Below, piece after piece: positions 1 to 54,868 of a DNA stretch of 54,868 bases (within the stretch, counting starts at the first letter, position 1; each line of letters begins with the position of its first letter). The notes under the pieces were generated by a model. It was not told the DNA's origin. It saw only the letters and a list, made by a program, of their open reading frames with translations, and ran no database searches. Where the stretch lies: assembly GCF_000332335.1 (NCBI RefSeq), contig NZ_KB235948.1:5916169-5971036 (forward strand). Reading direction: 5' to 3'. The DNA comes from Kamptonema formosum PCC 10802 (lineage in GTDB: Bacteria > Cyanobacteriota > Cyanobacteriia > Cyanobacteriales > Oscillatoriaceae). Both the position numbers and the translations under genes were made by a program.

Positions 1-324
1 CCCCGGACAGATTTCTTGGCTCAGATCGTGCCCTTCGACGAATTCTTGAACCAAATAGAATTCCTGATTTTCCTCAAGGTGAGCCAGAAGTCGCGGGATT
101 TGGTCGTGACTTCCCAACTTGTACAGGACTGCCGCTTCCTGATTGAATAACCGGCTCGCGGTTTGCAAAACAAACGGATCGGCAGACTGGGGTTTGAGTT
201 GCTTCACGACGCACAGGGGGCGTGCCGGCATCTGCCGGTCTTCTGCCAGATAGGTCTGGCCAAACCCCCCTCCTCCCAAATGTTTGACAATGTAGTATCG
301 CCCGCCGATAGTTTTTCCCAGCAT
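1..324 (-). CDS. Serine/threonine protein kinase, N-terminal part (cut by window edge)
   Basis: This is the first 108 codons of a Hanks-type Ser/Thr kinase; the rest lies beyond base 1. Translation from the ATG at 324-322 begins MLGKTIGGRYYIVKHLGGGG. It continues with the glycine-rich ATP-binding loop (GGGGFGQTYLAED, about residues 17-29) and the kinase lysine in VVKQL. The FGQTYLAED plus VVKQL pattern is typical of cyanobacterial regulatory kinases, which often carry C-terminal repeat or sensor domains that cannot be seen here. A GGAGG lies 11 bases before the ATG, which supports this start. The spacer upstream (325-937) contains only repeats. The family call is firm; the target and the role are unknown. 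Confidence 0.9.
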   Translation of the reverse strand, partial: MLGKTIGGRYYIVKHLGGGGFGQTYLAEDRQMPARPLCVVKQLKPQSADPFVLQTASRLFNQEAAVLYKLGSHDQIPRLLAHLEENQEFYLVQEFVEGHDLSQEICPG

Positions 325-450
325 CTGCTTTCCGCCTCCTACCCTCACTGATATTGATTTTGCCACAGATGAAAGCCTCTGCCTGCCGGCTGCCGGCGGT
401 CGGGGTGCCTAACAGTCTCTTTCCAATCGCCAGGAACTTGGCTCTTCTCT

Positions 451-695
451 TAGCCCGCGTTGGGCGAAGCCCTTCCCGAAGGGTAGGCGGGCTTCGTCTG
501 TATAGCCGCGATTTCCAAGAGACTGTTGGCGAATTGATGTAGGGTAAGACCCCACCCCCAAGTTTCCTCGTTCCCAGCTCAAGCTTGCAGGAGGAAAAAC
601 CGCGCAGATTGTGAGAGTCTCGCTCCACTCTTAGCCCGCGTTGGGCGAAGCCCTTCCCGCAGGGTAGGCGGGCTTCGTCTGTATAGCCGCGATTT
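451..695. repeat. Direct pair of a ~64-bp hairpin repeat
   Basis: Two nearly identical copies, 451-514 and 632-695, start TAGCCCGCGTTGGGCG and end CTGTATAGCCGCGATTTC. Each folds on itself through AGCCCGC/GCGGGCT. A third, shortened copy is at 43821-43850 and keeps the GCGGGCTTCGTCTGTATAGC end. They lie in the spacer between the porin and kinase genes, and no coding function is visible. Confidence 0.8.
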
Positions 696-733
696 CAATC
701 GCCAGGAACCTGGCCAACTAGCCAGAGCCAGTA

Positions 734-768
734 GTAGGGTGCGTTCCCTCTTAGGGAACGCACCCTAC
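734..768. repeat. Perfect 16-bp inverted repeat with a 3-base loop
   Basis: The left arm GTAGGGTGCGTTCCCT (734-749) is perfectly complementary to the right arm AGGGAACGCACCCTAC (753-768). It lies past the 3' end of the porin gene and upstream of the kinase gene. There is no T-run, so a simple intrinsic terminator is not demonstrated. It looks more like one of the dispersed palindromes common in filamentous cyanobacteria. Confidence 0.75.
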
Positions 769-837
769 CCCTTGTCCGGCGGCGGGCGAGCCGGTAGGGC
801 TAAAGCCCAACTACAAACCTTTTCAGGTTAGGACGTA

Positions 838-909
838 GGACAGGCGTCGCGCTGTAGGCGCTTGCGCCGTGCGCTCTTAGCGCATGCGCCGCTCCGCTAA
901 CGCCTGTCC
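838..909. repeat. Long inverted repeat downstream of the porin gene
   Basis: The ends GGACAGGCGT (838-847) and ACGCCTGTCC (900-909) are perfect complements around a GC-rich core rich in CGC/GCG. It sits 28 bases past the porin stop on the minus strand, so it would form a strong hairpin at the mRNA 3' end. Related sequence occurs inside the element at 34137-34294. Confidence 0.6.
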
Positions 910-937
910 CAAAGACCTGAGGTTCTTCCCGGCACTT

Positions 938-2635
938 TTAGAACCGGAAAGTCGTGCGCAGAACTCCGACCAAGATATCATCGTTCCCCGCATCGTGTTC
1001 CGGATTGATAATGTAAAAGAAGCCGGGTGTTACTGTTATTCTATCACTCACCCGAAACCGGTAGAACGCCTCCAGGTGCAGTGAGGTGTCACTATCTTCC
1101 GTCACCCCATTGCCGGTGCGCAGTTTGGGCGGCTGACCGGCCATAAAGGCGAGCAAGTCCCCTTTGCGCCCAAAGGGATCGGAAAGTTCCAAAGAAAACA
1201 GGTACGTCGTGGTGGTTGCGGAAGCGTCTGATGTGGTAGAATCGGTGAAAATTATCCCGCCCCAAGTCCCGAAGGTGAGGTTGCGAGCCGCACGCCACTG
1301 GAGGGTGCCGCTGACGGCATTAATCTGCACCGGCTCGCCCATCGCCCCAGACGTGTCCGCATTGAAGCTGCCGGTGAACGTATCCAAGCTGCCATTGCGC
1401 GAATAGGCATTAATATAAGCCAAGCCGGTGATAATTTTATCCGCCGGTCGGGTTAAAAGTTGCACGCCCAAAGCGCTGTGGCTAGCTGCAAATACCCCTC
1501 GGCGCTCTTGGGAAGCGTCGGGATCGTTGCTGTCTCGCGTGCCATAAGCCACTTGCAAGCGCATGCGGTCAGAAATCAGCCAGTCCAAACCAACACCGGC
1601 ATCGAGAGCGCCAATTTTGAACAGGGGGCTAGCTTCCGCAAACCGGGAAATCGCACCCCGCCCCGTGTCAAAATAGGGGGAGTTAGCAGTCAGCACGCTG
1701 CTCAGGCTGAAGCCAACCGGCCTGACCGTAAACACAACCCGGTCATTAAAGGCAGCAAACCGGTATTCCAGCAAATCCAGTTGGATTTGATTGTTCGTAT
1801 CCCCCTGATAGGACAGCAGAGTCATATCAGTTCCCAGGGAATTCTGATTGGCGAACCCCCGGTCGGCGACATTCCCCGCGCCCAACTCAATTCGCAGCAA
1901 ATCTTTGCCAGAAAAAGTGCTGACTGTTTGCAACCGCACCAAATTTGTTAAAATGGTGTTAGTCGCACCGTTCCCGGGCGGGCCACCGCCGGTGGCGTCT
2001 GCGAATGCGAATATCACCTCACCGCCCAAAACTGTCGTCGAGGAAGTAATTCGTTGCGACTCCAAAGTGGCGGCGCGGTTTTCCAGGGTGGTGACTCGAC
2101 CGCGCAAAGCAGCCAGTTCCGTCCCAAATTCTTCCTGCAGCTGGCGGACGGTGGCGAGGTCTTGCTGCGTGATAAAATCCGCAGTTGAGACGGCTTGTGG
2201 GATCAGCTGGGTGATGCGCTCCAAACAAGCGTTCAAACCGGCAGCAAACTCGTATCGAGTCATGGCGCGATTCCCCCGGAAAGTCCCGTCTGGGTAGCCG
2301 GCAATGCACCCGTAGCGCTCTACCAAGTTTTGCAGCGCCCCAAAAGCCCAGTCTGCCGGCTGCACGTCTGACAGCTGGGACACCGACGTCACTTGAGCCA
2401 TTGGGTCATCTGGCGCACCGGCTGCATCTGGATCGCCGGCATGAAGCGGTTCAGGGGAAATTTCGCCCACGTCTGGGGGAGCCGAAACCTCACCGGCAGG
2501 AATCAGTTCAGCCACCGCTGGAGTTGCAGCAATGGGAGCCGTTTCTGTCAGAGGTGCCGGTGTTTCCGGAGTGGGGAGGTGTGAGAATTCTGCTGACAGC
2601 TCTTGCGGGGAGCCAGTTGGGGGGTTTGCCCCCAT
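938..2635 (-). CDS. SLH-domain OprB-type outer membrane porin (body)
   Basis: Cyanobacterial outer-membrane porin of the SLH-OprB family. A Pro/Ala-rich linker (residues 1-80) is followed by one SLH domain (about 85-140, with YPDGTFRG and MTRYEFAAGL) that binds the cell-wall layer. A short coiled coil follows (about 155-195), then a beta-barrel (about 200-565) ending in the aromatic FRF expected of outer-membrane proteins. Homologues move ions and small solutes. The ORF itself has no signal peptide. A complete one is encoded upstream in the same frame (ATG at 2794) but is separated by a TAA at 2683-2681. Translation from 2635 alone would give a cytosolic protein, so the gene is either inactivated, read through, or affected by a sequence error. 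Confidence 0.88.
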   Translation of the reverse strand: MGANPPTGSPQELSAEFSHLPTPETPAPLTETAPIAATPAVAELIPAGEVSAPPDVGEISPEPLHAGDPDAAGAPDDPMAQVTSVSQLSDVQPADWAFGALQNLVERYGCIAGYPDGTFRGNRAMTRYEFAAGLNACLERITQLIPQAVSTADFITQQDLATVRQLQEEFGTELAALRGRVTTLENRAATLESQRITSSTTVLGGEVIFAFADATGGGPPGNGATNTILTNLVRLQTVSTFSGKDLLRIELGAGNVADRGFANQNSLGTDMTLLSYQGDTNNQIQLDLLEYRFAAFNDRVVFTVRPVGFSLSSVLTANSPYFDTGRGAISRFAEASPLFKIGALDAGVGLDWLISDRMRLQVAYGTRDSNDPDASQERRGVFAASHSALGVQLLTRPADKIITGLAYINAYSRNGSLDTFTGSFNADTSGAMGEPVQINAVSGTLQWRAARNLTFGTWGGIIFTDSTTSDASATTTTYLFSLELSDPFGRKGDLLAFMAGQPPKLRTGNGVTEDSDTSLHLEAFYRFRVSDRITVTPGFFYIINPEHDAGNDDILVGVLRTTFRF

Positions 2636-2680
2636 AAAGTGCCGTTTATCTAACCCATAAAATTTGCGCGGTTTCAGATT

Positions 2681-2794
2681 TTATTTAACAGCAGTCGGTT
2701 CTGCTGGGGTTAGCTGTTCAGGCGAACCCGCCAAGGCTGCCGGTGCGGACACCAGCAATAATAAAAGACCGGACAAACAATGTTTCACACCCAT
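2681..2794 (-). CDS. Signal-peptide ORF in frame with the porin, ended by TAA
   Basis: A 37-codon ORF starts at the ATG at 2794-2792, preceded by a good GAGGAG ribosome-binding site. The peptide has a basic N-terminus (MGVKHC), a leucine-rich core (SGLLLLLVSA) and an APAALA cleavage motif, so it is a textbook Sec signal peptide. It ends VK then TAA. The distance from 2794 to the ATG at 2635 is 159 bases (53 codons), so it is in register with the porin and all 53 codons are open except this one stop. The natural reading is a single ancestral gene, 938-2794. Confidence 0.8.
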   Translation of the reverse strand: MGVKHCLSGLLLLLVSAPAALAGSPEQLTPAEPTAVK

Positions 2795-2972
2795 ATTTGC
2801 TCCTCACACCCATGAACCCAAACACTAGAAGTATAGGGAAGAGTCTCCTTCCTGTAAAGACCCTGCTTGCCAGAATGTTGGTTTTCCCTGACGGTGCCGG
2901 CATCAGTAAACTGCCGGCGATCGAGGAACCCCTCCGCGCCGCATACCGCCGCACCGGCATCTTGCCTGGTGG

Positions 2973-3005
2973 AGAAACCCGGTTTCTTAAAGAAACCGGG
3001 TTTCT
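2973..3005. repeat. AGAAACC-GGTTTCT palindrome
   Basis: Two arms of AGAAACC/GGTTTCT type joined by TTAA. The same palindrome forms the core of the elements at 23458-23564 and 27280-27375, and half-copies occur near 14731, 32899 and 34368. Here it lies just past the protease stop codon, so it may also shape the 3' end of that mRNA. Confidence 0.75.
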
Positions 3006-3012
3006 GGGGTGC

Positions 3013-4254
3013 CTATTCGCAGCGCTCGTCTATCAAGAGACTGCCCTGACCGCCTGACGGGCACAATCGCAGCTGATTTTTCAACCCAAAAGAAAAGAGC
3101 TTATAGATATCATCCACCTCATCCTTTGGGTCTTCAAACCCATCTGATTTGGCATCAAATTCCACCTTGCCACTAGCTTGAGCGATTGCCGGCATCCCCC
3201 CAGGGGATTGGCCCTTGCTAATCAACTCGGCAGAAGGGGGATTGAGGTTGAAAGGCAAATTCAGCCCCACCCGTTTGATGAGTTCGAGCGCAAAATTCAG
3301 CTGCTGAGAGCTGCTAAACTGTAGATTAAAGCTGCTAAAGTCAAGGGGTTTGGAACCTGATGATGGTCTGTCCGCAGACTCCAACTTCGTTCCCGATTCA
3401 ATTTGAATATTGCCCCCACAAGCTGGCTTATTTCTGCTCCCAATACCGTGACTGCCAACCACGCGCCCGTTTGTGTCGAATACCGGACCGCCACTCATAC
3501 CGGGGCGAGTGTTATCCGTATAAAATATGCTGTAGCCCCAATTCTGCTCGGCGTCGGGATTCACCTTTCCCGTCACCGGTCCCCAAGCTAAACGCCTTTG
3601 CCGGCGAGACACTTTAGCGTTACCGCATATCGGGGTGCCATCTGGATTTTGCCCGATAGCTTCTTTTTCCGGATCTGGCCAGCCGGAGATATAAACCGTG
3701 TCGCCTATATTGACCTCATCCGCATTTCCCAGGGAGGCGACGGCATAGTCTTTATCGCTCTCAAAGCTGACAGCAGCGATATCGATACCTCTGATATCGT
3801 TGCCAGGAAGCCGGCAGCCAAATCTTACCAAAGCCGCCGGCACTCCATTCCCGCTGAGCGGGCACCCCCTGCTATCATTAATTTGTTTAACTTGGTGAAC
3901 TTGCCGGTCCCAAGTGCGAATCCCAAAGGGCGTATTATTACCAACGAATCTTTGGGGAAAGTTATGGGCAACAGTTAAAACGTAGTAGGTTTTTCCCTGT
4001 CTGGCGAAAATCACCCCTGAACCGGGATTCCAGACTCCTTCCTTATTTTTTTCGCTCGCCAAAGGGTTGTTGCGATTGTTCTCGATTTCTTGAATTAATT
4101 CTGGCGTCAGTCCGGGTGCGATCAGCACCGTAGTTTGCCGCGCTATCGAATTAATCTCCTCTGTGGAAAGACCGGCAAACGCTGGGGTAGCTGCCAGTCC
4201 CCCCAGCAGAATTCCTCCCAGACATCTCAGAATCAGCTGTTTTGCAGACAACAT
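3013..4254 (-). CDS. Secreted trypsin-like serine protease
   Basis: S1-type serine protease with an N-terminal signal peptide ending ATPAFA. The catalytic triad is visible: His in TVAHN (about residue 97-99), Asp in GIDIAAV (about 158-160) and Ser in GMSGGP (about 254-256). The C-terminal ~120 residues form no domain I recognise. Cyanobacterial S1 proteases of this kind act in the periplasm or outside the cell; the substrate is unknown. I chose the ATG at 4254 over the GTG at 4260 because GGAG lies at the right distance from the ATG and overlaps the GTG. A sigma70-like promoter lies about 50 bases upstream (4302-4331). Confidence 0.85.
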   Translation of the reverse strand: MLSAKQLILRCLGGILLGGLAATPAFAGLSTEEINSIARQTTVLIAPGLTPELIQEIENNRNNPLASEKNKEGVWNPGSGVIFARQGKTYYVLTVAHNFPQRFVGNNTPFGIRTWDRQVHQVKQINDSRGCPLSGNGVPAALVRFGCRLPGNDIRGIDIAAVSFESDKDYAVASLGNADEVNIGDTVYISGWPDPEKEAIGQNPDGTPICGNAKVSRRQRRLAWGPVTGKVNPDAEQNWGYSIFYTDNTRPGMSGGPVFDTNGRVVGSHGIGSRNKPACGGNIQIESGTKLESADRPSSGSKPLDFSSFNLQFSSSQQLNFALELIKRVGLNLPFNLNPPSAELISKGQSPGGMPAIAQASGKVEFDAKSDGFEDPKDEVDDIYKLFSFGLKNQLRLCPSGGQGSLLIDERCE

Positions 4255-4301
4255 ATTCACTCCAATTTAGCTTAACTTACCAAATTAAAGAAGTACCTCA
4301 A

Positions 4302-4331
4302 ATTATGACACACCCACCGGCACAAAGTCAA
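4302..4331 (-). promoter_or_regulatory. Candidate sigma70 promoter of the protease gene
   Basis: On the minus strand TTGACT (4331-4326) and CATAAT (4307-4302) each match the consensus hexamer at 5 of 6 positions and are 18 bases apart. The -10 box ends about 48 bases before the protease ATG. Confidence 0.45.
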
Positions 4332-4522
4332 CCGGCCTTGAGCGAGACTGACTGGCCAGCCGGCCTTGAGCGGCGCAGGAACTTCCCCTCTGAGGATTCT
4401 TTAACAGATGTAAAGAATTGTAAAACCGATGGAACGAGTGGGAGAGGGGAAGAATATGCAGGACCTCTGCATCAGATGCGGGAGAGCTGTTCCCTAAGGG
4501 AACAGCCCACCGGCACGCGGAA

Positions 4523-6358
4523 TTACAAGTAATACCTAACCGTTGTGACAACGCGACTTTTCTTAGCCACCAAAGCAGCCTTCAAGAACAAAGTGGTTTG
4601 GTTGTGCAGCAGCCCCTCCCACCAGTTGCGGGTCACAAAAGCCGGAATAATCACCGTACAAAAAACGCCCGGGTAACGCGCTTCAAACTCTCCGACAAAA
4701 TTGATGAGAATCGACACCAATGAGCGATAAGGCGAGTCGAGAATTACCAAAGGAATATCTGGCTCCATCTGCTGCCATCGCTGTTGCAGTTTTTCCCGGT
4801 CTGTAGAGCCAATATCGACATGAACGGCTACAATTTCATCTGCAATACTGCGGGCGTAGTCGAGAGCTTCTAGTGTGCCCCGGTTCAGTTGCCCCACCAC
4901 AACTACTGCGGGGTGAGTGACGACATCTGCTTTAGGTCTGGGGATATAACTCCGAGGGGGTACGCCCTGAATGCTGAGGCGTTGCGCCACATATTTATAG
5001 TGCCGTCCAATCACTAAAAACAGGCTCACCACCACAGGAATTGCCACCACGACTAACCAAGCTCCCAACCGGAACTTCGTTGTGACAATCACGCCCAGCA
5101 CGCCCAGCGTAGCAAGAGAACCCAAGGCATTCATAAGGGCGCTAGCACGCCATCCGGATGTCCGCTCTTTGAACCAGTGAACGACCATCCCAGCTTGGGA
5201 GAGGGTAAAAGAAGTGAACACGCCTACGGCATAGAGGGGGATAACGGCGTTCACTTGCCCTCGGAAAATAACAATCAGCAAAGCAGCCCAGAGGCTGAGC
5301 AAAACAATGCCGTTGGAATAGACGAGGCGCTCGCCCAGCAGCGCTAACTGTCGGGGCAGAAACCCATCGCGAGCGAGGAAATAGCACAGTCTGGGGAAGT
5401 CGGCAAAGCTGGTATTGGCTGCTAAGAGCAAGATTAACAGCGTGGCCACTTGGATAAAGTAGTAAAACGGGCTGTTGCCGACAATCTGGCGTCCCAACAG
5501 AGAAACGGCGGTTTGTCCCTCTTCTGGAATAATGTGATAAGCGTTAGCCAGGTAACTGATTCCCAAAAACATCGCCCCCAGAATCCCACCCATGTACAGC
5601 AGTGTCAGGCGGGCATTTTTCCACTCGGGAGGCTTAAATGCCAAGACCCCATCCGATATGGCTTCCACTCCTGTCATGGCTGTACAGCCGGCAGAAAAGG
5701 CTCTCAAAATGAGAAATAAACTCACCGGCTCGACCCCTGTAATTGCGCGAGAGGGCGGCGGAATGTGTCCGGTGGCCTGCTGGTATAGACCCATGCCAAT
5801 CAGGACAAAAATACTCCCGACAAAGGCATAAGTAGGAATCATAAACAGCTTTCCGGACTCCCGGACGCCCCGCAGATTCGCTACCATCAGTAAGAAAATG
5901 AAAATCACGCACAGCTCTACGGTGAACTTTTGCAGTGCGGGAATCGCTGAGGTGAGGGCGGCTGTGCCGGCGGACACACTCACCGTTACTGTCAGGATGT
6001 AGTCAATCATCAGCGAAGCCCCTGCGATTAACCCAGGTAACAGACCCAGGTTCTCGCGTGCGACAATGTAAGAGCCGCCGCCTTTGGGATAGGCTCGTAT
6101 GGTCTGCCGGTAAGAAAGCACGACCACGGAGAGCAGCAGGACAATCGCAAAAGCAATGGGCAAAGACCAACCGAGCGCAGCACTGCCAGCAGCCACCAGA
6201 ACCAGCAGGATTTCTTCCGTCGCGTAGGCAACGGACGAGAGCGCATCCGAGGACAGGACCGCCAGCGCTGCGGCGTTGGTCAATCGCTCCTCAGTGTGAG
6301 CGCTAGTCGGTAGGGATCGGCCCAGTAAAAATCGCTTCAGCCGAGAATATAAGGCCAT
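4523..6358 (-). CDS. APC-superfamily permease, KimA-like (potassium/amino acid uptake)
   Basis: A 611-residue inner-membrane transporter. The segment SSDALSSVAYATEE (residues 36-49) and about twelve hydrophobic helices up to ~residue 460 are typical of the APC branch that contains Bacillus KimA (YdaO), a high-affinity potassium-proton symporter of nearly the same length. The last ~130 residues are a cytosolic domain with the VVVGQLNRGTLEAL motif, as in KimA. KimA is controlled by c-di-AMP in Bacillus. No convincing ydaO riboswitch consensus is present in the 268-base leader here, though an inverted repeat is (6515-6559). An amino acid substrate cannot be excluded from sequence alone. Confidence 0.8.
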   Translation of the reverse strand: MALYSRLKRFLLGRSLPTSAHTEERLTNAAALAVLSSDALSSVAYATEEILLVLVAAGSAALGWSLPIAFAIVLLLSVVVLSYRQTIRAYPKGGGSYIVARENLGLLPGLIAGASLMIDYILTVTVSVSAGTAALTSAIPALQKFTVELCVIFIFLLMVANLRGVRESGKLFMIPTYAFVGSIFVLIGMGLYQQATGHIPPPSRAITGVEPVSLFLILRAFSAGCTAMTGVEAISDGVLAFKPPEWKNARLTLLYMGGILGAMFLGISYLANAYHIIPEEGQTAVSLLGRQIVGNSPFYYFIQVATLLILLLAANTSFADFPRLCYFLARDGFLPRQLALLGERLVYSNGIVLLSLWAALLIVIFRGQVNAVIPLYAVGVFTSFTLSQAGMVVHWFKERTSGWRASALMNALGSLATLGVLGVIVTTKFRLGAWLVVVAIPVVVSLFLVIGRHYKYVAQRLSIQGVPPRSYIPRPKADVVTHPAVVVVGQLNRGTLEALDYARSIADEIVAVHVDIGSTDREKLQQRWQQMEPDIPLVILDSPYRSLVSILINFVGEFEARYPGVFCTVIIPAFVTRNWWEGLLHNQTTLFLKAALVAKKSRVVTTVRYYL

Positions 6359-6514
6359 AGAAACTGCACCTGTGTTCGTTTATCTGTCCACTCAGTCGGG
6401 GACAAGGATATTGAAATTTTGGCAGATTCGGTAGCAATTGACCTAACGGGCCAGAACGATTGGTTGGCCCTTCTCAAAGCGAGGGCTGAGTGCCGCGCTA
6501 TTTTGCCCACCGGC

Positions 6515-6559
6515 AGCTGGCGCGGCTGATTTGTCCCGTGGTGCCAGTCGCCGCCAGCT
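6515..6559. repeat. Inverted repeat in the leader of the KimA-like gene
   Basis: AGCTGGCG (6515-6522) pairs with CGCCAGCT (6552-6559), flanked by further CCGG-type complementarity. It lies about 160-200 bases before the permease start, inside the 6359-6626 spacer, which contains no gene. It may be an mRNA leader structure or the tail of the upstream DUF4435 transcript. Confidence 0.4.
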
Positions 6560-6626
6560 CTCACCGGCTAGCTTTTGTCCCAGGCAGCCGGTGAAACTCA
6601 ATATTTGTATCGATTGCCACAGAATA

Positions 6627-7493
6627 TCAGATCACTGTAGGGAGAACCTTGAACGGTTGATTCGCTCTCTCCCACTCCTGAATTGCTGCGTGAAGTTGTG
6701 CCCTCCAGAAGTGCGCTCGCTCATACGCCAGTCGCAAGTCTTTTTCCAGCCTCTCTGGCTTCACGTCACTGGCGTTGTTTGTCCCCAGTAACTTACAAAG
6801 CCCTATCGATAGAATTTCAATTAGGTCGTGACCACAACAGACATCCCAAGCGTCATGTGCGTCGCTTTTCAACCCGTCCATCTTGTTTTTAATCTCTCGC
6901 TCAACAAGGGCAGGTTTTTGTGACGTGTTTTTCACGGTTTTAATCAAAGCTGACTTATCCACAGCCAAGCTTTTACTGTCCAGGAATTTCGCAAAAGATA
7001 GTCCCTCAAATTTCAGAGACAGATTATCTTTCAAGGAAACCCATCGCAAGTAACCAATGGGCGAGCCGGCGTCAATCAGTATAAGGCGGACATCCTTACC
7101 GGCACTCCCAGTCACTCTCTTAATTTTCTCTTCAGAACTGTGTTCTGCAAGAACTTTCTCAAGCGCCGGTGATTGAAGGAGCATAGTTTCCAGATCGTGA
7201 GTGTCCGTTAAGAGCAAGTTTGGGCTAGATGGTACAGTTCCCTCCAGTCTGGAGAAATCCGCATCTACAATCGCCAGCACGCCGGCGAAATTATCCTGCT
7301 CAAGGATGTCTAGCGCTTCAACAGCCATCTCTTTATTATAAGCATTCTCTACCTGACACTTCTCCCTGTCCACCAAGTGATTGAATACTCGCGCATCCGT
7401 ATCTCCCTCAACAATTAAAAAAGAGCCATCGTGTTGGCTGCGCTGCATACGGATTTTGTTAGCAGTGCGAGCTGCGGTAATATATTCTCTCAT
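6627..7493 (-). CDS. DUF4435 (TOPRIM-like) protein, candidate PARIS effector AriB
   Basis: A 288-residue DUF4435 protein. The TOPRIM-like acidic signature is visible: Glu29 in LIVEGDTDARVF, and Asp77/Asp79 in AIVDADFS. In PARIS phage-defence systems the DUF4435 protein AriB is held by the ATPase AriA and released when a phage anti-restriction protein is sensed; it then acts as a nuclease, reported to cut tRNA. This gene starts with ATG overlapping the TGA of the ATPase gene (ATGA, 7490-7493), so the two are translationally coupled. The pair is visibly more AT-rich than its neighbours, suggesting acquisition by transfer. The domain call is strong; the PARIS assignment is inference from domain pairing, order and size. 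Confidence 0.8.
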   Translation of the reverse strand: MREYITAARTANKIRMQRSQHDGSFLIVEGDTDARVFNHLVDREKCQVENAYNKEMAVEALDILEQDNFAGVLAIVDADFSRLEGTVPSSPNLLLTDTHDLETMLLQSPALEKVLAEHSSEEKIKRVTGSAGKDVRLILIDAGSPIGYLRWVSLKDNLSLKFEGLSFAKFLDSKSLAVDKSALIKTVKNTSQKPALVEREIKNKMDGLKSDAHDAWDVCCGHDLIEILSIGLCKLLGTNNASDVKPERLEKDLRLAYERAHFWRAQLHAAIQEWERANQPFKVLPTVI

Positions 7494-8833
7494 TCAGCCG
7501 GCCCCTTCAACTCCACTGTCAAATCCCAGCGGTCGTTTATAATATCTGGAGAGTGGGTGGCTATCAGCACATCAAAATTTGCCAGCTGAATGATTGCTTG
7601 CAAATCCTTGAGAAACTGCACTTGCCAAGCGACATGCAATGAAAGTTCTGGCTCGTCAATGAGAATCAGCGAATTAGGCTGGACTTTGAAGAGCAACTCG
7701 TAAAGCATAACCAGTTCGTGCTGCTCTCCCGAAGATAGGTCTGTGGGCGACAGTAGCTTGCCATCAGCCGTCGTAAAGGTAAACCCTTTTTCTTTACTGA
7801 CAGCCATCTTTTTATATAGAAAGCGCTCGTTAATGATTCTTTTGAGCAGCTCTATTTTACTAGATAGCTCATTAAAAACGCTCAGCTTTTTTTCTACATC
7901 TCCTGCATAAACTGACAAAATGCTTATCGTTCGCTCATCGATTCGGTCATCTACTTGTAAATCAGTGTTTTCGTCTTTCTCTAAGAGTCCAGCCTCTCTT
8001 ATCCGAGAGCGCTTCTCCTCCAACTCACTTAATTTATTCCGAATTTTTTCCTCCGTTAAATCAGAGGTAGCTTTGTAGTTGACCACTCGGGCCGGAAAAG
8101 TCCTGTCCAGTGATTGAGACAGGGCACCATATTCAGCCAGATTTTTTTGAATGTTTTTTGCGAGCTCCTTCGTATAGGTAGACACAGACGGAATCATTGA
8201 GTAACTTCTCGCCGGATATATCGCTATCCTGCGAACATCTGCATCTGAAATACTTAACAGACGCTGGGCTTCTACAAACCGAACATTGATGAGGCTTTTC
8301 AGTTCTGACAGCCACTTTGGCTCTTTTTTTACTCCTGTTATATTTTCTGGCACCACGTTCCCAAAACGGGATAACACTTCTTCTAAATAAAGCTCTTCAT
8401 CAGTGGGTAAATATAGCCATTTACTTTGGCCTATCCGCTCCAGTCCCGGAACTCTAGTTTCGATTATTTCTAAATAAAAACCAATTTTTTTGGAATTAGC
8501 CAAGGACTCCGGCGAGAAAGTATTGGGTTTTGAACCAGGTCGGTTAAATTCAAACACGGGCTTGCTTATGTTTTCATTTTCACTAGAGCTCACCACAGAT
8601 TTAGTCACTCTAAGATAGCTCCCTTCATCAAAGGCTATCCTGAACTCCATAAAGGGAATACTGCCAAACTCTGAATAGCGGGAATTGAACAGTCCATTAA
8701 TCATCCTGAGTAAAGCAGTTTTCCCAAAACCGTTTGGCCCGTGAAGGATAGTTATCCGCTCTTCCATGTTCAGAGGGATGGTGTGGTCAAATGATCCAAA
8801 CAGCTTGGACACTGAAATTTGTTGGATTCTCAT
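7490..8833 (-). CDS. AAA/ABC-type ATPase, candidate PARIS sensor AriA
   Basis: A 447-residue ABC-type (AAA_15/AAA_21, RecF/OLD-like) ATPase. Walker A is GPNGFGKT (residues 32-39). The signature motif LSSGEQ is at about 366-371, Walker B ILIDEPELSLH at about 390-400, and the switch histidine in THSPDII at about 426-433. The middle (~200-340) is charged and partly helical, as expected of a short coiled-coil insertion. The same architecture is found in AriA of PARIS and in other ATPase/TOPRIM defence pairs. The gene is AT-rich and is followed by the overlapping DUF4435 gene. The start is ATG at 8833. Less likely alternatives are a housekeeping RecF-like protein or a different OLD-family system. 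Confidence 0.82.
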   Translation of the reverse strand: MRIQQISVSKLFGSFDHTIPLNMEERITILHGPNGFGKTALLRMINGLFNSRYSEFGSIPFMEFRIAFDEGSYLRVTKSVVSSSENENISKPVFEFNRPGSKPNTFSPESLANSKKIGFYLEIIETRVPGLERIGQSKWLYLPTDEELYLEEVLSRFGNVVPENITGVKKEPKWLSELKSLINVRFVEAQRLLSISDADVRRIAIYPARSYSMIPSVSTYTKELAKNIQKNLAEYGALSQSLDRTFPARVVNYKATSDLTEEKIRNKLSELEEKRSRIREAGLLEKDENTDLQVDDRIDERTISILSVYAGDVEKKLSVFNELSSKIELLKRIINERFLYKKMAVSKEKGFTFTTADGKLLSPTDLSSGEQHELVMLYELLFKVQPNSLILIDEPELSLHVAWQVQFLKDLQAIIQLANFDVLIATHSPDIINDRWDLTVELKGPAE

Positions 8834-8966
8834 ACTGTCTTGCTTGTCAACTTTGTTACAGCTGGCAGAAACTCGGTTTCTTCTATTTTAACAGATTTTG
8901 ATGCGACTTGTCGGGGGAAGTCACCCACGGAGACTCCCCCTACAAATCTATCATCCCACAAATATG

Positions 8967-10196
8967 CTACGCCGCCGCCTCACCCTCCAGCAAACTTTGC
9001 GCCGCCAAAAGCAAATCCGCCTCAATATCCTTGAGGTCTTCCCGATTGGCCAAATACGCTTTCAGCGCTTCCAGCGGATCGACGCTCGCACCGGCACCCA
9101 GTTCCGGCAAGCGAGCTCGCGCTTCCGAACTCACCACTTCCGGCTGAATCGTGTACGTGTGCGCCTCACTCAGCGCCCGGTGCAGCGCCGTACTGTCAAT
9201 TCCATCCAATTGCTCCTTTCTGATTTTGTAAATCAGCCGCACCACCGCATCCTGAATCTCCCTCTTTGCGATCGCCTTGAGCAGCACCGCCTGCGGGTCC
9301 GCCGCCTCCGACAAATTCACCTCAATAGTCCGGAACGCCCGCACCGGCAGAGGGCAGAACTGCCACTCAGCCCTGCCCCGCTCCAGCTCAACCATCACAT
9401 AGCCCTTATCTTCCTTTTGCTCGCTGAAATCCACCCGCTCAATACTCCCCGGATAAATCACCGGCGGATCGTTAGACGGATTCAAATTCTGGTGCCGGTG
9501 GACGTGACCCAGCGCCACATAGTCATAGCAAGGTCTGACCAGCAGATACATCGGAATCGTGAACCCCTTCCCCACCGCCAGAAACCGCTCCGCACCGTAC
9601 TCCGCCCTATCCGCCATCAAATGCGCCAGCAGGACCGCCGGCACTTCCGGATCTAGCTGGCGGATTTGCCTTTCCAAACCCCCTCTCAAACGCTCAATCA
9701 ACTCTTGGTTCACATCAGACAGCGACATCCCTTCCGTATCCGATTTTGTCATCAGAGCCGAGCGCGTAATCCAGGGCAGCGTAACCACCTGCACCGGCCC
9801 GTTGCGGGTTTCGATGCGGTGAACCTCCAAAGTATCGCCCACAATAAACCCCGGCACCCCCAGCGTCCGGTAAATGCACAGACTCGCCCCCCCCTGCCCT
9901 TGTGAATGCTGGTCGTGGTTTCCCACCAGCAGCACCGTAGGAATTTTCGCGTCCGCCAGCCGGCGAAACTGGCCGGCAAACGCTTCCTGCACCACCGGCG
10001 GCGGCGTTGCGTCCGGAAAAGCATCCCCGCCAAACAGCACCAAATCGACCGGCTCCTCAATCGCCCTGTCAATACATTTCGACAGGCTGCTGACAAAATC
10101 CTCCAGCCGCGTATTCAACCCCGTCACTGGATTAACCCGCCCGTGAGAGAAGCCGCTCCCCATGTGGATATCCGAGAGGTGAAGAATCTTAATCAT
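8967..10196 (-). CDS. sbcD: DNA double-strand break repair nuclease SbcD (Mre11 family)
   Basis: A 409-residue calcineurin-like metallophosphoesterase of the SbcD/Mre11 family. Metal-binding motifs appear in order: DIH (Asp9, His11), GGDAF (Asp58), GNHD (93-96) and GHVH near residue 240. SbcD normally pairs with the SMC-like ATPase SbcC to cut hairpins and protein-blocked DNA ends. No sbcC is in this window; the next gene downstream is a different kind of ATPase. The ATG at 10196 has a strong GGAGG ribosome-binding site. It is separated by 133 bases from the ATPase/DUF4435 pair, so joint transcription is possible but not shown. Confidence 0.88.
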   Translation of the reverse strand: MIKILHLSDIHMGSGFSHGRVNPVTGLNTRLEDFVSSLSKCIDRAIEEPVDLVLFGGDAFPDATPPPVVQEAFAGQFRRLADAKIPTVLLVGNHDQHSQGQGGASLCIYRTLGVPGFIVGDTLEVHRIETRNGPVQVVTLPWITRSALMTKSDTEGMSLSDVNQELIERLRGGLERQIRQLDPEVPAVLLAHLMADRAEYGAERFLAVGKGFTIPMYLLVRPCYDYVALGHVHRHQNLNPSNDPPVIYPGSIERVDFSEQKEDKGYVMVELERGRAEWQFCPLPVRAFRTIEVNLSEAADPQAVLLKAIAKREIQDAVVRLIYKIRKEQLDGIDSTALHRALSEAHTYTIQPEVVSSEARARLPELGAGASVDPLEALKAYLANREDLKDIEADLLLAAQSLLEGEAAA

Positions 10197-10443
10197 TTTT
10201 TCCTCCGCTGTAGCTCAGGCGGGACGCCTGCCATATTTAGGGGGTCCCGCCACGATCTTAACCTGCTTTCTTCAATTAACAGAACCCACTCTAGCAGTTC
10301 TAAATGATTTGTGTTCCCCCTCTCTCTTTTCATTCCTTGGCGTTCTTGGCGTCTTGGCGGTTACTTTTTTAAATTTTTTCACCCCTCAACTCTAACCGCT
10401 ATATTCCCAACAATGTGGTAAGCATTAATTCGACTCACCGGCC

Positions 10444-11241
10444 TCAGAAAAAAGGCTGATTTATCCCAAAGCAATCGCAGATTAGCCGCAACTCAAAGTC
10501 CGACATTCCCGCAGCCGGCTCCCCCGCCCGCAGATTCAGGTACTCGTAGTGCGCCGCCGTTTCCGCATATTCCACCAAATCCCCCGCCTTGCGAACACCG
10601 GCATCCGCGTGGGTGACAATGCCGTGCCGCCGCCAGATTGCGGCGCGATGCGATCGCAGCGGCTCCACCGTAGCTTCCGCCAGATCCTGCGAACCCGGAA
10701 CCAGAAAAGGCAGCACCCCAATCCCCTCAGGAAACTCCAGAATCGTTTCCGGCTGCCAGCGCAGCAGCCGCCGGTTAAAAGCGAAAGTCTCACTGTAGGC
10801 GTCGAGATGGCTGAGGTAAGTCAGGTAAAGCGGCTGGGCGTGGACAACCGCGTGTTCCGACAAAGAGCGCCGAGCCACATGGTCATTGTGAATCGCCAGG
10901 TGCGAGTTGAACTCACTCGTGGGGCGCAGATCCGAAGCCGCATAGATTTCCCCGGCCTCGCCCCCCTGTTGAATGTGCAGCAGGCAGAGCGTGGTATCTG
11001 GATTGCGGGCCAAATCCCGCAGCCGGCGTCCCGAACCGCTGACGATCAGCCAGCCGCCAGAGAGCGCCGGTACTGTCACCGGCAAGTCGATCGAGCCGCG
11101 CGAGCGAAACCGGCTGTCCATCTCTGGCAGGTTGCGCAAAAAGACGGAAATATTGCCGGCAGCGCCCTCCGCCGCATTGATTTGCGCCATGCGCCGGCCC
11201 ACATCGCCGATTTCCCAGAGAATGTCTTTAAGGCTGTGCAT
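10444..11241 (-). CDS. Class II aldolase, rhamnulose-1-phosphate aldolase (RhaD)-like
   Basis: A 265-residue class II aldolase/adducin-family protein. The segment FPEGIGVLPFLVPGSQDLAEA closely matches the E. coli RhaD segment FPDGVGILPW...VPGTD, and the overall length agrees. RhaD splits L-rhamnulose 1-phosphate into dihydroxyacetone phosphate and lactaldehyde with a Zn ion bound by three histidines. Here the first (VVHAQ) and last (RRHGIV) are present, but the second His of the HxH pair reads Gln, so the metal site may be altered. The ATG at 11241 is preferred to a TTG 33 bases upstream: a GGAG sits before the ATG. That ribosome-binding site lies at the end of the dispersed leader repeat 11251-11353. 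No other rhamnose genes are nearby. Confidence 0.75.
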   Translation of the reverse strand: MHSLKDILWEIGDVGRRMAQINAAEGAAGNISVFLRNLPEMDSRFRSRGSIDLPVTVPALSGGWLIVSGSGRRLRDLARNPDTTLCLLHIQQGGEAGEIYAASDLRPTSEFNSHLAIHNDHVARRSLSEHAVVHAQPLYLTYLSHLDAYSETFAFNRRLLRWQPETILEFPEGIGVLPFLVPGSQDLAEATVEPLRSHRAAIWRRHGIVTHADAGVRKAGDLVEYAETAAHYEYLNLRAGEPAAGMSDFELRLICDCFGINQPFF

Positions 11242-11250
11242 GAGAGAGTA

Positions 11251-11353
11251 TCTCCGTTGTGCAAAGAAGCCCAAATGAATGCGACAATGATGTCAGCAGG
11301 GGGTAGGAGGAGAAGATTTTTGGCCAGCGAATCAAAGGAAACGGGATTGAAAC
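11251..11353 (-). repeat. Dispersed leader repeat, copy A (upstream of rhaD-like gene)
   Basis: Read on the minus strand it begins GTTTCAATCCCGTTTCC, passes through CTGGCCAAAAA and CATTGTCGCATTCATTTGGG, and ends with the CAACGGAGA that contains the ribosome-binding site of the rhaD-like gene. Copies B (19995-20098) and C (53426-53530) match it along the whole length with scattered substitutions. All three point the same way relative to the gene they precede. Confidence 0.9.
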
Positions 11354-11376
11354 GAAACGAGTCCCACATTTGCCCG

Positions 11377-11427
11377 ATGAAGAACCCCACCCCCCAACCC
11401 CCTCCCCGCGTTTCGGGGAGGGGGAGT
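11377..11427. repeat. C-rich/G-rich hairpin repeat
   Basis: A run of ACCCC-type sequence leads into the hairpin CCCCTCCCCG / CGGGGAGGGG (11399-11423). Relatives are at 14950-15000 and 44080-44118 (there around CGAAGCG). It lies between the converging ends of transcription units in the rhaD-cysH spacer and could serve as a 3'-end structure, but no T-run follows. Confidence 0.65.
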
Positions 11428-11490
11428 CAGAGGGGTTTTCCATGAGTGGAAAAAGTTTCAATCATCGTGGTGCGACGCCCACCCCACTGT

Positions 11491-12222
11491 TCAAATGTGG
11501 ATGCCGCACTCCGTCTTGCCGGTGCCGCGCCAGCGACCGGCTCGCTCGTCTTCGCCCTCGCCTACCGGCGTGGTAATCGGCTCATCCCCAATGCTGGCAT
11601 AGCCCTGGTCGTGCAGAGGATTGTAAATCATCTTGTACTCAGCCACATACGCCCAACTTTGCTTCCGCGTCCAGAACGCCAGGGGGTTGACTTTCAGGCG
11701 ATTTTGTGCGTCTAGCTCAAACACCGGCATGTCGGCGCGAGTCACCGCTTGGTCGCGGCGGCGACCGGTGATCCAAGCCACCGCCTTCAGTTCCGCCAAA
11801 CCCCGCTGCAGGGGCTCAATTTTGGTGACGTGGTGGAACTGGGCGATATCTGTGTCCCACAGCGCCTCCCCGTAGCGGGCGGCAAACTCTTCCCGGGTGG
11901 TGGCTTCCAGAGTCTTGTACGTCCGCAGATCCAGATTGTAGATATCCTTGGCCTTTGCTACGAGTTCCAGGGTTTGAGGGAAGTGGTACAGCGTGTCGAG
12001 GAAGACCACCGGCACCGGCACCGCCGGCTTGAGGTCGCGGTAGAGAAGATCCGTAATCAGGATGTCATCCACATTAAAGGCGCTGGTCTGCACCAGGCCG
12101 GTGGGGATATTCTCAAGACACCACGCCAGAATTTCTCTAGGATGGGCTGAGGCGTATTTCTGGTTGAGCTCATCGGGGTTAAACTGGGAAGCTGCAACAG
12201 CAACTGCTGCGGAATCGGTCAT
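11491..12222 (-). CDS. cysH: Phosphoadenosine phosphosulfate (PAPS) reductase
   Basis: A 243-residue CysH that reduces PAPS to sulfite with thioredoxin in assimilatory sulfate reduction. The C-terminal ECGIHI carries the catalytic cysteine (Cys239), and SAFNVDDILI near the start matches the nucleotide-binding region. The paired cysteines of the iron-sulfur APS reductases are missing, so it should be the PAPS-using type. It is divergent from the SUMT-UROS gene at 12306 across an 83-base spacer. That is sensible, because SUMT makes siroheme for the sulfite and nitrite reductases that act next. The ATG at 12222 gives the usual N-terminus. Confidence is high. Confidence 0.93.
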   Translation of the reverse strand: MTDSAAVAVAASQFNPDELNQKYASAHPREILAWCLENIPTGLVQTSAFNVDDILITDLLYRDLKPAVPVPVVFLDTLYHFPQTLELVAKAKDIYNLDLRTYKTLEATTREEFAARYGEALWDTDIAQFHHVTKIEPLQRGLAELKAVAWITGRRRDQAVTRADMPVFELDAQNRLKVNPLAFWTRKQSWAYVAEYKMIYNPLHDQGYASIGDEPITTPVGEGEDERAGRWRGTGKTECGIHI

Positions 12223-12305
12223 GGTAGCTTTATTCTGTATCCTGCATTTCTACAATATCAAACTGGGGTATCTGTAAAATCAAAAATCTTATTAAGGCAG
12301 CGCGT

Positions 12306-13916
12306 ATGACTGGGGCGAGGGGCAAAGTGTATCTGGTGGGTGCTGGGCCAGGAGATGTGGCCTACCTCACCGTGCGGGCGCAACAGCTGCTGGCGCAAGC
12401 CGAGGTGCTAGTCCACGACGCCCTCACCGATGTGGGGGCGCTTCCGGAATCGCCCCTGCTGCAGCTGGTGCCGGCATCTGCAGAGGTCCTCGATGTGGGC
12501 AAGCGGGGAGGACAGCCGAGCACCCCCCAATCGGAAATTAACCGGCTGCTGGTGGGGCTGTGCAAAGCAGGCTTGCAAGTCGTGCGCCTCAAAAGCGGCG
12601 ATCCCTTTATTTTTGGCCGCAGCGCCTCGGAAATCGGGGCGCTGATAGAAGCCAACTGCGATTTTGAGGTGGTTCCGGGGATCTCCTCAGCCCTCGCCGC
12701 ACCTTTGCTTGCCGGCATTCCCTTAACCGATCCCGCAATCAGCCGGTGCTTTGCCGTCGCCAGCGCTCACGACTTGGATGCCCTGGACTGGGAAACTCTA
12801 GTGCTAGTCGAGACTCTGGTATTTTTGATGGGGGGGCGCTGCCTGAGTGAAATTGTCCGCATGCTGCACCGGCATGGGCTTCCCCCCGAGACGAAAGTGG
12901 CAGTGATTCGCTCTTGCAGCCACCCCGAGCAGCAAATCTGGACCGGCACTCTCGCCGATATTGTCCAGAAAACTGCCGGTCAGTCTCTCTCACCGGCAGT
13001 GATTGTCATTGGGCAAGTTGTCGGACTCCGCGACTTTTTGATACAGGACACGCAGCCTGAATATAAAATCGAAAATCCACCATCCAAAATGCCAAATCCC
13101 CAACTCCCTTTAGCCGGCAAAACTGTCTTAGTCACCCGCTCCGCCGGCCAGTCAGGGGAATTCAGCCAGCGGTTGCAGACTGCCGGCGCTACAGTTATCG
13201 AGATGCCGGCTCTAGAAATTGGCCCGCCTTCCAGTTGGGAGCCGCTCGACGGCGCGATCGCCCGCTTGCAGGAGTTCGACTGGCTGATTCTCACTTCCAC
13301 CAACGGTGCCGACTGCTTTTTCGAGCGGCTGGCTGCCGGTGGGAGAGACACCCGCGCTCTTGCCGGTGTTAAAATTGCCGTCGTGGGAGAAAAAACCGCT
13401 GCTAGCCTCCAGCAGCGCTGTTTGCAGCCGGATTTTATCCCGCCCAATTTTGTCGCCGATGCCCTAGTGGCTAATTTCCCTGAAAGTGTGGCCGGAAAGA
13501 AGATTCTCTTCCCTCGGGTGGAAACCGGCGGGCGGGAAGTTTTGGTAAAGGAATTAACCGGACAGGGGGCGGAAGTCGTGGAGGTGCCGGCATACGAGTC
13601 GCGGTGCCCCGAGGCGATTTCCCCGGCAGCCTGGGAAGCCCTGCAGCTGGGAAAGGTGGATGCGATCGCCTTTGCCAGTTCCAAGACGGTGAAAAACTTT
13701 TGCCTCCTGGTCGGGGGTGCCGGTGCTGGGACGGACGGTGTTGCGCCACTGCTAGAAGGCGTCTGTCTGGCTTCGATTGGCCCGCAAACCTCTAAAACCT
13801 GCAGGGAACTGCTGGGTCGGGTGGATGTGGAAGCGAGGGAATATACGCTGGAAGGGTTATTGCAATCCCTGATTTCATTTTCGGTTGAGGGACTGCAATC
13901 AGGAGCCGGTGGTTAG
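12306..13916 (+). CDS. cobA-hemD: Fused uroporphyrinogen-III C-methyltransferase / uroporphyrinogen-III synthase
   Basis: A 536-residue bifunctional tetrapyrrole enzyme. Residues ~7-245 are the SAM-dependent methyltransferase SUMT (GAGPGD loop, GDPFIFGR, VPGISSA). It makes precorrin-2, the branch point to siroheme and cobalamin. After a ~25-residue linker, residues ~265-530 are uroporphyrinogen-III synthase (HemD; LAGKTVLVTRSAGQ at its start, ILTSTNGAD and AFASSKTVKNF further on), which closes the tetrapyrrole ring. The fusion is known in bacteria including cyanobacteria and couples ring closure to siroheme supply. The divergent cysH neighbour links it to sulfur assimilation. The ATG at 12306 gives the expected MTGARGKVYLVGAG start. 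Confidence 0.92.
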   Translation: MTGARGKVYLVGAGPGDVAYLTVRAQQLLAQAEVLVHDALTDVGALPESPLLQLVPASAEVLDVGKRGGQPSTPQSEINRLLVGLCKAGLQVVRLKSGDPFIFGRSASEIGALIEANCDFEVVPGISSALAAPLLAGIPLTDPAISRCFAVASAHDLDALDWETLVLVETLVFLMGGRCLSEIVRMLHRHGLPPETKVAVIRSCSHPEQQIWTGTLADIVQKTAGQSLSPAVIVIGQVVGLRDFLIQDTQPEYKIENPPSKMPNPQLPLAGKTVLVTRSAGQSGEFSQRLQTAGATVIEMPALEIGPPSSWEPLDGAIARLQEFDWLILTSTNGADCFFERLAAGGRDTRALAGVKIAVVGEKTAASLQQRCLQPDFIPPNFVADALVANFPESVAGKKILFPRVETGGREVLVKELTGQGAEVVEVPAYESRCPEAISPAAWEALQLGKVDAIAFASSKTVKNFCLLVGGAGAGTDGVAPLLEGVCLASIGPQTSKTCRELLGRVDVEAREYTLEGLLQSLISFSVEGLQSGAGG

Positions 13917-14151
13917 GGGTTAGGGGTTGGGGGTTGGGTTTCATCGATTATCCCACGCCCAATGCGGGCCCGCCCCATGCGATCGTGCCCGTCACTTTTT
14001 CCCCTCACACACTTGTGTGAGAGCGGCGGCATCTCACTCAACATACTGGCGGGAGAAGGGGAGAAAATTGCGATTAATCTTAGCTCTCAGACCAGATTCT
14101 CGCGTTCCCAGACAGAGCCTGGGAACGCAATCTGGAGGCAGAGCCTCCTTT

Positions 14152-14321
14152 TATAGCAGCAGTCATATTGGTTAGGACAATCGGAGCTTCGGGAGCTGGG
14201 GAGTTCGGGAGCGAGGGAGGCCGGAATGTACGTTCCCTAAAAGCCTACTGCTATATAGACGTAGGGGGGGCGTCCCGCCTGCCCTGAAGGTCTAATGTCC
14301 TAATCTAAGTGGCTACTGCTA
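14152..14321. mobile_element. Miniature inverted-repeat element, family 1
   Basis: Begins TATAGCAGCAGTCATATTGG and ends CTAAGTGGCTACTGCTA. The ends are imperfect inverted copies around TAGCAG...CTGCTA. An inner TACTGCTATATAGACGTAGG junction shows the composite two-part structure seen in other copies. There is no coding capacity, so it would need a transposase from elsewhere. Confidence 0.8.
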
Positions 14322-14345
14322 GAACAGAAAAGCAGGTTAAAAGCC

Positions 14346-14568
14346 TATAGCAGCAGTCATATTGGTTAAGACATTAATGACATAGCTTATGGGGCTCATG
14401 GGCATCGGGCTCATGCGCATGGGGTAAGTAGGGGCGGGTTCACCCAAGATCTCTCTGGGTTTTACCAGATGTTAGTAAACCCGCCCCTACCAGCTTTTGC
14501 GTGATGCGATGATGCGATGATGCGATGATGCGATGATGCCCATGTACTAACCTAAGTGCATACTGCTA
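14346..14568. mobile_element. Family 1 element with nested repeats and short 8-bp minisatellite
   Basis: Starts TATAGCAGCAGTCATATTGG and ends CCTAAGTGCATACTGCTA. The interior holds an inverted repeat GTAGGGGCGGGTT...AACCCGCCCCTAC (14427-14490), then about four copies of an 8-bp unit (GATGCGAT, around 14505-14541). It belongs to the same subfamily as the element at 48773-49035, which lies in the opposite orientation and carries many more 8-bp units. Confidence 0.8.
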
Positions 14569-14594
14569 GAACAGCTAAGCTCTCAGACTAGATG

Positions 14595-14700
14595 TATAGC
14601 AGTAGGCAGTTAGGTTAGGACGTAGGACAGGCGTTCCCTCCGCTCCCTATGACTACAGAAAGTGAGATGCCCTGTCTTTAACTGACTGTCCATTACTATA
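14595..14700. mobile_element. Degenerate family 1 element
   Basis: Begins TATAGCAGTAGGCAGTTAGG and ends GTCCATTACTATA. The left end matches family 1 well and the right end is eroded. Confidence 0.5.
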
Positions 14701-15249
14701 CAAATTAATTGTTAAGGCGGGAAAGAGCCAGAAACCAGGTTTCTTGCTGTAGGAGGGCTCAGTTTTGTGGCTCCCCCAGTAGAACAAACTGGGTTTCTTG
14801 TGGCTTCACTTTTTATACAAAAAAGCCGATTTGTTTGGCACCGGCACTTCCAGGTGCCGGTAGGGCGCTGCAGCCACTCAACCCCAACGCTGGTGACGCC
14901 GGGGGGAGAGCCGGTGGAGGGAGCGTCCCACCTTTGTGGGGTGAGACCGGCACCCCACCCCCCCCACGCGGTACGGGGGAGGGGGAGTAAAGGGGGGGGT
15001 TTCGCACAGTGGAAAAAGTTTGCGCTCGCCGTTCTACTGTGCAGCGCCGTGGCGAGAGCGCCGCCTGTCCAACCGGCATCGGGGCGGCTGGAGAAACGGT
15101 AAAATGGGAAAAATCAGGGAGCGTCTGAAAGCGGAAATATCCACAGAGCCTGCGAATCTCTTTTTTTAGGAAAAATCCACAGAACAAGGATTTAGAGCCT
15201 TTTTCGTCTGGGAACGACAGGCACTACTTAGATGTGAGAGGAAAAAGTG

Positions 15250-16422
15250 ATGAGTCGGAATTTTTTGCTCTACGGTGCGCTAAAGCGTGGCGCTGCGGGG
15301 CTGGGTTCAGTGCTGGGATTGAGTTTCTCGGCGGCTGGGATAGCTCAGCCGGCTGCTGGTGCGGGGGAGCCGGTTGCAGCGCCGGCAATTCAGGCGGTTC
15401 GGGTGAGAGAGCCAGCACTCAGCAAAAATGACTATGAGCGGGGTTTGGAGCTGCTGAAGCGGGGAGATTTTCAGGGAGCGCGGGAGGCGTTCAGCCAAGT
15501 CATAAAGAAAAATCCCAGCGACGCAGCGGCTTATTTTCAGCGGGGGAATAGCAACTACGCCCTGCGCGAATATGAAGCCGCCCTCAAAGATTACAGTTCG
15601 GCAATCGAGCGCAATCCTAACAGTGCCGACGCCTACTACCGGCGGGGAAATGCCTACTACGCCTCGGGCAAATATGCCGAAGCGGTGGCAGATTTCACGC
15701 AGTCGGTGCGGCGCAATCCCGAGGGAGCAGACACTTACTACCGGCGGGGAAACGCTCACTACGCGCTCAGAGACTACTCTGCGGCGCTGGCGGATTACAC
15801 CGAGGCGGTGCGGCGCAATCCCGAGGGAGCAGACATCTATTACCGGCGGGGAAACGCTCACTACGCCCTCGGAGACTACTCTGCGGCGCTTGAGGATTAC
15901 AGCCAGGTGCTTTTGCGCAATCCCAAGGACTCGCTGGCATACAGGCAGCGGGGAGCCGCTCGCTACGCCCTGAGAGACTACACCGCCGCCGCTGACGATT
16001 GCACCCGGGCGCTTTTGGGAAATCCCAGCGACGCGGAAGCCTACCGCCTGCGGGGGAATTCCCGCTACGCTATAAAGGATTATCAGGGCGCGATTGAGGA
16101 TTTTAGCAAGGCTCTGGAGAGCAATCCCCGGGATGCGGAGGCTTATACGAGCCGCAGTCTCGTCCGCTATGCCGTGTCAGATTATCAAGGATCGCTCGCA
16201 GACAGCAGCAAAGCGATCGAACTCGACCCACAAAATGCCGCTGCCTACTACCGGCGGGGGAACGCTCACAGTAAACTGGGAAAGTTGAAAGAAGCGCTTG
16301 AGGATTTGCAAAAAGCGGCTTCTATCTACAAGGAACAGGGCAAGATCGCTGATTACCAGCGGGTGCAGTCGCAAATCGACGATTTGCAAAAGCAGACGAA
16401 CCGGCTATATGGCGTTTCTTGA
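15250..16422 (+). CDS. Secreted TPR-repeat protein (nine TPR units)
   Basis: A 390-residue protein with a probable signal peptide (hydrophobic stretch to about residue 40, alanine-rich end) followed by nine consecutive 34-residue TPR units with the AYYRRGNAHYAL...YSAALADY pattern. TPR arrays bind partner proteins; the partner is unknown. Units 4 and 5 are almost identical at DNA level (from 15721 and from 15823, exactly 102 bases apart), which indicates a recent internal duplication. I chose the ATG at 15250 over the overlapping GTG at 15247 because GAGAGG lies at a suitable distance. The next gene (16581) encodes a related nine-TPR protein, so the two arose by gene duplication or serve related complexes. 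Confidence 0.83.
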   Translation: MSRNFLLYGALKRGAAGLGSVLGLSFSAAGIAQPAAGAGEPVAAPAIQAVRVREPALSKNDYERGLELLKRGDFQGAREAFSQVIKKNPSDAAAYFQRGNSNYALREYEAALKDYSSAIERNPNSADAYYRRGNAYYASGKYAEAVADFTQSVRRNPEGADTYYRRGNAHYALRDYSAALADYTEAVRRNPEGADIYYRRGNAHYALGDYSAALEDYSQVLLRNPKDSLAYRQRGAARYALRDYTAAADDCTRALLGNPSDAEAYRLRGNSRYAIKDYQGAIEDFSKALESNPRDAEAYTSRSLVRYAVSDYQGSLADSSKAIELDPQNAAAYYRRGNAHSKLGKLKEALEDLQKAASIYKEQGKIADYQRVQSQIDDLQKQTNRLYGVS

Positions 16423-16580
16423 TTCGATCTGGGCATTAGGGGTGGGGGGTGGGGGTTGCCCACATTTATTTCCGAACCGGCTATAAATAAAAAAGTGCAG
16501 CGCAGCCCACCGGCAAGAATCTCGGGTGAGCCCGCCCCCGAGATCGATCAGTCTACTAAATGGATGCTACCGGAGATGAT

Positions 16581-17792
16581 ATGAGGAGTAACAGTCAAAA
16601 GTCAGCCGTTAAAAACCTAAAGGGAAACACTTCTCATCCTCTATTTTTTTGGCAGGCGCTCCCTGACTCTGCTCACAGCCGCCTGGGGGGCGTCCTTTTG
16701 GCGGGGATGGCGGCGGTTTGCGGCGCGGCGCTGTGCGCACCGGCACCCGCCGCCGCCAGCGACGCTAGCTATTGGCTGGCGCAGCGTGGCGGTGCTCCCG
16801 ACGCCACAACTTTCAACATGCGGGGGATTTCTAGCTACAAGCAGGGAGATTTTCCGGCAGCGATTGAGAACTTTACTCGGGCGCTGGAACTGAATCCCAA
16901 TCAAGCTGAGGTTTATGTCAACCGGGGGGTGGCTCGCCGCCAAGCGGGTGACTTGGCAGGTGCGATCGCGGATTACACGAAAGCAATTCAGATTCAGCCG
17001 GAGAATGCCGGTGCTCACTACAGTCGGGGGAATGTCCGCGCTGTTCAGGGAGACTATCAGGAGGCGATCGCAGATTTCACGCGGGCGCTGGAGCTCAATC
17101 CCGAACTGGGGGAGGCTTATTACGGTCGCGGGGTGTGCCGGCGCAAACTGGGAGACAATCCGGGAGCTTTCGCAGATTACACGCAAGCGATCGCGATCAT
17201 GCCCAATAACGCCCTCGCCTACCACAACCGGGGTGTTGTTCGGGCTGTGCAAGGCGATCACAAGGGCGCGCTGACGGATTACACTCAGGCGATTCAGATC
17301 GATCCCAAGGATGCCGGCGCTTACCTCAACCGGGGGCGATCGCGCTTCGCTTTGGGAGACAAGCGGGGCGCGATAGAAGATTACGAGGCAGCGCTGCAGA
17401 AAAATGGCAACAGCTCTCAGGCTTGGTTTTTCCGGGGGAGTGCGCTCGTGGATTTGAGAAAGTACCCAGAGGCGATCGCTTCTTATGACCGCGCCCTTCA
17501 AGTGAATGCGGACTGGGGGAATGTCAGTCCTGCTGACGCCCGCACAAACCGGGCTCTGGCTCGGCTTAAACAGGGCGACAATCAGGGCGCGATTCAGGAT
17601 TACAGTCAAGCGCTACAGCTGAATCCAGGTGATGCCGGTGCGTATTACTATCGGGGTGTGGCTCGCGCTTCTCTGGGAGATAAGAAAGCGGCGCTGGAGG
17701 ATTTAAGACAAGCCGGTGAGCTTTACCAGAAGCAGGGCAATGCCGGTGAGTACCAGAAGGTCATGCAGGCAATTAAAACTCTTCAGGAGTAG
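16581..17792 (+). CDS. Secreted or membrane-anchored TPR-repeat protein (nine TPR units)
   Basis: A 403-residue protein. A hydrophobic segment (LGGVLLAGMAAVCGAALCA, roughly residues 35-55) ending in an AAAS-like motif suggests a long signal peptide or anchor. Nine TPR units follow, of the form NRGVARRQAGDLAGAIADYT. The ATG at 16581 is preferred over the ATG at 16560 because GGAG sits eight bases upstream. It follows the first TPR gene by about 160 bases on the same strand and may be co-transcribed. The repeats of this gene are more diverged from one another than those of its neighbour. No enzyme domain is present; a scaffold role is inferred. Confidence 0.82.
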   Translation: MRSNSQKSAVKNLKGNTSHPLFFWQALPDSAHSRLGGVLLAGMAAVCGAALCAPAPAAASDASYWLAQRGGAPDATTFNMRGISSYKQGDFPAAIENFTRALELNPNQAEVYVNRGVARRQAGDLAGAIADYTKAIQIQPENAGAHYSRGNVRAVQGDYQEAIADFTRALELNPELGEAYYGRGVCRRKLGDNPGAFADYTQAIAIMPNNALAYHNRGVVRAVQGDHKGALTDYTQAIQIDPKDAGAYLNRGRSRFALGDKRGAIEDYEAALQKNGNSSQAWFFRGSALVDLRKYPEAIASYDRALQVNADWGNVSPADARTNRALARLKQGDNQGAIQDYSQALQLNPGDAGAYYYRGVARASLGDKKAALEDLRQAGELYQKQGNAGEYQKVMQAIKTLQE

Positions 17793-17990
17793 ATTGGGCT
17801 GCCGGTTTTATAAGCCGGCATGCCGGAAAAATAAATTTCTAAATTGCTATAAAATTGCTTAAAATAATTGGCAATTCACTCTCTCTTTACTTTCCTTAGC
17901 GCTCTTGGCGTCTACCCTTCGGGAAGCCGCTGGCACCTCTATGGCGGTTTATTAAAAAAAATCACAAATCAATTAAAACCGCTAGAATCC

Positions 17991-18153
17991 TATAGCAGTA
18001 TGCACTTAGGTTAGAAGATTAGACCTTCAGGCTCGGCGGACGCCGTACCTACGTCTACATAGCAGTAAACATTTAGGAAACCTACATTCCTGCCTCCCTT
18101 GCTCCAGAGCTCCCGAAGCTTCTATTGTTCTAACCAATATGACTGCTGCTATA
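17991..18153. mobile_element. Family 1 miniature element, left of coaE
   Basis: Starts TATAGCAGTATGCACTTAGG and ends CCAATATGACTGCTGCTATA. It is nearly identical along its length to 18926-19088 and in the same orientation. Together they bracket coaE. Confidence 0.85.
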
Positions 18154-18303
18154 TCTTGGGAAAGTCGGTATAATAATGATACACCGGCACGGCTGCTTTT
18201 TAGCTCCAGCGTCATGGAGCCCACCGGCAATCTCAGAACCCCCAGCGATCCGCCCCTGGGAATTTCGGGGAGTTGCCTCTCGCGGTGCGGTAAACTAAAC
18301 AGC

Positions 18304-18918
18304 ATGACCAATCCCACTCAGCGCATTATTGGCCTCACCGGCGGTATCGCCACCGGCAAAACCACTGTCTCTAACTACCTCGCCAGCACCTATCACCTGC
18401 CGGTGCTGGATGCGGATCTCTACGCCCGCGAAGCCGTCGCACCCGGTTCTCCAATTCTCGACAAACTTGCGCAGCGCTACGGTTCAGATATCCTCCTCCC
18501 GGACCGCACCCTCAACCGGCAGCAGTTGGGGAATATTATTTTTAACAGTCGGGATGAGCGCCGGTGGGTTGAGCAGCAGATTCACCCTTATGTCCGCGAG
18601 CGCTTTGTCAGAGCAATGGGTGAGTTGCAATCCCATCCAGCCATTGTGTTAGTCGTTCCGCTGCTGTTTGAAGCGAATATGACGGATTTAGTCACGGAAA
18701 TTTGGGTCGTGTGCTGTCCGCCGGCACAGCAGCTGGAGCGTCTCACTCGGCGCGATCTCCTCACTCCCGAACAAGCTCGTTCCAGAATTAGCAGCCAGAT
18801 GCCGGTGGCGGAAAAGTGCGCTCGCGCCGGTGTGGTTCTGGATAATTCTTCGGGAGTGGAAAATCTGCTGGAACAGGTTCATTTGGCAGTGCGCCGGTGT
18901 GAGAGGGAGGAAGTTTGA
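18304..18918 (+). CDS. coaE: Dephospho-CoA kinase
   Basis: A 204-residue CoaE, the last enzyme of coenzyme A synthesis, which phosphorylates dephospho-CoA at the ribose 3' position. The P-loop reads GLTGGIATGKTT (about residues 10-21). The family motif DADLYAREAV follows (about 36-45), with the lid region in VVPLLFEAN. The ATG at 18304 gives the normal MTNPTQRIIGLTGG start; the longer open frame upstream runs into the repeat at 17991-18153 and has no homology. The gene is isolated, with a miniature element on each side. Confidence 0.95.
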   Translation: MTNPTQRIIGLTGGIATGKTTVSNYLASTYHLPVLDADLYAREAVAPGSPILDKLAQRYGSDILLPDRTLNRQQLGNIIFNSRDERRWVEQQIHPYVRERFVRAMGELQSHPAIVLVVPLLFEANMTDLVTEIWVVCCPPAQQLERLTRRDLLTPEQARSRISSQMPVAEKCARAGVVLDNSSGVENLLEQVHLAVRRCEREEV

Positions 18919-18925
18919 ACCGCCA

Positions 18926-19088
18926 TATAGCAGTAGCCACTTAGATTAGAACATTAGACCTTCAGGCTCGGCGGACGCCGTACCTACGTCTATAGAGCAG
19001 TAAGCATTTAGGAAACCTACATTCCGGCCTCCCTTGCTCCAGAGCTCCCGAAGCTTCTATTGTTCTAACCAATATGACTGCTGCTATA
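18926..19088. mobile_element. Family 1 miniature element, right of coaE
   Basis: Starts TATAGCAGTAGCCACTTAG and ends CCAATATGACTGCTGCTATA, seven bases after the coaE stop. It differs from 17991-18153 at only a few positions. Confidence 0.85.
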
Positions 19089-19165
19089 TCAGGCACCCTA
19101 CAAATACTTCCCCCCCCTTTTATAGGGGCGGTGCCATCCACGGAAACCGCCCCGGCAGGGGGGAT

Positions 19166-19996
19166 CTACTTTTGCAATTTCTGAGCGGTTCTCAGAATCT
19201 GGCCAGCTAAAATAGCTGCGCCAAAGCCGTTGTCGATATTCACTACACCGACACCGGCTGCACAAGAATTGAGCATTGTCAACAGGGGGGCCAGCCCGCC
19301 GAAACTCGCGCCATAGCCGACACTGGTGGGCACAGCAATCACGGGACAGTCTGCCATACCGGCAACGACGCTCGGCAGCGCGCCTTCCATGCCGGCAACT
19401 ACGACTAGCACCTCCGCCGCAGCCAGGACATGGCGGTTGCTCAGCAGCCGGTGAATGCCGGCAACCCCGACATCCCAGAGGCGGTTGACTTGGAAGCCGC
19501 ACAGCTCTGCTGTGACAGCTGCTTCCTCCGCCACCGGCAGGTCGGCTGTGCCGGCACAGAGGACCGCAATGGTGCCGGCATACCGGGGCTCGAGGGGCGC
19601 AGGGACGGTGGCGCAAATGCGAGCCTCCCGGTAGTAGTACAGGCCGGCAATTTGTTCCTGCAGCGTTGCGTAAACTGCCGGCTCGATGCGAGTGGCCATC
19701 ACCACAGGGTTGCGGTGGCGCATGGCTTCTATAATCTCAGCGATTTGGTCAGGGGTTTTGCCCGGACCCCAGATCACTTCTGGAAAGCCGGTGCGCAGCG
19801 TGCGGTGGTGGTCAATTCGGGCAAACTCGCCCACCGGCTCAAAGTCAAAGTGCTTCAGTTTTTCCAGGGCGGCGTCTGGACTGACGCTGCCACTGGCAAC
19901 GGCTTGGAGCAAGGATTGCAGGGCTTCAGGTTCAGTCACGGTATCAGGGAGAGAGGGTAGTGGGAATGGGGCGCTGGGTTTTTGATTGGGGAGCAT
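19166..19996 (-). CDS. larB: LarB, nickel-pincer cofactor synthesis (PurE-like carboxylase)
   Basis: A 276-residue LarB. It carboxylates nicotinic acid adenine dinucleotide and cleaves the phosphoanhydride, the first step towards the nickel-pincer nucleotide of lactate racemase. The C-terminal half is AIR carboxylase (PurE)-like: AVLCAGTADLPVAEEA, VVVAGMEGALPSVVAGM and PTSVGYGASFGG are characteristic. larC and larE are not in the window. The ATG at 19996 lies at the very end of leader repeat copy B, with only a weak GGGG before it. A GTG at 19939 (VTEPEALQSL) would match the shorter starts of homologues. The exact start is therefore uncertain, while the family call is firm. Confidence 0.9.
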   Translation of the reverse strand: MLPNQKPSAPFPLPSLPDTVTEPEALQSLLQAVASGSVSPDAALEKLKHFDFEPVGEFARIDHHRTLRTGFPEVIWGPGKTPDQIAEIIEAMRHRNPVVMATRIEPAVYATLQEQIAGLYYYREARICATVPAPLEPRYAGTIAVLCAGTADLPVAEEAAVTAELCGFQVNRLWDVGVAGIHRLLSNRHVLAAAEVLVVVAGMEGALPSVVAGMADCPVIAVPTSVGYGASFGGLAPLLTMLNSCAAGVGVVNIDNGFGAAILAGQILRTAQKLQK

Positions 19997-20098
19997 CCCC
20001 GTTGTGCAAATCTGCCCAAATGAATGCGACAATGATTTCAGCAGGGGGTAGGAGCGGATGATTTTTGGCCAGCTGAATCCCGGAAACGGGATTGAAAC
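19995..20098 (-). repeat. Dispersed leader repeat, copy B (upstream of larB)
   Basis: On the minus strand it runs from GTTTCAATCCCGTTTCCGGG to the CAACGGGGAT that contains the larB start region. In this copy AATCCCG-TTTC-CGGGATT forms a perfect 7-bp hairpin that is partly lost in copies A and C. Confidence 0.9.
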
Positions 20099-20244
20099 TT
20101 TGATTGTAGCGAAATCCCCAACTCCCCGCATTTAATATCCTATTCCTCTGCGGCTTCAATTTTGTCCGCGTTCCAGTCTGCGGACCGGGCAGTGCTGTCC
20201 CGGCTGATTGTTTATGTCCCGCACAGCCTCCCACTCGGACAGGG

Positions 20245-20265
20245 TTTGTAAAATATTTTTACAAA
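20245..20265. promoter_or_regulatory. AT-rich perfect palindrome, possible operator or terminator
   Basis: TTTGTAAAA-TAT-TTTTACAAA, nine perfectly paired bases on each side, about 250 bases upstream of the larB start. It could bind a dimeric repressor or act as a hairpin. No data favour either. Confidence 0.35.
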
Positions 20266-20724
20266 AAGAATCTCAGAGCTTAGCCCGCTTAAGCGCCCCG
20301 GCTCACCCCTGCCGCAAAAATTCGCCAAAATGGCATCAGCTCGCTTATTTTATGATTTAAATTATTAATAGCCAGCAGCCAGGTAGACTTTTGCTGGCGG
20401 GGGCATCTATTCTGACGCGCGCATCCGCAGGCGCATCTGCCGGGGGGCGGCAAACCGCCACAACTCCGACTGCTTGCGCTGGCAGCGAGACAGGAAACCT
20501 TCAAAGCAATCTTCAGGGCGCACTTTACAAACACCCGCTCAAGTGCGAGGATACAATATCTCAGTACCTCGGCGAAACTGGTTTTCGCTCAAAAATGTTT
20601 CATCGCGGCTCCTATTGCGGAGTTTTTCATGGGAATCGCACTTGTGAACTTCCAGCTTCGCACTGAGAGGTTGGCAAAGATTGGTAGCGCCCTGGACTGA
20701 AATCAATCCCACCCGAAAAGGAAG

Positions 20725-20884
20725 TATAGCAGTAGCCACTTAGGTTCGTACATTTCGGCCTCTTTTGCACCCCCGCACTCCGGCTCCTATTGTCCTAACC
20801 CACATTACTACTGGGATATAGACGTAGGCCAGCGTCTGGCTGCCCTGAAGGTCTAATGTTTTAACCTAAGTGCATACTGCTATA
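20725..20884. mobile_element. Family 1 composite miniature element
   Basis: Begins TATAGCAGTAGCCACTTAGG, has an inner ACTGGGATATAGACGTAGG junction and ends CCTAAGTGCATACTGCTATA. Bases 20885-21386, up to the solute-binding gene, contain no convincing gene. A short plus-strand frame (21007-21237) with one hydrophobic stretch is not supported enough to call. Confidence 0.75.
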
Positions 20885-21386
20885 TAACCAGTAAACCTTG
20901 ATTGCAGGTCAACTCTTAAAAATCCGGGATGAGAAAGGGAGTTTGAAGTGTCTGGCTAAACCGAAATTTTATCGCCCCTATTCTCACCCCCGGTTTTTGG
21001 AATCAGTTGACGGACTCTCTAGGCAACGTCTTGACAATGCAGTGGAGGATTAGATCCGTGAAAACAAGCTTCTTAGAAATCGCCATCACCGCAGTCTTGT
21101 GGGTTTTGGCTTTGGTTATCACCGCCAACCAGAAAATTAATTCCAGAAGTGCCGGTGCAATCAGCTTGAACCTGCAAGCCCCCCAGCTGCAGAGCGTCAA
21201 ACCGCTACCTGTATATTGGCCGGCCCCCTTTATGTGATAAGCTGTTAGGCTTATAATCCTGCCTGTCTGCCCACAGGAGGCAGAGCCTCCAGGACGTCGT
21301 TCCCAGCCTGAGGCTGGGAACGAGGGATAATCTGGTTTCTTGATGTTTGGTTTAGTTGTGCCCACCTCCTTAAGGAGGCTGCCGGT

Positions 21387-23171
21387 TTATTTCTCGGTGA
21401 GTTTCAGTTCGTGAATGTTCCAGAGCGCTCCTCCCAAGGCGGAGAATTTCACGCCTTTAATGCGGTTGCGGATAGCGCTCAGCGACAGCGGGTTGACCAA
21501 GTGAATCACCGGCAAATACTCTTGGGTGATGCGCTGGGTTTCGGCATAAATCGCTTTGCGCTTTGTTTCATCCAACTCCTGGGCTCCTTTGATGTAGAGA
21601 TCGCCAATTTCTCGCTCCCACGGAGCCACCTCCCAGCCAATCAGCTGCGGCTGTCCCGGCTGCAGGTTCTGATTGAAAAGGTGCAATCTGCCTTCCGGAG
21701 CCCAGACATTGGCCCCATCATTCGGCTCCACCCCGCCCGTGAAGCCAATCAGATGGCACTCCCAGTCCAGGGTGTTGCTCAGCTTGTCAACCAGCGTACT
21801 GAAGGCAATGGCATTAAAATCGACTTGAATGCCTATTTTGGTGAGGTCCTGTTTGATTTGCGCTCCCATCGCTTCCCGGATTTTATTGCCGCCATTAGTG
21901 ATCAGCGTGAAGCGGACTCGGTTGCCTTCGGCATCTAAAAGTTCTCCATCCGTATTATACTTGAATCCCGCCCCCAAGAGCAATTCCTTCGCCTTTTCGG
22001 GATTGTAGTCATAGGCTTTCAACCCCTGTTCAGGTGACAGGTAGTACGGGCTTTGCACGGAAATCGGTGAATTTTGCGGCTCGCCGAGCCCCCGGTAGAT
22101 GTTATTGCTCATCGTGCGCCGGTCGATGGCGTAGGCGACCGCCTGTCTGAACGCCAGGCTCTGGAACCAGCGAGATTTCACGGGATCTATCAGCGGTTTT
22201 CCATTGGCATTGCGGGCTTTATTGAGATTGAAGGCAATAAAGGTCGTCCCGGGAGCCGGACCGCCGTTGTAGATGGTAAAATTATTCCGCTTCTCTTCCC
22301 GCTTCAGCAGAGAAAAATTTTCCGGTGAAACGCCCAGAGTGTCCACACTGTCAGAGCGAAACTGCAGTAAAGACGTGTCCGTCGATTCCACAATTTGCCA
22401 GATGATGCGCTCAATATAAGGCTGGGGGTTGCCCTCCTTATCCTTGCGCCAGTAGTGGGGGTTGCGCCGGAACGTGACCCGCTGGCTGGTGGCGTAGCTT
22501 TCTAGCTGGTAAGGACCGTTGACGATAATCTCCTCGGGTTTGGTGTCGATCCCCCAGATCGATAAAAAGCGAGGATTTCCCTTTTCGTCTTTTGTGGTGA
22601 CCGATTCCCGCAGCGCGTGCGCCGGCAAAATTGACAGTCCTGTGGTTCGCAGGAACGGGGCAAAGGGTTCGGGAACGCTGAACTCTACCCGCCGGTCGTC
22701 CAGTTTTCTCACTTTCGGCAAGGCTCGACTCTTGCCAATCCTCAGCACGTCTCGGGCGCTGGTGGGAATGCTTTCGTTAAAGTAGAGGTCGTTGTAGGTA
22801 AACACCACATCATCCGCTGTCAGTGGCTGTCCGTCTGACCACTTCAGCCCCGGGCGCAGGGTAAACACTATGCGCTTTTTGTCCGGGGAAATTGCCCAGG
22901 ATTCCGCTAGCGCCGGCTCCACCTCGCCGGTGAGTCCGTTTTCTGTAATCAGCCCCTCGTAGGTGAAACCAAAAATGTTCGGCGACTCTTCGCTGAGGAC
23001 AGCGTTGAAGGTTTTTGGATCGCTAAGCACGCTGGAAATCAGCTGCGGCACTTGCGCGGCTTCGGTTTTCAGCTTCCAGTTACATCCGGTGAGGGAGATC
23101 GCCATCACCAGGGTTAGTAAAATAGCCAGCCACCGACGCCCAAAAGTTGGTAGAATAGGGAGAACTCTCAT
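21387..23171 (-). CDS. ABC transporter solute-binding lipoprotein, peptide family 5 (copy 1)
   Basis: A 594-residue periplasmic binding lipoprotein of the SBP_bac_5 family (OppA/DppA/NikA type). The lipobox is SLTGC with Cys30 as the lipid-anchored first mature residue. The family signature around LRPGLKWSDGQPLTADDVVFT is clear. It captures oligopeptides or similar ligands for an inner-membrane ABC transporter. No permease or ATPase genes are in the window, so this is an orphan binding protein. It is a close paralogue of the gene at 23648, with most residues identical throughout, in a tandem duplication that also includes a fragment of the PIN gene. The ATG at 23171 has no strong ribosome-binding site. 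Confidence 0.9.
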   Translation of the reverse strand: MRVLPILPTFGRRWLAILLTLVMAISLTGCNWKLKTEAAQVPQLISSVLSDPKTFNAVLSEESPNIFGFTYEGLITENGLTGEVEPALAESWAISPDKKRIVFTLRPGLKWSDGQPLTADDVVFTYNDLYFNESIPTSARDVLRIGKSRALPKVRKLDDRRVEFSVPEPFAPFLRTTGLSILPAHALRESVTTKDEKGNPRFLSIWGIDTKPEEIIVNGPYQLESYATSQRVTFRRNPHYWRKDKEGNPQPYIERIIWQIVESTDTSLLQFRSDSVDTLGVSPENFSLLKREEKRNNFTIYNGGPAPGTTFIAFNLNKARNANGKPLIDPVKSRWFQSLAFRQAVAYAIDRRTMSNNIYRGLGEPQNSPISVQSPYYLSPEQGLKAYDYNPEKAKELLLGAGFKYNTDGELLDAEGNRVRFTLITNGGNKIREAMGAQIKQDLTKIGIQVDFNAIAFSTLVDKLSNTLDWECHLIGFTGGVEPNDGANVWAPEGRLHLFNQNLQPGQPQLIGWEVAPWEREIGDLYIKGAQELDETKRKAIYAETQRITQEYLPVIHLVNPLSLSAIRNRIKGVKFSALGGALWNIHELKLTEK

Positions 23172-23202
23172 TATTATTTTCTCTAGGAACTGCTCGCACA
23201 GC

Positions 23203-23625
23203 TTACTGGGATTGCAGCCAGCCGTTAGCGCAGCGCCCCCGCAGGGGAAGGAAAGTTTCGGCGCTGCTGAAATAATTATACACGCCGGCTTCCCGCAAAG
23301 CCTCTCGCACTTCCGGGAAAGCCATCGTCAGTGACATTTCCACTCACAAACACCTTGACTGCACAAGGGATGCCAGCGGGCGTGTCCCAGAATGCAGTGC
23401 AAAATCAGGCTGTCTGTCAGATATGTAATCCGATTTGTCTGCAAGTTTTCCTCAAACATATAGCGCGTCCTATCCCTTCGTGTAAATTTCATAAAACCGG
23501 TTTCTTTAAGAAACCGGTTTTATGGGCCAAAAGCGTTTGCGCAAATCATTTAGACTCGCTATATATCAGGTGCAAATCCTGACAGGGCTTCCCTGTAACA
23601 AACCTCCGGTATCGCCAGGTTAATT
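23203..23625 (-). pseudogene. Degraded duplicate of the PIN-domain gene, interrupted by a miniature element
   Basis: Bases 23203-23457 align with the 3' part of the intact PIN gene (25464-25695), including the TAA stop, but carry an extra GC-rich insert near 23222 and frame-breaking changes. Bases 23567-23622 align with an internal segment near 25914-25960 (shared GACAGGGCTTCC, GGTATCGCCAG). The part between is deleted, and a miniature element (23458-23564) sits in the gap. It is the leftover of the duplication that gave the second solute-binding gene. Confidence 0.8.
23458..23564. mobile_element. Family 2 miniature element inserted in the PIN pseudogene
   Basis: Ends ATATAGCGCGTC and GACTCGCTATAT are inverted copies. 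The core is an AAAACCGGTTTCTTTAAG-type palindrome. Comparing with the empty site in the other duplicate (GCATATCAGG, 25691-25700) shows the flank TATCAGG resuming directly after the element, consistent with insertion at TA/ATA and duplication of it. Confidence 0.8.
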
Positions 23626-23647
23626 CACCGGGCAGCAGGTTTATTTA

Positions 23648-25432
23648 TCACTGATCGCTTATTTTCAGTTCGTTAACGTTCCAGAACATTCCTCCCAAGG
23701 CAGAGAATTTCACGCCTTGAATTCGGTTGCGGGTAGCGCTCACCAACAGCGGGTTTATCAAGGGAATCACCGGCAAATACTCTTGGGTGAGGCGCTGGGA
23801 TTCGGCATAAATGGCTTTGCGCTTCCCTTCATCCAGCTCCCCGGCTGCTTTGATGTAGAGCTCCCCAATTTCCCGCTCCCACGGAGCCACCTCCCAGCCA
23901 ATCAGCTGCGGCTGTCCTGGCTGCCGGTTCTGATTGAAGATGTGCAATCTGCCTTCCGGAACCCATAAACTGGCCCCATCATTTGGCTCAGCACCGACGA
24001 TAAAGCGAATCAGATGGCACTCCCAGTCCAGAGAGTTGGTCAGCTTGTCAACCAGCGTATTGAACGCAATGGCATTGACATGGACTTGAATCCCTATTTG
24101 GCTGAGATCTTGTTTGATTTGCGCTCCAATCGCTTCTCGGATTTTATTGCCTGCAGTGACCAGCAGCGTGAAGCTGACTGGGTTGCCCTCCGCATCTAAA
24201 AGTTCTCCATCGCTATTATACTTAAATCCCGCCCCCAAGAGCAATTCCTTCGCCTTTTCTGGATTGTAGTCATAGACTTTCAATCCTTCCTCAGGTGACA
24301 GGTAGTAAGGGCTTTGCGCGGAAATCGGGGAATTTTGCGGCTCGCCAAGCCCCCGGTAGATGTTATTGCTCATCGTGCGCCGGTCGATGGCGTAAGCAAC
24401 CGCCTGTCTGAACGCCAAGCTGTGGAACCAGCGGGATTTCACCGGATCTACCAGCGGTTTTCCACCGGCATTGCGGGCTTTATTGAGATTGAAGGCAATA
24501 AACGTCGTGCCCGTATCCGGGCCTCCATTGTAAATGGTAAAATGATTCCGCTTCTCTTCCCGCTTCAGCAGAGAAAAACTTTCCGGTGAAACCCCCAGGG
24601 TGTCTAAACTCCCAGAGCGAAACTGCAGTAAAGAAGTGTCGGTCGATTCCATAATTTGCCAGATGATGCGCTCAATATAAGGCTGGGGGTTCCCCTCCTT
24701 ATCCTTGCGCCAGTAGTGGGGGTTGCGCCGGAACGTGACGCGCTGGCTGGTGGAGTAGCTTTCTAGCTGGTAAGGACCGCTGACGATAATCTCCTCGGGT
24801 TTGGTGTCGATCCCCCAAGTTGATAAAAAACGGGGATTTCCCTTTTCGTCTTTTGCTCTCACTGATTCCCGCAGCGCGTGCGCCGGCATTATGGACAGTC
24901 CTGTGCTTCGCAGGAACGGGGCAAAGGGTTCGGGAATGGTGAACTCCACCCGCCGGTCGTCCAGTTTTCTCACTTTCGGCAACCCTCGATTCTTGCCAAT
25001 CCTGAGAATGTCTCTGGCGCTGGTGGGAATGCTTTCGTTAAAGTAGATGTCGTTGTAGCTGAATACCACATCATCCGCTGTCAGTGGCTCTCCGTCTGAC
25101 CACTTCAGCCCCTGGCGCAGGGTAAACACTATCCGCTTTTTGTCTGGGGAAATTTCCCAGGATTCGGCTAGCGCCGGCTCCACCTCGCCGGTGAGTCCGT
25201 TTTCTCTAATCAGCCCCTCGTAGGTCAGCCCAAAAACGTTCGGCGACTCTTCGCTGAGGACAGCGTTGAAGGTTTTTGGATCGCTGAGCACGCTGGAAAT
25301 CAGCTGCGGCACTTGCGCAGCTTTGGTTTTCTGCTTCCAGTTGCAGCCGGTGAGGGAACTCGACATCACCAGGGTTAGTAAAACAGGCAGCCACCGGCGC
25401 TCAGAAGTTGGTAGAATAGGGAAAAATCTCAT
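23648..25432 (-). CDS. ABC transporter solute-binding lipoprotein, peptide family 5 (copy 2)
   Basis: A 594-residue paralogue of the gene at 21387, with the same length, lipobox (SLTGC, Cys30) and domain order, and differing mainly in scattered substitutions. The start at 25432 (MRFFPILPTSERRW) matches that of copy 1. A longer open frame reaching 25579 runs through the 3' end of the PIN gene and is not credible. It starts 31 bases after the PIN gene on the same strand and is probably in one transcript with it. Differences cluster in the C-terminal lobe (for example RFIVGAEPNDGASLW against GFTGGVEPNDGANVW), which would fit a shifted ligand preference, but the ligand is unknown. Confidence 0.9.
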   Translation of the reverse strand: MRFFPILPTSERRWLPVLLTLVMSSSLTGCNWKQKTKAAQVPQLISSVLSDPKTFNAVLSEESPNVFGLTYEGLIRENGLTGEVEPALAESWEISPDKKRIVFTLRQGLKWSDGEPLTADDVVFSYNDIYFNESIPTSARDILRIGKNRGLPKVRKLDDRRVEFTIPEPFAPFLRSTGLSIMPAHALRESVRAKDEKGNPRFLSTWGIDTKPEEIIVSGPYQLESYSTSQRVTFRRNPHYWRKDKEGNPQPYIERIIWQIMESTDTSLLQFRSGSLDTLGVSPESFSLLKREEKRNHFTIYNGGPDTGTTFIAFNLNKARNAGGKPLVDPVKSRWFHSLAFRQAVAYAIDRRTMSNNIYRGLGEPQNSPISAQSPYYLSPEEGLKVYDYNPEKAKELLLGAGFKYNSDGELLDAEGNPVSFTLLVTAGNKIREAIGAQIKQDLSQIGIQVHVNAIAFNTLVDKLTNSLDWECHLIRFIVGAEPNDGASLWVPEGRLHIFNQNRQPGQPQLIGWEVAPWEREIGELYIKAAGELDEGKRKAIYAESQRLTQEYLPVIPLINPLLVSATRNRIQGVKFSALGGMFWNVNELKISDQ

Positions 25433-25463
25433 TATGATTTTCTGTAGGAACCGCTCGCAGAAC

Positions 25464-26060
25464 TTACTGGGATTGCAGCCAGCCAAAAAAAGCTTCGGCG
25501 CTGCTGAAATAATTATACACGCCGGCTTCCCGCAAAGCACCTCGCACTTCTCGTTTGCCAAAGTCAGTGACATTGCCACTCAGAAAAACCTTAACTTCAC
25601 TCGGTTGAGAGCGGGCGTGTCCCAGAATGCAGTTCAGAATCAGGTTGTCTGTCAGGTCTGGAATGAAATTTGTCTGCAAGCTTGTCTCAAGCATATCAGG
25701 AGTTAAAGCAATCATCTCTGCCTTTCTGGCTAGCTGGCCAACGACTTGAAAAAAACGCCGGTCGATTTCTTCTATAAGAGCCTCATTCCCATCCCGAGAC
25801 TGCTGTAGCTGGAACAGCAGGGACTGGGCGCGGGTTGAAGTTTTATTTCGCTCCGCATCGTTAATCCAAATATCCAGTTCGTTATGGAAGCGCTGTCGCT
25901 GCTTCTTATCAGTTGCAAATACTGACAGGGCTTCCATGTAACAGACGTCCGGTATCGCCAGCCCGACTGATGCCGGTGTGTTCAGCAGCAAATTCTCCGC
26001 TTGCGGGTCACGTCCAGTGGCGACACTCATCACAAAATTCGTTTCAATGTACAGTTTCAA
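25464..26060 (-). CDS. PIN-domain protein (candidate ribonuclease toxin)
   Basis: A 198-residue protein with a PIN-like layout. Acidic positions appear as YIETNF (Glu6), CYMEALS (Glu43), LTDNLILNCIL (Asp138) and SGNVTDFG (Asn163, Asp166). PIN domains are metal-dependent RNases, often VapC-like toxins. The helical middle (60-125) is longer than in classic VapC. The start is a TTG at 26060, supported by GGAG seven bases before it and by the 17-base overlap with the upstream unknown gene, so the two are coupled. The unknown gene sits where an antitoxin would, but I see no DNA-binding fold in it. A degraded second copy of this gene is at 23203-23625. Confidence 0.72.
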   Translation of the reverse strand: MKLYIETNFVMSVATGRDPQAENLLLNTPASVGLAIPDVCYMEALSVFATDKKQRQRFHNELDIWINDAERNKTSTRAQSLLFQLQQSRDGNEALIEEIDRRFFQVVGQLARKAEMIALTPDMLETSLQTNFIPDLTDNLILNCILGHARSQPSEVKVFLSGNVTDFGKREVRGALREAGVYNYFSSAEAFFGWLQSQ

Positions 26061-26643
26061 CTCTAATCTCCACTTCAGATTGTGTCATTCCACCTTGCAT
26101 CCGTTCCAGTAAACCGATGGCTGCCATCTCTTCTGCTGCTGGGGGATTCTCTGACTTCCAGTGAAATCCCAAGTCGCGCAGCCACGATTCGACTCGCCCG
26201 CTCAGGTAAGACATAGATACACGCTGGCCGTCTATGTACTCGCCATAGGGGCCAAGCACTTGGACGGTTTTGAGGGTGCAAACGGGTTCGGAAAAGTTCT
26301 CCTTGTTCCATTTAAAAATATAAATGTCTTCCCTGTCAACAAGCAGGGCAAAGGGAACGATACCTTTTAAATCTTCCAGCCAGGAAATCACTTCTAGCAG
26401 GTGCCATTTTTTGGTGACTTCATTGGTGGCTTTAATCAGCAGAAAGATTCGCTCGTATTTGTCCAGAGCGGCACTGTCAGCACGGATGATTTTGGTTTCT
26501 TCTGTTGTTTGGATGTCCATAGACCTCTCTCTCTCCAACATCTCCTCGTACACTGGGTGTTCCAAATAGGGCAGCGGGTAAATGGCTGCCCGCACGCCCG
26601 TCTCTTCGCTGTCTTGTTTGAGCAGATAAACTAATGTTTTCAT
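26044..26643 (-). CDS. Protein of unknown function coupled to the PIN gene
   Basis: A 199-residue soluble protein that I do not recognise. The central part (about 55-115) alternates hydrophobic strands and charged helices ([32 protein letters not shown]). The C-terminal part (about 130-175) is helical with [12 protein letters not shown]. The start ATG at 26643 overlaps the ispF stop (ATGA) and has GGAG before it. The 3' end overlaps the PIN gene by 17 bases. Coupling on both sides places it in an ispF-unknown-PIN-binding-protein run. It could be the immunity partner of the PIN protein, but this is inference from position only. Confidence 0.65.
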
Positions 26644-27125
26644 TTTTCTATCTCCTGTAATAAGGCTACCGCATACGCCGCGATGCCCTCCTCTCGCCCC
26701 ACCGGCCCTAATTTTTCGTTGGTGGTGGCTTTGACGCCAATTTGGTCGGGTCTGACGCCCAGCACACCGGCAAGTCGCGAGCGCATCGCTGGGATGTGGG
26801 GCTTCAGTTTGGGGCGCTCCGCCACCACCACCGAGTCAATGTTCCCCACCCGCCAACCTCGCGACTCAACCAGCTGGTTGACTTGCGCCAGCAACACCAA
26901 ACTGTCCGCACCGGCCCACTTTTCGTCCGAGGGCGGAAAGTAATGGCCAATGTCTCCCAAACTCAGCGCCCCCAGCATGGCGTCCATAATCGCGTGGGTG
27001 AGCGCGTCGGCGTCACTGTGACCCAGCAAACCTAGCTCGTGGGGAATGCTCACCCCGCCGAGAATCAGAGCGCGACCGGCAACCAGCCGGTGGATATCGT
27101 AGCCATTGCCAATTCTGATGTTCAT
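26640..27125 (-). CDS. ispF: 2-C-methyl-D-erythritol 2,4-cyclodiphosphate synthase
   Basis: A 161-residue IspF of the MEP isoprenoid pathway. It cyclises CDP-methylerythritol 2-phosphate with loss of CMP; the products feed carotenoid, chlorophyll phytyl and quinone synthesis. Metal-binding GYDIHRL is at residues 8-14, [17 protein letters not shown] in the middle, and the family segment [19 protein letters not shown] near the end. Length and start are standard. Its stop codon overlaps the start of the following unknown gene, which ties a core metabolic gene to a possible toxin module. Confidence 0.96.
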
Positions 27126-27279
27126 CTCGCTTTATGCTGTAAGTTGGTTCTAAGTTGGTACTGTCAGTGACAGTTCCCCGTCACCGGCTGCCGGCTCCTA
27201 TCCAGTCCGCCGGCATTATGATTGCAAATCTCTTGCAGGACGCCGAATCGGGTCTTTACAAAACGGGCGCAACCGGATA

Positions 27280-27375
27280 TATAGCGTTTCTCAGTGGGAT
27301 GCACTATGGCCCAGAAACCCGGTTTCTTTAAGAAACCGGGTTTCTCAGTACCTCACTACTATGAGAAACGCTATA
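27280..27375. mobile_element. Family 2 miniature element
   Basis: Ends TATAGCGTTTCTCA and TGAGAAACGCTATA are perfect inverted repeats. The core is the AGAAACCCGG/CCGGGTTTCT palindrome (27313-27345), as in 23458-23564. It lies in the 477-base spacer between ispF and trmD, which has no other recognisable feature. Confidence 0.8.
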
Positions 27376-27602
27376 ATACCAGACCCTTGGGCAATTTGAA
27401 TGGCGTTGCTGATTAGAAAGATGATTTCACCAAATTACCTTCATTAAAATTCCCATATCTTTCTCCCCATAACCGCAAACTAGCAGGGAATTGGGGGTGT
27501 TATGCTCTTCCTCGGAATATGCAACTTAAGTTTAAGAGTAGCGGGATGGCGGCTGTTGGCGGGGGAACTGCTCCCCTTCCGCAAAGCCCTTTTCTGAAAA
27601 AC

Positions 27603-28307
27603 TTATTCCCCAAATCCGCTGCTCCCCCGCTCCGCCTCGGGGAGCAAATCGGGCCGGCGCTGGCGGGTGCGCAGCAGCTGCTGCTCGCGGCGCCAGCGGG
27701 CGATTTGCCCGTGATGGCCAGACAGCAGCACGGGAGGCACCTCCCACCCCCGGAACACCGGCGGGCGGGTGTAGTGGGGGTAGTCCAGCAAATCGCTCTC
27801 AAAACTCTCGCAGATCAGGGACTCGGCATTGCCCAAGGTTCCAGGGAGCAGGCGCACCACGCCATCGATGAGGGCCAGGGCGGGAATTTCGCCGCCGGTG
27901 AGGACAAAATCCCCCAAGGACACCTCGCGAGTGACTAAGTTCATCACCCGCTCGTCCACCCCTTCGTAGTGCCCGCAGAGCAAAACCAGCTGCTCAAAGT
28001 CCCGGACGAGCTCCCGAAACAGCTTCTGGCGCATCGGTTCCCCCTGAGGGGTGAGGTAAATCACCTCCCGCCTCGGCAGCACCGGCACCGACTCCACCGC
28101 CGCAAAAATCGGCTCGGGCTTCATCACCATGCCGGCACCGCCGCCGTAGGGCTCGTCATCGGCACGCCGGTGCTTGTCGGTGGCGAAGTCGCGGGGGTTC
28201 ACCAAGTGGACAGAGGCAATAGTTTTGGCCAGGGCTTTGCCCAAGAGCCCCGATGCCAGGGCAGAGGTGAAAAAATCTGGGAACAGGGTGACAACATCAA
28301 ATCGCAC
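27603..28307 (-). CDS. trmD: tRNA (guanine-37-N1)-methyltransferase
   Basis: A 234-residue TrmD that methylates G37 next to the anticodon and prevents frameshifting. It is a SPOUT-class knot enzyme. Motifs include YGGGAGMVMKPEPIF, LLCGHYEGVDERV and SLGDFVLTGGEIPAL. I chose the GTG at 28307 (translated VRFDVVTLFPDFF) because family members begin MRFDV and because GGAG lies seven bases upstream. The open frame extends 25 codons further upstream but without homology. The C-terminus is slightly extended with charged residues. Confidence 0.94.
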   Translation of the reverse strand: MRFDVVTLFPDFFTSALASGLLGKALAKTIASVHLVNPRDFATDKHRRADDEPYGGGAGMVMKPEPIFAAVESVPVLPRREVIYLTPQGEPMRQKLFRELVRDFEQLVLLCGHYEGVDERVMNLVTREVSLGDFVLTGGEIPALALIDGVVRLLPGTLGNAESLICESFESDLLDYPHYTRPPVFRGWEVPPVLLSGHHGQIARWRREQQLLRTRQRRPDLLPEAERGSSGFGE

Positions 28308-28635
28308 AGTGGCTCCACGCTGCAGGCAAACCTTAAGAAAATCCAGTAGAAAGGTATTAGAGCGCCTTTCCTGCCCGATCATAATTCATTGCTCGTGGAA
28401 CGACCGGCACGTGGCACTGCGCCGCCGGTCTTGCCCAGCAAAAAGGCTGCCAGTGATGGTTTGGCAACAATTGGCGCTATCAGCGGCGGGGATTGTGAGA
28501 CAATGGACTTCCAGCCTGAAGTTGTTTGGGCCTGCCAGAATTAGCCCTGACCGGTGGCTACAACCCAGAGCGAAGCAATATCTCTAAAGTGGTCACGATA
28601 CGGCCAATCGCTCACCTACGCCTAAAAGTAAGGCC

Positions 28636-29499
28636 ATGCTGCAGTTACAAGATCAATCGCTAGAACCTCGGATGCCGCAACCAACTAAAACAACCGTCAT
28701 GGTGATTGGCGGAGCGGAAGATAAAGTGCACGGACGCGAAATCCTGCAAACGTTTTTTGCTCGTTCGGGAGGGACGGAGGCCAAAATTGCGATTATCCCG
28801 TGCGCTTCCCGAGAACCCGTCGCTACTGGGGGCCGATACTTTACTATTTTTCAGGAAATGGGTGCCAAGTCTATTGAGGTGCTCGACATCCGGGAGCGGG
28901 CGCAGGGAGAAGAGCCCATCTGGCAAGATTACCTCGAAGGGTGTACAGGGGTATTTATGACCGGCGGCGACCAACTGCGCCTTTGCGCCCTGCTCGCCGA
29001 CACGCCGCTGATGGAAAAAATCCGCCTGCTCGTGCAGCTCGGCCAGATCACCCTGGCCGGCACCAGCGCCGGCGCAGCTGTCATGGGACATCACATGCTG
29101 GCCGGTGGGGGCAGCGGCGAGTTCCCCAATCGCTCTCTGGTGGATATGGCTACCGGACTGGGCATTATTCCAGATGTGATTGTGGACCAGCACTTTCACA
29201 ACCGCAACCGCATGGCTCGGCTGCTGAGTGCGGTGGTGTCCCATCCAGACCGCTTGGGAGTGGGCATTGACGAAGATACTTGCGCTATGTTTGAAAGCGA
29301 CGGGCTGATTAAAGTCATGGGCAAAGGCACAGTGACTGTTATCGACCCCACCGAAGAGTTCCACACCAACCAGCCTTATGTGGGAGCGACTGACCCCTTG
29401 AGCGCTTTCAACCTGCGGGTACATATCCTCTGCCACGGGGACTGTTACGACCGTCACCGTCGCGCTGTAATTCACCCCCAGCACCGCCCCCCCAATTAA
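28636..29499 (+). CDS. cphB: Cyanophycinase
   Basis: A 287-residue CphB, a serine-type exopeptidase that releases beta-Asp-Arg dipeptides from cyanophycin, the nitrogen storage polymer. The nucleophile elbow is GTSAGAAV (Ser144), and the substrate-pocket region FMTGGDQLRL precedes it. The family segment DQHFHNRNRMARLL is present. About twelve residues before MPQPTKTT may be extra, so the true start could be the ATG at 28672. It is followed by cphA on the same strand, the usual cphBA arrangement. No NtcA box (GTA-N8-TAC) was found upstream by eye. Confidence 0.95.
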   Translation: MLQLQDQSLEPRMPQPTKTTVMVIGGAEDKVHGREILQTFFARSGGTEAKIAIIPCASREPVATGGRYFTIFQEMGAKSIEVLDIRERAQGEEPIWQDYLEGCTGVFMTGGDQLRLCALLADTPLMEKIRLLVQLGQITLAGTSAGAAVMGHHMLAGGGSGEFPNRSLVDMATGLGIIPDVIVDQHFHNRNRMARLLSAVVSHPDRLGVGIDEDTCAMFESDGLIKVMGKGTVTVIDPTEEFHTNQPYVGATDPLSAFNLRVHILCHGDCYDRHRRAVIHPQHRPPN

Positions 29500-29768
29500 C
29501 AGCAAAGAAGGAACTGGGCACTCACACAAAACACAGGGGAGAGCGGGCATGGGGGCGGGAGTGGGGCACCGGGCAAGGGAGCGCGCAGGGAGAGCATTTC
29601 TCCGTCTCCTCCCGTTTCTGCTTTGCGGAAGCTGCCCCTTTTGCGCCCCCCTTCCTTGGCCAGCGGAAAAATGTTCACGGCGAACAGTTTACCAACTTTG
29701 GCAAGCGTGAAACTAGATAAAATGCCCCATTTGTTCCCAAATTTCGCGCATCATCCTCGGACAGTCCT

Positions 29769-32468
29769 ATGAAAATACTTAAAATTCAGACATTACGGGG
29801 TCCCAACTACTGGAGTATCCGACGCCACAAACTGATCGTCATGCGTCTGGACTTGGAAAACCTTGCAGACAAGCCGACCAATCAAATCCCCGGCTTCTAC
29901 CAAGGGCTGGTTGAAACGCTGCCCAGTTTGGTAGAGCACCACTGTTCCCCGGGCTGTCGGGGGGGGTTCCTCAGCCGCGTCCAGACAGGGACAATGATGG
30001 GGCACGCGATCGAACACGTGGCGTTGGAACTGCAGCAGCTGGCGGGCATGCGGGCCGACTTTGGCCGAACTCGCGAAACTTCCACCCCAGGCGTCTATCA
30101 GGTGGTGTTTGAGTACCTCGAGGAGCAGGCCGGTCGCTACGCGGCGCGAGCGGCTGTGCGCCTGTGCCAGAGTATTGTCGATACGGGGCGCTACCCCCAG
30201 TCGGAACTGGAGCAAGATATCAAAGACCTCAAGGATCTCTGGGCGGAGGCCGCTCTCGGACCGAGTACGGAAACGATCGTTAAAGAGGCTGAGGCTAGAG
30301 GCATTCCCTGGTTGCAGCTGCCGGCTCGCGCTATGATCCAGCTCGGCTATGGCATTTACAGCAAACGGGTTCAGGCCACCCTCACCGATTGCACCGGCAT
30401 TTTGGGCGTTGAGCTGGCCTGCGATAAGGAAGGCACGAAAACTATGCTCCGCACCGCCGGCGTGCCGGTGCCCCGGGGGACCGTGATCCGCTACCTGGAC
30501 GAACTCGATGAAGCGATTGAGGAAGTTGGCGGCTTCCCTATCGTGATCAAGCCTCTCGACGGCAACCACGGGCGCGGCATCACTATCAGCATCACCTCCA
30601 AAGAACAGGCTGAGGAAGCCTACGACGCAGCTAGCGCGGCTTCCAAAACACATTCCGTTATTGTCGAACGCTATTATACAGGTCGCGACCACCGCGTGCT
30701 AGTGGTGAATGGCAAACTGGTGGCGGTGGCGGAGCGGGTGCCGGCTCACGTGGTGGGCAATGGCGTTTCCACCATTGAGGAGCTGATTGCGGAGACGAAT
30801 CGCGACCCGAATCGCGGCGTGGGCCACGCTAACATCCTGACTCGCATTGAAGTTGACCGCACCAGCCTCCAGCTGCTGGAAAATAAAGGCTACACCCTGA
30901 AAACGGTGCTGCCCAAAGGCGAGGTCTGCTACCTGCGCGCGACGGCGAACCTCAGCACCGGCGGCATTGCCATTGACCGCACTGACGAAATCCACCCGGA
31001 AAATATCTGGCTGGCGCAGCGGGTGGCGAAAATTATCGGGCTTGACATTTGCGGCATGGATGTGGTAACGCCAGACATCTCCCGCCCGCTGCGCGAAGTG
31101 GGCGGGGTGATTGTTGAGGTCAACGCCGCCCCCGGATTCCGCATGCATGTCTGCCCCAGTCAGGGGCTGCCGCGAAATGTGGCTGCGCCGGTGATCGACA
31201 TGCTCTTCCCCCCCGGAACGCCCAGCCGCGTGCCGATTCTGGCAGTCACCGGCACCAATGGCAAAACGACTACGACGCGCCTGCTGGCCCACATTTACAA
31301 GCAAACGGGCCGCACGGTGGGCTACACCACCACGGACGGGATTTATATCGGCGACTATCTGGTGGAAAAAGGCGACAACACCGGCCCGCAAAGCGCTGGG
31401 CTGATTTTGCGCGACCCAACGGTTGAGGTGGCAGTGCTGGAAACGGCCCGGGGCGGCATTCTCCGCTCGGGTTTGGCCTTCGACACCTGCAATGTGGGGG
31501 TGGTGCTCAATGTCTCTGCTGACCATCTCGGAATTGGGGATATTGACACGATTGAGCAAATGGCTGCCGTCAAGAGCGTGCTGGCGGAGGCGGTGATGCC
31601 CACCGGCTACGCCGTCCTCAACGCTGACGACCCCCTGGTGGCGGCAATGGCCAAGAAGGTGAAGGCTCTCGTGGCTTACTTCTCGATGAACCCAGACAAT
31701 CCCCTGCTGCGCGAACACACCCGCAAAGGCGGTTTGGCTGCAGTGTATGAGAATGGCTACCTGTCGATTTTGAAAGGGGACTGGACGCTGCGGATTGAGC
31801 AGGCGGTGAATGTGCCCCTGACTCTGGAAGGGCGGGCTCCCTTCCAGATTGCCAACGCCCTGGCTGCCTGTCTGGCAGCGTATTCTCAAGGCGTGAGCAT
31901 TGACGACATTCGCGCCGCTTTGGATAGCTTCACGGCTTCCGTCAGCCAGACTCCCGGACGGATGAACCTGTTTAATCTGGGAACCTTTCACGTCCTGCTG
32001 GATTACGCCCACAATGCGGCGAGCTATGAGGCGGTGGGCAGCTTTGTCCGCAACTGGCCCGGAGAGCGGATTGGCGTGGTCGGTGGCCCGGGCGACCGCC
32101 GCGATGAGGATTTTGTCGCCCTCGGCAAGCTCTCGGCGGAAATCTTTGACCGGATTATTGTTAAGGAAGATTACGACAACCGGGGACGCGCGCGCGGCGA
32201 TGCCGCTAAGTTTATCTGTGAGGGAATTGCCCTCGCTAAGCCAGAGAGCCGGTATGAGGTTATCTTGGATGAGACGCTCGCTATTAATACGGCGCTCGAT
32301 GGCTCAGCCCCCGGCAGTCTGGTGGTGATTCTCCCGGAAACCGTGAGCGGTGCCCTTCGCTTGATTGAGGCGCGCAACCCCATCCCCGACAAGAACAGTT
32401 TGCCTTCCGTCGCACCGGCACTCCCCGTTCCCGACAGTGTGCCCTCTTCTGTGAGCAACGCCGTCTGA
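29769..32468 (+). CDS. cphA: Cyanophycin synthetase
   Basis: An 899-residue CphA that builds cyanophycin by adding Asp to the backbone and Arg to each side chain, using ATP. The N-terminal domain (about 1-165) is followed by an ATP-grasp module (about 215-475, with VIKPLDGNHGRGI). A Mur-ligase-like module follows (about 490-875, with P-loop VTGTNGKTTTTRL and ETARGGILRSGL). A Pro/Ser-rich tail of ~25 residues ends the protein. The start MKILKIQTLRGPNYWSI is canonical. It lies 269 bases after cphB; the spacer has no gene. A GC-rich hairpin just after the stop may end the transcript. Confidence 0.97.
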   Translation: MKILKIQTLRGPNYWSIRRHKLIVMRLDLENLADKPTNQIPGFYQGLVETLPSLVEHHCSPGCRGGFLSRVQTGTMMGHAIEHVALELQQLAGMRADFGRTRETSTPGVYQVVFEYLEEQAGRYAARAAVRLCQSIVDTGRYPQSELEQDIKDLKDLWAEAALGPSTETIVKEAEARGIPWLQLPARAMIQLGYGIYSKRVQATLTDCTGILGVELACDKEGTKTMLRTAGVPVPRGTVIRYLDELDEAIEEVGGFPIVIKPLDGNHGRGITISITSKEQAEEAYDAASAASKTHSVIVERYYTGRDHRVLVVNGKLVAVAERVPAHVVGNGVSTIEELIAETNRDPNRGVGHANILTRIEVDRTSLQLLENKGYTLKTVLPKGEVCYLRATANLSTGGIAIDRTDEIHPENIWLAQRVAKIIGLDICGMDVVTPDISRPLREVGGVIVEVNAAPGFRMHVCPSQGLPRNVAAPVIDMLFPPGTPSRVPILAVTGTNGKTTTTRLLAHIYKQTGRTVGYTTTDGIYIGDYLVEKGDNTGPQSAGLILRDPTVEVAVLETARGGILRSGLAFDTCNVGVVLNVSADHLGIGDIDTIEQMAAVKSVLAEAVMPTGYAVLNADDPLVAAMAKKVKALVAYFSMNPDNPLLREHTRKGGLAAVYENGYLSILKGDWTLRIEQAVNVPLTLEGRAPFQIANALAACLAAYSQGVSIDDIRAALDSFTASVSQTPGRMNLFNLGTFHVLLDYAHNAASYEAVGSFVRNWPGERIGVVGGPGDRRDEDFVALGKLSAEIFDRIIVKEDYDNRGRARGDAAKFICEGIALAKPESRYEVILDETLAINTALDGSAPGSLVVILPETVSGALRLIEARNPIPDKNSLPSVAPALPVPDSVPSSVSNAV

Positions 32469-32475
32469 TCCCGCA

Positions 32476-32504
32476 GGGTGGGTGACGCCCCGCGCCACCC
32501 ACCC
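32476..32504 (+). terminator. Hairpin after cphA
   Basis: GGGTGGGTG (32476-32484) pairs perfectly with CACCCACCC (32496-32504), seven bases after the cphA stop. There is no T-run, so it is a possible 3'-end structure and not a proven intrinsic terminator. Confidence 0.4.
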
Positions 32505-32543
32505 CAATCCCCTGATTTGAGAGCTGATTTATAGAGTAAATAT

Positions 32544-32713
32544 TATAGCAGCAGTCATATTGGTTAGGACACGCTATGGCCCAATTGCCGGCTGCTATAT
32601 CAGAGGTTAGAGGCCGGTTTATCGGTGTTGTAGCTGTGTGGCACAGGTTGTGGGTGAACCCGCCCCTACATTATGTTAAACCCCAAGTCCTAACCTAAGT
32701 GCCTACTGCTATA
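32544..32713. mobile_element. Family 1 miniature element
   Basis: Starts TATAGCAGCAGTCATATTGG and ends CCTAAGTGCCTACTGCTATA. The interior differs from other copies and includes a GTGAACCCGCCCCTAC segment. Confidence 0.8.
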
Positions 32714-32942
32714 AATGCCAGTCAGCGCCCAGTCGGGGAAAGATCCCTCCCCTACTCGCCACTAAAAAAGGAGGGTCACTCTTATAGCCAACCCTTGTAG
32801 GGGCAGGCAGCCCACGGAGACTGCCCGTTGGGGGGATAGCGATTTTCTCTATAAATGACTGTACTCCGTCAGCGGTCTTGCCGGATTTCTCCCACACCAA
32901 GAAACCCGGTTTCTGAACCGATTTCTGGCCCATTAGCTGTTT

Positions 32943-33106
32943 TATAGCAGCAGTCATATTGGTTAGGACAATAGGAGCTTTGGGAGCGGGGGAGCCAGGG
33001 AGGCCGGAATGTACTTTTCCTAAATGCCTACTGATATATAGACGTAGGGCAGGCGTCCCGCCCCCCCTGAAGGTCTAATGTCCTAATCTAAGTGGCTACT
33101 GCTATA
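32943..33106. mobile_element. Family 1 composite miniature element
   Basis: Starts TATAGCAGCAGTCATATTGG, has an inner TACTGATATATAGACGTAGG junction and ends CTAAGTGGCTACTGCTATA. It closely resembles 14152-14321. It lies about 60 bases past the 3' end of the methyltransferase gene. Confidence 0.82.
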
Positions 33107-33167
33107 ACAATTACTTTATAGATCGGCTCTTAGCAGGCAGCTCCTCCCCCCCAAGGGAGGAGCGACA

Positions 33168-33923
33168 TTAACCTGATTTTACTCTCGCTTTTATAAAGAT
33201 CCGCCGGCACTCGCTTTCTCGCTCCGCAATAAAAAGCTTTTGTTTGTAATACTTGTAAATCAGGTTTTTCAAGCGCCCGTTATTTAAGATAAACAGCCGG
33301 TTGGTCAGCAGCCGGTCGATTAACTTTTTCCGCCCGTCATTTTTCTCCAGAAAGATAACCTCCGCAATCTCAAAGTTCTTCTCCAGGCATTTGGAAAGCG
33401 TTTCTAGAGAGAAATGCCTGTAATGTTTCGGCTCCACCGGCGCGTTCAGGTGCGGAACCGTCAGCAAGAGAATTCCGTCTTTGACCATTAAATCCGCCAC
33501 CCCAGCCAGAAATTCCTCCCCAGCTGCCGGTGGGATGTGTTCAAACACCTCCATTAAGATTGCCAGGTCAAATTTATTCTCAACCCTTTCTCGCGTGATG
33601 TCCAGACAGTAATAAGTCCCTTGGGGGTACATTAACCGAGCTAGAGCTATCGCTCTTTCAGAATAGTCTATCCCCACCACCTCCTTATCTGCTAAAGCTT
33701 CTTTTAATTCCTTGGTCAGTCTGCCATCCCCGCAGCCCACATCAGCAATGGAACGCACCGGCTCTCTTTTCACCCTTTCAATCATAAATTCCAGGCTAGC
33801 TGCGTAGTTAATTCCCCAGCGAAAGTTGTAACATTGCGTGAAGTCCTTTTGGGACTGGGGGATGTAATGATAGGGGAAGATATACTGGTCTTCCTGAATC
33901 GTTTGTACTTTATCTTTTTCCAC
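33168..33923 (-). CDS. Class I SAM-dependent methyltransferase
   Basis: A 251-residue Rossmann-fold methyltransferase. Motif I is ADVGCGDGRLT (about residues 60-70), the acidic residue after strand 2 is in VVGIDYSERAI, and LAILMEVFEHIPP (about 120) resembles the UbiE/Hen1 group. The lysine/arginine-rich C-terminal 60 residues have no clear match. The substrate cannot be told from sequence; small molecules, glycans and RNA ends are all possible. The start is GTG at 33923. The gene stands alone between two family 1 elements (32943-33106 and 34137-34294) and is somewhat more AT-rich than its neighbours. Confidence 0.8.
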   Translation of the reverse strand: MEKDKVQTIQEDQYIFPYHYIPQSQKDFTQCYNFRWGINYAASLEFMIERVKREPVRSIADVGCGDGRLTKELKEALADKEVVGIDYSERAIALARLMYPQGTYYCLDITRERVENKFDLAILMEVFEHIPPAAGEEFLAGVADLMVKDGILLLTVPHLNAPVEPKHYRHFSLETLSKCLEKNFEIAEVIFLEKNDGRKKLIDRLLTNRLFILNNGRLKNLIYKYYKQKLFIAERESECRRIFIKARVKSG

Positions 33924-34136
33924 AGTTCGAGTAGGAGCGGGTTGACTAGCAATATATCCGGGAAGCAGTGGGTATCTATAAACCCGCCCCCAGACAGAAA
34001 AGTTTCTTTAGTCTATAATACCATTAGCATCCTTCAACCGCAAATCCTGGGCGTGCCGGCTCTCCGCACAACCCCAGCACAGGCCGAGCTAAAATGAGCG
34101 GCAGAGGGGGGAGATTGGCACAAGCGTTCCGCTTGG

Positions 34137-34294
34137 TATAGCAGTGCACAGTCAGTTTAGGACACGCTTGATACGAATTATAGGCGCAGGTACGGCGTCG
34201 CGCTGGCGCGCCGCTACGCTAACGCCTGCCCTCAATATTTCTGGGACAGGCGAGACGCCTGTCCTACGTCCTAACCTAAGTGCCTACTGCTATA
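34137..34294. mobile_element. Family 1 miniature element
   Basis: Starts TATAGCAGTGCACAGTCAG and ends CCTAAGTGCCTACTGCTATA. The interior has the GGACAGGCG/CGCCTGTCC hairpin module that also occurs alone at 838-909. Confidence 0.78.
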
Positions 34295-34435
34295 AAGGCG
34301 GGTTCAGCGAAGTCTCAACAAACCGCCGTTCTTCTGGCGGTCAAGCGGGCAAATTCCTGTACAGAAAGAAACCCGGTTTCTGGCTCCGGCGCGGGAGGAC
34401 AAATCCGCTTGCATCGGTTTTCTATACATAGGGTT

Positions 34436-34498
34436 GTAGGGGCGGGTTCTGCCAAGATATTTCTGCCACAGAGGAGAATATCAATAAACCCGCCCTCA
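34436..34498. repeat. GTAGGGGCGGGTT / AACCCGCC inverted repeat
   Basis: The arms GTAGGGGCGGGTT and AAACCCGCCCTCA enclose a ~38-base centre containing CCAAGATATTT. Related copies are at 14427-14490 and 33940-33992, with half-copies near 32655 and 50450-50645. Confidence 0.7.
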
Positions 34499-34546
34499 CT
34501 TCGCCTGCAAAACGGTGCTACCGGCTCCCAGCTGTGGCACCGGCAT

Positions 34547-35095
34547 CTATTTTTTCACGCACTTTTCATCCGCTGCTGTCCGCACTGCACCCAAGAGGGT
34601 GGACACAAACACGCAGCGTTTGGGACTGCCGGTGCTTGTGGTTAGGTTTATCCTTCCCAGCTGTCCGTTGGTGTGTCCTTTATAGTTAAATTGAACTCGC
34701 CACAGACTGCTGTTTTTATCTTTGTAAAAAGTGGTGTTGGCTGGGTCTATTTTAATTCCTTCTTCAACCAGGGTATTCCAAATGCTGGGTGCAGAATTGT
34801 CCGGGTGAACCGCCCACTGAACTTTGCCATCTTGCTCCCGAAAGCTGGCTTGCCAGGTGCTTTTTCGCAGCTTTGCAGTCGTTTGGGCTTGGCGAATCGC
34901 CTCTAAGGCAGTATATTGAGCGCTGTTGAGGCGCATCCGCGCCAGCCACCCCAGAAAGCTGGCACCGGCCACTGCTGCCAAGATGCCAAAAAACGCTATC
35001 ACAACTATCATTTCTATGAGGGTGAAACCGGCAGTTGCCCGAGCCTGCCGGTGGGGCGGCTTGTTGGGCGGTAAAAGGGGGATGAATTCAAGCAT
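34547..35095 (-). CDS. Type IV pilin-like / pseudopilin protein (second copy)
   Basis: A 182-residue protein with a prepilin cleavage and methylation motif, TAGFTLIEMIVV (Gly22/Phe23 boundary, Glu at +5). A single hydrophobic helix and an extended LNSAQYTALEAIRQAQTTAK region follow, as in GspH-type minor pseudopilins. It is clearly a paralogue of the protein at 35897, sharing most motifs (STWQASF, LWRVQF, ILGAV-like end). It is the last gene of the hps run but lies 800 bases away from it, so it may have its own promoter. No strong ribosome-binding site is seen at the ATG at 35095. Confidence 0.82.
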   Translation of the reverse strand: MLEFIPLLPPNKPPHRQARATAGFTLIEMIVVIAFFGILAAVAGASFLGWLARMRLNSAQYTALEAIRQAQTTAKLRKSTWQASFREQDGKVQWAVHPDNSAPSIWNTLVEEGIKIDPANTTFYKDKNSSLWRVQFNYKGHTNGQLGRINLTTSTGSPKRCVFVSTLLGAVRTAADEKCVKK

Positions 35096-35896
35096 TTCAA
35101 AAAAAAGCTTAGTTAAATGTTATTTTCAGCTACACTTTTGTAGCCGGTGCGGCTTGTAGCATCCAGGGGCTCTCCCCCCTCTCTGCAACAGCGCCTGATC
35201 CCGCCCACGCCCCCTATCAGCGTTTCGCCGTCGCGCGCCGGCTCATCTTATCTGAAAATTCTCTGAAAAATTTTAATATTTACTTAATCCAGCCCCAGAT
35301 AACTGGCTCTCCTGCACTTGGGGTGACAAGCCTGCTTTGCGCATTTAATTTTTCTATCCATCTCTATGCATCGTTACCAGTATCCTTCTAGTAACAAGTT
35401 TCTGGAGGCAGAGTCTCCTTGCTGCAATAAGCAGATTAAAAGCGTAACAGCTTAAAAGTAATTCACTCGCGTCAAAGGCTTGTGGGTGAGGAATTGCCCA
35501 CGCTTTGTGCCACAATTCCTGCACCGGCACGCCGCCGGCACCCACCGGCACTCCTCCGGCAGGACGCCGGTCGGGCGCTGCCCTCAGTCAGAGATGATAT
35601 AATTTTAAAGCTTCTATTAGATTCCCTGCGGATCATCTCGCTGGGAATGCTATCAATTCCGTCTGTAAAGTTTCTTTTTCGCCTCCCGCTCCCCACTCCC
35701 GCCGGCAGATGAGGCTGGCGGGGATCTCACCCAGGATGGCGTGTTTCAAATTTGCACGCCGGCGCGCCGGCGCTCTCCCCCTCTCTCGCCCTGGGTAAAT
35801 AATGTGAAGCAATCAGCCGGAATGTAGGGGGCGGCAGTGCCAGTGGGTAAAATTGTTATTTGCCAGTGGCTTTTGTGGCGATGAAACCTGGGAAGG
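35096..35896. other. 800-base spacer between the two pseudopilin genes
   Basis: No credible gene on either strand. The 5' leader side of the 34547 gene contains a short hairpin GCTAC/GTAGC (about 35130-35145). A cluster of GCCGGC/GCGCGC sequence lies near 35755-35770. Confidence 0.5.
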
Positions 35897-36460
35897 CTAA
35901 TCGCTACTGCAGGCAGTATCACTATCTGTCTTAACGGCACCTAAAATCGTTCTAACCTTCACGCAGCGCTTATTGCCACCATTTGTATTGGATAGAGTTA
36001 TCCGTCCTACTTGATCGCTAACCTGACCTTTGCTGTCAAATTGAACGCGCCACAAATTGTTTGTAGGGTCATTATAGATGCTAGTATAGCCTGCTGTAAT
36101 ATCTATTTTAACATTGGGTTCATCAATGGTATTCCAGAGGTTGTCTGGTGGGACAGAACTGGCAGAATGAACCGCCCACTTAACCTTGTCACCCTGTTGC
36201 TGAAAGCTGGCTTGCCAGGTGGAACTTCGCTGCTTAGCCGTGGTTTGGGCTTGGCGAATCGCCTGTAAAGCAACATCTTGAGCTTTGTTGACGCGCATCC
36301 GCGCCATCCAGCCCAGATAGCCGGCACCGGCCATTGCGGCTAGAATGCCAACGATAACTACAACAACTATCAATTCTATCATAGTGAAACCGGCAGTTGA
36401 GCTGTGCGATTCCAGCTGCCGGTGGTTGCGTTTGTTCAGGAGGAAAGTAATTGCTGTCAT
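35897..36460 (-). CDS. Type IV pilin-like / pseudopilin protein of the hps cluster
   Basis: A 187-residue prepilin-like protein. The cleavage motif TAGFTMIELIVV is followed by a hydrophobic helix (VVVIVGILAAMAGAGYLGW) and a globular C-terminal domain with two cysteines near the end. It starts 19 bases after the end of hpsC, so it belongs to the hpsA-B-C operon. By position it corresponds to a third hps pseudopilin (the HpsD position), though the symbol is not certain. Such pseudopilins form a short pilus-like piston used to export polysaccharide during hormogonium gliding. It is a close paralogue of 34547-35095. Confidence 0.82.
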   Translation of the reverse strand: MTAITFLLNKRNHRQLESHSSTAGFTMIELIVVVVIVGILAAMAGAGYLGWMARMRVNKAQDVALQAIRQAQTTAKQRSSTWQASFQQQGDKVKWAVHSASSVPPDNLWNTIDEPNVKIDITAGYTSIYNDPTNNLWRVQFDSKGQVSDQVGRITLSNTNGGNKRCVKVRTILGAVKTDSDTACSSD

Positions 36461-36478
36461 AGCGAATGTCTGTTGAAC

Positions 36479-37567
36479 TTATAGCTTAGGAGGAATTCTG
36501 TTAAACACACTGCGAGTCTGAACCTGAGCCCGCACGATTGGTAAAAAGCGGCTATCTTTATTATTTGCAGGCAAACTGGCTCGCTTCAAGGCACTCCCCC
36601 GCAAATAAACAATCACATCTTGACTCTGGCCCGCACTGGGTCTTCTCACGCAGGCATAGAAGCTTGTATTGTTGCTAGCGCTTGCCAGACTGTAGGTGGA
36701 TGGAGTTGGGGAGGGGACAGAGGGCTCGGGACAAGGCTGCACCCCAGACAAATTAGGATTCAAATCCTCATAGTCTGGCAAGTTTCCTGTATCTACCAAA
36801 TCAACCAACACATCCGCATTCTTTGTCGCGCCACCGGCACCTTCCGAATAAGCTTGTTGTGCGGGACAGAGAGCACCCGTATCATTCTTGTCACAAGGCC
36901 ATATCTGAAAGCCGATAGATCCCGCTGCTGTGGGATCGATATAATTGGGTGTTTGTGTCATTCTACTCAGATCGGCTGGGGGAACAGGCGCATATTGCCG
37001 GAGTTGATAGCGCGTCAGTCGGGCAGGGCCATCCCAACTTCCGTCATTATCTGTTCTCAGAGAGTAAACAACCAGAGTGTAGCTATTTCGGGTGATCAGG
37101 AGCGCTCGACATTTTTTCTTGTCGTCCTCAAGAGAAAAATTACTCTCACAATTGGTAGGGAAAGCAGCAGTTCCGGTGGCATTTTCTACATAAGGAAGTT
37201 GCTCTATTTTCCAAAAGGCTAGAATCGGCTTCACATTATTGTTGCTTGCCAAACCTATCTTAGAAACTATACCCGGACAGTAGTTAGCATCCTTCAAACT
37301 CCCCTGACCAGTCAGGCATTCCCCCTCGTATACATACACGGCTTCTTGCAGTTCTGAGGCCATATAATCGAGAGCCATACTCATCTCTCGCTCGGTTTCT
37401 GACCGGGCAAATTCTTTTTTGTCACTCTCCATCAGCTGGACTACGAAATACAGCAGCCCTGAAATAACCATCGTGCTGACTATTGTCGTCACCAATAGCT
37501 CTATTAATGTAAACCCTGCGGATTTGTGCCGCCGGCGAAAAATATGCTTAAAGAATGTTTTAGCCAT
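36479..37567 (-). CDS. hpsC: Hormogonium polysaccharide secretion pseudopilin HpsC
   Basis: A 362-residue prepilin-like protein with SAGFTLIELLVTT and a membrane helix near its N-terminus, then a long soluble domain with several cysteines (GECLTGQGSL, NYCPGI, IWPCDKNDTGALCP). Size, position after hpsB and the PilW-like organisation (ETEREMSMALDYMASEL) fit HpsC. I prefer the ATG at 37567 (MAKTFFKHIF) to the earlier start at 37609 because GGAG lies seven bases upstream and the N-terminus then resembles HpsA. It should sit in the inner membrane or periplasm with the other pseudopilins. Confidence 0.82.
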   Translation of the reverse strand: MAKTFFKHIFRRRHKSAGFTLIELLVTTIVSTMVISGLLYFVVQLMESDKKEFARSETEREMSMALDYMASELQEAVYVYEGECLTGQGSLKDANYCPGIVSKIGLASNNNVKPILAFWKIEQLPYVENATGTAAFPTNCESNFSLEDDKKKCRALLITRNSYTLVVYSLRTDNDGSWDGPARLTRYQLRQYAPVPPADLSRMTQTPNYIDPTAAGSIGFQIWPCDKNDTGALCPAQQAYSEGAGGATKNADVLVDLVDTGNLPDYEDLNPNLSGVQPCPEPSVPSPTPSTYSLASASNNTSFYACVRRPSAGQSQDVIVYLRGSALKRASLPANNKDSRFLPIVRAQVQTRSVFNRIPPKL

Positions 37568-37609
37568 TGCCCGCTCCAGAAAAATGTGTGCGTTCTCCTG
37601 CCCACGCAA

Positions 37610-38347
37610 CTAATTGCTGCAAGGGGGGTTTGTACCGGTTCCCCCTGATAATCTCCAGCTCAGTACGCAGTAATTGTATTTAGAGATATCCAAATCACTT
37701 CTAACAATCGTTTCGTAACGCACTACGATGGGATGACTCACTGACTTGCCTGATGTTAGACCCAAAGAAGCCGCTTTTATCGGTGGTTGGGCTAAGTTGA
37801 TCAGGCTAGGTGTAGCTGTGAGAGCCGCTTGCGTATAGACTCGCACTCCCATTACAAAGGCAAGAGGTCGCTGCCCGGTATTGTCCAGCACCGGCTGGGG
37901 GGTTGGTGTCCGAAACGTTTGAACGGCGAGATCCCCCCAGTCCCACTGGTTATTGCCATTAAGGTCAACATAACACCAGTTCGTGGATAATGTTCCGGTG
38001 GTATTTACCAGAGGGCACGTGAGAAGATTTGCGTTCGGGGCTGGAGGCGGCACATTGTCCAGGTTGTAGTTAGCAGTTGTGTCAGCACAGGTCGCATTGA
38101 CACACGGCGGGATATTCTGGGTCAAGTTGGTGTAATCGCCGGTGTCAATCACCAGCCGCACGCGGTCTATTTCCCCCTGCGCCGCTTTCATGGCATTCTC
38201 GACTCTGAAATTGCGCACCCGAGTGGCGAAAGCAACCAGCAGCGGCGGCGTAATGGCCGCAATCACCAGTGTGATGACCAGAATCCCCATCAGACACTCT
38301 ATCAGGGTTAGACCTTTTTCGGTACGTTTCCGTTTAGCCGGTTGCAT
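37610..38347 (-). CDS. hpsB: Hormogonium polysaccharide secretion pseudopilin HpsB
   Basis: A 245-residue prepilin-like protein. KGLTLIECLMGILVI gives the cleavage site and the conserved Glu, followed by a hydrophobic helix and the NAMKAAQGEIDRVRL helix. The C-terminal domain is rich in Asn, Thr and Pro. It starts 12 bases after hpsA. In Nostoc punctiforme the hps locus (Risser and Meeks) is induced in hormogonia and needed for polysaccharide secretion and motility; the same gene order is seen here. Confidence 0.82.
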   Translation of the reverse strand: MQPAKRKRTEKGLTLIECLMGILVITLVIAAITPPLLVAFATRVRNFRVENAMKAAQGEIDRVRLVIDTGDYTNLTQNIPPCVNATCADTTANYNLDNVPPPAPNANLLTCPLVNTTGTLSTNWCYVDLNGNNQWDWGDLAVQTFRTPTPQPVLDNTGQRPLAFVMGVRVYTQAALTATPSLINLAQPPIKAASLGLTSGKSVSHPIVVRYETIVRSDLDISKYNYCVLSWRLSGGTGTNPPCSN

Positions 38348-38359
38348 CTCCCACCTCCG

Positions 38360-41300
38360 CTAATTGCAATTCGATGCCGTTTTATCGCCTACAGCCTTGC
38401 GCAGCAGGCAAATATAGGGGTCATCTGCCTTTGGCTCTCGGTATAATTCACTGCGGTCGGGCGCAGGCATCACCATCCGTCGGGCCACCGGACCGGCAGG
38501 GGCGTACTGCAGACCCACATCATAACCCCAGTTCCGCAGCGGTGCGGTGTAGTATTTGATGTTTTGAGTCCCTGTTGAGTTACTTCCCGGTTCCCACGCA
38601 TCCTGATCCCAGGGCGCTGTCGCGTAGTTGCTAAAGTTAAGCTGAATCATCGCTCCTGAGAACCACAAAGACTGGGTATTGGAGCTAGTGGATGAGGCGT
38701 ATCGGGTTTTGTCCCAGCTTTCTAAAAATCGAGGGAAGTTCACCAAACCGCCATTGCTCTGACCGTTGCGGGAAGGCACAACGCCGCTGACAATCACCGC
38801 ATTTACCCAATTCGGACCCGCAGTGTTGTTTATACCTAGACCACTGGTTTGGCTTGTCTGATATCTGTTATCGCTGAAATTCCAATAGTTGCTGTATGAA
38901 GCAACTGAGCTGGGAGGCGTCGCAGTCGCCGCAGTCATATATTTAATGTCGCCATTGCGGAACACCTTGATTGGCCCATCACAGCCTTTGCGGTTTGTGC
39001 CCGCTACTGCTACACCTCCTACAGCTGCCGTCCTCGGATCGAAGGGATTCTCGCATATATACCCCTCTCCCTGAGCATCTGCAGACAAATCGCTCGGGAC
39101 TCCTTTCATGTGACTGTTTTGGTAGGATGAGTTACTGCTGCTGTTAGCGCACCCAGTATTCACCCCGCGCAGCCCATCTTGGAGCGTGCCGTCACAGAAG
39201 TTGCTGGAAAGGATGCCCACTGCATCGGCTATGATTTCTGCCTGACGCCAAGTGTCATTGTTTTGGCCGGTTCTAGCAAACGTAGTTTCCAAATCTTTTC
39301 GCTTGTAGAAATTGCTGTAGCCTGAAGCTGAAGACAGCTGTATATCTTTAAATTCCTCTAAAAGATTGCTGACGCTGGCATTCGTACTGTGGGGGTTGAA
39401 ATTTCCCTGAATATAAACCGGGTTATCGGAAATCAAGGACAAACCGCGCGGATTGTCAAGTTTCGTATTTCCATTTATGACTCGCCGCAGATCGATCCCA
39501 TTGCGCACCCGGAACCCGTAAGAACGCCGGTCTGGGTCAGCATAGTAATCAACCGGCTTAGGGCTAATCCCCTGTGCGGGACTGGCGGGGTTACAAACGT
39601 AACTTGTTGCGGGAGTAATCGGAGTGGAGTCAGGCTGTAGCTGGCACAGTGGCGGGTCCGCTGGAGTCCAGACATTAAACCGGCTCGCTGTAGGAGGGTT
39701 GCCCGCATCATTGCCCGTAGTGGGCCAAGCGTTTTGGTATGTCTGCCAAGCAGAAAGGCGAGGTCTGGCAATACCGTCTTCCCGCATGGCATCTTCCCGG
39801 AAGGCATAGACAAGGCCACTCGCCGGCAGCCAAGTATCTGAGCCTGAAACAATAGCTTCCGATCCAGGAACGCTATTGCGGCGCAGCAGGTCTAAATCGA
39901 AATCCAGCAGCCGCACGTTCATCATTTCCCGCCCATCGAAAATAGCCTTGTCCATGAAAGGCACGGCTATATTGGCAGAACTTGTGCCTGAACTTGTGCC
40001 TGTACTGTCAATTATCGTGTTCGCCGTGCTGGTTCCAGCTGGGCTGTTCGGCAGCCGCCAGTCGGCCCGCGCCCTTGGCAGCAGGGCAATCTCGGCGATG
40101 CCATTCTCCGTACCATTCTCTATCCCGCTGCTATCGCTGTCCCCAAGGACTTGGTAGGTATAGTTCCCGTTAACTGCTGCACTTGTGATATAAGCGTCAG
40201 CGATATAGGTTTCAGTGGTGGGTTGGGAGGCTGCAGCTGCAATACCGGTTGGAGTGCCGGTTCCATCGTGCTTGTGGTTGTATTTAGGGAAGAGGTAGTA
40301 AAGCGAGGGGAACTTTGGCCCCGTCGGGCAGAGCTTTGGCAGGTTTGCTCCCAGTGTTGCTGTAAGTCCACAAGCGTAACTTCCCGTTTGTCCTGCTGTT
40401 CCTGCTTGTGAGTCAAAACCCCGCAGGCGATCTCGCTCCACCTGCTCCTTCAGGTGGAGCAGCTTGGCCAGTGCTAGGTTATCAGCAGCCGCCGCTCCTT
40501 GCGCTTCTAGAGCTGCTATATATGCCTCTGGGGACGCCTGCGACACTGTGACATTTCCTAGCGCTGTACTCAGATTAGTTAATAAAGTTTGATTGCTGGT
40601 ATTGGTGTAGTCGAAATCCTGCAGATAGCTAATATTGTACGCCAGCATCCCCAACGTACCCCCTGCTGTGTGCAGGTTGGACTTATCCGCAATGCTCAGC
40701 GCGTCATAGCCCGTAGCAGCGCTTCCTGTTGCCGGCAGCTGGGAAAGGGTGCTCCGCAGGTTGGAAAAGTTCCCCCACATAGTTAAAACAGGATAGGGGT
40801 GAACGATTTTACTGCCAGCTGCTTCTTGCGTGGGTGGGAAAGCGCCTGCCGGATCGCCAGCCAAACGCGCCAGGTTCTCCAAAGCGATTCTCAGAGGCTG
40901 TCCGCCGGCAATAGCATTCTTAAACGCCGTCTCAGTCTGATCGGCTCCTGGTACGACGTTAAACTCCCAGCCATTTGTCCCGTCTCCCAGGAAGAAGTTG
41001 CTGAGGATTTCGTTATTGGTATCCCCAAAATCAGTGCCAAACAGGGTGGAACCCCCGTTCGCTGCTGTTTTAGTCTTGAAAGCAAAAGCAGCAGCTGGCT
41101 TTTTAAAAGTTGTGCTGTCCAGCAGCGTTTTCGCACTTCCTGGGTGAACCGTCGTGGCCACAAAAGCGAGCGGTAAGTACCCCCCCTCATTGACAGTTGT
41201 TGTGGTTGCGTTATCGCCAAAGGTATAATAATAAACCGCTGTAGCTTGGGCCGCAGCTAAATTATCCCGCAGCGTCACATACTGCCGAACTTCGTTACGA

Positions 41301-43165
41301 CGTGACGCTGCCCAGGTAGGACTCGCAACCCCATCCGGCGAATACATAGCCTGGTCAGGCTTGCTATCGTTATCCCGATCCACATTCCAGCCAAAGGGCT
41401 CGCCCAGTTGCAGCCGCTGCCCCACAATCACTCGCAGGCCACTATTTCTGGCTCGCCGCTCCCAGTAACCGTCCAGCCCTAAATTCTCTCCCAGCACATC
41501 ACCCGCTGTCGGGTCATTTGTCACCAATCGAGTTGTCGCGGCAGGAATCGGCTGCCCATAGCCAGCCACTTGATTGGGTTGAGTGGGATTTAGTTCAGCA
41601 GGAGCTTCACACCTGCCGGTGGCGTTATTGAAATTTTCTGCGCTGTAGTTCGGCTTCGGTCCGTAACGGTTATCGGCGCGATAGGTGTCATCCACATACG
41701 GAGCGCACTTCTCCGCTGCAGACACTCGCGGCGTACTCCCCTGCGTCAGTGGCGACTTCCCCCCCCAAAAATTGGTATTGTCTGGCTGCCAAGAACCGCT
41801 TCCTGATGGTGTTCTGGGTTGCCCTATTCCTCTTGTCTGCAAAGTCAGTGCATCTGTGGCAATATTCATTTGCCCAAAACCGCTGCCTGTAACAGAATCT
41901 AAAGATTGGTAAGTCCCCGGGCTTGTCTCTTGAAGGAAGATTGGCGTAGCTGGCTCGCCGGTTGATGGGTTCGGAATACTAGCGTCAATCCTGACATTCT
42001 GCGGAGTGAAGGTGTTATCCCGAATTTGGCCCGTTACTAATTGTCCCCCAACGCCTGGAGAGCGGTCTTTCCTCAGCGTTATTTGTGAGTTGGATTCAAG
42101 AGGGAGTAAACAACTATTTGGAGAGCTGATCAAGAACGACCGGAAACCGTCTTGACTGCGGACAACCATATTCCCTTGACTGTGTATAGCCCCATTCCAG
42201 TTAAATATCGGGCCGGGGGCAATTTCCAAATCGGTGCGGAACCAGGCTCCCCACTTGTTCCCGCGCTGAAAGGAACGATCTTGTTGATACTGGATGGTTG
42301 CAATCGACGCATTTGCCGTTGCAGTGCCCTTGATAAAGGCATTGGGTACTGTCAGGGCATAAACTTGAAAATTCTTGTAAACTAACGCACTGCTGGGTCC
42401 GTTAAACCAGCCCACTGGATTTCCGCCCACCTGTATGGGACAATCCGGATTAGCATTACCGGACTGGCTGACTAACGGGCCATTGCGAACGATGAAATTC
42501 TTCGCTCTGTCCTTATCCGCTTGTATATAAAAGAGCTTTTTAGCCGGATCTGTATCTATAGTAGCTGTGCTGCCTCTCTCCGACCGGGAAACAATCGCAT
42601 AAATAGTAGTCAAATCCCCAGGCTCAAGAGCAGGATTAACGTTATTGGTAGTCCCGTTTCCATCAGCATCTATCTGGAACATCCAGGCAGTCGTTGAAGG
42701 TACATCAAGACCTGTCAGACCAAGATCGACTCGCTTTTCATCATTTAGCTTATAGGGGTCTGGATTGCGATTTTCAGTATTGAGCAGCAGTTCTTCCAAT
42801 CTTTTTTCAGCAGGTATCCCAGCTTCTAGATTCGGATCGGTAAACAGGTACTCCAATTTCGCCTTAGCCCGCTCTATCGCTGGAGTCGCCGCGTTTTTGA
42901 TTTGCTGCTGCTGTCCCTGACCAATGACCTGATTTGTCCGCGTAAACGTGCGGAACATAATAGCGCCCACCACCAACGCCACTACCATCAGCAGCATGGC
43001 GACTGTTGGCAGCACAAATCCAGCTTGGTTCTGCCGCCGCCGGCGATTGGTCACGAAAACCGATCGCCATAGCCACCGCCAAGTTTGGCGGGTCAGCGTT
43101 TGGATGAGTTTGACAATCTCCCGCAGCAGGCGCGACAACAACTTCTTGTATTTGTGCTTAGCCAT
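38360..43165 (-). CDS. hpsA: Hormogonium polysaccharide biosynthesis/secretion protein HpsA
   Basis: A 1601-residue protein with a short basic N-terminus, then a prepilin-like segment QAGFVLPTVAMLLMVVALV (residues 47-65, cleavage-like Gly49/Phe50 but with Pro at +4), and a very long exported domain rich in Asn, Thr, Ser and Gly. The N-terminal motif with FRTFTRTNQVIGQGQQQQIK and the size are typical of HpsA, a large cyanobacterial protein required for hormogonium motility and polysaccharide release. It is the first gene of the cluster. Its C-terminal half has repeated low-complexity patches. The region upstream (43166-43470) has no gene. Confidence 0.85.
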   Translation of the reverse strand: MAKHKYKKLLSRLLREIVKLIQTLTRQTWRWLWRSVFVTNRRRRQNQAGFVLPTVAMLLMVVALVVGAIMFRTFTRTNQVIGQGQQQQIKNAATPAIERAKAKLEYLFTDPNLEAGIPAEKRLEELLLNTENRNPDPYKLNDEKRVDLGLTGLDVPSTTAWMFQIDADGNGTTNNVNPALEPGDLTTIYAIVSRSERGSTATIDTDPAKKLFYIQADKDRAKNFIVRNGPLVSQSGNANPDCPIQVGGNPVGWFNGPSSALVYKNFQVYALTVPNAFIKGTATANASIATIQYQQDRSFQRGNKWGAWFRTDLEIAPGPIFNWNGAIHSQGNMVVRSQDGFRSFLISSPNSCLLPLESNSQITLRKDRSPGVGGQLVTGQIRDNTFTPQNVRIDASIPNPSTGEPATPIFLQETSPGTYQSLDSVTGSGFGQMNIATDALTLQTRGIGQPRTPSGSGSWQPDNTNFWGGKSPLTQGSTPRVSAAEKCAPYVDDTYRADNRYGPKPNYSAENFNNATGRCEAPAELNPTQPNQVAGYGQPIPAATTRLVTNDPTAGDVLGENLGLDGYWERRARNSGLRVIVGQRLQLGEPFGWNVDRDNDSKPDQAMYSPDGVASPTWAASRRNEVRQYVTLRDNLAAAQATAVYYYTFGDNATTTTVNEGGYLPLAFVATTVHPGSAKTLLDSTTFKKPAAAFAFKTKTAANGGSTLFGTDFGDTNNEILSNFFLGDGTNGWEFNVVPGADQTETAFKNAIAGGQPLRIALENLARLAGDPAGAFPPTQEAAGSKIVHPYPVLTMWGNFSNLRSTLSQLPATGSAATGYDALSIADKSNLHTAGGTLGMLAYNISYLQDFDYTNTSNQTLLTNLSTALGNVTVSQASPEAYIAALEAQGAAAADNLALAKLLHLKEQVERDRLRGFDSQAGTAGQTGSYACGLTATLGANLPKLCPTGPKFPSLYYLFPKYNHKHDGTGTPTGIAAAASQPTTETYIADAYITSAAVNGNYTYQVLGDSDSSGIENGTENGIAEIALLPRARADWRLPNSPAGTSTANTIIDSTGTSSGTSSANIAVPFMDKAIFDGREMMNVRLLDFDLDLLRRNSVPGSEAIVSGSDTWLPASGLVYAFREDAMREDGIARPRLSAWQTYQNAWPTTGNDAGNPPTASRFNVWTPADPPLCQLQPDSTPITPATSYVCNPASPAQGISPKPVDYYADPDRRSYGFRVRNGIDLRRVINGNTKLDNPRGLSLISDNPVYIQGNFNPHSTNASVSNLLEEFKDIQLSSASGYSNFYKRKDLETTFARTGQNNDTWRQAEIIADAVGILSSNFCDGTLQDGLRGVNTGCANSSSNSSYQNSHMKGVPSDLSADAQGEGYICENPFDPRTAAVGGVAVAGTNRKGCDGPIKVFRNGDIKYMTAATATPPSSVASYSNYWNFSDNRYQTSQTSGLGINNTAGPNWVNAVIVSGVVPSRNGQSNGGLVNFPRFLESWDKTRYASSTSSNTQSLWFSGAMIQLNFSNYATAPWDQDAWEPGSNSTGTQNIKYYTAPLRNWGYDVGLQYAPAGPVARRMVMPAPDRSELYREPKADDPYICLLRKAVGDKTASNCN

Positions 43166-43473
43166 ATATCCTCGGTAGACGCTGGTCAGAACAGGGGGAC
43201 AATCAACTGTCCTGTATCAGTCTTAGCTCATGCGAACAGGCAGTGGCAATCCGAAATTTCCCTTATATATTTTTAGGATACCCACCGGCGCGGCTTTTGC
43301 GATCACCCCGCCCGGAAATTTCGCCCCACCGGCATCGGTCGCTCGACCTATGAGTGCAAATTCTCCGGGCCCAACACGCCCCTGTCCCCACACGGGGTAG
43401 CCGGCCACCGGCACAGCACTGACCCAAATACTGCCATGTTCGCCGGTCGGGCCCACCGGCAGGGCTGCGCTGA

Positions 43474-43560
43474 ACTACGAACCTTTGGGCTCATGCCCAA
43501 CCACAAACCTTTGGGCTGCGCTGAACTACGAACCTTTGGGCTCATGCCCAACTGCAAACG
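43474..43560. repeat. GGGCTCATGCCCAA-type tandem repeat
   Basis: Two and a half copies of a ~50-bp unit built from AACTACGAACCTTTGGGC and a self-complementary TTGGGC...GCCCAA centre. The same family is clustered at 50498-50730, with a single copy at 793-819. Confidence 0.75.
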
Positions 43561-43870
43561 GCCCACCGGCACCCCCCATCCCATCGCCCCCCTCGCCCCG
43601 TCCGCACGCCGGGCAAAGCCACCCCGGCAGCCCCCTAAATCCGGTTAATTACTTTCCATCTTTCCTGGGGCCGGCCCCCAGCAGCAACTTATATGAGTCT
43701 ATAAACGGATTATGTGAATTTATATGATTTTTTAAATCCTAAAAGCTTTTAAAAAATAGCTTTTGCAGTTGCTGAAGCAAAATATATTTTCTAATTTATG
43801 ATAGATTGCTTATCTTAAACTAGCCCGCGAAGGCGGGCTTCGTCTGTATAGCGGCAGGTTTCAACCTGCC

Positions 43871-44030
43871 GGATGGTGCCGGATGGTGCCGGATGGTGCC
43901 GGATGGTGCCGGATGGTGCCGGATGCTCCCGGATGCTCCCGGATGCTCCCCGATACTCCCGGATGGTGCCGGATGCTCCCGGATGCTCCCCGATGCTCCC
44001 CGATGCTCCCGCCGGGTGCCGGATGGGGCC
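43871..44030. repeat. 10-bp minisatellite, 16 units
   Basis: Sixteen head-to-tail units of GGATGGTGCC or GGATGCTCCC with a few variants (CGATACTCCC, CGATGCTCCC). Because 10 is not a multiple of 3, the array reads through all frames. The ORFs crossing it are repeat artefacts. Confidence 0.95.
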
Positions 44031-44126
44031 GGATGATAAAGCATACAAACAGAAATATCCAGCCCCCCCGACCATCTCCCCCCTCCCCGAAGCGCGGGGA
44101 GAGGGATAGGGGGTGGGGTCAACCCC

Positions 44127-44750
44127 TCATCGCTGCGGCGTCAAATCCGGTTCAGAAAGGCTGGCAGCGGGAAGAGCCGGCGCAGCTTGTGCCGGCGCTG
44201 ACGTTTTGGAATAGGCCAGAGTGCTCGATACCAGAGCGTAGCCCAAATATGCCGGCAGCAGCAGCGCCGTCGCTGCAGCAATCCCCCCCAGCCAGTTCAC
44301 CCAAGTATTCGATGGCCCGTAATGGCAGCGGTAGGGGTCATAGGAGAGAAATTCCGTTTGAATCACCTCCCGCATCCCAATCGGACGCTTGAACCGCACC
44401 CGCCGGTCGTCCAGCTTTTCGAGCAAAATCCAGCCGGCTTGGGCCTCCTCATCGCACAGCTGCTTGAATACAGCCGCATCGGCAAACAGATCCCCCCGGG
44501 AGCGCACAATCTTGTACTCCCAGCCGGTGAGGCGGGGGTCCTTGGGCAGGGGCAAGCCGGTGCCATTAGTGGACTGGTGTTCATCTGAGACGGTTGCGAT
44601 ATCCATAGAATCGTGTGGAGTCAAAATCTCTTCCTCCTCCTGTTGTTGTTGCCTAGCCAGAACCTGCTGCCAGCGCACCCAGCTGCCGGCTATCACCGCC
44701 TCCGTGCCAAGCGTGCCGACAAATACAGTCCAAATCAGGATTTCCAGCAT
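44127..44750 (-). CDS. Unknown membrane protein with two membrane helices
   Basis: A 207-residue protein I do not recognise. Residues 1-25 (LIWTVFVGTLGTEAVIAGSW) and about 153-175 (WLGGIAAATALLLPAYLGYALV) are hydrophobic. Between them is an acidic/Gln linker, then a small folded domain (WEYKIVRSRGDLFADAAVFK, LLEKLDDRRVRFKRP) that is probably cytosolic. Codon usage and an ATG at 44750 look normal. The next gene upstream in transcription is ribD (ends at 45000, 250 bases away), so a shared transcript is possible but not evident. Confidence 0.7.
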   Translation of the reverse strand: MLEILIWTVFVGTLGTEAVIAGSWVRWQQVLARQQQQEEEEILTPHDSMDIATVSDEHQSTNGTGLPLPKDPRLTGWEYKIVRSRGDLFADAAVFKQLCDEEAQAGWILLEKLDDRRVRFKRPIGMREVIQTEFLSYDPYRCHYGPSNTWVNWLGGIAAATALLLPAYLGYALVSSTLAYSKTSAPAQAAPALPAASLSEPDLTPQR

Positions 44751-44999
44751 TTATATTACAAATTCAGAATTGTTAACTGTTAATATATCCCTGATTATCC
44801 CTCATTCCGGGGGCAGCAGCCCGAGAACGCTTCCCATACCGGCTGCTGCCTCCCTGAAAGCAAGGGAAACTCAGCCAACCCTTGCAAAACGATGGCGTAG
44901 CACAGGCGATACGCCTGTGCCCCCGGATGGCGCAGCACAGGCGTATCGCCTGTGCCGAATGCCGGTGCCCCGGGAACAGAGACAATCAAATTATTCCCT

Positions 45000-46190
45000 T
45001 TAAGTGGAGCCGGCACTGGGTGTCAAATAGCCTTCCACCAAACAGTCCGCTCCCACCGGCCTTACCGTCACTCCGTGAAGGGCCAGAGCGTCCGTCATCG
45101 CCGCCAGACCCAAATCCCCCACCGGCGTTGGGGCGGAATGGCCCCCGATAATCTTGGGAGCGATAAAAGCCAGAACCTTCTGCACCGAGCCGTCAGCAAT
45201 CGCCGGCGCAGCCAGAGTCCCGCCGCACTCCCACAGCACCGAGAGGAACTGCCGGTCGTAAAAATAAGCCATCGCACTTGCCGGAGTCAAAGGAGTCAGC
45301 TCCACAACTTCAACCCCTCTATTCGCCAGCCACTTCTGAACCTCAGGATTAGCGCCAGCTTGCGCCAGCACCAGAGTGGGAGCCACATCCGTGTCCCAGA
45401 GGTGAGCCTCCCCCGGCAAATCCAGAGAGCGACTCATCACCACCCGCAGCGGATTGCGCGAGCCCATATCCCGGCAAGTCAGCTTAGGATTGTCAAAGCG
45501 CACCGTAGCGCCCCCCACAACCACAGCGTCGCAAGCCGCCCGCAGCCGCTGGACTTCAAAGCGAGCCTCCGCGCCTGTGACCCAAGCGCTGTGACCGGCA
45601 GTCGTGCCAATTTTGCCATCCAGAGTCATAGCGTATTTGAGAATCCCGAAAGGACGCCCGTGGGTGATGCGGTGAGCAAACGCCTCATTCAGCTGCCGGC
45701 AGGCTTCCTCTTCCACCCCCACCACCACCTCAATGCCCGCTTTGCGCAGCCGCTCAATGCCCCCACCCGCCACCAGGGGGTTGGGATCGACCATTCCCAC
45801 CACCACCCTGGCCACACCAGCCGCCACCACCGCTTCCGAACAGGGCGGCGTCCGCCCGTAGTGATTGCACGGTTCCAGATTGACATAGAGCGTCGCACCC
45901 CTCGCCAGTTCGCCGGCGGCTTTCAGCGCGAACACCTCCGCGTGGGGCTGGCCCGCGCCCGGATGAAACCCCTCCCCGACAATCTGGCCATTGCGCACAA
46001 TCACCGAGCCCACCACAGGGTTAGGGGCCGTTTGACCGAGAGCGCGGCGAGCCAGCGTCAGGCATCGCTGCATCATGCTAGCGTCAAAAGCACCGGCACC
46101 TGACGGCAGGGATTGGTCTGGGGAGTCCGAACCTTCAACAGCCGCAGCGGTCCGAGCTGCCGGTTGAGCGTCTACAGGGAAATTTTCCAT
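45000..46190 (-). CDS. ribD: Riboflavin deaminase/reductase
   Basis: A 396-residue bifunctional enzyme of riboflavin synthesis: deaminase (about 38-180), then NADPH reductase (about 185-390). The zinc site of the deaminase is HAE (83-85), PCNHYGRTPPC (Cys108, Cys117), and the motif TAPNPVVGSVIV is typical. The reductase half has RPFGILKYAMTLDGKI and LWECGGTLAAPAI. The N-terminal ~35 residues (Ala/Pro/Ser-rich) are longer than usual, so the true start may be an internal Met (MMQRCLTLARRAL). No RFN (FMN) riboswitch is visible upstream. ribF is 6 kb away at 52285. Confidence 0.94.
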   Translation of the reverse strand: MENFPVDAQPAARTAAAVEGSDSPDQSLPSGAGAFDASMMQRCLTLARRALGQTAPNPVVGSVIVRNGQIVGEGFHPGAGQPHAEVFALKAAGELARGATLYVNLEPCNHYGRTPPCSEAVVAAGVARVVVGMVDPNPLVAGGGIERLRKAGIEVVVGVEEEACRQLNEAFAHRITHGRPFGILKYAMTLDGKIGTTAGHSAWVTGAEARFEVQRLRAACDAVVVGGATVRFDNPKLTCRDMGSRNPLRVVMSRSLDLPGEAHLWDTDVAPTLVLAQAGANPEVQKWLANRGVEVVELTPLTPASAMAYFYDRQFLSVLWECGGTLAAPAIADGSVQKVLAFIAPKIIGGHSAPTPVGDLGLAAMTDALALHGVTVRPVGADCLVEGYLTPSAGST

Positions 46191-46961
46191 CAGTTTTACA
46201 GCTGCCTGTCCACACCTGAGTGTATCGGAAAGACACCGCAGCGCAAAAGACCCAAGCGTGACGCATTGGGAGTGAGCGCTCAGGGGACAGGGGCGAGGGA
46301 TGACCAGTCAGGGGTCAGGGGTCAGCGGTTTCCAGAGCAAAGGGACAGCAACACAGCCAGCCGGTGTATTTCCCAAATCGGGGCTCTCCCCCGTTCAAAA
46401 TGTTTAACAGAGGTGGCTATAGCGATCTATATTATACACAACTGCGCTGCCAGATGCGGACAATTTCATGGCAAAATTATCTAAAATTATCGATCGAATC
46501 GAGATCCCAGAACCCGGTAGCAATGGACAGCTAAAGTCTAGACTTTCGCCGGAACGCAGCCCTGGCATCCAGCCGGTGTATAGCTCCTTACAAGAGTAGG
46601 TTTTTTACATTCAAACTACATTCGTTTCCCTGTTCCCCTCGGACTGTGGAGCCTCTCAATGTTCAGCAAGCCATTTTTGAGGCGGGCTTTTGTATTTATA
46701 CTCAGCCGGCCCTCAGCTCACGGTGCTGCCAATAGTAGTCTGTGCCCTTGGAATGTGGCTTTCAGGCAATAGTAAACTGTGCCCGCCAATATGGCGAGTA
46801 CGCGGCGAGTAACCTGTGGCTGCCGGTTTCGCTTTCGATTTAAGTCGGGGCTAGTGGAATCAAGGGGAAAAAAGCTATTGAAGTAGTCTGCCGCAATCCG
46901 CAGTCTCGCGCACCGAGCGCGAGAACGGCTCTCCCTTGTAACAATTGCCGGTGGGTGAGAT
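46191..46961. other. Gene-free spacer
   Basis: Spacer between ribD and the transposase remnant. It holds a short GGGGTCAGG-type direct repeat (about 46300-46325). No gene, tRNA or strong hairpin is recognised. Confidence 0.5.
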
Positions 46962-48103
46962 TCAAGAAGTGTTGGTGGACAGGAGAGCCGGCTTAAAAGG
47001 CCAGGTTTCAGGGAGCAAGCGCCCCATCCCAATCGGTTTACCATTAAGTAAATCTGCCAGGAGAGTTAGTAAACCTTTCAGAAAACAAGAGAGCCGTCGA
47101 GTGGGCTTTGACTGGGGGGGACATTTTTGAGCCGACTGGTGGGGCGATAACTTCTCAAAAAAATCTTCGGCTGTCCCCCTATCAATCTCACCTCCTATTG
47201 TGACTATCCATAAAGTAGCAACAGCCATCGCTAGCCAATGTCTTTCGGCCCGTCGCGCGTCCGTCAACCTGGTTTTATGCCATTGCATTCCATCACTTTT
47301 AATATCTCTGTACCCGCACTCAATACATGAACGCAATCCATACCAGAGACTGTCGGCTTCTGATGGGAGTAAATCAGTGATCTGTTAGCATTGGGTCAGT
47401 ATAGCCTGACTCCCAACGGCCTAAAATTGTGCAATCAATCGGAAAAGTTTTAAAACACTGGATTTGACCTGACCAACTTTTTCCTGGCCTGGGGACTAGA
47501 CTGGCCAAAGGGAGCCAAGTGGATTGATTCTGGTAGCGAAAAGAGCCTTGATGATTAATCCGTAAAAAAGGATGCCAGCCCAGTTCAATAATGTCCTCAT
47601 ACAGCCAATCAGCATAAAGACCTCGGTCGGCACAGACGATGACTTTCATCTTTGAGGGCACCACACCCGCCAGTCGGGAGAGCAGTTTTTGCCCGTGCGG
47701 TTTCCACGAGCCTTTTTGGTTTCCCGTGAGAGCTTTCCATGCGACGGGAATAGCACAGCCTCGATAGAGAACATTTATCGTCAGGACTGTAAACCGTTGC
47801 TTTACATTAGTAGCATCTAAGGCCAAGGATAAACATTGGCACGAGTGAGGGAATAAACTTAACACCCACTTGAACAAGGGAGCGAAACAGCTATTAACCT
47901 TTAATTGGGTTCGCCCAGTTCCAGTTTTCGCCGACGCCTCTTGATACCACTCTCGCAGACGGCAGCGCACGCTGTTAAATTTTTCGTCATTTAACCGGGC
48001 AATGAATAGAGATACCCGGTCCCTCGCTGCTTGAGCGAGTCAACGCCATGCCAAAACTCCAGGTCGCCAGTCCTTTCAATTGAGGCAGCGACAGATGTGA
48101 CAT
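46962..48103 (-). pseudogene. IS4-type transposase with two frameshifts
   Basis: Three consecutive frames read one transposase. Residues from the ATG at 48103 (MSHLSLPQLKGLATWSFGMA) shift frame near 48030 into the main frame, which contains the two catalytic aspartates (LALDATN, CADRGLYADW). A second shift near 47375, where a TGA follows LTDH, leads to the last frame with the RSCIECGYRDIK region expected to carry the catalytic Glu, then QWHKTRLTDARRAERHW. Two separate shifts make an active enzyme unlikely. I could not define terminal repeats. Confidence 0.82.
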
Positions 48104-48399
48104 ATGATAGCTCACTATTCGCATCCACTGTAATAAGTGTTTATTTCTATGTGCCAACCCGCTCTTCCTCCTAGAATTCGCTGGCCACTCGAGCGAGCTG
48201 CGCTCCTAGCAGCCAGAGCCAGCCACTAGATGTATCAGAACTTACGCCTCTACAGGTAGTAGGGCAGTTCCCTCAAAACGCCTATATATAAAGTCATTAG
48301 CCGACTAACGGTAGTGCTGTGTATATTATCATCCTCCAGGCTTGCTGTTGAGGGGGTGACACAGGATCGCCAGTAATCCGGCTTCCTGAGCGGCTTAGA

Positions 48400-48580
48400 G
48401 TGCCACCGGCACAAATTCGTCTGGGGAACGCCTCAACGGTGTGACCGGCCCGGTGATGGCCACCGGCACGTCCCACCGGTACAGATCCTCTGGGTTCCCC
48501 TGAAAGGTGTGGACAGCCAGGTCATGGCCACCGGCACGTCCCACCGGCACAAATCCTCTGGGTTCCTCTTGAAAGTCGGC
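48400..48580. repeat. 68-bp tandem repeat, about 2.5 units
   Basis: GGCCACCGGCACGTC occurs at 48458 and 48526, exactly 68 bases apart, with CCTCTGGGTTCC(C/T)CTTGAAAG-like flanks in each unit and a partial third unit at the left. A minus-strand frame through it is a by-product of the repeat. Confidence 0.8.
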
Positions 48581-48772
48581 GGCGAAAACCCCATTAGCAA
48601 CCCGCACAGACGTCTTCCAGCGGCACTTTTTGGCTATAACCCCCTATTAATTCGCCCACAAACCCATCTTCTTTAAGTATTTAATCCCAAGCGTATAAAA
48701 AACCTACACTTGTAAGGTGTCTAGCTCCCCACTTCCGGCTCTTGGAACAGGCAAGATGCCCGTCGGGCGAGG

Positions 48773-49035
48773 TATAGCAGTATGCACTTAGGTTAGTACA
48801 TGGGCATCATCGCATCATCGCATCATCGCATCATCGCATCATCGCATCATCGCATCATCGCATCATCTCATCATCTCATCATCTCATCATCGCATCATCG
48901 CATCATCGCATCATCGCATCATCGCATCATCGCATCACGCAAAAGCTGTGAGTCTTTCCCATGCGCACGATCCCGATGCGCATGACCCCCATAAGCCATG
49001 TCATTAATGTCTTAACCAATATGACTGCTGCTATA
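48773..49035. mobile_element. Family 1 element with expanded 8-bp minisatellite
   Basis: Starts TATAGCAGTATGCACTTAGG and ends CCAATATGACTGCTGCTATA. Between about 48805 and 48936 lie some 16 units of CATCATCG (three variant CATCATCT units in the middle). The rest, including ATGCGCACGATC and the CATAAGCCATGTCATTAATG end, matches element 14346-14568 read on the other strand. A partial second half follows at 49036-49104. Confidence 0.88.
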
Positions 49036-49172
49036 TATGCGCAGGGCCGGCGTTCCCTCCGACCCTCACTGTCTAATCCCCTCACCAATTTGGCTACTGC
49101 TGCCAAGGAAAAATAAACAGCAAAAAACACTAGCAGCTAGCAACTAGCAAGACGAAGCAACGAACAGAATCT

Positions 49173-49982
49173 GGTAGTGCTGCAAAGTAAGGACAGGTGT
49201 GCTATAATGATACTTCTCTCATGCCAGAAAACATGAATTTTATGAATTGTCCACGCTGCGGCTCTGAAAACATCGTTAAAAATGGCCTCACTCATAGTGG
49301 GAAGCAAAACTTTAAGTGTAGAGTCTGTGGCAGACAGTTTATTGAAAACCCCAGACATCAACCTATTACAGAAGAAACAAAAATCTTGGTAGATAAGCTT
49401 TTACTAGAGAAAATCCCCCTAGCTGGAATTGCCCGAGTAACAGGAGTGTCTCTCAGGTGGCTGCAATACTATATCAATCAAAAAATTCCCTCAGTTCCCA
49501 GACAGGTTCAAGTCAAATAAAAAAAAAGGCAAGCTAACCATTCAATGTGATGAACTGCCGTCATTTGTAGGTCACAAGGGCAACAAACAGTGGGTCTGGC
49601 TGGCTATTGATGTGTTAACCAAGGAGATTGTAGGAGTATATATTGGCAGCAGAGATGAAGCCGGTGCCAAAGGTCTTTGGGATTCTCTCCCACCAGTTTA
49701 TCGCCAATGCGCTATTAGTTACACAGATTTTTGGAGTGCTTATTCCAGAGTTTTTCCTCAAAGTCGGCACAAAGCAGTAGGGAAAGAAACCGGCAAGACT
49801 TCCTATATAGAACGGTTGAACAATACCCTCAGGCAAAGAATGTCAAGATTAGTTAGAAAGACTCTGGCATTTGCTAAAAAACTATCGAATCATATTGGGG
49901 CGATTTGGTATTTTATCCATCCTTATAACTTTTCTTTACAGAAGTGATCCACATTCCTGTATCCTTACTTTGCAGCACCACC
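49173..49982 (+). mobile_element. IS1-family insertion sequence
   Basis: An 810-bp element. The ends GGTAGTGCTGCAAAGTAAGG (49173) and CCTTACTTTGCAGCACCACC (to 49982) are inverted repeats with one mismatch. The flanks CAGAATCT (left) and CAGGATCT (right) look like an 8-bp target duplication with one later change. A -10 box TATAAT is at 49203-49208 just inside the left end. Confidence 0.9.
49221..49947 (+). pseudogene. IS1 transposase split into two frames
   Basis: The first frame (49221-49520) has the zinc-finger CPRCGS...CRVCGR and a helix-turn-helix (GIARVTGVSLRWLQYY). The second (from about 49519 to 49947) has the DDE catalytic part: IQCDELPSF, YTDFWSAY, SYIERLNNTLRQR. The frames join at AAATAAAAAAAAAGG (49515-49529). 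The first stops at TAA (49518-49520), and a +1 step (skipping the T) restores one continuous protein. Related cyanobacterial IS1 proteins run straight through this point, so it is either a one-base insertion or a +1 frameshift site. The residues LPSF replace the usual MWSF after the first Asp, which hints at decay. Confidence 0.8.
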
Positions 49983-51256
49983 CAGGATCTCTCCCCTATC
50001 CCCCCATTTATAGACGGTTATCCCTCGCCCATCGCCCCTTTTGCGAGCCGGCTGGATGCGAAAAATGGTTCTCAAAAAACGGGATAACTCTCGGTAAACT
50101 CTTCAGCTAAATACAATCCTAAATTGAGAGGGGCAGTCTTTCTTGCCGGCGGCGAAAACCTCTTGATGTCAGGAATTTTACTGCAAAATACTGGCAAATT
50201 AAATCCAAAATTGGTATAATAGAAGTTTGCTCCTCCGGGTCTTGCGCCCCGAAATAAGGGCCCAGAGGCTCCAGCAGGAATAAACCGGGAAAGCGTTCCA
50301 GTTAGGTAAAGTTCGCGCCGGCACGCCTTGAGAGGTGATGGCGAAAGAAAAATTGAAGTCAAAGCAACGCGGGGTTGGCTGTCGTGGGCCAGCCGGAAGT
50401 GGGAGCCGGTTGATACAGAATCAAAGCTGGCCGCAGACATCTGGGGTGAGCCCGCCCCTGCAACAGGAGAAAGATTGCCGGTTTCAGGCCAGGAGCGGTA
50501 GGGCGCTAGCCCAACTACTTTCTTTGGGCATTAGCCCAACTGCAAACCTTTGAGCGTTAGCCTAACGACTTTCTTTGGGCTAGAGTAGTTGCGGGTGTAC
50601 AAGCATCTGAACTTCGCAGCAGACTTCTTGGATAAACCCGCCCCTACTTTCTTTGGGCATTAGCCCAACTACAAACCTTTGGGCATTAGCCCAAGGACTT
50701 TCTTTGGGCATTAGCCCAACTACAAACGGTATGAGAAATTACTTGATAAACCCGCTGTTAACCGGCACCATAGAGGAATTTGCGGGATGTGATTTACTGG
50801 GAGAGCAACTGCTACATTATTGGGAGTCGGGCTATCGGGAGCATCCCGCTGTTGGGATGGGGTAGGGAAGTAGAGCGCAAAGCATTGCAAAAAGTGCCTC
50901 TGAGGCAAGTGCCACCGGCCCGGATTCCCCAGCCGCCCTCAAGCTGGTACAATCGCCGCAGTGTAAGGCGCAGAAAGCATTCCAGTCAGGTGCGCTTCGC
51001 CTGGGCACGCCTTGAACTGGCAGCGAGCGCACCTCCAGAAAGGGGGAAACCTCGATAAAAAACCTGCCCCCCTGCCTCCCGTGCCGCAGGCCCCGTGCCC
51101 CAGGCCCCGTGCCCCCCGCCGCCCGCACAGACCTGCAAAAATTACATGCCGAAGCGCAGAAGTCCCGATAACAGGATTAAAGTTGATGATAGAGACTTTG
51201 CCCTGATGTAAAACCTTACCGATGAACCGCCTGAGGTTTGAAAGCGAGTTACACCC
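49983..51256. other. Gene-free repeat-rich spacer
   Basis: No credible gene. It holds the GGGCATTAGCCCAA cluster, half-copies of the AACCCGCCCC repeat, and two related ~42-base segments (50290-50332 and 50976-51017, sharing TTCCAGT-AGGT and GCACGCCTTGA). A promoter-like TTGGTATAATAG is at about 50212-50223, followed by a self-complementary CCTCCGGGTC...GGCCCAGAGG segment whose product, if any, is unknown. Confidence 0.5.
50498..50730. repeat. Cluster of TTTGGGCATTAGCCCAA repeats
   Basis: About six copies of a ~30-bp unit with the palindromic TTGGGC-ATTA-GCCCAA centre and an ACTACAAACC or GGACTTTC link. It is the same family as 43474-43560 and 793-819. Confidence 0.8.
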
Positions 51257-52162
51257 ATGTCTAGAAAGCAAAACCAATTCACAGTTCACTTCTGGGGCGT
51301 TCGAGGGAGCATCGCCTGTCCAGGAGCGCAGACAGTACGGTACGGTGGCAATACCCCTTGCGTCGAGATGCGGGTAGGTGACAATCGCCTGATTTTTGAT
51401 GGGGGCACCGGCTTGCGGGTGTTGGGGCAGTCCCTGCTGTCCCAGATGCCGGTAGAGGGGTATATCTTTTTCACACACTCCCACTGGGACCACATCCAGG
51501 GATTTCCCTTCTTCACCCCCGCCTTTATCAAAGGCAATCGCTTCCATATCTATGGAGCGGTGGCTCCCAATGGGGCAACCATCGAGCAGCGCCTCAACGA
51601 CCAGATGCTGCATCCAAATTTTCCCGTGCCCTTGCAGATCATGGGAGCGCAGCTGGAGTTCCACGACATCGCCGTCGGGGAAACCGTCAAAATCGGCGAC
51701 GTCACAGTAGAAAACGCCCTGCTCAACCATCCCGGAGAAGCCGTAGGCTACCGCGTCAGCTGGCAGAACTACGCAGCCGCCTACGTCACCGACACAGAGC
51801 ACTTCCCAGAACGGCTCGACGAGAACGTCCTCTGGCTGGCTAGGCACGCGGACATCCTGATTTACGACGCCACCTACACGGACGAAGAGTATTGCTCAGA
51901 AAAATCCAGCAAAGTCGGGTGGGGGCACTCAACTTGGCAAGAAGCCGTGAAAGTGGCCAAAGCAGCCCAGGTTAAAAAACTGGTGATCTTTCACCACGAC
52001 CCCCTGCACAGCGACGACTTTCTCGATCGCGTGGGAGAGCAAGTCGCCCAGCAATTCCCCGACAGCCTGATAGCGCGGGAAGGGCTTTCGCTCCAGCTAG
52101 TGCCCCCCGTGAACTCCACCTCTGACACCGAGCCTGCCGCTGAAATCAAGGTCAAAGCCTGA
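51257..52162 (+). CDS. MBL-fold metal-dependent hydrolase
   Basis: A 301-residue metallo-beta-lactamase-fold protein of the group that resembles phosphoribosyl cyclic phosphodiesterases. FWGVRGSIACPG is near the N-terminus. The metal motif THSHWDHIQG has His74, His76, Asp78 and His79, and the further ligands lie in NHPGEAVGYRV, YVTDTEH and FHHDPLHSD. The substrate is not known; cyclic nucleotide-like phosphodiesters are the best guess from the family. The ATG at 51257 gives the usual start. It is followed after ~120 bases by ribF on the same strand. Confidence 0.88.
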   Translation: MSRKQNQFTVHFWGVRGSIACPGAQTVRYGGNTPCVEMRVGDNRLIFDGGTGLRVLGQSLLSQMPVEGYIFFTHSHWDHIQGFPFFTPAFIKGNRFHIYGAVAPNGATIEQRLNDQMLHPNFPVPLQIMGAQLEFHDIAVGETVKIGDVTVENALLNHPGEAVGYRVSWQNYAAAYVTDTEHFPERLDENVLWLARHADILIYDATYTDEEYCSEKSSKVGWGHSTWQEAVKVAKAAQVKKLVIFHHDPLHSDDFLDRVGEQVAQQFPDSLIAREGLSLQLVPPVNSTSDTEPAAEIKVKA

Positions 52163-52284
52163 GCCAGATCCGCGCAGGAAGCGCTCGCTGCTGCAGCCCC
52201 AAGTCAAAAACCCATGACCGAGGCACAGATAACTTCAGAAAAAAAACCCTTGTGCCGGCTCCCAAATATGTCAAAATGTAAAGC

Positions 52285-53322
52285 GTGTGGGTAACATCGT
52301 CTTTAACAACAGCACTAACTCCAACTGCCATTGCCCTAGGAAACTTCGACGGCGTGCATCGAGGGCACCGGCAGGTCGTACAGCCTATATTAAATGGCAC
52401 CGCAGCAGCCCGCTCCCGCAGAGCGGCAGCGCTCAGGGAACTCCTAAGCTCCCCCCAGCCCGAAACCGCGCCAGCGGGCAGTGGGGAATGGCCCCAGGCT
52501 TCCCCGCCCGAACGCTCCTGCCCGACCGCAGTCACCTTCAATCCCCATCCGAGGGAGTTTTTTACCGGCCAGCCCAAGTCCCTGCTCACCCCCCTAGAGG
52601 AAAAGGTGGCCCAGCTTACTGCAATGGGCGTCGAACAGCTGGTAATGCTGCCCTTTGACCGAGAGCTGGCGGATTTAAGCCCCCAACAATTTGTCGAAGA
52701 AATACTCGTGCGCTCCCTGGGGGCAACCCAGGTGAGCGTGGGAGAGGACTTTCGCTTCGGGCGCGGGCGTGCCGGAGAGGCGGCAGACTTGCAAAAGCTG
52801 GCAGCGCCCTACGGGATCGCCGTCACCGTCGTGCCCCTGCTTTTCTGTCAGGGAGAGCGGATCAGCAGCTCCAATATCCGCCAAGCGCTCAAAGCCGGCG
52901 ACCTGAGCAAAGCCAACCGGCTCTTGGGCCGGCCCTACAGCCTGGTGGGAGAGGTGGTCAGCGGGCAGCAGCTGGGCAGGACCCTGGGATTTCCCACCGC
53001 TAACTTGCAGCTGCCCCCCGAGAAATTTTTGCCGGCTTATGGCGTTTACGCAGTGCGCGTCACAGGTGCCGGCACCGCAGACGCACCGGCAGCCGGCGTT
53101 ATGAATATCGGCATTAGGCCCACGGTAGCGGGCTGCCAGCCCAGCGCAGAGGTGCACCTGCTGGACTGGTCGGCAGACTTGTATGGCAAAACTCTAACCG
53201 TCACCTTGGAGCATTTTTTGCGCCCCGAGCAAAAATTTTCCTCTTTGGAAGCCCTGAAAGCTCAAATTCACGCCGACTGCGCCGCCGCAAGGATCCTGAT
53301 CGCCGCCGCCACCAACCCCTGA
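52285..53322 (+). CDS. ribF: Bifunctional riboflavin kinase / FAD synthetase
   Basis: A 345-residue RibF that makes FMN and then FAD. The N-terminal nucleotidyltransferase has ALGNFDGVHRGHR (about 17-29) and FNPHPREFF. GERISSSNIRQAL marks its end. The C-terminal riboflavin kinase has RTLGFPTANL and YGVYAVRV, GVMNIGIRPTV. An Ala/Ser/Pro-rich insert (about 38-80) after the first motif is unusually long. Translation starts at GTG 52285 (VWVTSSLTTALTP), in line with cyanobacterial relatives beginning MWVTSS. ribD of the same pathway is on the other strand at 45000. Confidence 0.94.
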   Translation: MWVTSSLTTALTPTAIALGNFDGVHRGHRQVVQPILNGTAAARSRRAAALRELLSSPQPETAPAGSGEWPQASPPERSCPTAVTFNPHPREFFTGQPKSLLTPLEEKVAQLTAMGVEQLVMLPFDRELADLSPQQFVEEILVRSLGATQVSVGEDFRFGRGRAGEAADLQKLAAPYGIAVTVVPLLFCQGERISSSNIRQALKAGDLSKANRLLGRPYSLVGEVVSGQQLGRTLGFPTANLQLPPEKFLPAYGVYAVRVTGAGTADAPAAGVMNIGIRPTVAGCQPSAEVHLLDWSADLYGKTLTVTLEHFLRPEQKFSSLEALKAQIHADCAAARILIAAATNP

Positions 53323-53425
53323 GGGAGACTCCCAAAAGGCGCAGCACCTGCCTTCCCTCCGATGCCAAAAGACGTAGGACAGGCGAGATGCCTGTCCACA
53401 GGAGCAGGGCCGAAGATCCCTCCGA

Positions 53426-53530
53426 GTTTCAATCCCGTTTCCTTTGATTCACTGGCCAAAACTCTTCTCCCGCTCCAACCTGCTGAAGTAATTGTCGCAT
53501 TCATTTGGGCTTCTTCGCAACCGAGACGCT
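53426..53530 (+). repeat. Dispersed leader repeat, copy C (upstream of moxR)
   Basis: Starts GTTTCAATCCCGTTTCC and passes through ACTGGCCAAAA and ATTGTCGCATTCATTTGGG, ending CAACCGAGACGCTCCC, 19 bases before the moxR ATG. It is the same sequence as copies A and B, again in the sense orientation. Confidence 0.9.
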
Positions 53531-53548
53531 CCCGGAACATCTACCAAT

Positions 53549-54457
53549 ATGAGAGAAAATATAGACCGGCTGACGAAAAATTTAGGCCAGACCATCGTTG
53601 GGAAAGCGGACGCCATCCGTCTCGTCCTGGTGGCCCTGCTAGCCGGCGGCCACGCCCTGCTAGAAGATGTCCCCGGCGTCGGCAAAACCCTGCTGGCCAA
53701 ATCCCTGGCCCGCTCGATCGCCGGCAAATTTCAGCGGATTCAGTGCACCCCGGACCTCCTCCCCACAGACATCACCGGCACCAACATCTGGAACCCCCGC
53801 AGCGGCGAGTTTGAATTCCTCTCCGGGCCGGTGTTTGCCAATGTATTGCTCGCCGACGAAATCAACCGCGCCACCCCCCGCACCCAGTCCGCCTTGCTGG
53901 AAGTGATGGAAGAGCACCAAGTCACCGTGGATGGCGTCACCCGTCCCGTTCCCAGCCCCTTTTTTGTGATTGCCACCCAGAACCCCATCGAGTATCAAGG
54001 CACCTTCCCCCTCCCAGAGGCGCAGATGGACCGCTTCGCCCTCTCCCTGTCTTTGGGGTATCCGACGGAAGCAGAAGAATTTCAAATCCTGCAGCGGCTT
54101 CAGGAAGGCGTCACCGTTGAGGAGCGCCAGCCTTCCATCGCTCTGGAGGAAGTGCTGGAACTCCGCCGGCTCTGCAGTAAAGTCAAGCTGGAAACCTCTT
54201 TGCAGCAGTACATCCTCAACCTGGTGCGGGCGACCAGGGAAGATGAAGAAATTACCCTCGGTGTCAGCCCTCGCGGTGCGGTGGCCCTGCACCGATCCAC
54301 GCAAGCCCTGGCCTTTCTTGCCGGTCGGGAGTACGCTATTCCCGATGATGTCAAGTATCTGGCTGTGCCGGTGCTCTCCCACCGGCTCATCCCTGCCGGT
54401 GGTCGCAGGGCCAAAACAGTCGTCGAGCGGCTGTTGCGCTCGGTTCCGATTCCTTAG
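53549..54457 (+). CDS. MoxR-family AAA+ ATPase
   Basis: A 302-residue MoxR-type AAA+ ATPase. Walker A is GVGKTLLAKS (about residues 44-53), Walker B LLADEINRA (about 99-107) and sensor 1 ATQNPIEYQG (about 143-152), with the conserved LPEAQMDRF segment after it. MoxR proteins act as chaperones for assembling metal- or cofactor-containing complexes and are usually followed by a DUF58 or VWA-domain gene. Here no such gene follows, only the 128-bp tandem repeat. The ATG at 53549 is the natural start; an in-frame TTG at 53492 lies within leader repeat C. Confidence 0.9.
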   Translation: MRENIDRLTKNLGQTIVGKADAIRLVLVALLAGGHALLEDVPGVGKTLLAKSLARSIAGKFQRIQCTPDLLPTDITGTNIWNPRSGEFEFLSGPVFANVLLADEINRATPRTQSALLEVMEEHQVTVDGVTRPVPSPFFVIATQNPIEYQGTFPLPEAQMDRFALSLSLGYPTEAEEFQILQRLQEGVTVEERQPSIALEEVLELRRLCSKVKLETSLQQYILNLVRATREDEEITLGVSPRGAVALHRSTQALAFLAGREYAIPDDVKYLAVPVLSHRLIPAGGRRAKTVVERLLRSVPIP

Positions 54458-54496
54458 TTGGGATGGTCTCATCGGGCATTGGGCATCGGGCATTGG

Positions 54497-54868
54497 GTGT
54501 TGACATTTGCCGCTGCTATTTTGTGTACCAATGGTACACATCTGTAATTTCCGGGCCGGGGTGCTGGCCTCTGGGGCCGCTATTTTCTGTGCCGGTGGCA
54601 GACTGTTGTGATTTTCAGGCGGGGGTGTTGACATTTGCCGCTGCTATTTTGTGTACCAATGGTACACATCTGTAATTTTCGGGCCGGGGTGCTGGCCTCT
54701 GGGGCCACTATTTTCTCTGCCGGTGGCAGACTGTTGTGATTTTCAGGCGGGGGTGTTGACATTTGCCGCTGCTATTTTGTGTACCAATGGTACACATCTG
54801 TAATTTCCGGGCCGGGGTGCTGGCCTCTGGGGCCACTATTTTCTGTATCAATGTTAGAAATATATGAT
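54497..54868. repeat. 128-bp tandem repeat, nearly three units, continuing past the window
   Basis: GTGTTGACATTTGCCGCTGC recurs at 54497, 54625 and 54753, exactly 128 bases apart, with few differences. Each unit contains the inverted repeat GTGTACC-AAT-GGTACAC and a GGCCTCTGGGGCC palindrome. No stable coding frame is evident. Confidence 0.92.

Follow-up and report, generated by a model that had tools for sequence, protein, structure and literature searches.

A probable MITE-like element of Kamptonema formosum PCC 10802 with an ISKra4-type right end and a left end resembling a type I-D CRISPR repeat

A repeat which precedes three genes in a 54,868-nucleotide stretch of the genome of Kamptonema formosum PCC 10802 (NCBI RefSeq assembly GCF_000332335.1, contig NZ_KB235948.1, positions 5,916,169 to 5,971,036; the whole stretch is called the window in the following) can with good confidence be regarded as a MITE-like, non-autonomous DNA transposon of 110 bp, with a right end of the ISKra4 type and a left end derived from a CRISPR repeat. 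That the repeat is portable, as the initial annotation had suggested, was borne out by target-site duplications, by many copies and by an empty site in G002, a genome of the same genus. Its features in the window are:

11244-11353, minus strand: copy A, 110-bp element, immediately before a rhamnulose-1-phosphate-aldolase-like gene (ATG 11241)
19989-20098, minus strand: copy B, 110-bp element, upstream of larB, with a perfect 8-bp duplication and the hairpin AATCCCG/CGGGATT
53426-53533, plus strand: copy C, in front of a gene for a MoxR-like AAA ATPase (ATG 53549)
19981-19988, plus strand: first target-site duplication of copy B, TTTGATTG; GGTT precedes (the AACC target motif on the element's strand)
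20099-20106, plus strand: second target-site duplication of copy B, TTTGATTG
20071-20098, minus strand: bases 1-28 of the element in copy B, its CRISPR-repeat-like left end, which agrees with the genome's type I-D repeat at 27 of 28 positions
19989-20008, plus strand: inward reading of the right end of copy B, GGGAGCATCCCCGTTGTGCA, an inverted repeat of the ISKra4 type; the consensus of the family is GGGAGCATCCCGGTTGTGCA, which equals GGGAGCATCCCGTTTTTGCA at 18 of 20 positions

Copies, duplications and target sites

As had been claimed, the three copies match along their whole length; end-to-end alignment gave identities of 85% between A and B over 108 nt and of 88% between A and C over 94 nt, and the hairpin reported for copy B is present. 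Copy A has a mutated right end and no remaining target-site duplication; copy C has no visible duplication, and TACC stands at 53542-53545. Two nucleotides separate the end of copy A from the ATG at 11241, with GGAG ten bases before that ATG, and 15 nt lie between the end of copy C and the ATG of the moxR-like gene at 53549 (the MoxR label is that of the initial annotation; NCBIfam gave related ATPases, below cut-off). The start of larB is ambiguous: it is called 49 nt downstream of copy B, and an open frame reaches back through the copy to an ATG at 20131, a frame which the LarB model matches only from residue 106 on. The statement that copies extend to the ribosome-binding site or the start codon thus holds for copy A; for copy B it would depend on the true start of larB.

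A search of the complete genome (G000, 8.59 Mb) with copy A yielded at least 41 places with E values from 9e-51 to 9e-29 (40 of 108 candidates were scored). With a hidden Markov model built from 30 copies and applied to 90 fetched loci and the window, at least 87 near-full-length copies above a threshold of 60 bits were counted, which corresponds to about ninety copies in the genome. Fragments below 60 bits (C3:2591582, 3688709, 6646619) and the repeats of the CRISPR array were excluded before counting, and a further copy, C3:6432828 (L110), was found later and stands outside the 87. The copies are 101-114 bp long, with exactly 110 bp in 55 of the 87. They are short, contain no transposase gene and are dispersed in large number, as is expected of MITEs. 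Some diverged copies (L058, L063, to the left of the element, and C3:6203757) have incomplete tandem copies of the tip in front of them, e.g., TTTCAATCCCGT, as if the end had been reused.

The distribution of the element is narrow. An exact pattern from its inner part was found, in the named genome collection, in five contigs of Oscillatoria princeps RMCB-10 and in no other organism; among 60 relatives, the mobile element was present in three genomes of the genus only, a fourth match (G012) being due solely to CRISPR repeats. Searches of plasmids and phages (blastn with copy B) and of viral contigs (one exact pattern) gave no match.

Duplications were scored by comparing the 8 bases before GTTTC with the 8 bases after GCTCCC, small offsets being allowed. 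They were exact in 18 of the 87 copies and had one mismatch in 10 more, the numbers expected from shuffled pairs scored alike being 0.22 and 0.51, respectively; in G002, 13 of the 44 copies examined had an exact 8-bp duplication. For one locus, that of copy B, the empty site could be recognized in G002, between GGGTGTTGGGT and ACCCAACACCC: the matches of the two flanks overlap there by exactly 8 bases, with a single TTTGATTG as against two in the window. The region of copy A is also absent from G002, where 11242-11476 are replaced by about 40 bp; the surroundings are rearranged, and hence there is no clean empty site.

The flanks of 79 copies were tabulated, 8 of the 87 with incomplete right ends being omitted. 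A motif lies to the right of the duplication: of these copies, 52 have A at position 10, 57 have C at position 11 and 53 have C at position 12. Among the copies with fresh duplications (n = 26), NAC[CT] was in register on the right in 19 and one base off in 4 more, and on the left in one. An 8-bp duplication accompanies insertion, and most of the sites used have NACC or NACT to their right; at the site of copy B, the empty locus of G002 reveals that AACC was present before insertion. The orientation relative to the motif would be fixed by the difference between the two ends of the element. In fresh copies of G002 the motif was in register in 7 of 14, and beside symmetric elements that share the IS ends and have clear duplications (n = 22) it was in register on one of 44 sides and within one base on three; the symmetric element L205 does have TACC. 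Since the motif is nearly absent beside symmetric IS-type elements and relaxed in G002, it cannot simply be ascribed to ISKra4 transposases as such. Loops of hairpins or terminators were also considered as targets and rejected, the best inverted repeat around the target having a mean of 3.77, compared with 3.71 in controls, even though the empty site of copy B is itself flanked by GGGTGTTGGGT and ACCCAACACCC.

Other repeats occur in the window as well. A further family (14148-14321, 17991-18155, 18926-19090, 20721-20894, 32541-33116, 34133-34304 and 48769-49114), with the pieces TATAGCAG(T/C)AG and CTGCTATA, is probably a second MITE. Palindromes of the type AGAAACCCGGTTTCTT-TAAGAAACCGGGTTTCT were seen at 2973-3005, 23491-23523 and 27313-27345, and tandem repeats of 10 bp (GCCGGATGGT) at 43866-44035, of 8 bp (CATCATCG) at 48805-48940 and of 64 bp at 54495-54814.

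The two ends of the element

The right end of the element, read inward, is GGGAGCATCCCG and matches the inverted repeats of insertion sequences of the ISKra4 family (Mutator-like) in other genomes of the order. The pattern GGGAGCATCCC[AG]TTTTTG, with at most one mismatch, was present in 108 of 243 genomes of the order, compared with 5 hits in total for the reversed pattern as control. Elements of 1773 bp (two), 1316 bp and 1218 bp with these ends had exact 8-bp duplications and ISKra4 transposase genes inside: the family model NF033572 matched with E 8e-75 in the 1316-bp element of G166 and with E 2e-47 and 3e-13 in two transposase pieces of G088, and the 1218-bp element was assigned by the position of a family hit. 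With ISKra4 elements the 110-bp element shares the right end and the 8-bp duplication, and not the left end; identities to the canonical inverted repeat are 18/20 for the right end, 11/20 for the left end and 10/20 for the CRISPR repeat. In 12 of 87 copies the right end contains CCCTTGA and lacks the CGGGAT part. The refuting condition named in the initial annotation, that the copies be ends of a known transposon, applies in part: each copy is a complete small element, of which one end does belong to a known IS type. According to the part of Guerillot et al. 2014 consulted (PMC3942029), these Mutator-like families have duplications of 8-9 bp and a conserved terminal cytosine, and which way round the promoter-targeting families insert depends on the dissymmetry of their inverted repeats.

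A search for the ISKra4 transposase family gave no match in any of G000, G001, G002, G003, G006 and G007, and thus none in the three genomes of the genus; positive controls gave 107 matches in G166 and 6 in G088. A protein search, run with no positive control, likewise found no such transposase in six genomes. The mobilizing enzyme of the ISKra4 family, which is deduced from other genomes, may have been lost or may be too diverged. The pattern search for right ends revealed a second, symmetric family in G000, with ends GGGAGCATCCC...GGGATGCTCCC and, in some members, 8-bp duplications; L094-L109 are symmetric elements of 120-566 bp with varied interiors and represent a second ISKra4-type MITE family. 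The 1898-bp L061 was considered as an autonomous element and turned out to be a symmetric MITE containing other insertions.

The left end led to the CRISPR system of the same genome. A large array is located at about C3:6789872-6806211, with the repeat GTTTCAATCCCGTTGCCGGGATTCAGCTATAGGAAAG; 210 repeats were found, 205 of them identical, and the array adjoins cas1d, cas4, cas6, csc1, csc2 and part of csc3, whose end alone lies within the fetched stretch, i.e., it is of type I-D. The first 28 bases of the element correspond to 28 of the 37 bases of this repeat, from the repeat edge inward. Over these 28 nt, 7 of the 87 copies are identical to the repeat and 25 more have one mismatch (32/87 within one). 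The local match between the repeat and the consensus of the element had a score of 25, compared with a maximum of 15 in 3000 dinucleotide shuffles of the repeat. The resemblance to CRISPR repeats which the initial annotation had pointed out is therefore stronger than stated there, since in copy B 27 of the first 28 bases are those of the genome's own repeat, and it looks like true homology. The CRISPR repeat and the canonical inverted repeat both carry ATCCCGTT at the same distance (6 nt) from edge and tip, respectively, which may explain why a CRISPR repeat could serve as an end. The leader of the array appears to lie towards the cas genes, in which case the repeat in crRNA sense would be the reverse complement, ending in ATTGAAAC; a length of 8 nt for the crRNA handle is given in the section of PMC10212523 consulted. 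A CRISPR-like G at base 15 was in excess in diverged copies (10/26 v 10/61, p 0.049), a weak signal. The array flanks were rejected as the source of the inner part: the inner 64 bp, which were compared with these flanks only, showed chance matches of 9-10 nt.

The core of the repeat (25 nt, at most 2 mismatches) was found in 21 of 236 genomes of the order; 3 of the 21 belong to the genus and the other 18 do not, and of these 18 several contain single copies of the core only, and others long regular arrays. In nine genomes belonging to other families (G010, G012, G060, G115, G131, G151, G169, G170, G233) the repeat type is present with several to many hits each, regularly spaced in all but G010, for which a count alone was available; the repeat of G012 was read directly as GTTTCAATCCCGTTGCCGGGATTCATTAATAGGAAAC. 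The inner 82 nt of the element gave no match in any of these nine, compared with 41 matches in G002. Since these nine genomes of other families thus have the repeat type without the element, the likely direction is from CRISPR repeat to transposon end.

Single CRISPR-repeat-like 25-mers were seen outside the genus at G166:C17, G179:C6, G128:C78, G147:C41 and G195:C46, three of which read GATTCAATCCCGTTGCCAGGATTCA; these are possibly solo repeats of crRNA-like modules. The array of about 210 type I-D repeats (L031, C3:6780000-6799999, and L032) has other inserted DNA inside, and a block of spacers is repeated in nearly the same order (L031 14289-16483 and 17456-19505).

Placement relative to genes and leader function

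Gene calls were made with our own hexamer script, not a standard tool, and by these calls none of the 87 copies lies wholly within a gene and 11 overlap a gene edge, the coding fraction of the fetched loci being 0.64. The right-hand gene was in sense in 72 of 86 cases, compared with about 52% expected for random intergenic insertion, a value obtained by arithmetic on base counts of element-free intergenic DNA. The p value of 1.4e-10, which assumes 0.5, overstates the effect, since copies between divergent genes always face a gene in sense; for this reason the tandem contexts provide the fair test. Of 41 tandem copies in G000, 33 were in sense and 8 in antisense (p 1.1e-4); 38 further copies were in divergent and 6 in convergent contexts, and 2 had one neighbour unknown. 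Distances to the start codon ranged from -21 to 1230 nt.

For copies with fresh duplications the right-hand gene was in sense or antisense in a ratio of 20 to 7, for the others of 52 to 7. Sixteen of the 44 G002 copies share both flanks with copies of G000 (two of these loci are neighbours about 120 bp apart, and one right flank is only 69% alike), and every one of the 16 has its right-hand gene in sense, 5 being tandem, 10 divergent and one with an unknown left neighbour. For the G002 copies with no flank match in G000 the ratio was 15 to 10, with one undetermined, and their tandem bias was not significant (9 v 4, p 0.27); nor was the difference between shared and remaining copies within G000 (p 0.063). 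A strand bias of the target motif was rejected as the cause of the orientation, since element-free intergenic DNA between tandem genes contains ACC and GGT in equal measure (875 v 895). The sense bias appears to grow with the age of the copies, which points to retention more than to insertion. The upstream sense placement described for the three genes of the window therefore holds as a bias in G000, in the tandem contexts as in the 16 shared loci, and does not reach significance in the copies found in G002 only.

Conserved RNA structure, which the initial annotation had suggested looking for, was sought with RNAalifold in 53 distinct copies of 110 nt; no shared fold was found, with alignment energies, which stand without shuffled control, of -1.1 kcal/mol in sense and -8.1 kcal/mol in antisense. 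Folds of the single consensus had z-scores of -1.3 and -1.7 versus letter shuffles. The hairpin arm CGGGATT is exact in 57 of 87 copies and replaced by AAAGATTC in 14 and by TTTGATTC in 9. Rfam had no match at the gathering score within the window, and neither a sigma-70-like promoter nor a terminator-like site was found around copy B. In the 79 right flanks, searched with a simple consensus, there was no signal for a promoter at a fixed distance from the right end, including a sigma-A promoter 13-17 bp from the end as in p-MULT; promoter targeting in the manner of the ISKra4 group was accordingly rejected, and so was, for want of a conserved fold, a fixed riboregulator. These results lend no support to a conserved RNA structure or to a built-in promoter, and the conserved leader of the initial annotation gives way to a transposon-like element. 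We take the leader-like placement to result from insertion and retention, exaptation being occasional. Local effects are possible; judged from its sequence, the GGAG of copy A could be a Shine-Dalgarno sequence.

Origin and comparison with known systems

The following origin may be envisaged. An ISKra4-family transposase, absent today from the genomes of the genus that were searched, would once have paired its normal end with a nearby CRISPR repeat, which, carrying ATCCCGTT 6 nt from its edge like a true inverted repeat, could have served as a surrogate second end. The chimeric unit of IS end and CRISPR-repeat end would then have multiplied. Sense copies upstream of genes were seemingly kept longest, and some copies may now form part of gene leaders.

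The opposite weighting, i.e., a portable regulatory leader (promoter, riboregulator or mRNA-stability element) kept by selection, with mobility as an incidental property, appears rather doubtful. It would agree with the tandem sense bias in G000, with the uniform sense orientation of the 16 shared loci as against 15 to 10 among unmatched copies, and with the equal frequencies of ACC and GGT, by which the motif does not account for orientation. Perfect duplications and the empty site indicate, however, that copies arrive by transposition; the 53 aligned copies lack a conserved fold, the surroundings of copy B a promoter and the window an Rfam match, the distances to start codons vary from slightly overlapping to more than a kilobase, and shared and remaining copies do not differ significantly within G000.

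With regard to direction, it is very unlikely that the CRISPR repeat was derived from a transposon end, as has been proposed in general for casposons: the 7 copies identical to the repeat over 28 nt would be compatible with such a derivation, but the repeat core exists in nine genomes of other families which do not have the element. Integration by the type I-D adaptation machinery (Cas1-Cas2-Cas4) instead of a DDE transposase, with the GGTN beside the duplication as PAM, is likewise very unlikely. The left end does begin precisely at the edge of the repeat, ordinary IS-type elements hardly ever have the motif next to them, and the target, read in the crRNA direction, is GGTN-N8, which contains the type I-D PAM GTN, perhaps by coincidence. 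Yet duplications of 8 bp and the right end held in common agree with ISKra4 elements, the motif is relaxed in G002, and integration by Cas1-Cas2 duplicates a whole repeat, as is also described in the part of PMC10212523 consulted.

The preferred reading, an ISKra4-mobilized element with a borrowed CRISPR repeat, could perhaps be extended. A Mutator-like system that adopted the host's CRISPR repeat might have scattered about 90 solo repeats that have kept their interaction with the type I-D machinery, in that Cas6d cuts read-through transcripts or that Cas1-Cas2-Cas4 seeds new arrays or chooses GTN-flanked targets, and that are retained in sense before genes as regulatory leaders; we consider this extension unlikely. 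Solo repeats spread through a genome should be testable for Cas6 or adaptation activity, and the fresh, old and shared copies form a natural series for asking whether selection keeps sense copies upstream of genes. A CRISPR repeat acting as an end would show how little an end needs for recognition.

With the type I-D array repeat the element shares 28 of 37 nt, the stem and, in the crRNA direction, the 8-nt ATTGAAAC. In contrast to an array with its regular spacers, the copies of the element are single; they have no spacers and no leader, 9 nt of the repeat are missing, and CGGGATT is inexact in 30 of 87. CRISPR-associated Tn7-like transposons of type I-D are transposons linked to type I-D repeats, and Tn7 has TGT/ACA ends and a 5-bp duplication. 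The 110-bp element differs from these in ends that are not TGT/ACA, in a duplication of 8 instead of 5 bp, and in its small size with no genes. Correia elements have a 2-bp duplication, TA. The ends and the duplication length of the 110-bp element are different, and no sigma-70 match was found around copy B; like Correia and other promoter-bearing MITEs, as characterized in an excerpt of PMC10969869, it is short, has many copies and is often located upstream of genes.

Closest are the insertion sequences of the ISKra4 family (ISMich2 group) and their MITEs, prokaryotic Mutator-like elements of p-MULT 4 (PMC3942029), with which the 110-bp element has one end, the 8-bp duplication and the terminal G/C in common. 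The relative in G088 has its transposase in two frames, as is described for ISMich2; the placement in the ISMich2 group is putative. The 110-bp element is distinguished from ISKra4-family elements by the CRISPR-repeat-like second end, the oriented NACC/T target, a genome in which no transposase was found, and the lack of a promoter signal at a constant distance from the right end.

The reverse case, in which CRISPR repeats have received MITE insertions, is reported in the part of PMC4852346 consulted. Among the matches listed in open-licence literature on CRISPR repeats and transposons or on cyanobacterial MITEs, titles and openings of abstracts mentioned no MITE with a CRISPR-repeat end. Each of the three components, the MITE, the ISKra4 element and the type I-D repeat, is known already; their combination in a CRISPR-repeat-ended MITE was not met among the papers listed. 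The casposon hypothesis holds that transposon ends gave rise to CRISPR repeats. Here the flow seems to be reversed, in that a present-day CRISPR repeat became the end of a transposon.
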